A stretch of DNA of 43,210 bases from Dehalococcoidia bacterium (GTDB lineage Bacteria > Chloroflexota > Dehalococcoidia > Lucifugimonadales > UBA3495), in NCBI GenBank assembly GCA_022825745.1, contig JAJDWF010000146.1, positions 1 through 43,210 of the forward strand, read 5' to 3'. Within the stretch, counting starts at the first letter, position 1; the number at the start of each line of letters is the position of its first letter. A model generated the notes under the pieces. The model was not told the DNA's origin and ran no database searches. It worked only from the letters and a program-made list of their open reading frames with translations. Below are positions 1-43,210 of the stretch, one piece after another. The translations under genes were made by a program, and so were the position numbers.

Positions 1-74
1 TCTGCCGCCGTGGCGTACGACTCCATCTGCGGCTGGTCCAGCACGTCATACAGCCCAATTTCCAGCTTCGCCAT
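1..74 (-). CDS. N-terminus of a possible luciferase-like (LLM) flavin monooxygenase, cut by the window edge
   Basis: Only the first 24 codons are inside the window; they read MAKLEIGLYDVLDQPQMESY and continue past the left edge. An AAGAGGTG ribosome binding site lies 5 bases upstream of the ATG, which supports a real start. The opening resembles the first beta strand of bacterial luciferase-like monooxygenases (a short charged start followed by a G-L-Y/F-type strand), a family common in Chloroflexota, and a full member of this family lies at 36761-37663. The assignment rests on very little sequence and could be wrong; that a gene starts here is more certain than what it encodes. Confidence 0.45.
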   Translation of the reverse strand, partial: MAKLEIGLYDVLDQPQMESYATAA

Positions 75-205
75 AGATACACCTCTTAATAAATCCACGA
101 ATGAGCTCTGACATCCACTAACGATAGTTCAGCGTGATTAACCCATTGGTGACAATTCGTGCCTATTCGTGGATAAAACGCGGGGTCAAGGGGTAATGAC
201 CTCCC

Positions 206-1771
206 CTACTTTCCGTCCTTGATGTGGTCCGCAATCTTCTCGCCGATGGCCAGCGTGGTCACGTTGGTGTTGGCGCGGATGCAGTCCGGCATGATCGATG
301 CGTCGGCGACCCGCAGCCCCGCTACGCCCTTGACGTTGAGGTACTGGTCCACCACGGCCATGGGGTCAGAGTCGGGTCCCATTTTGCACGTGCCTGAAAT
401 GTGGTGGGAGGTATCCGAGGTGCGCCGCAGCCAGTCGTCGAGCAACCGGTCCGACGCCAGTTCCGCGTCGGTGGGCATGACCCGTTCCAGCAGCAGGTCG
501 GAGAAGGGCGGCCGCTCAGCCAGCCGGACGCAAAGGCGTATCGCCTCGCGCATCCGCCGCAGGTCTTCCGCCTCCCGGTAGTAGTTGAAGTCCAGCCGGG
601 GCTGGGCGTGCGGGTCGGCGGATTGCAGCGTCAGTTCGCCCTCGCCCAGGGCCAGTTGCAGGCTGGCTCCGATGCCCATGTAGTTCAGGCCGTCGTCGAT
701 GGGAATGTGGGCCGGCCAGTGCTCGCTGGTCATGAGCATCGGGCTGATCTGCATATCGTTGCGCAGGCCAGAGCCCGGAACGGTGTAGCGCAGGCCGACC
801 TGGGTCACCGGCGCGTGGACGTCGGGCTTTTCCCCCTTGGCGCGGTACAGAACCGCAGCGGTGGGATGGTCGCGGAGATTCCGGCCCACGCCGGGCAGGT
901 CCCTGACCACGGGGATGCCCAGGTCGCCGAGTTGCTCGGCCGGCCCCACGCCGGACAGCATCAGCAGTTGGGGCGAGGCCACGGCGCCGGCGCTCAATAT
1001 AATCTCGCGCCCCGCTACCTTGAAGATATGGCCGCCGCTCTCGATCTCAAGGCCCAGTGCTCGTGGTGAGCCGGTGGCACCGTCGTCGAAGAGAATGCGC
1101 CGGACGGTGACGTTGGCCCGGATGGTCAGGTTGAGGCGATGACGGGCCGGGTCGAGGTAGTTGATGGCCATGCTCATGCGCACGCCGGCGATGGTGTTGC
1201 GCGCCCGGGGCGACACGCCGGTTGATTCGGGGTGGTTCTGGTCGGCATCAACGGGAAAGCCCTCGTCGATGCAAACCTGCTCAAAGGCTACGGAATGGGG
1301 GAGCCACCGGCTGCGCGGAGCGCGACGCACCGGGATCGGGCCGTGGGAACCGTGCCAATCGTCGCCACCGAAATCGTGGTCGGTCTCCATCCTGATGAAG
1401 CAGGGCAGCACTTTGGCGAACTTTCACTCGTCGTTACCCCACTCGGCCCAGCGGTCGTAGTCCTCGGGAATGCCGCGGAAGAAAACCTGGCCGTTCACCG
1501 CGCTGGAGCCGCCGGTGACGCGGCCCCGGGGAATCGCCAGGTTGTGCTGCTCATCGGTCAGCCGGCCCGTATATTGCCAGGTGTGCGGGCCGTCGTAGGC
1601 GGAAAAACACACGTTGTTGCCCAGTTTGAGGTCGTCGGGCAGGTGTTCAAAGTCCGGATAATCAGGGCCGGCTTCCAGCAGCAGAACCGAGCGGTCCGGG
1701 TCTTCGGACAAACGGCTGGCGATGGCGCAGCCGGCGGAACCGGCCCCTACTACAATGGCGTCGTAAATCAT
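206..1771 (-). pseudogene. GMC-family FAD oxidoreductase interrupted by an in-frame UGA
   Basis: The reading frame is continuous over 521 codons, the usual length of glucose-methanol-choline oxidoreductases (alcohol or choline oxidation with FAD), except for one UGA at codon 116 (1424-1426). Before it are the FAD Rossmann motif G9-x-G-x-x-G, a LLLEAG strand and the GMC signature GRVTGGSSAVNGQ. After it the frame resumes with KFAKVLPCF and runs to the C-terminal active-site block HHISGTCKMG (second His catalytic) and ANTN (catalytic Asn). Family members nearly always have Trp at the stop position (GNxxW-S/xF-xxVLPYF), so a single TGG to TGA change explains it. I see no SECIS-like hairpin after this UGA. 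A ribosome binding site AAGGAGG precedes the ATG. It is a recent pseudogene, a sequencing error, or a read-through gene; the intact flanks show that decay, if any, is young. Confidence 0.8.
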
Positions 1772-2093
1772 ATAGCTAGCCTCCTTGGCGCGTTATGCGC
1801 AGCCGCCGCGCGAAGGCAAACGGAACCGTTAGGCGCGCGGATGTCGGCTGATTGGCGGCGGCGCGGGCAACGGCCGCCGGCAGGCGCCCCGTGCATCGGG
1901 GCAATCGAACAGGGTACGCTCCACCGCCCGGTGGGCATCGTGCGTCCGCAGGCGGGAACGTGGGGCGGCCGGTTATGAAGCCGCGCAGGGGCCGGCAATC
2001 GCGGCCCGGTAACCCTTTATGGAAAAGTCAGTCCCAACAACAGCCTAATGTTACATAATCGCCCATTCCATTTCAAGCGCGGCCATCGCGCCA
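1772..2093. other. GC-rich intergenic stretch with hairpins, no convincing gene
   Basis: This stretch lies between the divergent GMC gene and the small gene at 2186. It holds several self-complementary segments, for example GCCCCG / CGGGGC at 1886-1902 with a 5-base loop. A 76-codon frame on the minus strand overlaps the GMC start but is Arg/Pro-rich and lacks a family look. It may be a structured leader of the GMC transcript; I do not recognise a known riboswitch. Confidence 0.35.
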
Positions 2094-2123
2094 TTGACAA
2101 CGCGCCGCCTTTTGGTGTATCAA
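2094..2123 (+). promoter_or_regulatory. sigma-70-type promoter for the 83-aa gene
   Basis: TTGACA at 2094-2099 and TATCAA at 2118-2123 are separated by 18 bases. The expected transcript start near 2130 gives a leader of about 55 bases that carries a strong AAGGAGGAGG binding site before the ATG at 2186. Confidence 0.65.
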
Positions 2124-2185
2124 TCTGCTACTGTAAGAGACCGTCGATTCCACAGTCGATAGCCTTGCCGAAGGAGGAGGAACCC

Positions 2186-2437
2186 ATGCCTGACATTTAC
2201 TACGCCCGGCCCAGCAACTTCCTTTCCGACCCCCGCGACCGCACCGTCATCACCGGGGATTCGGAAGAAGAAGTCCTTCAGAAGATGTACGAGTACCTGA
2301 GCAGCCCCGAAGCCCAGGCGCGCTATCCCGGTGTCGATGACCCCACCGAGCTGGAAAACAACATCCGCACCTGCATCTTCAAGAAGGGCACCAAGGCCAT
2401 CCACAACCGCCCGCCGGATGCTGAGCCCGTGAAGTAA
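2186..2437 (+). CDS. small uncharacterised protein, 83 aa
   Basis: I do not recognise this protein. It is acidic to neutral, without membrane segments or signal peptide; it opens MPDIYYARPSNFLSDPRDRT and has a helical middle (SEEEVLQKMYEYLSS) followed by a pair of Cys-free basic stretches near the end. The start at 2186 is set by an AAGGAGGAGG site 5 bases upstream, far better than any earlier in-frame codon. The gene stands alone with its own promoter (2094-2123) and a strong terminator (2462-2490), which suggests an independently and perhaps highly expressed small protein. Function unknown; the coding call is well supported by its signals. Confidence 0.75.
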   Translation: MPDIYYARPSNFLSDPRDRTVITGDSEEEVLQKMYEYLSSPEAQARYPGVDDPTELENNIRTCIFKKGTKAIHNRPPDAEPVK

Positions 2438-2461
2438 GCACGCCCACAGCGCTGCGAAATC

Positions 2462-2490
2462 GCGCCCCCGTTCCACACGGAGCGGGGGCT
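2462..2490 (+). terminator. intrinsic terminator after the 83-aa gene
   Basis: An 11-bp stem (GCCCCCGTTCC with GGAGCGGGGGC, one G-T pair) closes an ACAC loop and is followed by TTT. It lies 25 bases after the stop of the 83-aa gene. Confidence 0.75.
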
Positions 2491-2527
2491 TTGCTATGGC
2501 AAAGTTGCTGAGGCCGGCATCCCCCGT

Positions 2528-2533
2528 TATACT
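2528..2533 (+). promoter_or_regulatory. -10 box of a leaderless promoter for the LON-domain gene
   Basis: TATACT ends 9 bases before the ATG at 2543. With the usual 6-8 base distance from -10 box to transcript start, the mRNA would begin at or within three bases of the start codon. No Shine-Dalgarno sequence is present. Confidence 0.5.
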
Positions 2534-2542
2534 GCGGCAATC

Positions 2543-3232
2543 ATGGCCATCAACCCCGACGACTTTCCTCCCGGCGCTGCTACGGAACTGCCGCTGTTCC
2601 CATTGAACAACGTGGTGCTGTTTCCCGATATGCCGCTGCCGCTGCATATCTTTGAGGAACGGTACAAGGCCATGATCGGCGACTGCATCCAGCGGGAGGA
2701 ACCCTTTGGCGTGCTACTGATCCGGGAGGGCAACGAGGTTGGCGAACCCGCCTCGCCGCACTCGGTGGGCACCACCGCCCGCATCGCCCAGGTGCAGCGG
2801 CTGGAGGAAGGCCGGCTGAATATCCTCACGCGCGGCGAGCGGCGGTTCGAACTGCTGGAAACCGTGCGTACGGTCCCTCACCTGGTGGGCCTGGTGCGCT
2901 ACATCGAGGATGAAGAAGGCGCCGTTTCGACCACCACCGTAGCCGGCGTGCGCGAACAGTACATCCAGCTACAGCGCTATCTCACGACCATGGCCGGCGG
3001 CTGGGACCGTGAGGTATCGGTTCCCGACGATCCCTCCGAACTGGCGAGGAGATCTGCGGTGTCCCTGGCCGTCAGCCTGCCCCTGCCGCCGGACGTGCGC
3101 CAGGACCTGCTGGAGACCCGCACGGCAGGCCAGCAACTGGAAAAGTTGCTGACGCTGATGCGCCAAGCTAACCGCATCGTCGCGGAGCAGGTGGAGCAGA
3201 ACACGCCATTCAAAGGGGCGCGGCTGAACTAG
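2543..3232 (+). CDS. LON substrate-binding-domain protein (LonN type), 229 aa
   Basis: This stand-alone protein matches the N-terminal substrate-binding domain of Lon protease and lacks the AAA+ and protease domains. The diagnostic opening ELPLFPLNNVVLFPDMPLPL (from about residue 15) followed by HIFEERYKAMI is the PUA-like beta fold of the family; a second block, GVLLIREG with later GTTARI, follows. The C-terminal half is helical (QQLEKLLTLMRQANRIV). Length is normal for bacterial single-domain LON proteins. Its cellular role is not well defined; binding of damaged or unfolded proteins is the usual inference. The gene ends convergently with the selenoprotein candidate, the two stop codons sharing the bases CTA of CTAG. 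Confidence 0.9.
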   Translation: MAINPDDFPPGAATELPLFPLNNVVLFPDMPLPLHIFEERYKAMIGDCIQREEPFGVLLIREGNEVGEPASPHSVGTTARIAQVQRLEEGRLNILTRGERRFELLETVRTVPHLVGLVRYIEDEEGAVSTTTVAGVREQYIQLQRYLTTMAGGWDREVSVPDDPSELARRSAVSLAVSLPLPPDVRQDLLETRTAGQQLEKLLTLMRQANRIVAEQVEQNTPFKGARLN

Positions 3233-4152
3233 ACGGCGTAAATCCGGCGGGCGCCCATTTCGGGGACCATGCCGGAGAACAGTTCGGGGTGGATCATCTC
3301 GGCCAGTATTTCCAGGCCGGTGACCAGGCGCGGGCCGGACCGGCTGGTGTAGTTGCTGGCGTCGATGGCGAACACCCGGTTGCTCTTGACCGCCGGCAGT
3401 GAATCCCAGCCGTCCTTTTCGGTGAGCAGGGGAACGTCCTGCAAGGCCCGGGGCACTTCAAACCCGCAGGGCATCAGCACAATCACCTCGGGTTGGCTCT
3501 CCAGCACCGCGTCCCACTCCAGCGGGAACGACCCCATCTCCTTGTCGCCGAAGCAGTTGTCGCCGCCGGCCATCTCCACCATCTCCGGAACCCAGTGGCC
3601 GCCGCACATCAACGGGTCGGTCCATTCCAGGTGCAGCACGCGCGGCCGGCCATCGGCCAGCTCCGCCCGTTCCGTGACCGCGTCGATGCGTTCCTGCATT
3701 CGCGACGCGACGTCGTCGGCCACCGCCTCGGCTCCCGTGGCGCGGCCCACGCGGCGCACGTCTTCCAGCACGTCGCCCAAGTACTGCGGGTCCAGGGACA
3801 GCACCTCCGGCTGCTTGGTCATGTTGGCGGTGGACTCGGCAACCTGCCGAGAGGAAACCGCTCAAACTTCGCAGATGGCCTGGGTCAGCAGCAGGTCGGG
3901 GTTGGCTGCGTCCAGGATGTCCTGGTCGATGTGGTAGATGCCCAAGCCCTCCGCCAGCCGTTCGGAGATGACCCGGCTGATTTCGCCGCTGCTGGGGTTG
4001 GTGCCCTCAAAAACGCTGCGCACCACCCACGGCTTGTTCTTAGCCGCCGCCGGGTAGTCGCATTCGTGGGTCACGCCGTGGAGCTGGTCTTCCAGTCCAA
4101 GGGAGTACACAATCTCGGTAGCCGAGGGCAAAAAAGAGCAAATACGCATCAT
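3229..4152 (-). CDS. BtuF-like (cobalamin/siderophore-type) binding protein, candidate selenoprotein with CxxU
   Basis: The frame covers 307 codons with a single in-frame UGA at codon 97 (3862-3864). The first part, opening MMRICSFLPSATEIVYSLG, and the second part, with PEVLSLDPQYLGDVLEDV, together make a full-length helical-backbone metal-receptor protein of the BtuF/FepB fold. In relatives the segment at the UGA reads QxLCxVCAV; here it reads Q-A-I-C94-E-V-UGA-A-V, so the UGA replaces the second Cys of a CxxC pair. Immediately after it lies a hairpin of SECIS form (3827-3861). The next 210 codons are intact and conserved, which argues against decay. There is no signal peptide, as in other cytoplasm-like members of this subfamily, and no permease or ATPase gene adjacent. 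An AAGGTG site precedes the tandem ATGs. Alternative: a simple TGC to TGA nonsense mutation giving a 96-residue fragment. Confidence 0.75.
3827..3861 (-). promoter_or_regulatory. candidate bacterial SECIS element
   Basis: Directly after the in-frame UGA the RNA can form an outer stem GCGGU/ACCGC and a perfect inner 6-bp stem CUCGGC/GCCGAG closed by the loop AGGUU. The loop begins 16 bases after the UGA and holds the GGU that SelB recognises; the apical part (GGC-AGGUU-GCC) is very like that of E. coli fdhF (UGC-AGGUCU-GCA), where GGU lies 18 bases after the UGA against 17 here. Stem, loop and spacing fit the general bacterial SECIS model. Confidence 0.7.
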
Positions 4153-4208
4153 GCACCTTAGGGGTAGGCGGTTCGATTCGCCGGCATTTTAGCATTTTCC
4201 CGCGGGAG

Positions 4209-4243
4209 TTTCTGGATTCCTGCTTTCGCGGGAATGACGGGGG
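4209..4243 (-). repeat. dispersed hairpin repeat, copy 1
   Basis: One of three copies in the window (others at 35764-35797 and 42538-42573) of a repeat of the form CCCCCGTCATTCC-hairpin-GGAATCCAGAAA. The core is an 8-bp stem around a GAAA/TTTC loop; this copy has one stem mismatch. It abuts the stop codon of the antiporter gene. Confidence 0.8.
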
Positions 4244-6229
4244 CTAGTCGCTTTCCGACCGCTGCGGCTGTCGCTCCTCGTCCCTCGGCTGGTTGGGGTA
4301 GCGCAGGGTTGTGATGCGTTCCTCCAGGATGCGCCAGAGACCTTCCACCGTTTCTTCGGCATTGGCGGCGGTGGTTGGAGCGGCGCCTCGGGCCGGCTGC
4401 CGGCCCACCGGCTCGTGCTGCCCGTCGTGCAGCGCCGGAGTTTCCACGTCCTGCGGGGTGAACACGTCATCCTGCGCCCGGGCCGACGCCGGAGGACGCG
4501 CCAGCGGCGTGGTGGGCGCGACGAAAGTCTCGTGGAACGCCGTTTCCAGCACTCGGTGGATGTGGAAACCGACCAGTACCAGCAGCGCCGCCGATACCAC
4601 CAGCAGGATGATGGGCAGGGGGGCGGACAGGGAACCAAGGGCGAACAGCCGGACGATCAGGGGCAGCAGCAGCATGATCGCCACCAGGAGCAGCACGGTG
4701 GCCATGCCGTCCTGCATCAGCGTCCGCAGGGTGAAACGAGCAGGTTCGCCGGACCTGGCCCACCGGTTCGCGCCAACCGTCAGGCGCGCCAGGATGCGCA
4801 GTTCCCGCCAGATTGCGATGCCCGGCGGGATGATCAACCCGATGGTCGCGCCGCCGAAAATCAGGCCCAGCAGGTCCTGGGACACCGGCATGATTCCGGC
4901 CAGGAACTCCGGCAGCGTGTACACGGCTATGGTCCCGATGGCGGTCAGGATGGTTATGATCAGGATATTGATCATGATCTGCCGCACCAGGGTTTTCAGC
5001 ACGCGACCGGTGCGGCCCGGCAACGAAAACGCCGACCAGAAAGTCCTGATGCCCAGGTGCACCGCCAGGTCCATCTCCACAAAGGCCGGCGGCGCCTTGC
5101 GTTTCACCAGGTCGCAAAGGGGCATGGCCAGGCGCGAAGTCAGCGGAGCCAGCACCGAGGTGATGGCGGTAACTATCGCCAGAATCGGCCCGACGATGGG
5201 GCCGGCCACCGCGTCCGCCGCGCTGAGCCGGCCGATGGCCAGCGAGAACTCGCCCATCTGCGGCATGGACAGCCCAACCTGCACCGCCTGGCGGGAATCC
5301 CGACCCGACAGCACCGAGCCGATGGTGTTGGCAATTATTTTGCCGGCCATGAACACGCCGACGATCATCAGGGCCGGCAGGATGAAGTCGTCCAGGGTGC
5401 GGTAGTCGAGCAGCATGCCGATGGACATGAAGAACAGCGCGCCGAACATGTCGCGCACCGGGCTGACCAGGCGGGTCACGCGACCGGCGGCGTCGGTGTC
5501 GCCGATGACCACGCCGATCAGGAACGCGCCGGCAGCGGCCGACAGGCCCAGGAACTCCGCGCCGATGGCCAGTCCGAAGCAGCAGCCCAGCGAGGCCAGG
5601 AGTAGGGTCTCGTCCGACCTGGTGCGCGACAGCAGCCGCATCAGGCGCGGCGCGAGCAGGGTGCCAAAGGCCAGGGCGGCTACGGAGAATATGGCCAGTT
5701 TGCCCACCAGCCAGCTTACGTCGCCCAATTCGGCGGATCCGGTGGTGGCGACACCGGCCAGGAGCGTCAGCAGGATGACCGCCGCGAAATCCTCCACCAG
5801 CAGGATGCCGACAATGGTTTGTCCCCAGCCGGAACGCAGATTCCCGCTGTCGCGCAGTCCTTTCAGCAGGATCGCGGAGCTGCTGATTGCCATTGCGCCG
5901 CCCAGGTACAGGCCGCTGGCGCCGGAAATGCCCAGCACCTTGTTGGCGATCAGCACGCCCAGCAGGGTCAGCGTGGTGATCTCCACCACGCCGATCACCA
6001 GCACCAACAAGCCGATTTCCCGGATGCGTCGCCAGCCCAGTTCCAGGCCGATGCCGAACAGCAGCAGGATCAGCCCCAACTCCGCCATCAGCTCGATGGT
6101 GTCCAGGTTGCTGACGACCGGGGTGGGCAGGGTGAAGGGGCCGATCAGCAGGCCGGCGGCCAGGTAGCCAAGGACCGGCGGTTGCCAGACCAGCCGGGCG
6201 AAAGCCAGCCCCGCAGCTGCAATGGCCAT
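4244..6229 (-). CDS. Kef-type monovalent cation:proton antiporter, CPA2 family, with extended C-terminus
   Basis: This integral membrane protein should exchange Na+ or K+ for protons. Residues 1-370 hold the Na+/H+ exchanger fold: QPPVLGYLAAGLLIGP near the N-terminus, ELGLILLLFGIGLEL, SSSAILLKGL, LLVEDFAAVILL and SMPQMGEFSLAIG are all typical of KefB/KefC relatives. Instead of the usual NAD-binding TrkA-N domain, residues about 410-570 carry four or five further hydrophobic segments, then a disordered polar tail to 661. The first ATG (6229) seems to clip the first membrane segment: the frame stays open to 6358 and reads LLSIFGAGLSEEAALHLQ then DFAIV, which looks like genuine N-terminus, but offers only CTG or ATA as starts. 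The true start is therefore probably upstream and non-ATG. Codons are typical of the window. Confidence 0.88.
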   Translation of the reverse strand: MAIAAAGLAFARLVWQPPVLGYLAAGLLIGPFTLPTPVVSNLDTIELMAELGLILLLFGIGLELGWRRIREIGLLVLVIGVVEITTLTLLGVLIANKVLGISGASGLYLGGAMAISSSAILLKGLRDSGNLRSGWGQTIVGILLVEDFAAVILLTLLAGVATTGSAELGDVSWLVGKLAIFSVAALAFGTLLAPRLMRLLSRTRSDETLLLASLGCCFGLAIGAEFLGLSAAAGAFLIGVVIGDTDAAGRVTRLVSPVRDMFGALFFMSIGMLLDYRTLDDFILPALMIVGVFMAGKIIANTIGSVLSGRDSRQAVQVGLSMPQMGEFSLAIGRLSAADAVAGPIVGPILAIVTAITSVLAPLTSRLAMPLCDLVKRKAPPAFVEMDLAVHLGIRTFWSAFSLPGRTGRVLKTLVRQIMINILIITILTAIGTIAVYTLPEFLAGIMPVSQDLLGLIFGGATIGLIIPPGIAIWRELRILARLTVGANRWARSGEPARFTLRTLMQDGMATVLLLVAIMLLLPLIVRLFALGSLSAPLPIILLVVSAALLVLVGFHIHRVLETAFHETFVAPTTPLARPPASARAQDDVFTPQDVETPALHDGQHEPVGRQPARGAAPTTAANAEETVEGLWRILEERITTLRYPNQPRDEERQPQRSESD

Positions 6230-6404
6230 TACGATGGCGAAATCCTGCAGGTGCAGAGCCGCTTCTTCCGAAAGGCCGGCTCCGAATATGGACAGCAGTA
6301 TGTCTATGGCGGCGCTATCCTCCGTGCTTGGGGCGAGGCCCGGCGACGAACTCGGCGGTCACGGAAGTGCTTGGGGTCGCCACGGCGACCGAACCGTAAA
6401 GGGG

Positions 6405-6764
6405 TCAACGCTTCTTCCACGTGTCCACCAGGTAGTTGCCCTGGTCGTCGTCCACACCCCAGATCTTGAAGTGGATGCGAACGTCGGCGTAGAGGCTGAG
6501 GTCGCCCGGGACCGCGTCGGGGTCGCGGTAGGCTTCCGCCGACACTTCCATGAAGTCCACCGGCGCGTCGTCGGTCAGCGCGATGCGCTCCACCATGTTG
6601 ACGGCGCAGGCGGTGATGCCGGACAGGAAGTATTCGCCGGCGCCCACGTAAGTTCCGCCGCTGTCGTCGGCCACCCAGTGGTGGGTGCGCGCGTTGCAGA
6701 TTGCCCTGCCGTGGGTGCCCGAACTGTACGTCTGCACCAGGTAGGCCCTTTCCAATGTAGCCAT
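6405..6764 (-). CDS. OsmC-like protein, 119 aa
   Basis: The protein matches the OsmC/Ohr superfamily, dimeric proteins that reduce organic hydroperoxides or have related thiol chemistry. The diagnostic block is GAGEYFLSGITACAVNMVER, in which the Cys of the central helix is present; the first family Cys/Glu pair is less clear, so peroxidase activity is not assured. The length is a little short of typical (about 140). The start at 6764 is chosen for its AAGGAG site 7 bases upstream; the frame extends 30 codons further but that part looks unlike the family. No partner gene is obvious; the gene lies between the antiporter and ispD, transcribed away from ispD. Confidence 0.82.
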   Translation of the reverse strand: MATLERAYLVQTYSSGTHGRAICNARTHHWVADDSGGTYVGAGEYFLSGITACAVNMVERIALTDDAPVDFMEVSAEAYRDPDAVPGDLSLYADVRIHFKIWGVDDDQGNYLVDTWKKR

Positions 6765-6945
6765 GGCATCGCTCCTTGATGTGGCGTTTCCGGGATGTGG
6801 TGTCTGCGGCGTTTTGCTCCTCGTACCGATGCGATCAAACACGGTTGCGATCAAACGCGGTTGAAGCAGGATGGTAGAATATCTTGAATCATAAACTATA
6901 GGCCCATTATCGCCAATCGACGATACTTGTGGCTAGCGCGCTTTT

Positions 6946-7680
6946 TTGGAAACTTCCCAAGAACTACAGCAGACCGGCTCCGTTGACGCGGGCCTCGGCG
7001 TGGTGGTGGTCGCCGCCGGCCGCAGCACGCGCATGGGCGGGACGGACAAGACCTTCGCCGACGTCCACGGCCGGCCGCTGGTCGCGCACACCCTACGCCG
7101 GCTGGCCGGATCGCGCTCCGTGACCCGCATCGCGCTGGTCGTGGCGGACGATGCGGTGGCGCGCGCCGAGGCCATGATTGCGGAGTGTCGAATCGACAAG
7201 GTGGTGGCGGTCTGCGCCGGCGGCGCACGCCGGCAGGACTCGGTGTACGCCGGCCTGCTGGCCCTGGGCGATTGCCAGTGGGTAGCCGTCCATGACGGGG
7301 CGCGGCCCTGCATCACCGGCGACGTGATGGAACGCGGCCTGGCGGCGGCGCGGCGCTGGTCGGCGGCGGTGGCTGCCGTTCCGGTCAAGGACACCATCAA
7401 GGTGGTTGGGGATGACGACGTTGTCGCCAGCACGCCGGAACGCTCCACCCTGTGGGCCGCGCAAACTCCCCAGGTGTTCGACTACCGCCTCCTGATGCGC
7501 GCGCACCGGTCGGCCACGGCGGACTATACCGACGATGCGACGATGGTGGAGGCGCTGGGCCACGCGGTGCGGGTTTTCATGGGCAGTTATGAAAACCTGA
7601 AGGTCACCACGCCGGAGGACCTGGTATTCGTGAGCCAACTGCTGGCCGAGCCTGACGGCAACGACGGGAAAATCCCCTAA
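6946..7680 (+). CDS. ispD: 2-C-methyl-D-erythritol 4-phosphate cytidylyltransferase
   Basis: IspD joins CTP and methylerythritol phosphate in the third step of the non-mevalonate isoprenoid pathway. The nucleotide-binding loop AAGRSTRMGGTDKTF lies near residues 22-37, followed by AVHDGARPCIT (magnesium and CTP contacts), PVKDTIK, AAQTPQVF, and TDDATMVE with the closing SYENLKVTTPEDL. Total length of 244 residues is normal. The best start is TTG at 6946, since no ATG lies before the nucleotide-binding loop; a GTG start nearer the loop is possible. It heads the plus-strand group ispD - membrane protein - ispF - cysS. Confidence 0.95.
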   Translation: METSQELQQTGSVDAGLGVVVVAAGRSTRMGGTDKTFADVHGRPLVAHTLRRLAGSRSVTRIALVVADDAVARAEAMIAECRIDKVVAVCAGGARRQDSVYAGLLALGDCQWVAVHDGARPCITGDVMERGLAAARRWSAAVAAVPVKDTIKVVGDDDVVASTPERSTLWAAQTPQVFDYRLLMRAHRSATADYTDDATMVEALGHAVRVFMGSYENLKVTTPEDLVFVSQLLAEPDGNDGKIP

Positions 7681-7769
7681 TCGACATCCCGTTTCGCTAG
7701 CGTTAATGCCGCAGCGCCCGTATCATTGCATTGGTAAGACAGCGTTTGTGAAGAAGTGGAGGTTGCTAG

Positions 7770-8210
7770 ATGGCCGCCAACAGCGTCAGCCGTGAGCGGT
7801 ACCAGGAGTATGCGCGTTACCTGCGGGTCAGCGCGGGCAACCTGAACTTGTCCGTGTCACCCACTCGGCTGCGGCGTCTGCGTTCCCAGGTGAACGTGGA
7901 ACGGAACAAGTTCCTCGTCTGGGAAGTGATCTGGGCTCTGATCGCGCTGGCCTCCCTGGTCCCCATGATGCTGCTCGCCGCCGTCGAGTTCGGCCTGGCG
8001 CTGCCGGCGTCCGTAGCCGGGCGTGCCGAAGCCCTCCATTTCCAGTTTGTCACGTTGGAGAACGCCCTGGTGGTCGCGGCGGTCATCCTGTCGGCGATCC
8101 TGTTTCCCATCGCCATAACCACGGCGTTTGCGCCGATTTTCGCCAATGCCGACGCCATCGGCGACCTGGAAAACGCGCACCGGGCGCTCAAAGCGGTCGA
8201 AAAGCAGTAG
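7770..8210 (+). CDS. uncharacterised two-helix membrane protein between ispD and ispF, 146 aa
   Basis: I do not recognise a named family. The N-terminal 45 residues are basic and soluble (RLRRLRSQVNVERNK), followed by a first membrane helix near residues 50-75 (VIWALIALASLVPMMLLAAV) and a second near 97-125 (LVVAAVILSAILFPIAITTA), then a short soluble tail. A binding site GTGGAGG lies before the ATG. It is inserted between ispD and ispF, which are usually adjacent or fused, and is followed by ispF after 28 bases, so it is probably cotranscribed with isoprenoid genes. A link to isoprenoid or lipid metabolism is only suggested by position. Confidence 0.8.
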   Translation: MAANSVSRERYQEYARYLRVSAGNLNLSVSPTRLRRLRSQVNVERNKFLVWEVIWALIALASLVPMMLLAAVEFGLALPASVAGRAEALHFQFVTLENALVVAAVILSAILFPIAITTAFAPIFANADAIGDLENAHRALKAVEKQ

Positions 8211-8238
8211 CAGCCCGGCAGTAGCGGCGGAAAGCGAC

Positions 8239-8718
8239 TTGGACTACCGCGTCGGAACCGGAGCGGACGCCCACGCCCTGGCCGCAGACCGCGCCCTCAT
8301 CCTGGGCGGCGTCGCCATCCCGCACACCCACGGCCTCGCCGGCCACAGCGACGGCGACGTGCTCAGCCACGCCATCATCGACGCGCTGCTGGGCGCGGCC
8401 GGCGCCGGCGACATCGGCAGGCACTTCCCGCCCGGCGAGCCGTCCCTGGCCGGCATCAGCAGCCTGCTCCTGCTGGAGCGCACGGCCGGCGTCATCGCCG
8501 GCGACGGTTGGTGCATCGTCAACGTTGATGCTACAATGCTGGCGCAGCGGCCCCGGCTGTCGCCCCACGTGGCGGAAATGCGCGAAAAAATCGCCGCCGC
8601 GCTGTCCGTCGAGCCGCCGCAAATCAGCGTCAAAGCCACCACCACCGACTACCTGGGCTTCACCGGACGGGAAGAAGGCATCGCCGCCACCGCGGTAGCC
8701 CTACTCTCCCGGCCCTGA
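8239..8718 (+). CDS. ispF: 2-C-methyl-D-erythritol 2,4-cyclodiphosphate synthase
   Basis: IspF cyclises CDP-methylerythritol phosphate with release of CMP. The metal ligands D10 and H12 (GADAHAL), the block GHSDGDVLSHAIIDALLGAAG, the loop GDIGRHFPP, and the C-terminal KATTTDYLGFTGREEGIAA are all present. Length of 159 residues matches the family. The start is assigned to TTG at 8239, as it puts the first beta strand (DYRVGTG) at the N-terminus; the frame is open further upstream but overlaps the preceding gene there. The stop is six bases before cysS. Confidence 0.94.
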   Translation: MDYRVGTGADAHALAADRALILGGVAIPHTHGLAGHSDGDVLSHAIIDALLGAAGAGDIGRHFPPGEPSLAGISSLLLLERTAGVIAGDGWCIVNVDATMLAQRPRLSPHVAEMREKIAAALSVEPPQISVKATTTDYLGFTGREEGIAATAVALLSRP

Positions 8719-8724
8719 TCATCT

Positions 8725-10098
8725 ATGAAACTCTACAACACCCTGAGCGGACAGGTCGAAAAGTTCGTTCCCGCCGACGCCAACGAAGTCAAAATGTACG
8801 TCTGCGGCGTAACCCCGTACTCCGCAACCCACGTCGGCCACGCGCTCAGCTACGTCGTTTTCGACACCCTGCGTCGCTACCTTGAGTACAAGGGCTACCG
8901 GGTGCGCCACATCCAGAACTTCACCGACGTTGACGACAAGATCATCCAGCGGGCCCAGGAGAGCGGCGTATCCGAGGACGAGTTGGTGGAGGAGTTCATC
9001 GGCGACTACTTCAGCACCATGGACGCGCTGAACATCCAGCGCGCCGCCGAATACCCCCGCGCCACCCGGGAGATTCCCCGCATCATCGACGCCATCGCCG
9101 GCCTGATTGACCGCGGGCACGCCTATCCCGCCGCCGGCGACGTATATTTCCGCGTCACCAGCAAGGACGACTACGGCAAGCTCAGCCACCGCACGCTGGA
9201 CAGCATGATCGCCGGCGCGCGCATACAGGTGGACGAAAACAAGGAACACCCCATGGACTTCGTGCTATGGAAGGGCGCGAAGCCCGGCGAACCCTCATGG
9301 GAAAGCCCCTGGGGACCCGGCCGGCCCGGCTGGCACATCGAGTGCACCGCCATGTCGCTGGAATACCTGGGCGAGCAGCTGGACATCCACGGCGGCGGGC
9401 AGGACCTGGTCTTTCCGCACCACGAGAACGAAATCGCCCAGAGCGAGTGCTACACCGGCGCCAAGCCCTTCTCGCGCTACTGGATGCACAACGGCCTGCT
9501 CCAGCTCGGCTCCGACAAGATGAGCAAATCGCTGGGCAACCTGGTATCGGTGGTCGAAGCCCTGGAACGCTACAGCCCCGACGCCATGCGGCTCTATTTC
9601 CTGAGCAGCCACTACCGCAGCCCCCTGGCCTACAGCGACGAGGGCGCGGCCGCCATCGAACGCAGCCTTGACCGCATCCGATATGCCCTGACGCCCAGCA
9701 ACGGCGCCGGCCCGCAGGTGGACCCGTCCTCCCACGCCGCCCGGTTCGCCACCGCCATGGACGATGACCTCAACACCCCGCAGGCGGTGGCCGCCCTGTT
9801 CGACCTGGCCCGCGACATCAACCGGGGCCGCGACGCCGGCCAAAGCGTTGACGAGGGGCAGGCGACCCTGCGCGAGTTGGGCGGCGTGCTTGGCCTCACC
9901 TTCGCCGAACGCGCCAGCAGCGCCACCGAGCTGGCCGCCGCGCCGTTCATCGACCTGCTGGTGTCCGTCCGCTCCGAGCTCCGCGCCGCCCGCCAGTTCG
10001 CCCTGGCCGACCAGATCCGCGACAGCCTGGCCGAGCAGGGCGTTGCGCTGGAGGACAGCGCCCAGGGCACCCAGTGGCAATACCAGAGCCCGGACTAA
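8725..10098 (+). CDS. cysS: cysteine--tRNA ligase
   Basis: CysRS charges tRNA-Cys. The class I signatures are HVGH at residues 36-39 (HIGH motif) and KMSKS near 265-269. Zinc ligands of the active site are visible as C27 (YVCGVTPY), the Cys of WHIECTAMS near 207, and the His/Glu of PHHENE near 231-236. The C-terminal helical DALR-type region follows. At 457 residues it is of normal size. ATG at 8725 starts directly after the ispF stop, so translation is probably coupled. The isoprenoid-cysS order is a familiar bacterial arrangement. Confidence 0.97.
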
Positions 10099-11570
10099 CG
10101 GCGCCGACTGGACATACCCTCCCCACCGTGTCCGCGCTCCCACACCCGGCCCATCCTATCGACTGGCGTGACGTTGGCGACCAACTCGCCCGAATCGTCG
10201 GCGCGAAACACGTCCTGGCCGATCCCGATTCCATCGACCGTTACTCCGCCGACGCGCTCACGCCCTACCGCGCCTACTACGCCGACGCCGCTTTTGACCG
10301 CCTCGCCGACCTGATCGTCCGGCCCGCCGACACCGAGCAAGTCGCCCGGGTGGTCGCCCTGGCTCAACAAGGCGGCATCCCGGTGATTCCCTATGGCGGC
10401 GGCACCGGCGTTATGGGCGGCATTCTGCCTGTCCAGGGCGGCATCATCCTGGACGTGAGCCGGCTCAACCGCCTGCTGAAGGTTGACCCGCCGTCGCTGA
10501 CCGCCGAGGTCCAGGCCGGCATGGTGCTGCAAGACCTCTACGACGGCCTGAAACCCTACGGCCTGATGCCGGGGCACGACCCCTACAGCGTGCCCATCGC
10601 CACCGTCGCCGGCACCATCTCCACCAACGGCGTCGGGTACCGCGCCTCCGCGTTCGGGCCGATGGGCGACCAAGTGGTGGCGCTGGAGGTCGTGCTGCCC
10701 GACGGGCGCGTCATCGAGACCCGGCCCGTGCCCAAGCAGTCCACCGGCCCCAACCTCAACCACCTGTTCATCGGGTCGGAGGGCGTCTTCGGCGTCATCA
10801 CCCGCGCCACCGTCAAGGTATTCCGCCAGCCCGAGGCCAACGCCTACGCCACCGTGGAATTCGCCGATTTCGCGGACGGTTTCGCCGCCGTCTCGGAAAT
10901 GACGGCGCTGGGCATCCGGCCGGCCCTGCTGGACTTGACCGAAGACGGCGAGGGCATCCTGCTGCACCTGCTCTTTGAGGGATTCCGGGAGGGAGTGGAC
11001 GCCGCCCTGCAAAGGACGATGAAAATCTGCGCCGCCGCCGGAGGATGGAACGTCGGCCCGCAATCCACGCTGGACTACTGGCGACACCGTCACGATTCCG
11101 CCCTCAACTATCGCGAAACGGCCCTGGGCCGGCCCCGCACCGAACGCTGGCGGCGACAGTGGGGCCGCACCTTCGACTACCTCCACATGAGCCTGCCCAC
11201 CGACCGGGTGCTGGAATACCGCCGACAGGCCGACGAATTGCTGGCGGCCCGCAAAATCAACGTGGTGGAGTACTGCCTGTGGAGCCGGCCGGAGTTCTTC
11301 TCCATGCTGGTGGTGCCGGACGGCGACCGCCGCGTGAACGGCCGCGACGATTACGATGCCGACGTGCGCGCCAACCTGGCCGCCGGGGTGGACGAGGTGC
11401 TCACGCTGGCCCAGGACATGGGCGGCGTCATGGAATACTGCCACGGCGTCGGCGTCAAGCTCCACCACCTGCTGGCCCGCGAACTCGGCGTCAGCCGCGA
11501 CGCCATGCGGGACATCAAGCGCGCCTTGGACCCCGCCGGCATTATGAACCCCGGCAAGCTGGCCCTGTAG
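10074..11570 (+). CDS. FAD-linked oxidase, GlcD/D-lactate dehydrogenase type
   Basis: The protein has the VAO/PCMH FAD-binding domain followed by an FAD-linked oxidase C-terminal domain, as in glycolate oxidase subunit GlcD, D-lactate dehydrogenase and alkyl-dihydroxyacetonephosphate synthase. FAD contacts are [12 protein letters not shown] (about residues 105-116), the GHDPYS region and [15 protein letters not shown]; the C-terminal metal/substrate site includes [11 protein letters not shown], and the end reads [11 protein letters not shown], typical of the family. Substrate is unknown, an alpha-hydroxy acid being likely. A GTG at 10074 overlaps the end of cysS by 25 bases; GTG at 10128 would avoid the overlap. 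Neither has a clear binding site, so the start is uncertain. Confidence 0.9.
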
Positions 11571-11580
11571 CGGCCGTCAA

Positions 11581-12279
11581 TCAGCGGCCTTCCAACTCCC
11601 GTATCCGCGCTTCCAACTCCCGGGCCCTCGCTTCTGCCGCGAGCCGGCCCAGCCTTTCTTCGGCGTGGGTGCGGAGGTAGCTGCCCGAGGCCGGGTTGAA
11701 CCAGCGCAACTGCCCGTACTCCCAGCACAGGTCCAGGCCCAGGATTTCGCTGTGTCCCCGGTAGCGGTCATCATCAACCCGAAGGATGTCGATGGGTTCG
11801 TAAACCCCGTTCACCAGCCGGTCGCCGGCCAGCCCCACGGGATACAGCCGTCCGCCGGTATGGTCGAACCGCCAGTATTCGGGCACGCCGTATTCGGCAT
11901 AGCCGGCCCGTTTGGTCGTGTAGTCGTTGCGCCCGGTGGCGTTCGACGCGACTTCCAGCACAAAGTCCGGCGGCTGGCCCCACTCGTCGATGGCGTAGCC
12001 CCTCTGATCTACGATGGCGTCGCGTTCAATGCCGAAAGCGATCAGCAGGTCGGGCACCAGGATGCCCGCGCGCTGGCTGTGCGTCCAGCCCAGCGGCGTT
12101 TCGCTGAGTACGATGGTGGTATTCGATTCTCCGTAGTGGATGCGCAGGGCCGCCTGGTGGCCGGGGTCATGCAGGTATAGCGGGTTGTTCATATCTTCCC
12201 GGGGAGGCATATCAGGAAATCGCTTGGCCGGCTTCGCAGAATCCGGGCGAGACGATTGCGGGTTTGGCTTGATGGTCAT
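11581..12279 (-). CDS. Uma2-family (DUF820) PD-(D/E)XK nuclease-like protein, copy 1
   Basis: Uma2 proteins are restriction-endonuclease-like proteins common in cyanobacteria and Chloroflexota, of unproven role. The core motifs are VPDLLIAF (D77), QPPDFVLEVAS (D105, E109), the following Lys in TTKRAGYAEY and the strand VPEYWRFD. After the nuclease core comes a C-terminal charged coiled coil (ARELEARIRELEGR). The long polar N-terminus is shared with the copy at 27251; together the two form a subgroup apart from the third copy at 40018. The gene ends 10 bases from the convergent oxidase gene. Confidence 0.88.
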   Translation of the reverse strand: MTIKPNPQSSRPDSAKPAKRFPDMPPREDMNNPLYLHDPGHQAALRIHYGESNTTIVLSETPLGWTHSQRAGILVPDLLIAFGIERDAIVDQRGYAIDEWGQPPDFVLEVASNATGRNDYTTKRAGYAEYGVPEYWRFDHTGGRLYPVGLAGDRLVNGVYEPIDILRVDDDRYRGHSEILGLDLCWEYGQLRWFNPASGSYLRTHAEERLGRLAAEARARELEARIRELEGR

Positions 12280-12361
12280 GGTGAGCCTCGAATGATACGG
12301 CGCGACCGCAGGGCCGGGTCAGCGCCATTATACCTGCCTGCATTCCCGGCGAATAACATCG

Positions 12362-12423
12362 CTATATCGAATACTGAATATAGTAAAATATCTGTTGACG
12401 CGATACCAATCAGGGCATATCAT
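12362..12423 (+). promoter_or_regulatory. promoter with upstream AT-rich inverted repeat for the 102-aa gene
   Basis: TTGACG at 12395-12400 and TATCAT at 12418-12423 have ideal 17-base spacing. Just upstream lie an inverted repeat CTATAT...ATATAG (12362-12383) and an AT-rich run like an UP element, unusual in this GC-rich DNA. The inverted repeat may be an operator. Confidence 0.65.
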
Positions 12424-12471
12424 TAATTCAGATACACAAAGACCGACATTATCCGAACAGGAGGAAAAACG

Positions 12472-12780
12472 ATGGTCACTACCCTGAACCGCGAAACCGA
12501 ATCCAACGCCGTTGTGGCCGCTCCGGTCGTTGAGCCCGCCGCGGCCGCTCCCGCCTCCGCTCCGGTGGACATTTCCGCCGTCCCGGAAACCCCGGCCGAA
12601 CTGCTGAAGCAGTGGCAAGCGCCCGCCCCCCGGCGTCCGCTGATCCACACCGTCGTCTCGGCCACCCTGGTGCGCATCTGGGATGCCATCGCCGGCCCCG
12701 GCATGACCGAGCAGGACCGCATCCGCCGCGACGTCGCCGAGCACAGTGGCTACGTCCGCATCTACGGCTCGCGAGATTAA
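12472..12780 (+). CDS. small uncharacterised protein with Ala/Pro-rich N-terminus, 102 aa
   Basis: I do not recognise a family. Residues 15-45 are low-complexity Ala/Pro/Val, probably disordered; residues 55-102 (LIHTVVSATLVRIWDAIAG and later EQDRIRRDVAEHSGYVRI) look like a short amphipathic helical domain. There is no signal peptide. It has a near-consensus promoter (12395-12423), a strong AGGAGG site 8 bases before the ATG and a strong terminator (12803-12832), so it is a monocistronic, probably well-expressed gene. The lack of homology cues leaves the function open. Confidence 0.75.
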   Translation: MVTTLNRETESNAVVAAPVVEPAAAAPASAPVDISAVPETPAELLKQWQAPAPRRPLIHTVVSATLVRIWDAIAGPGMTEQDRIRRDVAEHSGYVRIYGSRD

Positions 12781-12802
12781 ACGTCGCACGTCGGACCTTA
12801 TG

Positions 12803-12832
12803 GGCCCCCGCCAAAGCGCGGGGGCCTATTTT
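12803..12832 (+). terminator. intrinsic terminator after the 102-aa gene
   Basis: A 9-bp GC stem (GGCCCCCGC with GCGGGGGCC) with a six-base loop is followed by TATTTTT. It starts 22 bases after the stop codon. Confidence 0.85.
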
Positions 12833-12892
12833 TGTCATGCCTTTCCCCGGTTACAATGTACTTAGCATCATACCATCCTACGGTGAATCGCC

Positions 12893-13873
12893 ATGCCACA
12901 CCCCAAAGCACTGGTCACCCGCACTCTTCTGCCCGACGCCCTGGACATCATCCGAGCGGTGGCCGACGTTGAGGTCTGGCCCGACGAAGCGCCGCCGTCC
13001 GCGTCCGAACTCCACGGACTCGCCGCCCACGCCGACGGCATCCTCACCACCATCATGGACCGGGTGGACGCGGCCCTGCTGGACGCCGTGCCGAACCTGC
13101 GCGTCATCAGCCAACTGGCCGTCGGCCTGGACAACGTGGACGTGGCCGAGGCCACCCGCCGGGGCATCCCGGTGGGCTACACGCCGGGGGTGCTGGCCAA
13201 GTCCACCGCCGACCTGGCGTTCGCCCTGTTGCTGGGGGCCGCCCGCCGCACGTCGGAAAGCGAGCGTTGGCTGCGCGGCGGCGGCTGGCAAATCCAGTTT
13301 CACCCAACCCACTGGCTGGGGCAGGACGTCCACGAGGCTTGCCTGGGCATCGTCGGCCTGGGGCAGATTGGCCGGGAAATCGCCCGCCGCGCCCGCGGGT
13401 TCGACATGGACATCGTGTACCACTCCCGCACCCGCTACCCGGACGCCGAGGCCGAGTACGGCATCCGCTACGCCGAGTTCCCCGACCTGCTGGCCCAGGC
13501 CGATTTCGTCATCCTCAGCGTGCCCCTGACGCCGGAGACGCACCACCTGATCAGCGGCCCGCAGCTGGCCATGATGAAACCGTCCGGCATCCTCATCAAC
13601 GTGTCGCGTGGCCCCGTGGTGGACCCGGCGGCGCTCTACGAGGCATTGCGTGACCGGCAGATCGCAAGGGCCGCGCTGGACGTGACCTCGCCGGAACCCA
13701 TCGCGCCCGACGACCCGCTGCTCACGCTGGACAACCTGGTCATCACCCCCCACATCGGCAGCGCGGCGCTGCCCACCCGCCTCAACACCATGAAACTGGC
13801 CGCCCGCAACCTGGTCGCCGGCCTGCAGGGAGCGCCGATGGAGGCCTGCGCCAACCCGGAGGCGCTGGCATAG
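12893..13873 (+). CDS. D-isomer-specific 2-hydroxyacid dehydrogenase
   Basis: This NAD(P)-dependent enzyme reduces 2-oxo acids such as glyoxylate or hydroxypyruvate. The cofactor domain starts at LGIVGLGQIGREIARRA (about residues 155-170), followed by YHSRTR, whose Ser-Arg points to NADPH preference. The catalytic Arg lies in NVSRGPVVD, the Glu in SPEPIAPDDPL and the His in ITPHIGSAA. At 326 residues it fits the glyoxylate/hydroxypyruvate reductase branch. A possible -10 box TACAAT lies at 12852-12857. The gene stands alone, ended by a bidirectional terminator. Confidence 0.93.
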   Translation: MPHPKALVTRTLLPDALDIIRAVADVEVWPDEAPPSASELHGLAAHADGILTTIMDRVDAALLDAVPNLRVISQLAVGLDNVDVAEATRRGIPVGYTPGVLAKSTADLAFALLLGAARRTSESERWLRGGGWQIQFHPTHWLGQDVHEACLGIVGLGQIGREIARRARGFDMDIVYHSRTRYPDAEAEYGIRYAEFPDLLAQADFVILSVPLTPETHHLISGPQLAMMKPSGILINVSRGPVVDPAALYEALRDRQIARAALDVTSPEPIAPDDPLLTLDNLVITPHIGSAALPTRLNTMKLAARNLVAGLQGAPMEACANPEALA

Positions 13874-13894
13874 GCTGGGAAATCCGACAACGAA

Positions 13895-13926
13895 AAAACC
13901 CCGCTGGCTTGCACCGGCGGGGTTTT
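13895..13926. terminator. bidirectional terminator between convergent genes
   Basis: The stem AAAACCCCGCTGG / CCGGCGGGGTTTT around a CTTGCA loop has A/T runs on both sides, so it can end transcription of the dehydrogenase gene on the plus strand and of the 64-aa gene on the minus strand. Confidence 0.85.
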
Positions 13927-13948
13927 CAATCAGCGAGTTTGAGGCCAA

Positions 13949-14143
13949 CTACGCCGGGTTGTGCCGCTCCACGAACTCTACGATGCGCGAGTCCAGGTCG
14001 CCCTTCTGGTCGTCCAGAACGCCGGCGTCGGCGTAGGCCACCGCCAGGTGCGCGTCCCGTTGGATATCTTCCCAGTCGGTCTCCAGCTCGAACTCGTCTC
14101 TCAGCTCTTCAAACAGCGCGTCCAGCGAATCCTTGTCGAACAT
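13949..14143 (-). CDS. small acidic uncharacterised protein, 64 aa
   Basis: I do not recognise it. It is strongly acidic and predicted helical (SLDALFEELRDEFELETDW, then RIVEFVERHN), with no membrane segment. The start is supported by an AGGAGG site about 12 bases upstream, somewhat distant. The shared terminator at 13895-13926 ends it. An acidic helical peptide of this size could be an antitoxin-like or adaptor protein, but no partner gene is adjacent. Confidence 0.65.
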   Translation of the reverse strand: MFDKDSLDALFEELRDEFELETDWEDIQRDAHLAVAYADAGVLDDQKGDLDSRIVEFVERHNPA

Positions 14144-14287
14144 ATCGGTTTGTTACCTCCTCCGGTTTGTCGGCAGCCTTGCGGTTCCCCTGCCACTGCC
14201 GGCGGCAATAGCGCCGACCGCCGAAATCGCAGATCCCCTAGGAGCGCTGGCGGCCAGCCAATAGCGACTATGGCAGCGCACGCTATC

Positions 14288-14584
14288 TTACTCCCTATCA
14301 CCGCCGCCGGCAAGCACCTGTGAATCCTGCGCCGGCGCGGTTTCCGCGGCCCCGCCCGCCGACGCTCTGCCGCCCCGCGTGTTCGCCCAGTACGCGACCA
14401 CGATCAGCGCCGGCATGGCCAGGATGATGATGCCGATGATGATGACCACGGTCAGCTCGGTGAACCCCAGCGTGCCCAGCAGGATGTGGCTCAGGGCGGT
14501 CATGATCCACCCCAGCAGCGTGGGGTCGGCCTCCCCGTGGTGGAGGCCGACCGCCAGGATGATACTCAAAACGGCGTCTATCAT
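14288..14584 (-). CDS. small membrane protein downstream of an MFS carrier, 98 aa
   Basis: No family recognised. It has a short hydrophobic N-terminal helix (AVLSIILAVGL), a second weak one (WIMTALSHILLGTLGF) and a strong membrane helix at about 45-67 (LTVVIIIGIIILAMPALIVV), followed by a polar Gly/Ala-rich tail. It starts 15 bases after the stop of the MFS gene, so the two are very probably cotranscribed, and it may be an accessory subunit; that is inference from position. Confidence 0.65.
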   Translation of the reverse strand: MIDAVLSIILAVGLHHGEADPTLLGWIMTALSHILLGTLGFTELTVVIIIGIIILAMPALIVVAYWANTRGGRASAGGAAETAPAQDSQVLAGGGDRE

Positions 14585-14599
14585 GTTGCCGCCGCGGGG

Positions 14600-16072
14600 T
14601 TAGTACGCGCGCGGGCCGGCTCCCGCCGTCGCCAGCCGCGGCGCGCCATCGGCCGGCAGGCTGTTGTAGCGGCCCGAATACTGGTACTCGTTGATGCTGA
14701 AGGCCATGATCGTCGCCGGAATCAGCGTCAAGCCGGCAATCAGGAACGGCCAGAAGTAGCTCTCGTTGAACCAGACGTAGGCGTAACCGGCGAACTGGAT
14801 GCTGAAGAACGAGCCAATCTGGTGGGCAAAGAACACCCAGCCGCTGATGGTGCCCAGCGCCCGGAAGCCGTACACGTCCGCCGTCAACGTGGACGTCAGC
14901 GGCACGCTGGCCACCCACGACATGCCCGACAGCAGCGCGAACATGATCAGCCCCAGCATTCCGTAGCCGAACAGCGGCAGGAACACCAGGCACATGAACG
15001 CCACTCCGCGCGTGGCGTACACCACCGCCAGCACGTTCTTGCGCCGGATGCGGTCGCCCAGGAATCCGGTGATGATGACGCCGGCCGCGTTCAGTCCCGT
15101 CATGATGCCGAAGATCAGGCCGGCGAATACCTTCTCATCCCAAACGCCGCCCAGGAAGTTGACTTGCGCCGGCAGCACGTCCTCGGCATACGGGATGAAG
15201 TGGATGCTGAGCAGACCGGTGGTGATGCCGCACACCACGTAGGCGCCGGAAAGCTGCCACATGGGCGCGGTCTTGAAGCACTTGCGCCAGCTGTCAACTT
15301 CATAGGCTCCCGTGGGCCTGGGCGCGGGCGCCGCGCCGGCCGGCGTATCTTCGGGATTGGGGTCGCCGTCCGGGTTCAGACCCATCTCCGCCGGGCTGGG
15401 CCGCAGGAAGAACACCGCCAGCGGCGCGGCCGCGAACACGACCACCATGCCCAGCAGGAACCACACCGTCCGCCAGCCCACCAGCACCGAGTCGCCCCAC
15501 GCGATGCCCGACGAGTCGATGACGCCCATCAGGTACGCGGCGAAGGGTATGGTGAGCAAGCCGCCGATGGACGTGCCGCACGACGCCAGCGCCGCGGCCT
15601 TGCTGCGCTTGCGCTGGAACCACCGCACCACCAGCGCCAGCATGTTCGTGATCGACGCCGCGCTGAGGCACGTGTTCACTATTATCGAGAACACCGCGAT
15701 GAACCACAGCAGGTCCAGGGGTATGTTCACAAAGCCCAGGGGCAGCGTGGCGTCGAGGTCCCGAATGAACGCCAGGCTCATGATGGCCAGGCCCATGATT
15801 ACCAGGCCGAACCCGAACACCTTGCGCGGCCCGTATTTGTCGAACAGCGCGCCCATGATCGGCTGCATCGCCCCGTTGATGAGGAACCCGACCGAACCCA
15901 CCCAGGAGATGTCGGCGCGGTTCCAGCCGAAGGTCGGCTCCATCTCGGTTACGAACAGGCCGAACCCCTGCCGTCCCGGTATGGACAGGAACGCCACAAA
16001 AAAGCAGGTGGCGACGATGTACCAGCCGAAGTACAGCGAACCGCCCACCTGGGCTGCGGATTTGGTAGTCAT
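14600..16072 (-). CDS. MFS transporter, oxalate/formate-antiporter or monocarboxylate type
   Basis: A 490-residue carrier with twelve predicted membrane helices in two halves. The start region SLYFGWYIVATCFFVAFLS and the loop LFDKYGPRKVFGFGL (the MFS motif A between helices 2 and 3) are characteristic, and the second-half equivalent is GFLGDRIRRKNVLA. A polar central loop (about residues 225-260, PDGDPNPEDTPAG) separates the halves. The closest look is to the oxalate:formate antiporter/MCT-like group, so an organic acid is the likely substrate. It is the first gene of a two-gene minus-strand unit with the 98-aa membrane protein. Confidence 0.88.
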   Translation of the reverse strand: MTTKSAAQVGGSLYFGWYIVATCFFVAFLSIPGRQGFGLFVTEMEPTFGWNRADISWVGSVGFLINGAMQPIMGALFDKYGPRKVFGFGLVIMGLAIMSLAFIRDLDATLPLGFVNIPLDLLWFIAVFSIIVNTCLSAASITNMLALVVRWFQRKRSKAAALASCGTSIGGLLTIPFAAYLMGVIDSSGIAWGDSVLVGWRTVWFLLGMVVVFAAAPLAVFFLRPSPAEMGLNPDGDPNPEDTPAGAAPAPRPTGAYEVDSWRKCFKTAPMWQLSGAYVVCGITTGLLSIHFIPYAEDVLPAQVNFLGGVWDEKVFAGLIFGIMTGLNAAGVIITGFLGDRIRRKNVLAVVYATRGVAFMCLVFLPLFGYGMLGLIMFALLSGMSWVASVPLTSTLTADVYGFRALGTISGWVFFAHQIGSFFSIQFAGYAYVWFNESYFWPFLIAGLTLIPATIMAFSINEYQYSGRYNSLPADGAPRLATAGAGPRAY

Positions 16073-16182
16073 AAGCCCCCTTGCTGCGCCGGTTCCGCAC
16101 TAAATCGTCGGCAACCGCCGCGCATCGTGCCATGATAGCAGGCCGCCGCCACAATCGCTACCGTCGATATATCGCCCCGGTT

Positions 16183-16190
16183 GCTATAAT
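16183..16190 (+). promoter_or_regulatory. extended -10 promoter for modABC, leaderless geometry
   Basis: TGCTATAAT is a perfect TATAAT (16185-16190) with an extended -10 TG. The ATG of modA lies 9 bases after it, so the transcript would start within about three bases of the start codon. There is no good -35 box and no Shine-Dalgarno sequence. Confidence 0.6.
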
Positions 16191-16199
16191 GCGGCGGTT

Positions 16200-17054
16200 A
16201 TGATCGTTCGCTCCACCGTGGTTGCCGCCGCTGTCCTCGCGGCCATGCTGCTCGCCCTGGGCTGCGCGCCCGCCGGCCAGCGTTCCGGCGACGCGGAAAA
16301 CACCCTGACGGTATTCGCCGCCGCGTCGCTGGCCGAGTCGTTCCAGGCCCTGGCCACCGCCTTTGAGGACTACCATCCCGGCGTCCGGGTTGCTTTCAAC
16401 TTCGCCGGCAGCCAGACGCTGAGCACGCAGCTGGAACACGGCGCGGAGGCCGACGTTTTCGCCTCCGCCGACTGGCACCAGATGGCGCGCGTGAGCGAGG
16501 CCGGCCTGCTGGGGAATGTGCCTGAGTATTTCGCTGCCAACCGGCTGGTCGTGGTCGCGCCGGCCGACTCCGACGCCGTGCGGACCCTGGACGACCTGGC
16601 GCGTCCCGGCGTGAGCATCGCCATCGCCGCCTACGACGTCCCCGCCGGAGCCTACACCAGCGAGACCCTGACCCTGATGTCCAACGACGTTGCTCATCCC
16701 GCCGGTTTCGCCGCCGCCGTTAAGGCCAACGTGGTCACTAACGAAACCAGCGTGCGTGGCGTCGCTCAGAAAGTCTTCCTCGGTGAGGTGGACGCCGGCA
16801 TCGTGTACGAAACCGATGCCAGGGCCGACCAGTACGCTGGCGCGTTTCGCGTGGTGGAAATCCCCCTGCAATTTAACCCGGCGGCGCAGTACCCCATTGC
16901 CGCGTTGTCCACCACCGACGAACTTGAAACGGCCCTGGAGTTCATCAAGTTCATCCAGGGCGACTCCGGCCAGGCCATCCTGCGGGAGCACGGGTTCGTC
17001 CCGCCGGCCAACATCACCTGCCCGTGCCACGCCGGTGAATCCCGCTCGTCCTGA
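16200..17054 (+). CDS. modA: molybdate ABC transporter substrate-binding lipoprotein
   Basis: ModA captures molybdate outside the membrane and passes it to ModBC. The N-terminus is a lipoprotein signal (hydrophobic stretch ending LALGC, Cys22 being the lipid anchor). The binding fold opens LTVFAAASLAESFQALA, followed by FNFAGSQTLSTQLEHGAEADVFASA, the Ser and Ala positions of which contact the oxyanion; later blocks are VFLGEVDAGIVYETDA and the final FIKFIQGDSGQAIL. Length of 284 is usual. The stop codon lies inside a dispersed repeat (17044-17067), which also encodes the last residues. Molybdenum supply fits molybdoenzymes elsewhere in the genome. Confidence 0.93.
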   Translation: MIVRSTVVAAAVLAAMLLALGCAPAGQRSGDAENTLTVFAAASLAESFQALATAFEDYHPGVRVAFNFAGSQTLSTQLEHGAEADVFASADWHQMARVSEAGLLGNVPEYFAANRLVVVAPADSDAVRTLDDLARPGVSIAIAAYDVPAGAYTSETLTLMSNDVAHPAGFAAAVKANVVTNETSVRGVAQKVFLGEVDAGIVYETDARADQYAGAFRVVEIPLQFNPAAQYPIAALSTTDELETALEFIKFIQGDSGQAILREHGFVPPANITCPCHAGESRSS

Positions 17055-17067
17055 GCCTGTCGAAGGA
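17044..17067 (+). repeat. dispersed CCTGAGCCTGTCGAAGG repeat at the modA/modB junction
   Basis: The sequence CTCGTCCTGAGCCTGTCG-AAGGA matches a widespread short genomic repeat; a variant of it is at 42392-42416 in the opposite direction. Here it supplies the modA stop (TGA at 17052-17054) and the GAAGG that can serve as the modB binding site. Confidence 0.7.
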
Positions 17068-17933
17068 TGCTCCGCCTGACCTGGGAGATTCGGCGTATGT
17101 TCCTGTCGTCGGTCAACGGCAACCGTGGCGCGGTGTTGGGCGCGCTAGCACCGGCGGGTATGGCCGCCACCGTCCTCTACGTGCTGTTCATCGGCCTGCC
17201 CATCCTGGCGCTGCTGGTGCGGGCCGGCCAGGAGGAGGGATTCCTGGCCGGGCTGACCGGCCCCCTGGTGCTGCAAGCCCTGCGCCTCACGGTGGTCACC
17301 AGCGTCATCAGCCTGGTCATCGTGGTGGTGGTGGGAACGCCTTTCGCCCTGCTGCTGGCCCGGCAGGGGCCGACCAGCCGGCTGCTGCGCGTCATAGACA
17401 CGTTTGTGGAGTTGCCCATCGTGCTGCCGCCGGTCGTGGCCGGCGTCGCCATGCTGATGGCCTTCGGGCGCAACGGCATGCTGGGGCCGGCCCTGGCCTC
17501 CGTGGGCGTCACGATCCCGTTCACCACCGTGGCCGTGATATTCGCGCAGATTTTCGTGGCCGCGCCTTTCTATATCAGGGCCGCCCGCATCGGGTTCGCC
17601 GGCGTTGACCCGGCGTATGAAGAAGTTTCGCAGACTTTGGGCGTCTCGCCGTGGCAAACCTTCTGGCGGTTGACCCTGCCCATGGCGCGGCCATCCCTGC
17701 TGACGGGGGCGACGCTGGCCTGGGCCCGGGCCGTGTCCGAGTTCGGCGCGACCATCATGTTCGCCGGCAACCTGACCGGACGCACCCAGACAATGCCGCT
17801 GGCGATAATGACCACCATGGAATCCAGCCTTGGCGCCGCCTTGGCGCTGGCCGCGCTGATGCTGGTCATGTCGGCGCTGTCCCTGGCCTTGCTGAGCTTC
17901 CTGCTCCGGTGCCGGGCGGAGGCATCGCGATGA
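17067..17933 (+). CDS. modB: molybdate ABC transporter permease
   Basis: ModB forms the membrane channel. At least five hydrophobic helices are visible, with the conserved cytoplasmic EAA loop AAxxxGxxxxQTFWRLTLPMARPSLLTG, here starting EEVSQTLGVSPWQTFWRLTL, which docks on ModC. ELPIVLPPVVAGVAML is typical of ModB/CysT permeases. At 288 residues it is longer than many ModB, owing to a 30-residue N-terminal extension; a second possible start is ATG at 17097. The gene begins 12 bases after modA and overlaps modC by four bases (ATGA). Confidence 0.93.
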   Translation: MLRLTWEIRRMFLSSVNGNRGAVLGALAPAGMAATVLYVLFIGLPILALLVRAGQEEGFLAGLTGPLVLQALRLTVVTSVISLVIVVVVGTPFALLLARQGPTSRLLRVIDTFVELPIVLPPVVAGVAMLMAFGRNGMLGPALASVGVTIPFTTVAVIFAQIFVAAPFYIRAARIGFAGVDPAYEEVSQTLGVSPWQTFWRLTLPMARPSLLTGATLAWARAVSEFGATIMFAGNLTGRTQTMPLAIMTTMESSLGAALALAALMLVMSALSLALLSFLLRCRAEASR

Positions 17934-19033
17934 ACGACGCCGCGGTCAAGGGCCAATTCAGCGTCCGCGTCGGCGGCTTCAGTGTCGAACTCGCCTTCGC
18001 GGTGGACGCCGGCAGGGTGCTGGTGCTGTTCGGCCCGTCGGGGGCCGGCAAGACCACCGCGCTGCGCACCATCGCCGGCCTGGCGCGGCCCGAATCCGGT
18101 CGAATCGACATCGCCGGCCGCACCGTGTTCGCCGACAACGACGGCGAGCCGCCCTGCTGGGAGCCGCCCCATCGTCGCGGCGTTGGCTACGTAACCCAGC
18201 AGAACCACCTGTTCCCGCACCTGACGGTGGCGGAGAACATCGCCTACGGCCTGCCCGACCGGCGCGGCGACTCCGCCCACCGGCGGGTGTCCCACCTGAT
18301 TGACCGGCTGCAACTGGCCGGGCTGGAGGACCGTCGGGTCTCGCAACTCTCCGGCGGGCAGCAGCAACGCACGGCACTGGCCCGCGCGCTGGCCCCGTCG
18401 CCCGACCTGCTGCTGCTGGACGAGCCGTTCAGCTCGCTGGACATGGAACTGCGGCGTTCGTTAGGGGCAGAGTTGCGCGCCGCCATCCGGGAACTCAACG
18501 TCCCGGTCATCATGGTAACCCACAGCCGGGAGGAAGCCCTGGCCCTGGGCGACGCGGTGCAGATCATCGACGCCGGCCGGGTGGTCGCGGAAGGGCCGCC
18601 GCTGCACGTGCTGGAGCAGCCGGGCCAGGGCCGGGTCGCCCGGCTCGTGGGTGTGGAGAACCTGCTCCGGATGCAAGTCGCCGCCCGTCTGCCCCAGGAC
18701 GGCACCATGGTGTGCCAGGCCGGTGAACGCGCCCTGGAAACGCCGCTGGCCGATGGCTGCGCCGTCGGCGATGCCGTCACCGTGGGCATCCGCGCCTCCG
18801 ACATCATCCTTGCCGCCGGCCCGCTGCCCCAGTCGTCGGCCCGCAACACCTGGGCCGGCGTGGTGTCCGCCGTCGAGCTGCGCCCGCCCGGCTACGAGGT
18901 GGCGCTGGACTGCGCCGGAACCGTCCTGCGCTGCCACATCACCGGCGCGTCGCTGGACGCCATGGGCATCGCGCCCGGCCAGCCGCTGTGGGCCATTTTC
19001 AAGGCATCGTCCTGTTTCCTGCTCACCGAGTGA
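17930..19033 (+). CDS. modC: molybdate ABC transporter ATP-binding protein
   Basis: ModC powers import. It has Walker A GPSGAGKTT at residues 35-43, the Q-loop YVTQQNHLFPHL, the ABC signature LSGGQQQR, Walker B LLLLDEP and the H-loop VTHSREEA. The last 80 residues (TVGIRASDIILA and a final LWAIFKASS) form a molybdate-binding Mop/TOBE domain, which marks it as ModC rather than a sulfate or iron ATPase. At 367 residues it is of normal size. The ATG overlaps the modB stop (ATGA), indicating coupled translation. Confidence 0.94.
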   Translation: MNDAAVKGQFSVRVGGFSVELAFAVDAGRVLVLFGPSGAGKTTALRTIAGLARPESGRIDIAGRTVFADNDGEPPCWEPPHRRGVGYVTQQNHLFPHLTVAENIAYGLPDRRGDSAHRRVSHLIDRLQLAGLEDRRVSQLSGGQQQRTALARALAPSPDLLLLDEPFSSLDMELRRSLGAELRAAIRELNVPVIMVTHSREEALALGDAVQIIDAGRVVAEGPPLHVLEQPGQGRVARLVGVENLLRMQVAARLPQDGTMVCQAGERALETPLADGCAVGDAVTVGIRASDIILAAGPLPQSSARNTWAGVVSAVELRPPGYEVALDCAGTVLRCHITGASLDAMGIAPGQPLWAIFKASSCFLLTE

Positions 19034-19126
19034 ACCTTCAGGTCAGTGGCCCTTGCCACACCGCCAAAAGCATGGCAATCTCCCTATCCGGTACATTGAT
19101 AGCAACCGCGAGGAGGATCATCACGG

Positions 19127-19789
19127 ATGGCCGGATATAAGGGGATATTATTCGACATGGACGGCGTGCTGGTGGACAGCGAGCCCCTGTTCCACAAGGC
19201 GGTCAACGTCATGGTTGAGCGCTGTGGCGCCGCCCCCATAACCGAGGAAGAAAACAACCGCTACCTGCTGGGCACCACTGTCGAAGAGACCTGGGTGCGG
19301 GTCAAGGAACTGCGCGACGTGCCGCAAACCCCGGCGGAATTGCTGGCCGGCTACAACGAGGTGGTGAAAGAGGTGCTGCGTTCCGACCTGGTCGCTCGCC
19401 CCGGCGTGCGCGATCTGATCGCCGAGGCCCAGCGCCGCGGCCTGCCCGTCGCCGTCGCGTCGTCATCGCTCCGGGAGTGGGTGAACCTCAAGCTGTCCGT
19501 GATCGGGCTGACCGACGCTTTCCCCGTCCGGCTGGGCGGCGATGACATCGAGAACGGCAAGCCGGCGCCCGACATCTACATCAAGGCGGCCCGGCTCATC
19601 GGCCTGGAAGCCACCGAGTGCATCGCCATCGAGGACTCGCCCATCGGACTGGCTGCGGCCTCCGCCTCCGGCGCGTACACCGTCTGCACCCTCACCGACT
19701 CGACCCGCCACCTGGATTTGTCGGCCGCCGACGTCATCCTCGAAAACCTGGAGGAATTCGACTACGGCCTGCTTGCGGAAGGCCCCTAA
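19127..19789 (+). CDS. HAD-superfamily phosphatase, beta-phosphoglucomutase-like
   Basis: The enzyme belongs to the HAD subfamily IA with the four motifs in place: DMDGVLVDSEP near the start (nucleophile and acid Asp), ASSS (motif II), the Lys of GKPAPDIY (motif III) and IEDSPIG (motif IV acid residues). The helical cap lies between motifs I and II. Substrate cannot be told; phosphoglucomutase or phosphoglycolate-type phosphatase are the usual options. A GAGGAGG site precedes the ATG. Its TAA stop overlaps by three bases the TAG of the convergent SCO1664-family gene. Confidence 0.9.
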   Translation: MAGYKGILFDMDGVLVDSEPLFHKAVNVMVERCGAAPITEEENNRYLLGTTVEETWVRVKELRDVPQTPAELLAGYNEVVKEVLRSDLVARPGVRDLIAEAQRRGLPVAVASSSLREWVNLKLSVIGLTDAFPVRLGGDDIENGKPAPDIYIKAARLIGLEATECIAIEDSPIGLAAASASGAYTVCTLTDSTRHLDLSAADVILENLEEFDYGLLAEGP

Positions 19790-20520
19790 CCCCGTCGTCG
19801 CCGGCGCAGCCCCGGTATTCCGGGGAAAACCCCTTCCTGCAACACCCATTGCAGCCGCTGCATCAGCGCTTGCGCCTCCTCGGCGTCCAGCAGCGTCAGC
19901 AGTTCCGCCACGTCGCCGGTGGGCGCAAGCAGTTGGCCGCAGAGCCGGCGCAGGGGTTCCAGCAACCGGTCGGGTATGGGTTCCTCGCCGAAGTCCCAGA
20001 TCACCGTGCGGATCTTGGTGTCGGCGTGGAACGTCAGCCCCTGGTCGATGCCCCACAGCTTGCCGTCGTAGCCCCGCAGCACGTGGTTGGCCTTGCGGTC
20101 GGTGTTGTTGGCCACCAGGTCGAAGCAACACATCATCCTGAGCTGGTCGGCGTCGGATTCGTCCAGGCTGTCCCGGGATATGGTGTAATAGTTCTCCTTG
20201 GGGTCGTGATCGACGAAAAGCTGGGCCGACCCGACGCCGTGCGGCCCGTCCCGAATCACCGTGAGGGGAATGAAGTCCCAGCCCAGTATCCGGCTCAGCA
20301 GGTAGGCCGCGCACTCACGCTTGAACAGGGTGCCGCTGGGAAAGTCCCAAAGGGGAATTTCACCCTTGCGCGGCTTGTAGATCGCGTGCCCGTTGCGGCC
20401 GTCCAGTTCCAGCTCAGCCAGGAACGTGTAGTTGGAACCGTGGGGCGTCAGCTCCCAACTGAGGAACTCGCCGCGGGACAACAGGTCAAGGTCGGAAGGT
20501 TCGACTTCGGACACGAGCAA
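19786..20520 (-). CDS. SCO1664-family protein (kinase-like fold), 244 aa
   Basis: The protein resembles the SCO1664 family of Actinobacteria and Chloroflexota, distantly related to phosphatidylinositol 3/4-kinases and HipA. Visible blocks are HAIYKPRKGEIPLWDF with the putative ATP-binding Lys, ECAAYLLSRILGWDFIP, MMCCFDLVANNTDRKANH (catalytic-loop-like D and N, D-x3-N-N-x-D) and LWGIDQGLTFH (metal-binding D). The function is unknown; a small-molecule or protein kinase is inferred from these residues. It follows the DUF3090 gene by 18 bases, the same pairing as in Actinobacteria. Confidence 0.85.
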   Translation of the reverse strand: MLVSEVEPSDLDLLSRGEFLSWELTPHGSNYTFLAELELDGRNGHAIYKPRKGEIPLWDFPSGTLFKRECAAYLLSRILGWDFIPLTVIRDGPHGVGSAQLFVDHDPKENYYTISRDSLDESDADQLRMMCCFDLVANNTDRKANHVLRGYDGKLWGIDQGLTFHADTKIRTVIWDFGEEPIPDRLLEPLRRLCGQLLAPTGDVAELLTLLDAEEAQALMQRLQWVLQEGVFPGIPGLRRRRRG

Positions 20521-20538
20521 ACTGGGCCGGCGTTCCGG

Positions 20539-21072
20539 CTAGCCGGTTTCAAATACCGCGTGGCCGTTGGCGCGGACGCACTGGTGGCCGTCCGGGTCAA
20601 TCGGCGCGCCGCACAGGAAGCACGGGGGACGCCCCGAGGCGCAGATGCGCAACGCCTCGTCGGCCAGATCGGAACACTGCGTCATCGTCATCCAGAAACT
20701 GACCGAAGTTTGCGCTCCGGCGTCCGGATCATCCTCATCGCCTTCAAAGGCGTGCAGGACAAAGCAATTGGCGTCCTGGTCATACTGCAATTGCATCTGG
20801 CGCGCGTGGAAGTCCTGTTCCAGTGGATCGCCAGTCCACGGCGCTTCGCCGGGGGTACTGTCCTTGGACTGGGCGTCCTCGCCCAACTGCTTCACTGCCT
20901 GCTGCAGATACAGGCCCAACTGGAAAAGCTGCTCCTTCTCAAGCCAGATGTAAGACTGCGCCCGGCCTGCCTCGGCGACCAAACGAAAGGTGCGCCGGCC
21001 CGGGCGTCCGAAGGTCTCCGCGGTCACCGACTGGGCTGCGCCAAGCTTGTATCGTGCTTCCCGCTCTGCCAT
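20539..21072 (-). CDS. DUF3090 family protein, 177 aa
   Basis: This conserved protein of unknown function is paired with SCO1664-type genes in many Actinobacteria and Chloroflexota. The core has a beta-rich domain (RTFRLVAEAGRAQSYIWLEKEQ, in two parts) and a C-terminal zinc-ribbon-like segment with three Cys and two His: PPCFLCGAPIDPDGHQC and then RANGH. Length and motifs match the family. It overlaps nothing and lies 42 bases after the membrane protein gene in the same direction. Confidence 0.88.
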   Translation of the reverse strand: MAEREARYKLGAAQSVTAETFGRPGRRTFRLVAEAGRAQSYIWLEKEQLFQLGLYLQQAVKQLGEDAQSKDSTPGEAPWTGDPLEQDFHARQMQLQYDQDANCFVLHAFEGDEDDPDAGAQTSVSFWMTMTQCSDLADEALRICASGRPPCFLCGAPIDPDGHQCVRANGHAVFETG

Positions 21073-21114
21073 GCCGTTATGATAGTCGGCAACCCACGGA
21101 CTGGCAAGGGCCGT

Positions 21115-21531
21115 CTAACTGCCGGATGAACCGTTGCGGGCACTGGGGGGCGGTTCCGTGAAAGGCTCGCCCCTGGCCTCGGCTTCCATCCTGCGCCGGT
21201 TCCATCCTTCCCACGCTGCGTTGGCTTCCGCTCGGGCCTCCCGTTGCTTTTTCTCCAAGTACAACCAGCCGAAAACCATAACCACTCCTTCCACGACGAT
21301 CGGGCTGACTAGCGCCCAGAACACGGCGGCGCGCGTCGTGTCTTCCATTATCAACGATGGCGCTTGACGCCAACTCGGATTGTGTCCATCAAGGACGTGG
21401 ATGTATGTGTAAAAGATCAACGTGGCGACGAAGCAAACGCTGAACGTCCAGAAATGCGGCCTGACCCGTTCTGCGGGCACGCCGAGGAAGGACACCCATT
21501 GCCGTTCGCCGCTCCTCTCCCTCTGGTTCAT
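21115..21531 (-). CDS. uncharacterised membrane protein, 138 aa
   Basis: No family recognised. Two membrane helices are predicted, near residues 30-46 (FSVCFVATLIFYTYIHVL) and 71-92 (FWALVSPIVVEGVVMVFGWL), followed by a charged helix (EKKQREARAEANAAWEGW) and a disordered tail. It lies between comM and the DUF3090 gene with short gaps (37 and 42 bases), so it is likely part of one transcript. The start has a GGGGTGAG site upstream. Confidence 0.7.
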   Translation of the reverse strand: MNQRERSGERQWVSFLGVPAERVRPHFWTFSVCFVATLIFYTYIHVLDGHNPSWRQAPSLIMEDTTRAAVFWALVSPIVVEGVVMVFGWLYLEKKQREARAEANAAWEGWNRRRMEAEARGEPFTEPPPSARNGSSGS

Positions 21532-21568
21532 ATGCTACTCACCCCGGATGCTCTCCGCAAGTAATCGT

Positions 21569-23101
21569 TCAGCCCAGCCCCCGGGCGCGGTATTGCAGGG
21601 CTTCCGCCAGGTGCGCCGGTCCGATCCGTTCCTCCTCCGCCAGGTCGGCTATCGTCTGCGCCACCTTGACCACCCTATGCAACGCCCGCGCCGACAGGTC
21701 CAGCGTTTGGGCGGCCCGCTGCAATAGCGCCTCGGTGTCGTCCTGTAAGGCGCAGTACTCCCAGATCTTCGACCCCGCCATCTCCGCATTTGAGAACGCC
21801 GCAGTTTCATCATCATTGCTGAACCGCCGTTCCTGGACCGCCCGCGCCGCCAGCACCCGCTCCCGCGCCGCCGCCGACGGTTCCGTTTCCGCCTGCGCCA
21901 GCAGGCTGTCGTACTCCACCGGCGGCACTTCCACGAATATGTCGATGCGCTCCAGCAGCGGCCCGCTGATCCGGCGCTGGTAGCGCGCCACCGCCGACGG
22001 GCTGCACACGCACTGCTTGCGCGGATGCGTGGCGTACCCGCATGGGCACGGATTCATCGCCGCCACCAGCATGAAACTGGCCGGATACGTCACCGTGCCG
22101 CTGACCCTGGTGATGGTCACCGTCTTGTCCTCCAGCGGTTGCCGCAGCGATTCCAGCAGCGCGTGCCCGAACTCCGGCAACTCGTCCAGGAACAGCACTC
22201 CCCGATGGCTCAGCGTGATCTCGCCGGGACGCAGCATCCGGCCGCCGCCCACCAGTCCGGCGTTGGATATGGTGTAGTGCGGCGCGCGGAAGGGACGCTG
22301 CGCGATCAGCGGGCTGTCCGGCGGCAGGTTCCCGCTCACGCTGTAAATCTTGGTGACCTCCAGCGCTTCGTCGGGCGTCAGGTACGGCAGGATGCCCGGC
22401 AGCGCCCGCGCCAGCAGCGTCTTGCCGGAGCCGGGCGGCCCGCTGAACAGGATGTTGTGAAACCCGGCCGCCGCCACCTCCAGCGCCCGCTTGGCGTGGT
22501 CCTGGCCGCGAATGTGGCACAGGTCGGTGTTGTCCGGCGGGTTGCGGTTGCCGTTGAGATAGACCCCGCTGTGCGGGTACGGCGCGATCACCGTCTCGCC
22601 CTGCAGGTGCGCCAGGAGTTGCGCCAGCGTAGCCACCGGATAGACCTGCATCCCGTCCACCAGCGCCGCCTCCGCCGCGTCCACCGCCGGCACGTACACC
22701 GCGCGGATGCCCTGCTCGCGCGCCACCCACACCATGGGCAGGATGCCGGCGGTGTGGCGCAGCCCGCCGTCCAGCGACAGTTCTCCCAGGAAGATGGCCG
22801 GCTCGGCGGGCGGCGCGGCCTGCCCGGTGCTGAACAGTATGCCGGCGGCGATGGGCAGGTCGTAGGCCGGCCCCGCCTTCTTCAAGTCCGCCGGCGCCAG
22901 GTTCACGGTGATGCGGCGCATGGGAAACTCGCAGCCGCTGTTGCGCAGCGCGGCCCGCACCCGCTCCTTGGCCTCCTGCACCGCCGTATCCGGCAGCCCC
23001 ACGATGTGAAAAGCGGGCAGGCCCGGCGAAATATCGGTCTCCGCCTGTATGATCTGGCCGTCCAATCCGACCACCGCGCAAGTTTGAGCTGTTGCCAACA
23101 T
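21569..23101 (-). CDS. comM: ComM/YifB-family magnesium-chelatase-like AAA+ ATPase
   Basis: ComM helicases promote branch migration during natural transformation and integration of foreign DNA. The N-terminal Lon-protease-like ChlI domain (VGLPDTAVQEAKERVRAA, then RRITVNLAPADLKK) is followed by the AAA+ core: Walker A GPPGSGKT near residue 220, Walker B GVLFLDELPEF, sensor region AAMNPCPCG with the zinc-like Cys cluster (CPCGYATHPRKQCVC) and the arginine-finger/sensor 2 domain at the C-terminus. At 510 residues it is full length. An AAGGAG site lies 6 bases before the ATG. Its presence fits DNA uptake, in line with the acquired genes to its right. Confidence 0.94.
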   Translation of the reverse strand: MLATAQTCAVVGLDGQIIQAETDISPGLPAFHIVGLPDTAVQEAKERVRAALRNSGCEFPMRRITVNLAPADLKKAGPAYDLPIAAGILFSTGQAAPPAEPAIFLGELSLDGGLRHTAGILPMVWVAREQGIRAVYVPAVDAAEAALVDGMQVYPVATLAQLLAHLQGETVIAPYPHSGVYLNGNRNPPDNTDLCHIRGQDHAKRALEVAAAGFHNILFSGPPGSGKTLLARALPGILPYLTPDEALEVTKIYSVSGNLPPDSPLIAQRPFRAPHYTISNAGLVGGGRMLRPGEITLSHRGVLFLDELPEFGHALLESLRQPLEDKTVTITRVSGTVTYPASFMLVAAMNPCPCGYATHPRKQCVCSPSAVARYQRRISGPLLERIDIFVEVPPVEYDSLLAQAETEPSAAARERVLAARAVQERRFSNDDETAAFSNAEMAGSKIWEYCALQDDTEALLQRAAQTLDLSARALHRVVKVAQTIADLAEEERIGPAHLAEALQYRARGLG

Positions 23102-23237
23102 ATCGACTCCTTGTATGTCCTGGTGAACCGTGTATCGAACAAATTTTCCGAAACACTATCATACAGAACGTAAGAGCGCAATAACGGGCCGTCACCAATT
23201 CGGGTCCGTTGCGGTTGGCCCCCGTTCTCCTATCGGC

Positions 23238-23243
23238 TACAAT
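23238..23243 (+). promoter_or_regulatory. -10 box of a leaderless promoter for the type IIG gene
   Basis: TACAAT ends 7 bases before the ATG at 23251, so transcription should start at or next to the start codon. No binding site is present. Confidence 0.5.
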
Positions 23244-23250
23244 CAGCCCG

Positions 23251-26200
23251 ATGACTACCACACTCAACGATACCGCAGATAGCGTAGCCGCCTCGTTGCG
23301 CGAGGGGATGCGGCACATCTCCAGCCGGGGGCAACTGGTCAACGAAGCGTCCACTCTGTCGCTGCTGATACAGCCGACGCTCAATGCGCTGGGCTATCCG
23401 GCGACGCACCGGATACCGGAGTACGGCGAGCAGCGGAACCGCCTTGACGAAGCCTGCTTCCTCAACGTGGTCAATTCCAGCCCCGGCCACGCCGCCGTTA
23501 TCGTCGAGGCCAAAGAATACGGTACGGACTTTGACAAATCCGTGGGACGCTTCGGCTCCCCTGACCGTCAGATACAGCGTTATCTCAAGCAGCACGCCGC
23601 CAGTGGGCCGAATACGATCGGCGTGCTCACCGATGGAGCCAAATGGCGCATCTACCGACGTGCCGGGAACGCGGCTAATCCCGACGTTGAGTTTCTGGTT
23701 GAGTACGACTTCCAGACGCTAACACAGCCGGAACAATCTGCTCTGGTAGATTTCGCCCCAGACGTGCAGGTGTGGCTACGAGATTTAGTTGACCGACTGG
23801 CCCGCACCAGCATCGATTCTCGTACCATCCCTAGCCGCCGCCCGGCGCAAGTCAATCCGGCCGACGGTCTTTTTGCCGCTATCGCCGAAAACTTGCAGCC
23901 CGACTACATTTTGCGCCAATTGTTGGATGAACCACAGGTGATGGCGCAAACCAACCTGGCCGATGAGGTCGTTCTGCAAGGCATCCGCAAGGATGTGCAT
24001 GATAACGATTGGGAAACCTACGCCTACAGTCCCGCGATTCCCTTGCAGTCCGACAATCCAACGCTGACCGGCAACCGCGCCGTTATTGCCGCCGTACAGT
24101 ATCGCCATGACCCTGCCCTGGGCCTGAGTCGCCCTGACGTTGCTCTTTGCGCTCGAACCTTCGCCAGCGCCAGCGACTCCGCCGCCGCCGTCGTTATGGC
24201 CTACTCCGCCGCGCCTGACGACAGTATCGAGGCCCGCTTGGCCGTGGCCGCTGGCGGCCAAGTCAATATGACTGCGGCTTTTGACCCCACCTTGCCTGCC
24301 CCGTCGGCCCGGACCGCCATCGGACAACTATTGCCGCTGCTCCACGACCCGGGTGATGGTGTGGCTGCCGACAAACTGCTGTCCCCGCTGGAAGCCGCGC
24401 CGCTGCGTCAGCGATTCTACCGTGAAGTCGCCCAATGGACGGGCCGGATGCAAAAGGACAAAGACCGGCCGCAGCGGCAGGCCATTCTCCGCCACCTGGT
24501 GCGCGTGATGTTCGCCTGGATTCTCAAAGAGGAAAACGTCATCCCGCCGGAACTCTTTGAACGCGCCTTCGTCAGCGCCCACTTGGACGACGCCGGGCGT
24601 TACCATGCCGACGTGCTGCGGTTCCTCTTTCACCAGCGTCTCAACGTGCCCCATCCGGTGCGTTCCGCCCACGCCGTCGCCGCCGTACAGGACGCCATGG
24701 AGCAGACGCCGTTTCTCAACGGGTCACTGTTCGCCGAGCATAGCGACGATGATGAGCTGGACATCGCGCCGGCGGATTACTGGAGCGCCGACGAAAATGA
24801 ACCCGGCCTGTTCACCATCCTTTCCCGTTATCACTGGACAATGGACGAACACCGGCCCGGCGAAAGCGAGCAGACCCTTGACCCGGAACTGTTGAGCAAC
24901 CTCTTTGAGCGGCTGATCACCCCCACCGAGGAAGGCACCGAGCCGCCGCTACGCCAGCCCCAAGGCACGTACTACACGCCGGCGGACGTGGCCGACGAAA
25001 TGGTGAAAGACGCCCTGGCCGCCGCCGTGCGGGATTACGCGCCGGACAACGTCAGCGATGCGGAACTTCTGGACCTGTTCGGCAGCGCCGACGCGCCGCT
25101 GCCGGCAATGACGCCGACGCAGCGGGTACGGTTGACCCGGCGCATCAAGGAATTGCGGATTTTCGACCCCGCCGTCGGCTCCGGCGAATTTCTGTTCAGT
25201 ATGCTGTTGGCGTTGCAGCGCGCCTTGGGCAAGCTGGAACCCGACGCCGCCAATCCCGCCGAGGACATCATCAAACGCCAACTGGCCGGCCAGGACATTC
25301 ACCCGCTGGCGGTACAAATCGCACGGCTGCGGCTCTTTATCGCCATCACCGCCGCCCGCCGAAACGAGCCTACGGATGAGCCGCTCCCCAACTTAGAGGC
25401 GCGCATTGTATGTGCCGACACGTTGGAAACTGTCGCCAACTCGGATTGGCGCCCCGACCGTCCCGGCCAGTTTGACACCGCAGACCCCGAACTCATCGCC
25501 GCCCTCACCGCAGTCGGCGAGAATCGGGCCAACTGGTTCGGCGCCCACACCGAGGACGACAAACAGGCGGTGTTGAAACAGGACAAGGACTTACGCGCCA
25601 ACCTCTCTCAGATGTTGAAGCAGAAAGGCGAACTGGTCAGCCCTGAGTTGGTACACTTCGCCGAGTCGCCACTCTATAACATCAACCCTACGCCGGCGCG
25701 CACCGACGCCAGGCTCCTGTTCTATGAAAACCCCTGGCGCGGTTTTGACATCGTTATCGGCAACCCGCCCTACGAAGCGCTGTCCAAGTCCATGGACCGA
25801 GATAGAGTAAACGCGCTGAAAACGGACAAAGGGTATCAGACCACCAACGTGGGCGACCTGTACTCGCTGTTCTGCGAAACGGCGCTGGCGTTGGCAAAAC
25901 CCGCCGGAGGTGTTGTTACGGTGATTGTCCCGCTCTCCATATCATTTGGAGTCCGGCAACGGTCGCTGAGGGCGGTGTTTGAAAGCCGATGCCGTGAAAT
26001 CAATTTACGGCAATACAATAACAACCCTAGTATGATGTTTCATACTACGCCTACGACGCTAGACCCGCGGAACCGACAGCGAGTAACCATCGCTGCCGCG
26101 ATTACAGGTAACTTTGAGCGTGTAATCAGGTCAACGGGACTACAAAGGTGGCCGTCTGACGAACGCGACTTGTGCCTACAGCAGCGCGAAACCGCCCGCT

Positions 26201-26808
26201 TGCCCCAATTCGGAGCTAGTATCCCCCAGCACGTCACTAGGCAATGGCCGCGCATCCCAACGCAAGAATTGGCGGATATGGTTGAGAGGATCGTTGCGCA
26301 AAAGAAAGCCGTTGGGAGTTACAACGGAGCTGGTGGCCTGAATGCAGCTATTCAAGTAGCGGCGGAATACTTCATCAGTACAATCCCAGCGGGTAGCGTA
26401 TCGCCAAGAACGGAGCAATTGCTGGCAGTGCCTAGTGGTGACGACTTGCGCCTGCTAATGGCGGCGCTCAACGGTCACGTCGCCTATGCGTGGTGGTGGA
26501 TGTATGGTGACGGGTTCCACGTGAAATCCAGTGATTTTGCCGCGCTAACCATTCCGGACACTTGGGTTGAAAATCCGCAACCTGCAATAGACATAGGCCA
26601 ACGTCTTATTGACGCCATGCCAGAGTGCCAAGTGGAGATAACCATACACAGGAAAGTCTGGCGCAACGTGAACTTCCATCTCAAGCCGGACTTGATAGCG
26701 GAGCTGGACCGGATGCATATAGCAGCGTTAGGGCTGCCAGAGGAACCGCTGCTGACGCGCCTGCGCATCATGCGTTCCAACTGCTATTGGAACTATCCTG
26801 CCGCGTAG
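23251..26808 (+). CDS. type IIG restriction-modification enzyme (Eco57I-like nuclease-methyltransferase fusion)
   Basis: A single 1185-residue protein appears to hold both activities. The N-terminal third has a PD-(D/E)XK nuclease motif (RLDEACF, then AAVIVEAKEYGTDF near residues 84-97, with a downstream Gln-rich helix). The methyltransferase core starts with motif I FDPAVGSGEFLFSML near residue 637 and has catalytic motif IV IGNPPYEAL near 835, the NPPY pointing to N6-adenine methylation. The last 250 residues would be target recognition; there base composition falls and codon use is less biased than in neighbours, consistent with transfer. No separate specificity, BREX or DISARM gene is adjacent. 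PglX-like proteins of similar length are the main alternative, but the N-terminal nuclease argues for type IIG. Confidence 0.85.
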   Translation: MTTTLNDTADSVAASLREGMRHISSRGQLVNEASTLSLLIQPTLNALGYPATHRIPEYGEQRNRLDEACFLNVVNSSPGHAAVIVEAKEYGTDFDKSVGRFGSPDRQIQRYLKQHAASGPNTIGVLTDGAKWRIYRRAGNAANPDVEFLVEYDFQTLTQPEQSALVDFAPDVQVWLRDLVDRLARTSIDSRTIPSRRPAQVNPADGLFAAIAENLQPDYILRQLLDEPQVMAQTNLADEVVLQGIRKDVHDNDWETYAYSPAIPLQSDNPTLTGNRAVIAAVQYRHDPALGLSRPDVALCARTFASASDSAAAVVMAYSAAPDDSIEARLAVAAGGQVNMTAAFDPTLPAPSARTAIGQLLPLLHDPGDGVAADKLLSPLEAAPLRQRFYREVAQWTGRMQKDKDRPQRQAILRHLVRVMFAWILKEENVIPPELFERAFVSAHLDDAGRYHADVLRFLFHQRLNVPHPVRSAHAVAAVQDAMEQTPFLNGSLFAEHSDDDELDIAPADYWSADENEPGLFTILSRYHWTMDEHRPGESEQTLDPELLSNLFERLITPTEEGTEPPLRQPQGTYYTPADVADEMVKDALAAAVRDYAPDNVSDAELLDLFGSADAPLPAMTPTQRVRLTRRIKELRIFDPAVGSGEFLFSMLLALQRALGKLEPDAANPAEDIIKRQLAGQDIHPLAVQIARLRLFIAITAARRNEPTDEPLPNLEARIVCADTLETVANSDWRPDRPGQFDTADPELIAALTAVGENRANWFGAHTEDDKQAVLKQDKDLRANLSQMLKQKGELVSPELVHFAESPLYNINPTPARTDARLLFYENPWRGFDIVIGNPPYEALSKSMDRDRVNALKTDKGYQTTNVGDLYSLFCETALALAKPAGGVVTVIVPLSISFGVRQRSLRAVFESRCREINLRQYNNNPSMMFHTTPTTLDPRNRQRVTIAAAITGNFERVIRSTGLQRWPSDERDLCLQQRETARLPQFGASIPQHVTRQWPRIPTQELADMVERIVAQKKAVGSYNGAGGLNAAIQVAAEYFISTIPAGSVSPRTEQLLAVPSGDDLRLLMAALNGHVAYAWWWMYGDGFHVKSSDFAALTIPDTWVENPQPAIDIGQRLIDAMPECQVEITIHRKVWRNVNFHLKPDLIAELDRMHIAALGLPEEPLLTRLRIMRSNCYWNYPAA

Positions 26809-26849
26809 CCACACCCACGCGTACCCGCTTTCTCTCGCGGGGAGAATCT

Positions 26850-27130
26850 AATGACACTCTCCCCTTGCCTAAACCCGCCGCCCATCCGTACCATTTAACT
26901 ATCCAACCGCCTAGATCCATCCCGCCGCCCAACTCCAACCCGCGGTCGAATGCCCTACTCGAAACGCCGCTCCCCCAAATCCTTTCGCCGGCCCGCCAAA
27001 ACCGCCTATATCGCCACCAAAACCCGCCCAATCCGCCCCCATTTACCCCCGTATCTCGCCCCAACTCCCTACTCAAATGATAGGAAATGAGCGGAAATAA
27101 GCGGGATTTTGCCAAAATCGCCACCATCCC
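26850..27130 (+). repeat. C/A-rich dispersed element with 10-bp iterons, copy A
   Basis: The 442-base gap between the type IIG gene and the Uma2 gene holds no gene but one copy of a repeated element, also at 34388 and (reversed) at 42235. It opens with TGACACTCTCCCCTTGCCTA, contains CATCCGTACCATTTAAC, is nearly free of G on this strand, and ends in three tandem 10-mers at 27075-27104 (AAATGATAGG, AAATGAGCGG, AAATAAGCGG) then GATTTTGCCAAAAT. C-runs at 27023-27050 give a four-run G-quadruplex motif on the other strand. Confidence 0.8.
27075..27104 (+). repeat. three 10-bp direct repeats closing copy A
   Basis: AAATGATAGG, AAATGAGCGG and AAATAAGCGG stand head to tail with exact 10-bp period, one turn of DNA helix. 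The same block ends the other two copies of the element. Confidence 0.85.
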
Positions 27131-27250
27131 ACCTTACTCCCATGAAAGCCCCTGGTGTGATGGAATCGCCCTTCGCCCCGGCGCGTATGTTTGCCGTCAG
27201 GTATAATTCCGCCATACCTGTCCGCGCCGTCCCGCAGCAAGGAGAGCGCC

Positions 27251-27991
27251 ATGACCACCGCTAACATTTACGTCAAGACGCCGCCGGATCCGGGCCGTTT
27301 CCGACTGCCCGACATCCCACAGCGAGGGCCAGATGAAGTGACCAGCCACAAGCAGCTTACCCACACTGGCCATGCCCACCACTTGGCCGTCCATCTGGGC
27401 AATCCCGAAACCACGCTGGTGACCGCCGACCGTTGGATCATCGCCGCGCCGAGCACCTTTCGGGAACTGGCCCGCTATCCTGACCTGCTGGTGGCCTTTG
27501 ACGTGAACCCGGCGGCCTACGAAGCCAGCAACGGGTACATCATCTCGGAACAAGGCAAGCCGCCGGACTTCGTGCTGGAGGTAGCGTCGGAAAGCACGGG
27601 GAGCCTGGACGTAGGGGCGAAACGGAACGACTACGCCAGGTTGGGGATACTGGAATACTGGCGGTTTGACGAGACGGGGCAGTATCACGGGGCGCGGCTG
27701 GCTGGAGACAGATTGGCGGATGGCGTGTACGTACCGATCCAGATCGACCAGCTGCCGGACGACGTGTTGCAGGGGTACAGCCGGGCGTTGAACGTGTTGT
27801 TGCGTTGGGAGAACGGCGCGCTGGGGTGGCACGACCCGGCGACGCAAGATCACATCGCCACGTTTGAGAGTGAGCGGGCGGCGCGGATGCTGGAGCGCGA
27901 GGCACGGATTCGGGTGGAGGCTGAGCGCAATGCAGCAGCAGCCCGCGTGCGTGAGCTGGAAGCGCAGCTGCAACGGCTGCGCGACGACTGA
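27251..27991 (+). CDS. Uma2-family (DUF820) nuclease-like protein, copy 2
   Basis: This is a close relative of the protein at 11581-12279: both have a long polar N-terminus, then YPDLLVAF (D78), KPPDFVLEVAS (D106, E110), a Lys in GAKRNDYARL (K124), LEYWRFD, and a C-terminal coiled coil (ERAARMLEREARIRVEAE and so on) longer here than in copy 1. The motifs of the PD-(D/E)XK fold are intact. The role of Uma2 proteins is unproven. A promoter TATAAT at 27202-27207 and an AGGAGAG site before the ATG support the start. Confidence 0.88.
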   Translation: MTTANIYVKTPPDPGRFRLPDIPQRGPDEVTSHKQLTHTGHAHHLAVHLGNPETTLVTADRWIIAAPSTFRELARYPDLLVAFDVNPAAYEASNGYIISEQGKPPDFVLEVASESTGSLDVGAKRNDYARLGILEYWRFDETGQYHGARLAGDRLADGVYVPIQIDQLPDDVLQGYSRALNVLLRWENGALGWHDPATQDHIATFESERAARMLEREARIRVEAERNAAAARVRELEAQLQRLRDD

Positions 27992-28092
27992 CCGACCACC
28001 AACGGCGCCTATATTTGCAGTCGGGTATAAATGACGGTGGGCGTGGGGAATGACGGGCCTAGGCGCGCTTTGCCATCGCTGCCAACCTAATC

Positions 28093-28098
28093 TATACT
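28093..28098 (+). promoter_or_regulatory. -10 box of a leaderless promoter for the 281-aa gene
   Basis: TATACT ends 6 bases before the ATG at 28105. The transcript would start at the start codon itself; no Shine-Dalgarno sequence is present. Confidence 0.5.
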
Positions 28099-28104
28099 CG
28101 ACGC

Positions 28105-28950
28105 ATGGACATACAGTTTGAAATCGGCGACCCGTCCCGACCTCGCGGCCACGCCCTGCTCTACTTCCGCGTGGACACCGAACCCGACCACGTTTACGGC
28201 ACCTACATCGTCACCCTGCCCATCACCGCCGACCTCACCAAGTACGTCCCGCCCTTCCTGGCTGCCCACCTGGGCAGCGGCGACACCGGCCCGCTGGCCA
28301 ACTTCGCCGCCTTCGCCATGCCGCCCATGTCCGAGCTTGTCGAGGGCGGCTACGACCGGCTGGTGCAGCTGGCCAACCTGCGCAGCGACGACCTCGTGTA
28401 CGGCGGCAGCATGTTTTCCTACGACCTGGCCCGCATGATGGAGTCCGTGGCCAGCGCCGTGCAGGAATACTCCGACGCCTGGAACGAAGCCGCCGGAGCC
28501 ACCGGCGCCGCTGCCGCGTCCATCCCCGCCGATGACGCCGCCATCGCCCTGGGCGTCCCCGGCCAGCCCGCCGGCGCGTCCGACCCCGACGAAAGCGACA
28601 CCCAGGGTCTCGGCGTCAACGAGGTGCTGTGGAGCTTCATGAGCGAGGGCGACCGCCTGGCCGAAATGGGCCGTCTCCTCGGCCGCCTGCGCTTCGCCCA
28701 GGAGGGCAACGACGCCACGGCCATCGCCGACATCACCGCCGAGATGACCGCCCTGGGACGCCACCTGCCCGACGAGTTCAGCATCGACACCCTGGTCGCC
28801 AACGCCGGCGACACCGGCCCCGTCGCGGCCCAACTGGCCCAGCTCTACCTGGACCGCTGCTACCGCCTGTCCTCCGGCGACGCCGAGCAGGTGCGCCGCA
28901 TCGAGGAGGCCATCCGCAACCTGGAGCGCCGCGGGCCCGCCGGTTCTTGA
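28105..28950 (+). CDS. uncharacterised protein, 281 aa
   Basis: I do not recognise a named domain. The N-terminal 100 residues look like a compact beta-alpha domain (QFEIGDPSRPRGHALLYFRV; GTYIVTLPITADLTKYVPPF), followed by an Ala-rich linker near 135-165 and a helical C-terminal domain (VNEVLWSFMSEGDRLAEMGR and later RCYRLSSGDAEQVRRIEEAI). It is acidic, soluble and has no signal peptide. It is the first gene of a plus-strand group with DUF3500, GYD and a ThDP enzyme, 70 bases ahead of DUF3500, and its leaderless promoter suggests that expression begins here. Confidence 0.7.
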   Translation: MDIQFEIGDPSRPRGHALLYFRVDTEPDHVYGTYIVTLPITADLTKYVPPFLAAHLGSGDTGPLANFAAFAMPPMSELVEGGYDRLVQLANLRSDDLVYGGSMFSYDLARMMESVASAVQEYSDAWNEAAGATGAAAASIPADDAAIALGVPGQPAGASDPDESDTQGLGVNEVLWSFMSEGDRLAEMGRLLGRLRFAQEGNDATAIADITAEMTALGRHLPDEFSIDTLVANAGDTGPVAAQLAQLYLDRCYRLSSGDAEQVRRIEEAIRNLERRGPAGS

Positions 28951-29020
28951 CACCCCCGCGCCGCCGACCCTACACTCCCTCCGTTCCAACCCCAACATCA
29001 GCATCAGGAGGTCCTCCCCG

Positions 29021-30016
29021 ATGACCGAAGCTCGTCTCACGCACCCCCACGCCAAAGTCTCCGCCGCCATGGTGGATTCCGCCCGCCGCTGGCTGGCCAG
29101 CTTGGACAGCGCCCAGCGAGACAAGGCCACCTATCATTACCTCGACGGCGAGCGCATCTTCTGGTACTACCCGCCGCTCAACCGCCACGGGCTGCCCCTG
29201 CGCGACATGACCGAGCAGCAGCGCGCCCTGGCCCTGGAACTCATGGCCACCGGCCTCACCGAGGAGACCAACCGACAGGCCAACCTCATCATCGAGCACG
29301 AACTGGTCCTCGGCCCCCTGGAAGCGGAATGGGGACAGGTCACCTTCTCGCGCGACCCCGAGCTGTACTACTGGACCGTCTTCGGCGAGCCGGGCCGCCA
29401 CGACCCCTGGGGCTGGCGCGTGGAGGGACACCACCTGTCCGTCCACTACAGCGTGTGGGGAGACCAGGTGCTCGCCGTAACGCCCTTCTTCCTAGGCGCC
29501 AACCCGGCCGAAGTCCGCAAGGGCCCCAAGGAGGGCCTGCGCATCCTGGGCCGGCGCGAAGACCTGGCCATCGAGCTGATGGCGACCCTGGACGCCGGGC
29601 AGCGCAGCAAGGCCGTCATCCACGACCAGGCGCCCTGGGACATCCTCGGCTACAACACCAGCAAGCAGCCCGTCCACAACGATGAGGGCCTGGCCGCCCG
29701 TGACATGAACGGCACGCAGCAAGAAATCCTGATGACCCTCATCGCCGAGTACGTCAACGGCGCGCCCGCGCCCGTCGCCGAGCAGCGCCTGGCCACCATC
29801 CGCGAGTCCGGCCTCGACGACTTCCGCCTGGTGTGGGCCGGCGGCCTGGACCGCAGCCGCGACCACTACTACCGCATCCACGGCGGCCAGTTCATAGTCG
29901 AGTTCGACAACATCCAGAACGGGGCCAACCACATCCATTCGGTGTGGCGCGACGTCGAAAACGACTTCGCCCAGGACGTCCTCCGCGACCACCGCCTCAT
30001 GTACCACGTCCTGTAG
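29021..30016 (+). CDS. DUF3500-domain protein, 331 aa
   Basis: The protein matches the DUF3500 family. Recognisable blocks are RHGLPLRDMTEQQRALALEL, the central WGWRVEGHHLSVHYSVWGDQ, TPFFLGANPAEV followed by GLRILGRREDLAIELM, LDAGQRSKAVI and the closing HIHSVWRDVENDF. The function of the family is unknown; hydrolase or binding roles have been suggested only by gene context. An AGGAGG site lies 12 bases before the ATG. It is followed after 35 bases by the GYD gene. Confidence 0.87.
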   Translation: MTEARLTHPHAKVSAAMVDSARRWLASLDSAQRDKATYHYLDGERIFWYYPPLNRHGLPLRDMTEQQRALALELMATGLTEETNRQANLIIEHELVLGPLEAEWGQVTFSRDPELYYWTVFGEPGRHDPWGWRVEGHHLSVHYSVWGDQVLAVTPFFLGANPAEVRKGPKEGLRILGRREDLAIELMATLDAGQRSKAVIHDQAPWDILGYNTSKQPVHNDEGLAARDMNGTQQEILMTLIAEYVNGAPAPVAEQRLATIRESGLDDFRLVWAGGLDRSRDHYYRIHGGQFIVEFDNIQNGANHIHSVWRDVENDFAQDVLRDHRLMYHVL

Positions 30017-30051
30017 CCACCCGGCGCAATCACGAACCACCGGAGCGCACC

Positions 30052-30372
30052 ATGCCCAAGTATCTATACCAAGCCAACTACACATCCGCAGGAATGCAGG
30101 GACTGCTCAAAGAGGGCGGCAGTTCCCGCCGGCAGGTCTTCGCGGACCTCGCCGCGGAGCAGGGCGGCGCGCTGGAGGCGTTCTACTACGCCTTCGGCGG
30201 CGCGGACCTGTACATGGTCTTTGACCTGCCCGACGCCACCACGGCGGCGGCCATCTCGCTGGTCATCACCGCCGGCGGCGCCCTCAGCATCAGCACCGTG
30301 CAGCTGATCACCCCCGAGGAAATCGACGCCGCCGTCAACAAGACCGTCAACTACCGCCCGCCCGGCGCGTAG
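30052..30372 (+). CDS. GYD-domain protein, 106 aa
   Basis: A small ferredoxin-like alpha+beta protein of the GYD family, named for its GxYD-type motif, seen here as FGGADLYMVFDLPD. The opening YLYQANYTSAGMQGLLKEGG and the later ISTVQLITPEE are typical. Members are about 100 residues and of unknown biochemical role, often found next to oxidoreductase genes. The ATG has a weak CGGAG site. A terminator-like hairpin follows. Confidence 0.85.
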   Translation: MPKYLYQANYTSAGMQGLLKEGGSSRRQVFADLAAEQGGALEAFYYAFGGADLYMVFDLPDATTAAAISLVITAGGALSISTVQLITPEEIDAAVNKTVNYRPPGA

Positions 30373-30400
30373 CTCGACGCATCACCATCAACGCAAGCAG

Positions 30401-30424
30401 GGGCGGGTCCGGTACCCGCCCTTT
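30401..30424 (+). terminator. hairpin after the GYD gene, probable terminator
   Basis: GGGCGGGT pairs perfectly with ACCCGCCC around a five-base loop, followed by TTT. The short T-run suggests that it ends transcription only in part, or lets some read into the ThDP enzyme gene. Confidence 0.6.
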
Positions 30425-30454
30425 CCAAGAAAAACTACCCAGGAAGGTGTTGTT

Positions 30455-32065
30455 ATGCCCACCATGACCGGCGGCCAGGCCCTGATGCGTTCGTTGTACT
30501 ACGAAGGCGTGCGCGTGATTTTCGGACTCCCCGGCGTGCAGCTTTACCACGCCCTCGACGCCCTCAACGACGTCCCCGGCATCCGGTTCATCACCACTCG
30601 CCACGAGCAGGCCACCACCTACATGGCCGACGGCTACGCCCGCGCCAGCGGCGAGATCGGCACGGCCTTCATGGTGCCCGGACCCGGCCTGCTCAACGCC
30701 TCCGCCGGCCTCAGCACTGCCTACTCCGCCTCGTCGCCCGTCCTGGTCGTCTGCGGCCAGATTGAGCGCGACCTGATCGGCGTGGACCGGGGCATGCTCC
30801 ACGAGGTCAACGACCAGCAGGACACCATCCGGCCCGTCACCAAGTACGTGCGCCGCATCATGACCACCGAGGAGGCCCCCGAGGCCGTCCACGAGGCGTT
30901 CCGCCAGCTCAAGACCGGCCGGCCCCGTCCTGTGGAGGTCGAAATGCCGCCGGAGACCATGGCCGACCCGGGCGAGGTCACGCTGATCGAAGCCGAGGGT
31001 TACGCCCGGCCCGCCGCGCCCGACGAGCAGGTGGCCGAGGCCGCCCGCATCCTGGCCGGCGCGCAGCGTCCGCTGATCTGGGCCGGCGGCGGCGTCATTT
31101 CATCCGAGGGTTCACAGCCGCTGGTGCGCCTGGCCGAGCGGTTGCAGGCTCCGGTCATCACCACCGCCGAGGGCAAGGGCGCCATCGACGACCGCCACCC
31201 GCTGGCCTTGGGCGCGCTGCGCCTGCGCAACGACCCGGTGGCGAAGAGCGAGCCCAACTTCGACGTGATCCTGGCCGTCGGCACCCGCCTGGCCTTCCCC
31301 GCCTGGCTGGGTGGACAGCGCGTCGTCCAGATCGACATCGACCCCGAGGAACTGGGCCGCAACTATGAGAACACCTACGGCGTGCAGGGCGACGCCCGCA
31401 CCGTCATGGAGCAGGTGGACGCCAGGCTGGCCGAGTCCATCGCGCCTGGATCCCGCCCGTCCATGGCCGACGAGGTGGTGGCCCTGCGCAAGCGCCGGCG
31501 GGACACTGCGCTGACGCCTGAACCCCAGGAGTCGCTGCTGGCCGCCGTCCGTTCCGCGTCGCCGGACGACACCATCCTGGTGTCCGGTATGACCCAGCTG
31601 GGCTACTACGCCCGCGCCTTCTGGCCCACCTACGAGCCGCGCACCTTCATCACGTCCAGCTACTCCGGCAACCTGGGCTACGCCTGGCCCACCGCGCTGG
31701 GCGCCAAGGTGGCCCAGCCCGACCGGCCGGTGGTGGCGCTGTGCGGCGACGGCGGGTTCCTGTTCAACTCGCAGGAACTGGCCACGGCGGTGCAGCACGG
31801 CATCAACGCCATCGCGGTGGTGTTCAACGACAACGCCTACGGCAACGTCCTGCGCGACCAGGTCAACCGCTTCGACGGTCGCGTCGTCGGCGCCGAACTG
31901 CACAACCCCGACTTCGTAAAACTGGCCGAAGCCTACGGGGTCAAAGGCGTCCGAGCCGAAGGCCCCGAAGCGTTGGAGTCAGCGCTGAAGGACGCGATTG
32001 CCGCCGACGCGCCGGCGCTGATCGAAGTGCCGGTAAGCATGATGCCGACGCCGTTTGAGGTGTAA
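30455..32065 (+). CDS. thiamine diphosphate-dependent enzyme, acetolactate synthase/benzoylformate decarboxylase family
   Basis: The 536-residue protein has the three ThDP-enzyme domains. The Pyr domain holds the catalytic Glu51 in TTRHEQATTYMADGYARASG; the central domain reads PLIWAGGGVISSEG and IDIDPEELG; the PP domain has the cofactor motif CGDGGFLFNSQELATAV near 430-446 ending VFNDNAYG. Acetolactate synthase catalytic subunits are longer and usually sit beside ilvN, which is absent, so a 2-oxo-acid decarboxylase or carboligase is more likely. An AGGAAGG site lies before the ATG. Substrate not determined. Confidence 0.9.
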   Translation: MPTMTGGQALMRSLYYEGVRVIFGLPGVQLYHALDALNDVPGIRFITTRHEQATTYMADGYARASGEIGTAFMVPGPGLLNASAGLSTAYSASSPVLVVCGQIERDLIGVDRGMLHEVNDQQDTIRPVTKYVRRIMTTEEAPEAVHEAFRQLKTGRPRPVEVEMPPETMADPGEVTLIEAEGYARPAAPDEQVAEAARILAGAQRPLIWAGGGVISSEGSQPLVRLAERLQAPVITTAEGKGAIDDRHPLALGALRLRNDPVAKSEPNFDVILAVGTRLAFPAWLGGQRVVQIDIDPEELGRNYENTYGVQGDARTVMEQVDARLAESIAPGSRPSMADEVVALRKRRRDTALTPEPQESLLAAVRSASPDDTILVSGMTQLGYYARAFWPTYEPRTFITSSYSGNLGYAWPTALGAKVAQPDRPVVALCGDGGFLFNSQELATAVQHGINAIAVVFNDNAYGNVLRDQVNRFDGRVVGAELHNPDFVKLAEAYGVKGVRAEGPEALESALKDAIAADAPALIEVPVSMMPTPFEV

Positions 32066-32066
32066 T

Positions 32067-32108
32067 CATCCCCTCTTCTTCGATGGGAGAGGGTTAGGGT
32101 GAGGGTGA
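32067..32108. repeat. dispersed CCCTAACCCTCTCCC-type repeat
   Basis: The bases between the ThDP gene and the methyltransferase gene, CCCCTCTTCTTCGATGGGAG followed by AGGGTTAGGGTGAGGGTGAT, match a short repeat found between genes of many GC-rich bacteria. It marks the left edge of the restriction-modification cassette. Confidence 0.6.
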
Positions 32109-32123
32109 TCGCTAGGAGGTACG

Positions 32124-33434
32124 ATGCCAACGACTGTCGCCAGTCCTTCAAGCAATCAAAACCAGTTACTGCCGGACGACCGAGGCGTTCACGACTGGTA
32201 TCGCTTCGTCCTGTCCTTTCCGCCGCACTTGGTCAGAACGTACATCGAAAGGTTCGGCATTGATGAATCTCAGGTTGTCCTGGATCCTTTCTGCGGCGCG
32301 GGAACGACGCTGGTAGAGTCCAAGAAATCCGGTATCGCCAGCGTGGGGATGGATTCTCATCCGATGGCTTATTTCGCGAGTTCGGTCAAGGTTGACTGGT
32401 CAATGAGCGCTGATCGCGTACTGGCTTATGCCGGTCAGGTCGCTGAGTCTTTCAACGAGACCATGGCAGATGTGGAACAGAATGCGCTCATCCGCGATAG
32501 TGACACGCTCCAACATACCGATTCACTCATAGGACTCCTGGGCCCCGAAGAATCCAAGTTGCTTATAAAAGACTCAATCAGTCCCAAGCCGGTTCTGAAG
32601 ACATTAGCCTTGTTACACAAGATTAACGAACATGGGGACGCTAGCCTCCGCAACATCGGGCGGCTCGCCCTCGCCGGAGCGCTTGTGAATGGTGTGAGTA
32701 ATTTGAAATTCGGACCTGAGGTGGGTGTAGGACGAATTAGAGCTGACGCCCCTGTCTTGGAAACTTGGGGTGAACGCATTCAACGGATGGCCGACGACTT
32801 GCGGTTCGTCCATGACCGAACAGACATCCCGGCACGCGTCATCAAATTCGACGCCCGAAACATGGAGCAGGGGCTCGCGCCTGAATCTGTGGACGCAGTT
32901 ATCACTTCTCCGCCATACCCAAACGAAAAAGACTACACTAGGACCACTCGTTTGGAGTCGGTTTTGTTGGGCTTGATTACGAGCCGCAATGAACTGCGGC
33001 AAGTCAAACAGGACCTCCTGAGGTCAAACACCAGAGGGGTCTATAAAGACGATGCCGATGATCGATCTGTGGACGGCTTCCAAAGCATCGCCGAAATCTC
33101 CGACGCAATAGAACGCCGGCGTATCGAACTGGGCAAAACATCAGGGTTTGAACGGCTGTACGCCAGGGTAACCAGGTTGTATTTCGGCGGCATGTTCAGG
33201 CACCTCTCTTCTCTGAGAACTGTTCTGCGACCGGGCGCGAAACTGGCGTATGTCGTAGGAGATCAAGCATCGTTCCTGCGTATAATGATTCCCACAGGTC
33301 AGATAATAGCGGACATTGCTGAATCGTTAGGTTATCGTGTAATCGACATTGACCTCTTCCGCACCAGATTTTCCACCGCAACAGGTCAGCACTTGCGGGA
33401 AGAAGTTGTTGTGCTGGAATGGTCCAGCGATTAA
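32124..33434 (+). CDS. DNA methyltransferase of a type II restriction-modification pair
   Basis: The 436-residue protein has SAM-binding motif I VLDPFCGAGTTLVE at residues 52-65 and catalytic motif IV TSPPYPNEKDYTR near 262-274. SPPY points to N4-cytosine (or beta-type N6-adenine) methylation. The motif order I then IV, with about 200 residues between, fits a form in which target recognition lies in the middle. An AGGAGGT site precedes the ATG. The gene has lower GC and more mixed codons than its neighbours, and with the next gene forms a cassette between two dispersed repeats, which suggests transfer. Confidence 0.9.
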   Translation: MPTTVASPSSNQNQLLPDDRGVHDWYRFVLSFPPHLVRTYIERFGIDESQVVLDPFCGAGTTLVESKKSGIASVGMDSHPMAYFASSVKVDWSMSADRVLAYAGQVAESFNETMADVEQNALIRDSDTLQHTDSLIGLLGPEESKLLIKDSISPKPVLKTLALLHKINEHGDASLRNIGRLALAGALVNGVSNLKFGPEVGVGRIRADAPVLETWGERIQRMADDLRFVHDRTDIPARVIKFDARNMEQGLAPESVDAVITSPPYPNEKDYTRTTRLESVLLGLITSRNELRQVKQDLLRSNTRGVYKDDADDRSVDGFQSIAEISDAIERRRIELGKTSGFERLYARVTRLYFGGMFRHLSSLRTVLRPGAKLAYVVGDQASFLRIMIPTGQIIADIAESLGYRVIDIDLFRTRFSTATGQHLREEVVVLEWSSD

Positions 33435-33450
33435 CAAGAAGGCGTCTCAT

Positions 33451-34248
33451 ATGCGTGCACCGAACCGATATGAACAAATTTTGACCAAAGTTTTCTTCGA
33501 CCACTATGTGGAGGGTTCCCGACAGGTTGAATTTACCCGGCAGGACCTCATCGACGCTGCCGAAGAACTCGGCTTGGACCGTCCCCTCAACATCGGAGAC
33601 ATACCGTACAGTTTTCGACACAGAGGTTTGAGACCCGCTCAGATCATGGAAACCGCGCCCGATGGCGAAACATGGCTCTGGCGGAGCGGCGGAACCAGCA
33701 TCTACCGGCTCGTAATGGTTCCGGATAGACCTATCGCGCCGAATCAGAACCTGGCGGTTACCAAAATACCGGATGCTACCCCTGGGATTGTAGCGTGGCA
33801 TTCCCAAAGCGATGAGCAAGCGTTGTTGGCGCGCCTGCGCTACAACCGCCTGATTGACATCTTCTTGGGAATAACCTGCTATTCGCTGCAAAACCACTTG
33901 CGGACTACCGTTGAGGGCATCGGACAAATCGAAACGGACGAGATCTATGTGGGGATAGACAGGCGAGGATCGCAGTACGTCGTGCCGGTGCAAGCGAAAT
34001 CTGAAAACGACCAGATCGGACGAGTGCAAATCGAGCAGGATATTTCTTTGTGTGAGGAAAGGTGGACTGCGCTCATCTGCCGCCCGATAGCCGCTCAAAT
34101 GATGGGGAACGACACCATTGCCCTGTTCGAGTTTGAGCTACAGGCCGATGACGTTAAGATAGTGTCGGAAAGGCACTATCAACTCGTCGAACCGGAACAA
34201 ATGACGACAGAGGATTTGCAGTCGTATCGACAACGCTCATTGGACTGA
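33451..34248 (+). CDS. probable type II restriction endonuclease with PD-(D/E)XK-like site, 265 aa
   Basis: I recognise no named family, but the centre has a nuclease-like site: IETDEIYVGIDRRGSQYVVP then VQAKSENDQ, with D163/E164 and D170 ahead of Q181-x-K183, a QxK variant of the (D/E)XK motif. The N-terminal 90 residues look like a winged-helix DNA-binding region (RYEQILTKVFFDHYVEGSRQ and so on). It starts 16 bases after the methyltransferase stop with an AAGAAGG site, the usual layout of a type II pair. Composition is as AT-rich as its partner. The endonuclease call is inference from motif and partner; DNA specificity unknown. Confidence 0.75.
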   Translation: MRAPNRYEQILTKVFFDHYVEGSRQVEFTRQDLIDAAEELGLDRPLNIGDIPYSFRHRGLRPAQIMETAPDGETWLWRSGGTSIYRLVMVPDRPIAPNQNLAVTKIPDATPGIVAWHSQSDEQALLARLRYNRLIDIFLGITCYSLQNHLRTTVEGIGQIETDEIYVGIDRRGSQYVVPVQAKSENDQIGRVQIEQDISLCEERWTALICRPIAAQMMGNDTIALFEFELQADDVKIVSERHYQLVEPEQMTTEDLQSYRQRSLD

Positions 34249-34252
34249 TACC

Positions 34253-34387
34253 TCCTACCCATCCCCACAAAATCAATGTCGCCCAACTTTTTGTGAATCA
34301 CGTGCTTTTTGTGGCCAAAAGCCGCCCAATCGCCCCCCACAATCACCCATAATCCCCAAAACCCCCAGTTCAGACAACCTCCGCCCC
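34253..34387 (+). repeat. partial C-rich repeat segment before copy B
   Basis: This non-coding stretch resembles the 3' part of the dispersed element: CCGCCCAATCGCCCCCCACA matches CCGCCCAATCCGCCCCCATT in copy A. It may be the remnant of a second, truncated copy in tandem. C-runs at 34325-34366 give a G-quadruplex motif on the other strand. The unique start (GTCGCCCAACTTTTTGTGAA) shows nothing else. Confidence 0.5.
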
Positions 34388-34655
34388 GGTGACACTCCCC
34401 CCTTGCTCTAACCCCTCCCCCATCCGTACCATATTACCCAGCGCCCAAATCCAACCCGCCACTCAGGCCCGCGAGAGCCGTCCCAATGCCCACTTCCAAA
34501 CACCGCGAACCCCGCTCCCCCAAACCCGCTCACCTGCCCGCGAATACCGCTAAAACCGCCACCAAAACCCTTCCCTCGGCCCCCAAATCAGCCCCACGAC
34601 CCGCCTAATACCATACTTGAATTAGCGGAAATGAGAGGAAATGAGCGGGAAATCG
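34388..34655 (+). repeat. C/A-rich dispersed element with 10-bp iterons, copy B
   Basis: Begins GGTGACACTCCCCCCTTGCT, has CATCCGTACCATATTACC, CGCTCCCCCAAA and ACCGCCACCAAAACCC in the same order as copy A, and ends with three 10-mers at 34619-34648 (GAATTAGCGG, AAATGAGAGG, AAATGAGCGG). It fills the gap between the type II restriction-modification cassette and the propeller gene; no gene is seen in it. C-runs at 34568-34595 form the quadruplex motif. Confidence 0.78.
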
Positions 34656-34767
34656 ACCTTTCCGCTCGCCTGATTGTCCCTTGTGCTATCATGCCCACGG
34701 CGGCGGGCCTTATCGCCGTCCATCCGGCATTCCGCGTTACGCATTGCATCCATCGCAGGAGGTAATC

Positions 34768-35754
34768 ATGGCTGGAAACTACACCATCAGCGTCGGCACC
34801 GTCGGCGGCGGGCTCTCCGTAAGCCCCGACGGCGGCGAATCCTGGAACCGCATCCGCGACCCGCTGCCCAGCGAGTGCAACATCCGCGCCCTGGCCGTCG
34901 ATCCCAACCACAAGAACCGCATCTACGCCGGTTCCGACAACGGCCTCTTCCGCTCCAACGACAACGGCTTCACCTGGCAGTACGTCGAGTCCCCCATGGA
35001 TGACTACCAGATCTGGTCCGTGGGCATCGACCCCGAGGACTCCGACACCGTGTTCGTCGGTACCCGGCCCAACGCCTTCCGCTCCCGCGACGGCGGCGAG
35101 ACCTGGGAGTCCCTGGACCTGGGCGTCCGCATGCCCTGCCCCATCGGGATTCCGCGCACCACCAACATCATCGTTGACCCGCGCGACACCCGCACCGTCT
35201 GGGCCGGCATCGAGGTGGACGGCGTGTACCGCAGCCTGGACGGCGGCGACAACTGGACCCGCCTGCCCGACCTGGGGCCCGACCCCTTCCACGGCGACAT
35301 CCACGGCATGGCCCTCAAGCCCGGCCCCGACGCCGCCATCTACTGCACCACGCCCTTCGGCATCTCCACCAGCAACGACGAGGGCGAGAGCTGGGAGCTG
35401 CACGAGTTCCCCCGCTTCCACGAGGCCGACATGCGCTCCTACTGCCGCGGCATGGTCATCAAGCCCGGCGAGTCCAGCACCATGTTCGTGGGCAACGGCG
35501 ACACCATCCCCGGCGTGACCGGCGCCATCCGCCGCACCCAGGACGCCGGCGGCTCGTGGGACGCGCCCAACATGTCGCAGACGCCCAACTCGGTGGTGTA
35601 CTGGTTCGCCGCCAGCCCCCACGTGGACGACGTGATGGTGGCCGCCAGCATCTACGGCTACGTGTACGTCAGCACCGACGGCGGCGAGAACTGGGACAAG
35701 CTCCAGAAGGAGTTCGGCGAAATCCGCTCCCTGGCCCTGACCCCCAACGACTAA
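34768..35754 (+). CDS. seven-Asp-box beta-propeller protein (BNR/sortilin-like), 328 aa
   Basis: Seven Asp-box motifs S/T-x-D-x-G-x-x-W are evenly spaced: SPDGGESW, SNDNGFTW, SRDGGETW, SLDGGDNW, SNDEGESW, TQDAGGSW and STDGGENW. This indicates a seven-bladed propeller like that of sialidases, BNR-repeat and VPS10/sortilin proteins. No sialidase FRIP motif or catalytic Arg triad is evident, and there is no signal peptide, so it is more likely a cytoplasmic binding or scaffold protein. The start has an AGGAGG site and a likely -10 box TATCAT at 34687-34692. It heads the catabolic block to its right. Confidence 0.88.
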   Translation: MAGNYTISVGTVGGGLSVSPDGGESWNRIRDPLPSECNIRALAVDPNHKNRIYAGSDNGLFRSNDNGFTWQYVESPMDDYQIWSVGIDPEDSDTVFVGTRPNAFRSRDGGETWESLDLGVRMPCPIGIPRTTNIIVDPRDTRTVWAGIEVDGVYRSLDGGDNWTRLPDLGPDPFHGDIHGMALKPGPDAAIYCTTPFGISTSNDEGESWELHEFPRFHEADMRSYCRGMVIKPGESSTMFVGNGDTIPGVTGAIRRTQDAGGSWDAPNMSQTPNSVVYWFAASPHVDDVMVAASIYGYVYVSTDGGENWDKLQKEFGEIRSLALTPND

Positions 35755-35763
35755 CTGGAAATA

Positions 35764-35797
35764 CCCCCGTCATTCCGGCGAAAGCCGGAATCCAGGG
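35764..35797 (+). repeat. dispersed hairpin repeat, copy 2
   Basis: CCCCCGTCATTCCGGC-GAAA-GCCGGAATCCAGGG. The perfect 8-bp stem (ATTCCGGC/GCCGGAAT) closes a GAAA loop. Relative to copy 3 the stem has changed at both paired positions, so pairing is kept. Confidence 0.8.
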
Positions 35798-35802
35798 ACC
35801 AG

Positions 35803-35833
35803 GCCCCTCTTCCGCCAGGTGAGAGGGGCTTTT
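35803..35833 (+). terminator. intrinsic terminator after the propeller gene
   Basis: GCCCCTCT pairs with AGAGGGGC around an 11-base loop and is followed by TTTT. Confidence 0.8.
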
Positions 35834-35889
35834 GATGCTACAATGCCTGCGCCGCAAGCGGCGAGTTTTCACTACTCTGGAGCGCAGCA

Positions 35890-36759
35890 ATGCCAACCTT
35901 TGACTCCGACGGCGTGCAGATCTTCTACCAGTCCACCGGCGAGGGCTTTCCCCTCATCTGGAGCCACGAGTTCGCCGGTTCCTACGAGAGCTGGGAGCAG
36001 CAGGTGCGCTACTTCAGCCACCGCTACCGCGTCATCACCTACAACGACCGCGGCTATCCGCCCTCCGAGGTGCCCACCGACCCCGAGGCCTACTCCCAGG
36101 ACATCACCATCGAGGACCTGCGCCGCCTGATGGATCACCTAGAACTGGACCAGGCCTACATCGGCGGCCTGTCCATGGGCGGTAACGTCGCGCTCAACTT
36201 CGCCCTGCGCTACCCCGAACGCTGCAAGGCCATCATCGTGGCGTCGGCCGGCTCCGGCACCACCCATAACGAGGCGTTCCGCACCGGTGGCGAGGCCATG
36301 GCTGCCCGGCTGCTGGCCGAGGGCACGCCGCCCGTGATGAAGGACTACGGCAGCGGCCCGACCCGCGTGCAGTTGCAGCGCAAGGACCCGCGCGGCTACG
36401 AGGAGTTCATGCGCCTGCTGTTCGGGCACAACGCCCGCGGCTCGGCCTACACCTTCCGCGGCGTCCAGCTCAAGCGCTCCACCATCGACCAGCTAATCCC
36501 GCAGATGAACGCCTGCCAGGTGCCCACGCTCATCCTCATCGGCGACGAGGATGACCCCTGCGTCGAGCCGTCCATCATGATGAAACGACACATCCCCAAG
36601 AGCGGCCTGGCGGTGCTGCCCCAATGCGGCCACGCCATCAACCTGGAGGAACCGGCCCTGTTCAACCAACTGGTCTCCGACTTCCTGTCGTCCGTCGAAG
36701 CCGGCAAGTGGGCCGACCACCCATTGGGCGATACCCCGTACAGCACCGGCTCCCGGTAG
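35890..36759 (+). CDS. alpha/beta hydrolase, 289 aa
   Basis: A single-domain alpha/beta hydrolase with the full triad: nucleophile S95 in GLSMGG, acid D219 in LIGDEDDPCVEP, and His248 in PQCGHAINLEEP. The oxyanion strand is FPLIWSHEFAG, where the HG is replaced by HE, a variation. The family includes esterases, lactonases, C-C bond hydrolases and haloperoxidases; the substrate cannot be told. A CTGGAG site precedes the ATG. It is followed by a convergent LLM gene one base later. Confidence 0.9.
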   Translation: MPTFDSDGVQIFYQSTGEGFPLIWSHEFAGSYESWEQQVRYFSHRYRVITYNDRGYPPSEVPTDPEAYSQDITIEDLRRLMDHLELDQAYIGGLSMGGNVALNFALRYPERCKAIIVASAGSGTTHNEAFRTGGEAMAARLLAEGTPPVMKDYGSGPTRVQLQRKDPRGYEEFMRLLFGHNARGSAYTFRGVQLKRSTIDQLIPQMNACQVPTLILIGDEDDPCVEPSIMMKRHIPKSGLAVLPQCGHAINLEEPALFNQLVSDFLSSVEAGKWADHPLGDTPYSTGSR

Positions 36760-36760
36760 C

Positions 36761-37663
36761 CTACCGCCCCCAGCCCACGGGAATCACCTCCCGGAACTCC
36801 CGCATCGCCTCGATGTGCTGTTCTACCGCGCTGAGCGGGCCGCGCCTCGCTTCCGCCATGACGTGGGTGCCGCCCAGGGACTGCCAGCCCTCGACCTCGG
36901 CCAGCCATTCTTCCGGCGACTTGCCGGGCATCCGGATGCGGCCGGCCAGGCCAACGTCCTCAGGCTGGCGGCCGGCCTCGGCGATGTAGGTCTGCATCTT
37001 GTCCAGCACGCCCCGCGCCGTGTCGCCCGGCGGGAAGCTGGGGAACCAGCCGTCGCCCATGCGGGCGATGCGTCGCAGTACCACGTCCCTGGGCACGGGG
37101 CCGGCCGTCCCGCCGGCGCCGAACCACACCGGTATGGGTCGCTGCACCGGCAACGGCTTGATGCCGGCAGCCCGCACCGTGTGCCAACGGCCCTCAAAGT
37201 CCACCACCTCCTGAGTCCACAGGGCGCGCATCAGGTCAATCTGCTCCTCCGAGCGGATGCCACGGTTCGTAAAGTCCTCGCCCAGCGCCTCGAACTCCAC
37301 GTGGTTCCAGCCCACGCCGATGCCCAGCGTGAGACGGCCGCCGCTCAGTACGTCGATCTCCGCCGCCTGCTTGGCCACCAGCGCGGTCTGACGCTGGGGC
37401 AGGATCAGGATGCCGGTAATCAGCCGGATCTTCGTGGTGATGGCGGCGATGAAGGCCAGCGTGGTCAGCGACTCGTGGATTACGCTGTGGTGGGTGTAGT
37501 AGTGGTCCCGCACATGCTGGTGGTGCGCCGGGTCCGCGCCCAGCACGTGGTCGGCGATGAACAGGTAGTCGAACTCCATGCCCTCCACGGCCTGCACGTA
37601 GTCGCGGATGGCCGCCGGGTCCGGGCCGATCTCAGTCTGCGGAAAAATTGCGCCAATCTGCAT
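36761..37663 (-). CDS. luciferase-like (LLM) flavin/F420-dependent oxidoreductase, 300 aa
   Basis: The TIM-barrel enzyme has the family blocks MEFDYLFIADHV, TTKIRLITGILILPQRQTAL, EIDVLSGGRLTLGIGVGWNH (cofactor binding) and PIPVWFGAGG. This pattern fits the F420-dependent branch of LLM enzymes; FMN cannot be ruled out. Such proteins are multiplied in SAR202-type genomes and are thought to oxidise recalcitrant organic matter, which here is inference. GAGGAG site before the ATG. It follows the aldo/keto reductase gene by 27 bases, the two forming an operon. Confidence 0.93.
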   Translation of the reverse strand: MQIGAIFPQTEIGPDPAAIRDYVQAVEGMEFDYLFIADHVLGADPAHHQHVRDHYYTHHSVIHESLTTLAFIAAITTKIRLITGILILPQRQTALVAKQAAEIDVLSGGRLTLGIGVGWNHVEFEALGEDFTNRGIRSEEQIDLMRALWTQEVVDFEGRWHTVRAAGIKPLPVQRPIPVWFGAGGTAGPVPRDVVLRRIARMGDGWFPSFPPGDTARGVLDKMQTYIAEAGRQPEDVGLAGRIRMPGKSPEEWLAEVEGWQSLGGTHVMAEARRGPLSAVEQHIEAMREFREVIPVGWGR

Positions 37664-37690
37664 GAAATCTCCTCTAAATCCGGCCCTGCG

Positions 37691-38710
37691 TTAACGCCGG
37701 TACTCGTCGCCGCAGTCGCCGATCATCCGGTACAGGTCGCGGGCGCCGGCCGATGCCTCGTCAATCGCCCGGTAATCGTCCGTATCCAGTTGGAAGCTGA
37801 ACACCCGCGCGTTCTCCGCGATGTGCTCGGCCACGCCCAGGCGCGCCCCGATGATCACGCCGGCCACGACGTTTTTCTCCAGGATGTACCTTGACGCCAC
37901 GTTGGCGATGCTGACGCCGTGCTTGTCGGCGATGGCTCTCAACGCAGTCAGCAGCCGTTGGAACAGGTCCCAGCCGCCCCAGGCGTCCACCATCTGCTTG
38001 TACTTGCGCAGGCTGGCGGTGTTCAGCGCGCCGCCGCCCGGCTCCGGCTGGCCCAGGTAGCGGTCGGACAGCAGGCCACCGCACAGCACGCCGTAGGGCA
38101 GCAGCCACACCCGCTGCTCCTCGCACACTGCCGTCATCTGCACCTCCGGCCGGCGGTCGATCAGCGAGTACTGCACCTGGTTGGACACCACCCGTACCCC
38201 GTGGTCGGCGATGTCCCGCAGCCGTTGGGTGTCGAAGTTGGTCAACGCCACGCGATGTAGCTTGCCTTCGTCCCGCAACGCCGCCAGGTGCTCCAGCGCG
38301 TCCAGGTAGCGCCGGTCGGCGTACTCCCACCAGTGGAATTGCAGCAGGTCCAGCCGCTCGACGCCCATGCGCCGCAGCGAGATGTCCACGTTGTTCTCGA
38401 CAATCTGCCGCGTCATCGGCCCCGGGCGCGGCACCCACTTGGTGAACGCCTGCATTTCCGACAGCGCGTCTGCGCCTCGCGCATCGGCCAAACGCCGCCG
38501 GAACTCGCCGATAAAATCCTCGGCCGGCCCGTAGTGGTCGGCCAGGTCCCACGTGGTGAACCCGGCGTCATGGTAGGCCAGCATCGCGTCCAAAGCGGCT
38601 GCGGGATCGATGCGGCCATGCGCTCCCGACACCTGCCACATGCCGTTGAGCACACGGCAGATGGGCAGGCCATCGACGAACCGCAGTCGTGCTTCTTGTG
38701 GGAGGGTCAT
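37691..38710 (-). CDS. aldo/keto reductase, 339 aa
   Basis: The NADPH-dependent (alpha/beta)8 barrel enzyme has the complete catalytic tetrad: D55 (TTWDLADHYG), Y60, K91 (AFTKWVPR) and H126 (LLQFHWWEY). The C-terminal NADP-binding strand is ANVASRYILEKNVVAGVIIG. The start at 38710 is chosen because the longer frame begins inside the likely -10 box (TACAAT on the minus strand, 38752-38757). It is the first gene of the unit with the LLM oxidoreductase and diverges from the Gfo/Idh gene. Confidence 0.9.
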   Translation of the reverse strand: MTLPQEARLRFVDGLPICRVLNGMWQVSGAHGRIDPAAALDAMLAYHDAGFTTWDLADHYGPAEDFIGEFRRRLADARGADALSEMQAFTKWVPRPGPMTRQIVENNVDISLRRMGVERLDLLQFHWWEYADRRYLDALEHLAALRDEGKLHRVALTNFDTQRLRDIADHGVRVVSNQVQYSLIDRRPEVQMTAVCEEQRVWLLPYGVLCGGLLSDRYLGQPEPGGGALNTASLRKYKQMVDAWGGWDLFQRLLTALRAIADKHGVSIANVASRYILEKNVVAGVIIGARLGVAEHIAENARVFSFQLDTDDYRAIDEASAGARDLYRMIGDCGDEYRR

Positions 38711-38856
38711 AGTTGGCGATATCTGAAGGCAGGGTGCATTAGCGCGCTCCGATTGTACCACCCAACGGCGAGCGCATCCCGTCCCTGTGTTACGATGGCC
38801 GCACTTTACTGGCCCTCAATCCAGCCATTCCGCATTGACCACAGGAGGCCTCCGCC
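38711..38856. promoter_or_regulatory. divergent promoter region between aldo/keto reductase and Gfo/Idh genes
   Basis: The minus-strand -10 box is TACAAT (38752-38757); the plus-strand one is TACGAT (38788-38793). The two genes are thus transcribed back to back from a shared 146-base region and may share control. The plus-strand leader has an AGGAGG site before the ATG. Confidence 0.45.
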
Positions 38857-39963
38857 ATGACTACCCAGCAGCCCATCAAGATAGGACTCATTGGCGCCAA
38901 CATCCACGTGGGCTGGTCGCCACGCGCGCACCTGCCGGCCCTGGCCGCGCACCCCGACTTCGACCTCGCCGCCGTCTGCACCACCCGCCAGGAATCAGCC
39001 GACGAGGCCAGGGCCGCCTTCAACGCCGGCAGCGCGTGGGACGACTACAACCGTATGCTGGCGGACGCCGACATTGAGGCCGCCACCATATCCCTGCGCG
39101 TGCCCAGCCACTACGAACCGACGACGGCCGCCTTGCGCGCCGGCAAGCACACGTTCACCGAATGGCCCCTGGGCCGCACCACCGACGAGGCGGTTGAGAT
39201 GGCCGACCTGGCCCGCCAGCAGGGCGTCAAGACCGCCGTCGGCTTGCAGGCCCGCGCCAATCCCGCCGTCGCCCATCTCAAGAACCTCATCGAAGACGGC
39301 TACGTGGGCCGCGTCATGACCTGCCACGTTCGCCTGATGCGCGAGGGCGTGCTGTCCCGCGACTCCGGGCGGACCTGGCAGCGCGACAACGAGCTGGGCG
39401 CGCACACCCTCACCATCGCCTGCGGCCACACCATCGACGCCCTGTGCAGCATCGTGGGCGAGTTCGCCGACGTGTCCACCGTGGTCAGCACCCAGGCCGG
39501 CACCTGGCACGAGACCGATACCGGAGAGGACCTGCCGGTCACGTCGCCCGACAACATCCTGGTCAGCGGCAACCTGCAAAGCGGCGGCGTAGCCTCCGTG
39601 CAGATCGGCAGCACCCCGTGGGCCGGCAGCGGCTACCGCATGGAGATTTACGGCGAGGAGGGCACGCTGGTCGCCGTGTCCGTGGACTCGCCGCAGCTGC
39701 AGCAGGTCAGCATCCGGGGGGCGCGGGGCGGCAGCAACGAATTGCAGGAACTGACGCCGGCCGAGGAACTGCACCTGGCGCCCGAAATCCCCGGCGGCGC
39801 GGCCTACAACGTGGGCCAGCTCTACAGCCGGTTCGCCGCGTCCATTCGTGGCCAGGAGAACGGCGACGCGCTGCCCGACTTCGACCACGCCGTAACCCTG
39901 CACCGCTTCATCGACGCCATCCGCCAGTCCAGCGACGAAGGCCAGCGCATCGCCGTGGCGTAG
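38857..39963 (+). CDS. Gfo/Idh/MocA-family oxidoreductase with EWP instead of EKP
   Basis: The N-terminal Rossmann domain starts KIGLIGANIHVGWSPRAH, with AVCTTR at the second strand. The family's catalytic EKP motif reads E102-W103-P104 (TFTEWPLGRTTDEA), so the catalytic Lys is absent, while H191 of CGHTIDAL is kept. Similar EW variants occur in Gal80-like regulators and some reductases, so the enzyme may bind NAD(P) and a sugar or sugar acid without being a normal dehydrogenase. At 368 residues it is complete. Divergent from the aldo/keto reductase. Confidence 0.88.
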   Translation: MTTQQPIKIGLIGANIHVGWSPRAHLPALAAHPDFDLAAVCTTRQESADEARAAFNAGSAWDDYNRMLADADIEAATISLRVPSHYEPTTAALRAGKHTFTEWPLGRTTDEAVEMADLARQQGVKTAVGLQARANPAVAHLKNLIEDGYVGRVMTCHVRLMREGVLSRDSGRTWQRDNELGAHTLTIACGHTIDALCSIVGEFADVSTVVSTQAGTWHETDTGEDLPVTSPDNILVSGNLQSGGVASVQIGSTPWAGSGYRMEIYGEEGTLVAVSVDSPQLQQVSIRGARGGSNELQELTPAEELHLAPEIPGGAAYNVGQLYSRFAASIRGQENGDALPDFDHAVTLHRFIDAIRQSSDEGQRIAVA

Positions 39964-40017
39964 GGCTGCCGGTCAGAATGGTACAATGGCCTCGACGCCG
40001 GAACCTGGGGAGTTGCG

Positions 40018-40599
40018 ATGACCACTGGCATTGACATCAGAACGGGGATGCGTATGACCCTCGACGAGTTCCTTAATCTGCCCGAAATGGAGCAGCGGAT
40101 TGAACTGCATGATGGGGTCTTGTACGTAATGCCGCAAGCCAATTTTAACCACCAGAATCTAGGCAAGATGCTCACCCACTACCTGACCGCACAGATCGAG
40201 TTGGAAGGACTTGGTGTGGTCTTGCCTCCGATTGACGTGGTGTTGTTCGACAACACTACCGTAGCGCCGGACATCGTTGTTGTGCGCTCGGGAAGGGTCG
40301 ATATTATGCGCGACCTCCGCTTCCACGGTGCCCCGGACATCGTGGTGGAAGTCTTGTCTTCCGACCGGAGTCGGGATCTGGTGGATAAGCGAAGGCTGTA
40401 CGAAATAGCCGGCATCCCCGAGTACTGGATTCTGGACGGCGACGCGGACACGCTAACCTCGCTGGAATTGGGTGACGACGGCATTTATAGTGAGCGCGCC
40501 GTACTCACCGCCGCGGACACGCTGACCACCCCGCTCTTCCCCACGATCAGCCTGCCGCTACGGTTGTTGTTCAACAACCCGGCCCGCATCCGGCGGTAG
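40018..40599 (+). CDS. Uma2-family (DUF820) nuclease-like protein, copy 3
   Basis: The most typical Uma2 of the three in the window: RIELHDGVLYVMP (E29), VAPDIVVVR (D85), APDIVVEVLS (D107, E111), K124 in LVDKRRLYEIAGIPEYW. It has no coiled-coil tail. GGGGAG before the ATG and a -10 box TACAAT at 39981-39986 define the start. It is transcribed alone and ends convergently with the GNAT gene. Confidence 0.9.
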   Translation: MTTGIDIRTGMRMTLDEFLNLPEMEQRIELHDGVLYVMPQANFNHQNLGKMLTHYLTAQIELEGLGVVLPPIDVVLFDNTTVAPDIVVVRSGRVDIMRDLRFHGAPDIVVEVLSSDRSRDLVDKRRLYEIAGIPEYWILDGDADTLTSLELGDDGIYSERAVLTAADTLTTPLFPTISLPLRLLFNNPARIRR

Positions 40600-40605
40600 C
40601 GCCGG

Positions 40606-41229
40606 TCAGACCGCTTCGGCCACCGCGTCGCCGCCGCTGACGGAGGAGCCGCCGCGCTCTTCAAGGTAGCGCTGGCGACGCGCCAGCCGCTCCGCTACCG
40701 TGGCGTCCCAATCCTCGCGCAGCACTTCCATCAGGATGAAGTCGTGGGACATGCGGCGGACGTGCCGCACCGGGTTAAACCCGGACCGCTCGAAGCACTT
40801 CTGCGCCCGGTGGTTCCATTCCAGCGTGTGCAAGTACACGCGCTTGAGCCGCATGTCGTCGAACATGTACTGCAGCAGCGTGACCACGGCGTCATATCCG
40901 TACCCGCCGCTCCAGTAGTCCTTGTCGCCGATCACGATGCCCAGTTCAGCGGCCTTGGCCAGGCTGTCCAGGTCGTAGTACATGCAGTTGCCGATATACT
41001 TGCCGCCGGCCGCCTCAATGCCGAAGTGGTGCGAGCCCGGCGTCGGCCAGCGAATCTGGTCCTCGAAGAGCTTGAGGTACCGGTCGTATTTCATGGTCAG
41101 CGGATAGGCGGCGTCCAACCGCGCTATCTCGGGGTCGCTGCGCCAGATGTAGTCCTTCTCGGCGTCTTCCATGCGCTTGCCGCGCAGCAGGACGCGCACC
41201 CCCCGCAGCACCAGGTCCTGCTTGCTCAT
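40606..41229 (-). CDS. GNAT-family N-acetyltransferase (RimJ/RimL type), 207 aa
   Basis: The acetyl-CoA binding fold is clear: LRGKRMEDAEKDYIWRSDPE at the N-terminus, YIGNCMYYDLDSLAKAAELG, the motif A loop VIGDKDYWSGGYGYDAV and VYLHTLEWNHRAQKCFERSG (motif B). This is the RimJ/RimL branch that acetylates protein N-termini or small amines. The start overlaps the stop of the Nudix gene (ATGA, 41226-41229), so translation is coupled. A charged C-terminal tail of about 30 residues is extra. Confidence 0.9.
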   Translation of the reverse strand: MSKQDLVLRGVRVLLRGKRMEDAEKDYIWRSDPEIARLDAAYPLTMKYDRYLKLFEDQIRWPTPGSHHFGIEAAGGKYIGNCMYYDLDSLAKAAELGIVIGDKDYWSGGYGYDAVVTLLQYMFDDMRLKRVYLHTLEWNHRAQKCFERSGFNPVRHVRRMSHDFILMEVLREDWDATVAERLARRQRYLEERGGSSVSGGDAVAEAV

Positions 41230-41813
41230 GGCCCGCCGCCCTCCCGGTAAGTTTCGATGAGAGACCGGGCGGCTTCCAGCACGCTGCGCTCGTTGTCGTA
41301 TTCCAGCAGTTCCAGAGCCTGATCGTAGCTGCGCCATTCCACCACGTCGAACTCGCCGTCGTGGTCCGCGGTGCTGCCGCCGAGGGGTTCCATCAGGTAG
41401 AAATAGACCGTCTTGTCGTACCGCACGCCGTCGTCGTGGCCAACAAAGAAATACCGGATGCTGGTGATTGGGGCCAGCACGTTGACGTGAACGCCCGTCT
41501 CCTCCTGCACCTCCCGGCGGGCCGTTTCCTCCACCGTTTCCCCGCGTTCCGGAGTGCCTTTCGGCAGACGCCAGGTTAGAGGCGCGCCATCGCCGTGATA
41601 AACGGGACGCGCCCGGGCGCACAGCAGCGTTTCAATCAGGTCGCCGGCTTGCCGGAACACCAAGCCGCCGGCGGACACCACCCTGGCGTTGGGGCGAGAA
41701 CCGGCGGGGATTGACACCGAGTCCGGCCCTGCCGCTTCCACAGCCAGACCATGCCCGATGACGGCATTGTCTATGTGAGCGTCGTCATCAGATGGGAAAC
41801 CGGGATTAGTCAT
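41226..41813 (-). CDS. Nudix hydrolase, 195 aa
   Basis: The Nudix box is complete: G-T-P-E-R-G-E then TVEETARREVQEETGV, fitting Gx5Ex7REUxEExGU. It hydrolyses nucleoside diphosphate-linked compounds; RLPKGTPERGE before the box suggests the diadenosine polyphosphate/MutT-like branch. The first 45 residues are polar and variable. It is the first gene of a two-gene unit with the GNAT enzyme. Confidence 0.9.
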   Translation of the reverse strand: MTNPGFPSDDDAHIDNAVIGHGLAVEAAGPDSVSIPAGSRPNARVVSAGGLVFRQAGDLIETLLCARARPVYHGDGAPLTWRLPKGTPERGETVEETARREVQEETGVHVNVLAPITSIRYFFVGHDDGVRYDKTVYFYLMEPLGGSTADHDGEFDVVEWRSYDQALELLEYDNERSVLEAARSLIETYREGGGP

Positions 41814-41880
41814 AGATAAAACAGTAAACCGTGGGATGTGCAGCTATTGTAGCCGTAGGGCCGGGAAGGGTCAAACATGG

Positions 41881-42216
41881 CTAGCGCGCCGGGACGACGG
41901 GGAGGTCGCGGTTGAAGAATTCACGGTAGCGGCCCTGGCTGGCCCAGGGGAGGAGGCTGACGACGATACGGCGCGGCTCGGGGACGTCGCCCTGGCTCCG
42001 GGTGTCCTTGAGGTAGTGTTGGAGTCGCATGAAGGTGGTCAGGCGGAAGCCGGCTTTGGCGATACGCTGGATGACGTCGTGGGGTTCGGGTGGTTCGTCG
42101 AGGTCCCAGTCGTTGGCGACGGCTTCGGCGATGCGGCGGAGCCGGATGATGGCGAGTTCGAGGACGAACTTGCGCTTGAGGGCGTTGACGCGGCGACGGA
42201 TTTGGGCAAGGGTCAT
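41881..42216 (-). CDS. small basic uncharacterised protein beside element copy C, 111 aa
   Basis: No family recognised. It is basic and helical at the start (AQIRRRVNALKRKFVLELAI), with PPEPHDVIQRIAKAGFRLTT in the middle and a C-terminal RIVVSLLPWASQGRY. No membrane segment. The start at 42216 has a GAGG site 8 bases upstream. It begins 50 bases after the iterons of copy C, so the element forms its upstream region, and possibly its promoter or a companion. A nucleic-acid-binding role is only a guess from the basic N-terminus. Confidence 0.65.
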   Translation of the reverse strand: MTLAQIRRRVNALKRKFVLELAIIRLRRIAEAVANDWDLDEPPEPHDVIQRIAKAGFRLTTFMRLQHYLKDTRSQGDVPEPRRIVVSLLPWASQGRYREFFNRDLPVVPAR

Positions 42217-42234
42217 GGGAGTACCTCGGGGTTG

Positions 42235-42515
42235 ATGGTCTGAATGTGGGGATTTTGGCGAAATCCCGCTCATTTCCTCTCATTTGCGTTCATTTGAGTA
42301 GGACGTTGAGCGGGTGATGGGGGCGGAATGGGCGGGTTTTGGGGGCGATAATGGTGGTTTTGGCGGGCTATTGAGAGGGTTTGGGGGTGGTGGTTCGACA
42401 GGCTCACCATGAACGGAGGACGGGGTAATCGTGATGGACTTGGGCGATTGGATGGTTGAGTTAAATGGTACGGATGGATGGAGGTTAGGGGCAAGGGGGA
42501 AGTGTCACTGGATGG
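42235..42515 (-). repeat. C/A-rich dispersed element with 10-bp iterons, copy C (reversed)
   Basis: On the minus strand it reads GTGACACTTCCCCCTTGCCC, then CATCCGTACCATTTAACTCA, then a C/A-rich body and three 10-mers at 42266-42295 (complement of GCGTTCATTT, CCTCTCATTT and CCGCTCATTT), ending GATTTCGCCAAAAT as in copy A. A 25-base dispersed repeat (42392-42416) is inserted in the middle. G-runs at 42312-42345 form the quadruplex motif. The 502-base gap 42217-42718 has no other gene. Confidence 0.8.
42392..42416 (-). repeat. dispersed TTCGACAGGCTCA-type repeat
   Basis: GGTTCGACAGGCTCACCATG followed by AACGG is the partner of the repeat at 17044-17067, in the opposite direction, and lies inside element copy C. 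Confidence 0.65.
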
Positions 42516-42537
42516 TCGTACGCGAGAGGCGGCGGGG

Positions 42538-42573
42538 TTTTCTGGATTCCCGCTTTCGCGGGAATGACGGGGG
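42538..42573 (-). repeat. dispersed hairpin repeat, copy 3
   Basis: TTTCTGGATTCCCGC-TTTC-GCGGGAATGACGGGGG. The 8-bp stem is perfect and of the CCCGC/GCGGG type. It lies just outside element copy C and 29 bases before the hicAB promoter. Confidence 0.8.
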
Positions 42574-42601
42574 CGGGAAAGATTTTGGTTTATCGTGCTG
42601 G

Positions 42602-42631
42602 TTGACATGATAGTGTTAATAGCGGTACTAT
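42602..42631 (+). promoter_or_regulatory. promoter and possible operator of hicAB
   Basis: TTGACA (42602-42607) and TACTAT (42626-42631) have 18-base spacing. The imperfect inverted repeat ATAGT...ACTAT covers the spacer and -10 box, which would suit autoregulation by a HicB DNA-binding domain. Confidence 0.6.
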
Positions 42632-42718
42632 GTACTTAGAAGCGGTGGTAGAAACACCGATCAACAACCAAAAAGGGAGAGGGGAAAATGCCAAATTTCG
42701 TTGTATGGAGATCAGCAA

Positions 42719-42976
42719 ATGATCATCGAAGATGCCATCCGGTCGCTGCGAAGCAATCCCAGGGGGATCAGGTTCAATGAACTGGCCGCGATATGCGATC
42801 TGTTCTTTGGAACGCCGCGTCAGAGCGGGACCAGCCATCGGGTGTATCGTATGCCTTGGCCGGGCGATCCCAGGGTGAATATACAGAATGACAGGGGGAT
42901 GGCGAAGGCGTATCAAGTGCGACAGGTTATCAGAGCCCTGGAAATGCTGAAAAACAGGCTGAATGATGCTACATGA
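42719..42976 (+). CDS. hicA: HicA-family toxin (mRNA interferase), 85 aa
   Basis: HicA is a double-stranded-RNA-binding-like mRNA-cleaving toxin. The catalytic His lies in RQSGTSHRVYRMPWPGDP, the family's GxSHxxY pattern, followed by NIQNDRGMAKAYQVRQVIRA. This is the longer HicA form. The start is ATG at 42719; TTG at 42701 is also in frame. A good ribosome binding site (GGGAGAGGGGAAA) instead precedes an ATG at 42688 in another frame, which encodes 30 codons ending after the hicA start, perhaps a leader that sets hicA translation. The stop overlaps hicB. Confidence 0.88.
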   Translation: MIIEDAIRSLRSNPRGIRFNELAAICDLFFGTPRQSGTSHRVYRMPWPGDPRVNIQNDRGMAKAYQVRQVIRALEMLKNRLNDAT

Positions 42977-43210
42977 TCACTACACGTACCGGGTTACCTG
43001 GTCTGCTGAGGACGGGGAATTCGTCGGGTTGTGCGCCGAGTTTTCGCTGTTGAGTTGGCTGGCGGCCACGCCGGACGAAGCCTTTGCGGGCATTCGCTCC
43101 CTGGTGGCCGACTGCGTAGCGGATATGGAGGCCGAGGGCGAGCCGCTGCCGGAACCGTTGGCCGACCGCAACTACAGCGGGAGGTTCGTGGTACGGGTGC
43201 CGCCGGAAAC
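42966..43210 (+). CDS. hicB: HicB-family antitoxin, cut by the right window edge
   Basis: HicB neutralises HicA and usually represses the operon. The partial 81 codons contain the RNase-H-like domain typical of HicB: YTYRVTWSAEDGEFVGLCAE, SLLSWLAATPDEAFAGIRSL, and the linker YSGRFVVRVPPE, which in relatives leads into a C-terminal ribbon-helix-helix/Arc domain outside the window. The ATG lies inside the end of hicA (11-base overlap), so the two are translationally coupled. A toxin-first order is normal for hicAB. Confidence 0.88.
   Translation, partial: MLHDHYTYRVTWSAEDGEFVGLCAEFSLLSWLAATPDEAFAGIRSLVADCVADMEAEGEPLPEPLADRNYSGRFVVRVPPE

Follow-up and report, generated by a model that had tools for sequence, protein, structure and literature searches.

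What are the three similar repeats that lie dispersed along contig JAJDWF010000146.1 of a Dehalococcoidia bacterium, and what placed them there? In the window (the whole analysed stretch of 43,210 nucleotides), a sequence-only reading had located them at 26850-27130 (c1), 34388-34655 (c2) and, reversed, 42235-42515 (c3). It described an element without a gene that ends in three 10-bp iterons, offered a non-autonomous mobile element, a structured RNA gene or a hot spot for insertion as explanations, and proposed a comparison with shuffled sequence and searches for further copies and target-site duplications as checks. The three copies are indeed similar at these positions, with pairwise local alignment scores of 140, 179 and 91 vs. 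shuffled means of about 23 (300 dinucleotide shuffles per copy pair; z = 22 to 47). Because the scores (91-179) exceed all shuffled scores (maximum 40), chance and base composition alone are excluded as the source of the similarity. Each copy has the common left motif TGACACT...TTGC...CATCCGTACCAT together with three units of 10 bp, mostly AAATGAnnGG, and the window's own genome (G000, a 2.99 Mb draft) contains about 20 copies. We consider it likely, with a probability of roughly 80%, that they belong to a family of MITEs or mobile insertion cassettes that transposases of the IS4 type mobilise in trans, that the core has directional activity, probably that of a promoter, and that only copies reading into the start of a gene persist. 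The copies c1, c2 and c3 would then be relics of non-autonomous TIR transposons within one, presumably sponge-associated, clade of Chloroflexota.

The conserved core is all of the element that the sequence-only reading had described, and the iterons are not its end, since the element extends beyond them. The left border TGACACT was likewise rejected as a transposon terminus because subfamilies share differing sequence further left, continuing for another 50-205 bp up to the real TIRs. Two unrelated kinds of end, here called C-type and A-type, carry the same core. The C-type element is about 510 bp long, has the ends CTCACGCGTACCC, is flanked by target duplications of 9-10 bp and lacks an ORF. 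Fourteen complete copies of 485-517 bp, with both TIRs (CTCACGCGTACCCGC...), are found in one related species (G005), and TCTGGACTCC, GGCCCAAAGC and CATCCTGACC are perfect C-type target duplications.

The C-type ends match those of an IS4-family insertion sequence of 1181 bp, which is present in G010 and G013 and encodes a DDE transposase of 360 aa (Pfam DDE_Tnp_1, E = 5.9e-12). Copies of this partner IS (L253, L257, L262 and L252) also carry perfect target duplications of 9-10 bp (CATATTGACG, ATCCTCACG, CCCGCAACC and AATGCTCAC), and over the 18 TIR-bounded insertions (14 C-type and 4 IS) the flank identity is 0.88 vs. 0.36 for mispaired flanks (maximum 0.47). The IS4 family is defined by the YREK motif, Y-(2)-R-(3)-E-(6)-K (PMC2266710), and this motif is legible as YRKRMQPEQYFKDGK in the IS copy of G005 (L231); a DDE transposase with YREK, together with a target duplication of about 10 bp, places the partner IS in that family. 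Only about 19 terminal bp are common to the C-type elements and the partner IS, and the IS4-family transposase may be pictured as moving the C-type elements in trans by cut-and-paste. A search of the window's own genome did not reveal the partner transposase, but this genome is a 92% complete draft, in which an IS with several copies may have dropped out. Related genomes also contain very short elements that have C-type ends but no core (L236 318-492, L243 516-605 and L252 2594-2732); hence these ends move other short sequences too. By eye, an apparent second, disrupted transposase-like ORF can be seen on the reverse strand to the left of the IS4-type gene in the G005 IS copy (L231 60-1750).

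The A-type element is longer (about 780-1080 bp), has the ends CAGGGCCTTTCGATT and usually carries an ORF of 110 aa; its end pattern gave 42 matches vs. 0 for the reversed pattern. Two complete cored copies, L105 (781 bp) and L126 (787 bp), have ORFs of 107-110 aa and duplications matching at 8/10 positions, and the longer copies (1073-1081 bp) show no clear duplication. Of the short members that lack the core, L299 and L284 are flanked by perfect duplications (10 bp and 9 bp, respectively). On the right side several ORF-bearing copies are ragged. No autonomous partner with A-type ends was found in the genomes searched, and a second, predicted IS4-like transposase would move these elements; both CA and CT ends, with repeats of 8-10 bp, are known in the IS4 family (PMC2266710). 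In relatives, the family combines TIRs, target duplications and, for the C-type only, ends common with an autonomous element, as expected of MITEs, and L105 and L126 have the make-up of mobile insertion cassettes, with TIRs around a passenger gene and no transposase. The mobility of the family is well supported, and of the explanations offered at the outset it is the non-autonomous mobile element that the TIRs, the 9-10 bp duplications and the partner IS of the complete relatives support.

The window copies themselves are less complete. The duplications of 9-10 bp are seen at complete copies in relatives; none of the three window copies has a target duplication or an intact TIR pair, and their family membership hence rests on core homology and on one TIR-like sequence at c1. 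That sequence, CCCACGCGTACCCGC (26814..26828, plus strand), begins 37 bp to the left of the core and differs from the C-type end by one mismatch in 13. The c1 core (26852..27120, plus strand) has a promoter-like block, TTGCCT-N18-TACCAT (26865..26894), a C-rich leader and the iterons AAATGATAGG, AAATGAGCGG and AAATAAGCGG (27075..27104), but no ORF; c1 is a relic with one C-like left end and no clear right end. For c2 the homologous stretch (34280..34665, plus strand) is longer than the interval first given, and is repeated about 25 times in G005, most copies being 75-85% identical; c2 is a C-type copy truncated at both ends, with both TIRs missing. Its core (34390..34650) has TTGCTC-N18-TACCAT at 34403..34432 and iterons at 34619..34648. 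On the minus strand, the c3 core (42240..42513) has TTGCCC-N18-TACCAT at 42465..42494 and iterons at 42266..42295, followed by an ORF of 111 aa (41881..42216) that is preceded by GAGG and belongs to the typically 110-aa family; c3 is an ORF-bearing copy whose ends are not recognisable. The small basic protein that had been listed as an accessory neighbour of c3 is this very ORF, the element's own, and the statement that the element contains no gene does not hold for the family, about half of whose copies carry the ORF. Directly past the stop codon of the c3 ORF, host sequence shared with G009 begins again at 41876, and a related core lies at the same location in that genome; c1 and c2 were not found in the corresponding slots of the relatives examined. 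The dispersed short repeats CGTCATTCCCGCGAAAGCGGGAATCC and TCATGGTGAGCCTGTCGAAC adjoin element copies or sit inside them (window 42530-42565, minus strand, and element bodies).

Over 64 copies, conservation in the core is highest at TGACACTT, at TTGCC, at TACCAT and in the iteron block AAATGAnCGG AAATGAGnGG AAATGAGCGGG. In 52 copies 18 bp separate TTGCCx from TACCAT, in 5 copies the spacer is 17 bp, and a further 12 counts of 25-26 fit a loose search pattern that catches an upstream TTCCC instead. The distance from TACCAT to the iterons varies from 146 to 261 (sd 24). A sigma-70 promoter calls for two hexamers 16-18 bp apart; with a spacer of 17-18 bp, the hexamers of this block fit the sigma-70 consensus at only 8/12 positions, under the threshold of a promoter scan, which did not report them. 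From these sequence features promoter activity of the core may be inferred, and the core would drive rightward transcription. A single conserved non-coding block with a promoter-like start might also suggest a structured non-coding RNA gene, or a riboswitch-like leader, in many copies. This proposal, which had been among the first explanations offered, seems very improbable, however, as an Rfam search of the window gave no match and the consensus fold of 24 copies reaches only -2.8 kcal/mol, its 6 pairs being free of compensatory changes; folding of single copies gave z-scores of -0.45 (c1) and -2.19 (c3).

A marked pattern concerns orientation: nearly all copies are situated on the 5' side of a gene and face into it. 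The downstream neighbour gene is co-directional in 70 of 74 copies, vs. 58.6% expected from the length-weighted background of intergenic regions (p = 2e-12, an optimistic value because some copies may be orthologous between species); gene orientation was taken from codon-usage gene calls by a script trained on the window. The bias is seen in 15 of 16 C-type copies, nearly all from G005. Where the same ends bound a coreless element or an IS copy, 15 of 23 flanks show a gene start, near background, albeit in a small control set. Since the ends of TIR transposons are symmetrical, the most likely cause of the bias is that inserted copies are selected according to some directional feature of the core; a promoter reading rightward is the simplest candidate. 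Copies producing antisense RNA would be lost, and those reading into the start of a gene would be tolerated or useful. A family with symmetrical ends, nearly all of whose cored copies read into gene starts and whose coreless members do not, could serve as a natural test of how mobile elements are selected by what they transcribe.

The main rival keeps the same mobile element and derives the bias from the base composition of its core. Transcribed antisense by neighbouring genes, a copy would yield G-rich RNA and R-loops, and such copies would be lost; the sense RNA is C-rich, and a promoter is not needed. The three cores do have the strongest GC skew in the window, with (G-C)/(G+C) of about -0.5, and the bias is equal with the ORF (33/35 copies) and without it (37/39). 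We nevertheless regard this as unlikely, because it leaves unexplained the invariant TTG and TACCAT and the fixed 18-bp spacer amid otherwise variable distances. The leader of about 200 nt, C-rich, G-poor and without conserved structure, could also be taken for a Rho-utilisation site, which would make the element a mobile Rho-dependent attenuator or insulator before genes. An attenuator alone would leave the scarcity of reversed copies unexplained and rut sites have no strict consensus, however, and we hold this role to be improbable.

Insertion sites could also be compared between species. At cysS (L010) and sucC (L008) the element is present and relatives without it provide the empty site. 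The right junction directly adjoins a -35-like sequence of the host at sucC and beside L009, and the insertion at cysS, 1.5 kb long, consists of the element and another gene. Apparent orthologous insertions (L004/L094 and L002/L091/L104) were set aside because their shared flanks are genes that recur in several places. The 1.5-kb insertion at cysS, and the position of the window copies in or beside accessory slots, might be understood if accessory gene and element moved together as integron-like or other site-specific cassettes. Such cassettes seem highly unlikely, however, given that some copies precede the housekeeping genes sucC, cysS and lepA, that complete elements are bounded by TIRs with duplications of 9-10 bp, and that the slots vary between species also without the element.

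Two of these slots, at 23100-28070 and 32120-34680 of the window, are intergenic insertion hot spots whose content and length differ in each relative, the first being about 187 bp in G011 and 1.1-7.3 kb elsewhere, the second about 3-4 kb in three relatives. The suggested hot spot for insertion thus holds for the surroundings of the copies, but it characterises the loci, not the element itself. A Uma2-family gene lies at 27251-27991 (Pfam Uma2, E = 5.8e-15), and related genomes contain many scattered matches to it (69-76% similarity), some of them next to element copies.

In many copies the core is followed on its 3' side by a GAGGTA-like ribosome site and then the 110-aa ORF. Seven near-intact ORF copies are found in G000 and 11-27 matches, fragments included, in each of the other main carriers. 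All 51 intact versions can be aligned from end to end and show a coding pattern (codon-position entropies of 0.57/0.39/0.72). Pairwise dN/dS has a median of 0.6, with 0.25-0.55 within genomes and 0.6-1.3 between the consensuses of genomes (species), values that codon bias may inflate; hence the ORF is under purifying constraint within genomes, but this is moderate at best and the protein is not strongly conserved. For 50 of the 51 the nearest neighbour is in the same genome, consistent with bursts that occurred separately in each lineage, or with gene conversion. The AlphaFold2 model of the protein is all-helical (mean pLDDT 93). No family match was obtained in Pfam, PHROGs or PADLOC, NCBIfam gave a single match far below its cut-off, and IMG/VR held no viral relative. 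The idea that the ORF encodes a transposase was set aside for want of a family match and of any meaningful neighbour in structural searches that included the PDB (best Z 3.0, which excludes nothing). A widely distributed family was not borne out either, as a profile search of about 290 other genomes of the class gave nothing convincing and one weak match (E = 0.003). With its confident all-helical model, the orphan protein is a candidate for a new, element-borne protein family. We tentatively raise the possibility that the core, whether or not it comes with the orphan gene, forms a self-contained regulatory unit that at least two unrelated transposon ends have acquired and that provides transcription starts before accessory as well as housekeeping genes; the small helical protein would control this unit, perhaps by binding the iterons.

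Several known systems resemble parts of this family. MIC231 cassettes are bounded by TIRs, lack a transposase, are related to IS4-family elements and are modular, and the same can be said of the Chloroflexota elements. These differ, however, in their ends and host phylum, in a cargo made up of a regulatory core common to two unrelated TIR types and an orphan ORF, and in their many copies per genome with a strong orientation bias. Correia elements are shorter and have no ORF; the likeness, which is by description and not by sequence, lies in the position 5' of genes and the supposed promoter, whereas the Chloroflexota core combines iterons with a C-rich leader and has a putative promoter. The Correia elements of Neisseria are multi-copy, non-autonomous and mostly upstream of genes, with sigma-70-like promoters (PMC10969869), and the MIC231 mobile insertion cassettes (IS231, IS4 family) are cited for the Bacillus cereus group (PMC2266710). 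The partner IS is similar to the IS10 subgroup of the IS4 family in its YREK motif, CT ends, direct repeats of 9-10 bp and single ORF, but at 1181 bp it is slightly under the listed size range (PMC2266710). What sets the family apart from these systems is that one core occurs within two unrelated end types, that it can come with an orphan ORF, and that the orientation bias is so strong. Among titles and abstracts on MITEs in Chloroflexi or on insertion sequences of sponge Chloroflexota, none names the element. The identity proposed here would account for a puzzling repeat of this sponge-associated lineage and tie it to the partner IS.

The element search gave nothing of note in other genera. 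Within the genus, 19-24 matches were found in each of the related species G002, G005, G006 and G009 and 8 in G011, and seven other species have no match or one marginal match each. The carriers with named records are Dehalococcoidia or Chloroflexota MAGs, with isolate names such as IRC4, APA, SB0662, SB0666 and jk18x27, which we take to be sponge-associated. One carrier bin, G006, holds two lepA copies (on C3 and C31; L051/L200 and L193) that are 94% identical over the searched stretch, suggesting a mixed bin or a strain duplicate.

What the first reader, a model, noticed from the sequence alone, without database searches (positions are those of the whole stretch)
32124..34248. Type II restriction-modification cassette with an unfamiliar QxK nuclease
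A SPPY methyltransferase is followed after 16 bases by a 265-aa protein with a D..QxK site and an N-terminal winged-helix-like region, which I cannot match to a known restriction family. Lower GC and flanking dispersed repeats on both sides suggest recent gain.
Basis: partly seen in the sequence, partly recalled or inferred. Interest (0 to 1): 0.5.

Follow-up and report, generated by a model that had tools for sequence, protein, structure and literature searches.

The report
PvuI-like restriction-modification pair, newly gained
Two adjacent genes encode a bacterial DNA-cutting enzyme and its protective DNA-marking partner, most likely aimed at the sequence CGATCG like the laboratory enzyme PvuI; the family is already catalogued, so this is an ordinary find, though it sits in a spot where related bacteria carry other genes, some of them defence-like.

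Summary
The cassette is real: a 436-aa SPPY methyltransferase (32124-33434), 16 bases, then a 265-aa nuclease (33451-34248), at 53% GC between flanks of 66-71%. The nuclease is not unfamiliar: PADLOC model PDLC03404, "Type II restriction enzyme", matches it end to end (E 2e-107), although Pfam and NCBIfam have nothing for it. A predicted structure (pLDDT 89) shows a winged-helix-like N-terminus and a PD-(D/E)XK core with E122/D163/Q181/K183. Best reading: a PvuI-type Type IIP system, probably cutting CGATCG. Proteus hauseri, carrying the same gene pair (50-53% identity), has 6 CGATCG sites against 199-348 in 19 congeners without the nuclease family; other relatives of the nuclease are paired with m5C methyltransferases similar to a cyanobacterial one. 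The specificity is not proven: CGATCG density in the window's own genus does not track the gene, and several other carriers are not depleted. The nuclease is absent from 13 of 13 congeners; in six of them the same site, between a TPP-enzyme and a BNR-repeat gene, holds other low-GC cargo, including a methyltransferase beside an AbiJ-like gene. New member of a known kind; low interest.

The parts
32124..33434 (+). DNA methyltransferase (436 aa), motif I-like DPFCGAGTT first, SPPY later; probably N4-cytosine; protective M of the pair
   Evidence: Pfam PF01555 1.9e-11 in two stretches; PADLOC MTase_II PDLC03224 2e-39; homologous M beside R in 38 of 44 GTDB loci
33451..34248 (+). Type II restriction endonuclease (265 aa), PDLC03404 family, PvuI-type, predicted CGATCG
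   Evidence: alignment A1 of 38 sequences; AlphaFold2 model pLDDT 89.4
33451..33729 (+). N-terminal winged-helix-like domain (residues 1-93), presumed DNA-contacting
   Evidence: many winged-helix rows, but Z at most 5.6
33766..34188 (+). PD-(D/E)XK nuclease core (residues 106-246) with E122, D163/E164, Q181, K183
   Evidence: EndoMS Z 8.1, NucS Z 7.8, BsaXI Z 7.4, Hje Z 7.3; conservation
34280..34665 (.). downstream dispersed repeat of the genus (core 34390-34665)
32066..32115 (.). short repeat-like sequence at the left junction
   Evidence: weak, near copies seen only in relatives L066 and L067
32065..34678 (.). variable segment: synteny with six congeners breaks at about 32055-32119 and resumes at about 34678-34757; they carry other cargo here

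Best explanation
A two-gene Type IIP restriction-modification system of the PvuI type, gained horizontally. The SPPY methyltransferase marks a cytosine (probably m4C) in a palindromic site, most likely CGATCG; the nuclease, translated just downstream, is inferred to dimerise, to contact the site with its winged-helix and core domains, and to cut unmethylated DNA with a metal-dependent PD-(D/E)XK centre (E122, D163, Q181, K183) in which Q replaces the usual E/D. It would act as a defence against unmethylated incoming DNA. Shown here: the gene pair, its family, its fold class by prediction, its patchy distribution, and CGATCG depletion in one carrier of the family. Inferred: cleavage, the methylated base, this copy's specificity, dimerisation and defence.
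For: PDLC03404 REase_II matched at positions 2-259 of 260, E 2.3e-107. Homologous M next to R in 38 of 44 GTDB loci; of the other 6, 2 have an m5C methyltransferase (L035, L037), 2 have under 100 bases upstream (L008, L021), 2 have no partner found and a broken or partial R (L043, L044). An m5C partner also in 4 of the 6 R-bearing plasmid loci examined (L046, L047, L074, L075; none found for L076, L077); the L047 m5C enzyme is 46% identical to that of a cyanobacterial plasmid, L078. Published: m5C CGATCG methyltransferases (DmtC, M.Ssp6803I, XorII group), and m4C CGATCG methyltransferases assigned from REBASE predictions, one of them said to have come with a CGATCG endonuclease (PMC4390886); RshI, a PvuI isoschizomer, comes from R. 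sphaeroides 2.4.1, which also makes an m5C CGATCG methyltransferase (PMC6256690; PMC8112702); m5C at the first C blocks PvuI (PMC6604393). Site avoidance: P. hauseri has 6 CGATCG against 199-348 in 19 congeners; of these 20 only P. hauseri has the family; in a 200-kb sample from one contig 0 observed against 9.5 expected, while CGATCA, CGATCC and CGATCT occur. Own genome: CGATCG 24 observed against 105.6 expected, rank 5 of 64 palindromes in a 389-kb sample. Fold: 14 of the top 15 rows are nucleases that I recall as PD-(D/E)XK; the other is of unknown function.
Against: In the window's genus CGATCG density does not track the gene: own 55/Mb, but G003 (about 39/Mb) and G007 (about 14/Mb) lack the family and are lower; the other 11 congeners are higher. 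Other carriers show no such depletion as P. hauseri: G089 862 and G111 962 sites, Stenomitos 23915, Lyngbya 25916, Cryobacterium 5337, L007 genome 536, L028 genome 320, L020 genome 208 (no matched non-carriers were counted for the last five); the cyanobacteria are probably HIP1-rich. A second enterobacterial carrier, G232, was not counted. GTCGAC is avoided more strongly in the own genome. In P. hauseri CTGCAG is also strongly avoided, so other systems act there too. The window R is only 53% identical to the P. hauseri R and is not its close neighbour in the tree; specificity can change at that distance. That the P. hauseri enzyme is PvuI itself rests on recall; its computed mass, 29.9 kDa, differs from the 27,950 Da I recall. 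No Foldseek match reached E 0.001.
Confidence: 0.8

Rival explanations
1. A Type IIP restriction-modification pair of the same family whose specificity has diverged from CGATCG (another palindrome, perhaps one with a GATC core).
For: At most 59% identity to any R found; full carriers G089 and G111 show no CGATCG depletion and are the window R's nearest rows in the tree; own-genus densities do not track the gene.
Against: The family is strongly conserved across very different hosts (mean column identity 65%); relatives pair with two unrelated methyltransferase classes, each with CGATCG members in print; CGATCG is strongly avoided in the own genome.
Confidence: 0.15
2. A decayed or inactive remnant: M still works, R does not.
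Against: The window R is full length and shares the 35 columns that are invariant over all 38 rows, itself included, together with Q181 and K183; both genes are open.
Confidence: 0.04
3. A methyltransferase beside an unrelated DNA-binding protein with no nuclease activity.
For: Pfam has no family for the second protein, NCBIfam only a weak hit far below its cut-off, and Foldseek has no E <= 0.001 match.
Against: PADLOC REase_II at 2e-107, the PD-(D/E)XK fold rows, conserved E122/D163/Q181/K183, and CGATCG depletion in a carrier.
Confidence: 0.01

Closest known systems
PvuI restriction-modification system (CGATCG); family PADLOC PDLC03404 REase_II
   Same: Tandem M then R; M 50% and R 53% identical to the P. 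hauseri pair, whose genome avoids CGATCG
   Different: That the P. hauseri pair is PvuI is recalled, not tested; different host phylum; identity moderate
R homologs paired with m5C methyltransferases on small Enterobacteriaceae plasmids (e.g. pB1019, L047), in Cryobacterium, Sinorhizobium and a Gemmataceae MAG
   Same: R 44-52% identical to the window R
   Different: The partner is an m5C methyltransferase, not an SPPY enzyme
RshI / M.Rsp241I (R. sphaeroides 2.4.1) and M.XorII / DmtC / M.Ssp6803I
   Same: Published CGATCG specificity
   Different: Sequences not held here, so homology was not tested; their methyltransferases are m5C
EndoMS/NucS, BsaXI nuclease domain, archaeal Holliday resolvases
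   Same: Fold of the C-terminal domain
   Different: No sequence similarity found by phmmer; different substrates

Membership tests
Type II (IIP) restriction-modification system | Adjacent modification methyltransferase and restriction endonuclease genes | tested here: met
   SPPY-type pairing in 38 of 44 loci
Type II (IIP) restriction-modification system | Both enzymes act on one defined site; R cuts only unmodified DNA | not testable with these tools
   Needs cleavage and methylation assays
PADLOC PDLC03404 (REase_II) | Full-length profile match | tested here: met
   E 2.3e-107, profile 2-259 of 260; 0 of 14 control genomes ring
PvuI type (CGATCG) | Sequence homology to the PvuI pair | tested here: inconclusive
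   Homologous to the P. hauseri pair, but the deposited PvuI sequence is not held; that the two are the same is recall
PvuI type (CGATCG) | CGATCG as target | tested here: inconclusive
   Depletion in one carrier relative and in the own genome, but not in other carriers and not tracking the gene in the own genus
PD-(D/E)XK nuclease superfamily | Core fold | tested here: met
   Predicted model pLDDT 89.4; EndoMS 5gke_A Z 8.1, rmsd 4.0, 96 aligned; 2vld_A Z 7.8, rmsd 2.6, 88 aligned. Z is modest; the consistency of the rows is the argument
PD-(D/E)XK nuclease superfamily | Acidic residue(s) and K in the catalytic hairpin | tested here: met
   E122, D163, E164 in 38 of 38; Q181 in 37 of 38 (E in one, L037); K183 in 37 of 38 (R in one, L024). 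The Q is a variant of E/D; catalysis not tested
Winged-helix N-terminal domain | Fold | tested here: inconclusive
   Many rows are winged-helix proteins (linker histone, Fur, MCM8, DpnI), but best Z is 5.6 (8h1t_K, rmsd 2.8, 66 aligned)
N4-cytosine methyltransferase | SPPY motif IV; m4C product | tested here: inconclusive
   SPPY present; that SPPY implies m4C is recalled; product not testable here

The most novel reading that the evidence does not exclude
One conserved CGATCG nuclease lineage (winged helix plus a NucS-like PD-(D/E)XK core with a Q in the catalytic motif, no solved relative found by sequence) has at least once changed methyltransferase class, between an SPPY (m4C-type) enzyme and an unrelated m5C enzyme, while keeping its target. 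The R tree asks for three changes of partner, but a single one is not ruled out. This would be a natural series for asking how a nuclease tolerates two different protective marks at one site.
Probability: 0.45. Interest if true: 0.4.

Novelty: new member of a known kind. Interest (0 to 1): 0.22.

Why it matters
It gives a family and a testable target (CGATCG) to an endonuclease that Pfam and NCBIfam do not recognise and that the plasmid records looked at call 'endonuclease' or 'hypothetical protein'. It also shows that the site is a cargo hotspot in a genus of an order that probably belongs to Dehalococcoidia. If the methyltransferase exchange is real, the family is a good system for studying how restriction enzymes tolerate different protective marks.

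Tried and rejected
Naming the nuclease from Pfam, NCBIfam or PDB sequence search gave no family. CGATCG counts in the window's own order as a specificity test did not separate carriers from non-carriers. Literature: no paper with 'PvuI', 'Proteus vulgaris' and 'methylase' up to 2012 is held; the listings showed no paper about the R.PvuI sequence, and most of those papers were not opened; one search was an input error. The S. meliloti methylome paper (PMC11711589, passages) lists CGATCG as m6A in some strains at 8.6% average frequency and does not mention strain KH46 (L075) in its main text, so it neither supports nor refutes an m5C partner. PMC6430315 (whole text) reports no CGATCG methylation in the DrdIII source strain. 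R. sphaeroides 2.4.1 records CP030272 and CP030273 are not held, so the link to RshI was not tested by sequence. No match in the phage collection. The idea that partner exchange happened several times is not shown: three changes on the tree, one not excluded, long branches among the m5C rows. A regular link between the right-hand repeat and defence genes: two of its copies in the window lie downstream of restriction genes, but the genes around the two copies outside the window (L080, L094) were not identified, so it is only noted.

Papers, what I saw: PMC6256690 and PMC6430315 whole text; PMC4390886 sections 11 and 16 plus passages; PMC6604393, PMC8112702 and PMC11711589 passages only; all others only search listings. 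PvuI biology (cloned pair, 27,950 Da, source Proteus now called P. hauseri), SPPY as an m4C sign, HIP1 richness of the two cyanobacterial carriers, and the superfamily names of PDB entries are recalled or inferred.

Full report
Observation. The window holds two ORFs on the + strand: 32124-33434 (436 aa) and 33451-34248 (265 aa), 16 bases apart. The first has DPFCGAGTT and, later, SPPY. Pfam matches it to N6_N4_Mtase (PF01555) in two stretches; the stretch shown puts the profile's C-terminal part first (residues 28-80 on profile 162-213 of 221). The second has no Pfam family and only a weak NCBIfam hit far below its cut-off, but PADLOC model PDLC03404, 'Type II restriction enzyme', matches residues 3-260 over profile positions 2-259 of 260 at E 2.3e-107. 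GC of the cassette is 0.531, against 0.66-0.71 in the nearest windows on either side.

Relatives. A GTDB scan gave 44 loci with relatives at 42-59% identity, and tblastn gave 65 plasmid records, mostly Klebsiella (39) and Salmonella (17), and no phage record. In the 44 loci the upstream partner is a homolog of the SPPY methyltransferase in 38 (some only partly held) and an m5C methyltransferase in 2 (L035, L037); 2 (L008, L021) have under 100 bases upstream, and 2 (L043, L044) have no partner found and a broken or partial R. Of six R-bearing plasmid loci examined, 4 have the m5C partner (L046, L047, L074, L075) and 2 have neither by this test (L076, L077). R is broken or partial in 6 of the 44. 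In the same-order genome G054 R is split in two frames while M is open. In a tree of 43 R sequences the window's nearest rows are G089 and G111 of the same order, without strong support; the six m5C-partnered rows need three changes of partner, but one is not ruled out.

Active site and fold. In 38 aligned R sequences E122, D163 and E164 are invariant; Q181 is kept in 37 (L037 has E) and K183 in 37 (L024 has R). AlphaFold2 on 32 sequences gave mean pLDDT 89.4. Foldseek gave no hit at E 0.001 or better, but the VIA second look places residues 106-246 on nucleases: EndoMS 5gke_A Z 8.1 (rmsd 4.0, 96 aligned), NucS 2vld_A Z 7.8 (rmsd 2.6, 88 aligned), BsaXI 8w2p_A Z 7.4 (rmsd 3.8, 125 aligned), Hje 1ob8_A Z 7.3 (rmsd 3.5, 99 aligned); the only top-15 row that is not a nuclease is a protein of unknown function (superfamily membership of these entries is recalled). 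These Z values are modest; the consistency of the list is the argument. The N-terminal 93 residues predicted alone (pLDDT 90.9) match many winged-helix proteins, best Z 5.6.

Target site. The loci include Proteus hauseri ATCC 700826 (L038), with M (49.9% identical) followed by R (53%). From recall, PvuI (CGATCG) comes from a strain of that species group. Independently of recall, the P. hauseri genome has 6 CGATCG sites, while 19 other genomes of its genus have 199-348 each; the reversed control pattern is 386 in P. hauseri and 244-427 in the others. Of these 20 genomes only P. hauseri carries the family. In a 200-kb sample, all from one contig, CGATCG is 0 against 9.5 expected from pentamers, while CGATCA, CGATCC and CGATCT occur 26.5, 18 and 24 times (both strands halved); CTGCAG is also strongly avoided there (9 against 38.1). 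A second line is the partner. The m5C partner in Klebsiella plasmids is 46% identical to a cyanobacterial plasmid enzyme (L078), and m5C CGATCG methyltransferases (DmtC, M.Ssp6803I, XorII group) are described in cyanobacteria and Xanthomonas, along with m4C CGATCG methyltransferases assigned from REBASE predictions, one said to have been brought by a CGATCG endonuclease (PMC4390886). I did not show that L078 itself belongs to that group. R. sphaeroides 2.4.1 makes RshI, a PvuI isoschizomer, and has an m5C CGATCG methyltransferase (PMC6256690; PMC8112702); its sequences are not held. PvuI is blocked by m5C at the first C and not by methylation of the A (PMC6604393, passages).

Results against this. 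In the window's genus CGATCG counts do not follow the gene: own 164 in 2.99 Mb; G003 128 in 3.3 Mb and G007 55 in 4.0 Mb without the family; the other 11 congeners 202-1150. Carriers G089 and G111 have 862 and 962 sites; of other carriers counted, the two cyanobacteria have 23915 and 25916, Cryobacterium 5337, and the genomes of L007, L028 and L020 536, 320 and 208, without matched non-carriers. The second enterobacterial carrier (G232) was not counted. In the own genome CGATCG is fifth of 64 palindromes by observed/expected (0.23), and GTCGAC is lower (0.08); the 20 stretches were chosen partly from contigs that had shown CGATCG hits. A recent gain would leave little time for avoidance, so these results do not exclude CGATCG, but the specificity of this copy stays an inference.

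Origin. R is absent from 13 of 13 congeners, and the best-scoring methyltransferase match in a congener is 29% identical. In six congeners both flanks lie within 5 kb of each other; synteny is lost at 32064 (G006), 32065 (G002), 32119 (G009) or 32055-32056 (G003, G007, G008) and resumes at 34678-34679 (G006, G009, G002), 34727 (G007) or 34757 (G003, G008). Each has 2.6-4.6 kb of other DNA there at GC 0.53-0.57. For the remaining 7 congeners the matches listed put the flanks on different contigs or, in G010, far apart. Ten of the larger ORFs of this cargo, not all, were scanned: G003 has a DNA methylase and an AbiJ_NTD3 protein (G007 shares the methylase stretch, 87.6% DNA identity), G009 a RelA/SpoT-domain protein and an NA37 protein, G002 a radical-SAM protein, G007 a DUF6731 protein; four ORFs (one each of G002, G003, G006, G008) matched nothing in either library. 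The site thus looks like a cargo hotspot in this genus, partly with defence-like genes. G054 C1 has the length of OY282441.1, 'uncultured Dehalococcoidia bacterium', so the window's order probably lies in Dehalococcoidia (inference).

Verdict. A Type II restriction-modification pair of the PvuI-like PDLC03404 family, recently gained; new member of a known kind. The points of interest are the two methyltransferase classes in the family, the Q in the active site and the hotspot.

Noticed in passing
window 23251-26808 (+): A second restriction gene: a 1185-aa Type IIG-like enzyme (PADLOC REase_MTase_IIG 9e-39, Pfam Eco57I 6e-17), GC 0.601.
   Followed up: partly
window 26852-27106, 34390-34665, 42264-42511: Copies of one dispersed repeat family (70-81% alike where aligned); two lie downstream of the two restriction loci; the query 34249-34700 has 21 further matched stretches in this genome.
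   Followed up: partly
L065-L070 (six congeners), between the TPP-enzyme and BNR-repeat genes: The same site holds different low-GC cargo, including a methylase plus AbiJ_NTD3 gene and a RelA/SpoT plus NA37 pair.
   Followed up: partly
window 27191-27991 (+): Uma2-family putative endonuclease (Pfam 7e-15; PADLOC PDC-S03 2e-12).
   Followed up: no
own genome sample L080-L099: GTCGAC is avoided even more than CGATCG (9 observed, 113 expected), which may point to another restriction system.
   Followed up: no
G003 and G007: Very low CGATCG (128 in 3.3 Mb; 55 in 4.0 Mb) without the PDLC03404 family; cause unknown; a search for close relatives of the plasmid m5C enzyme there found only distant ones.
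   Followed up: partly
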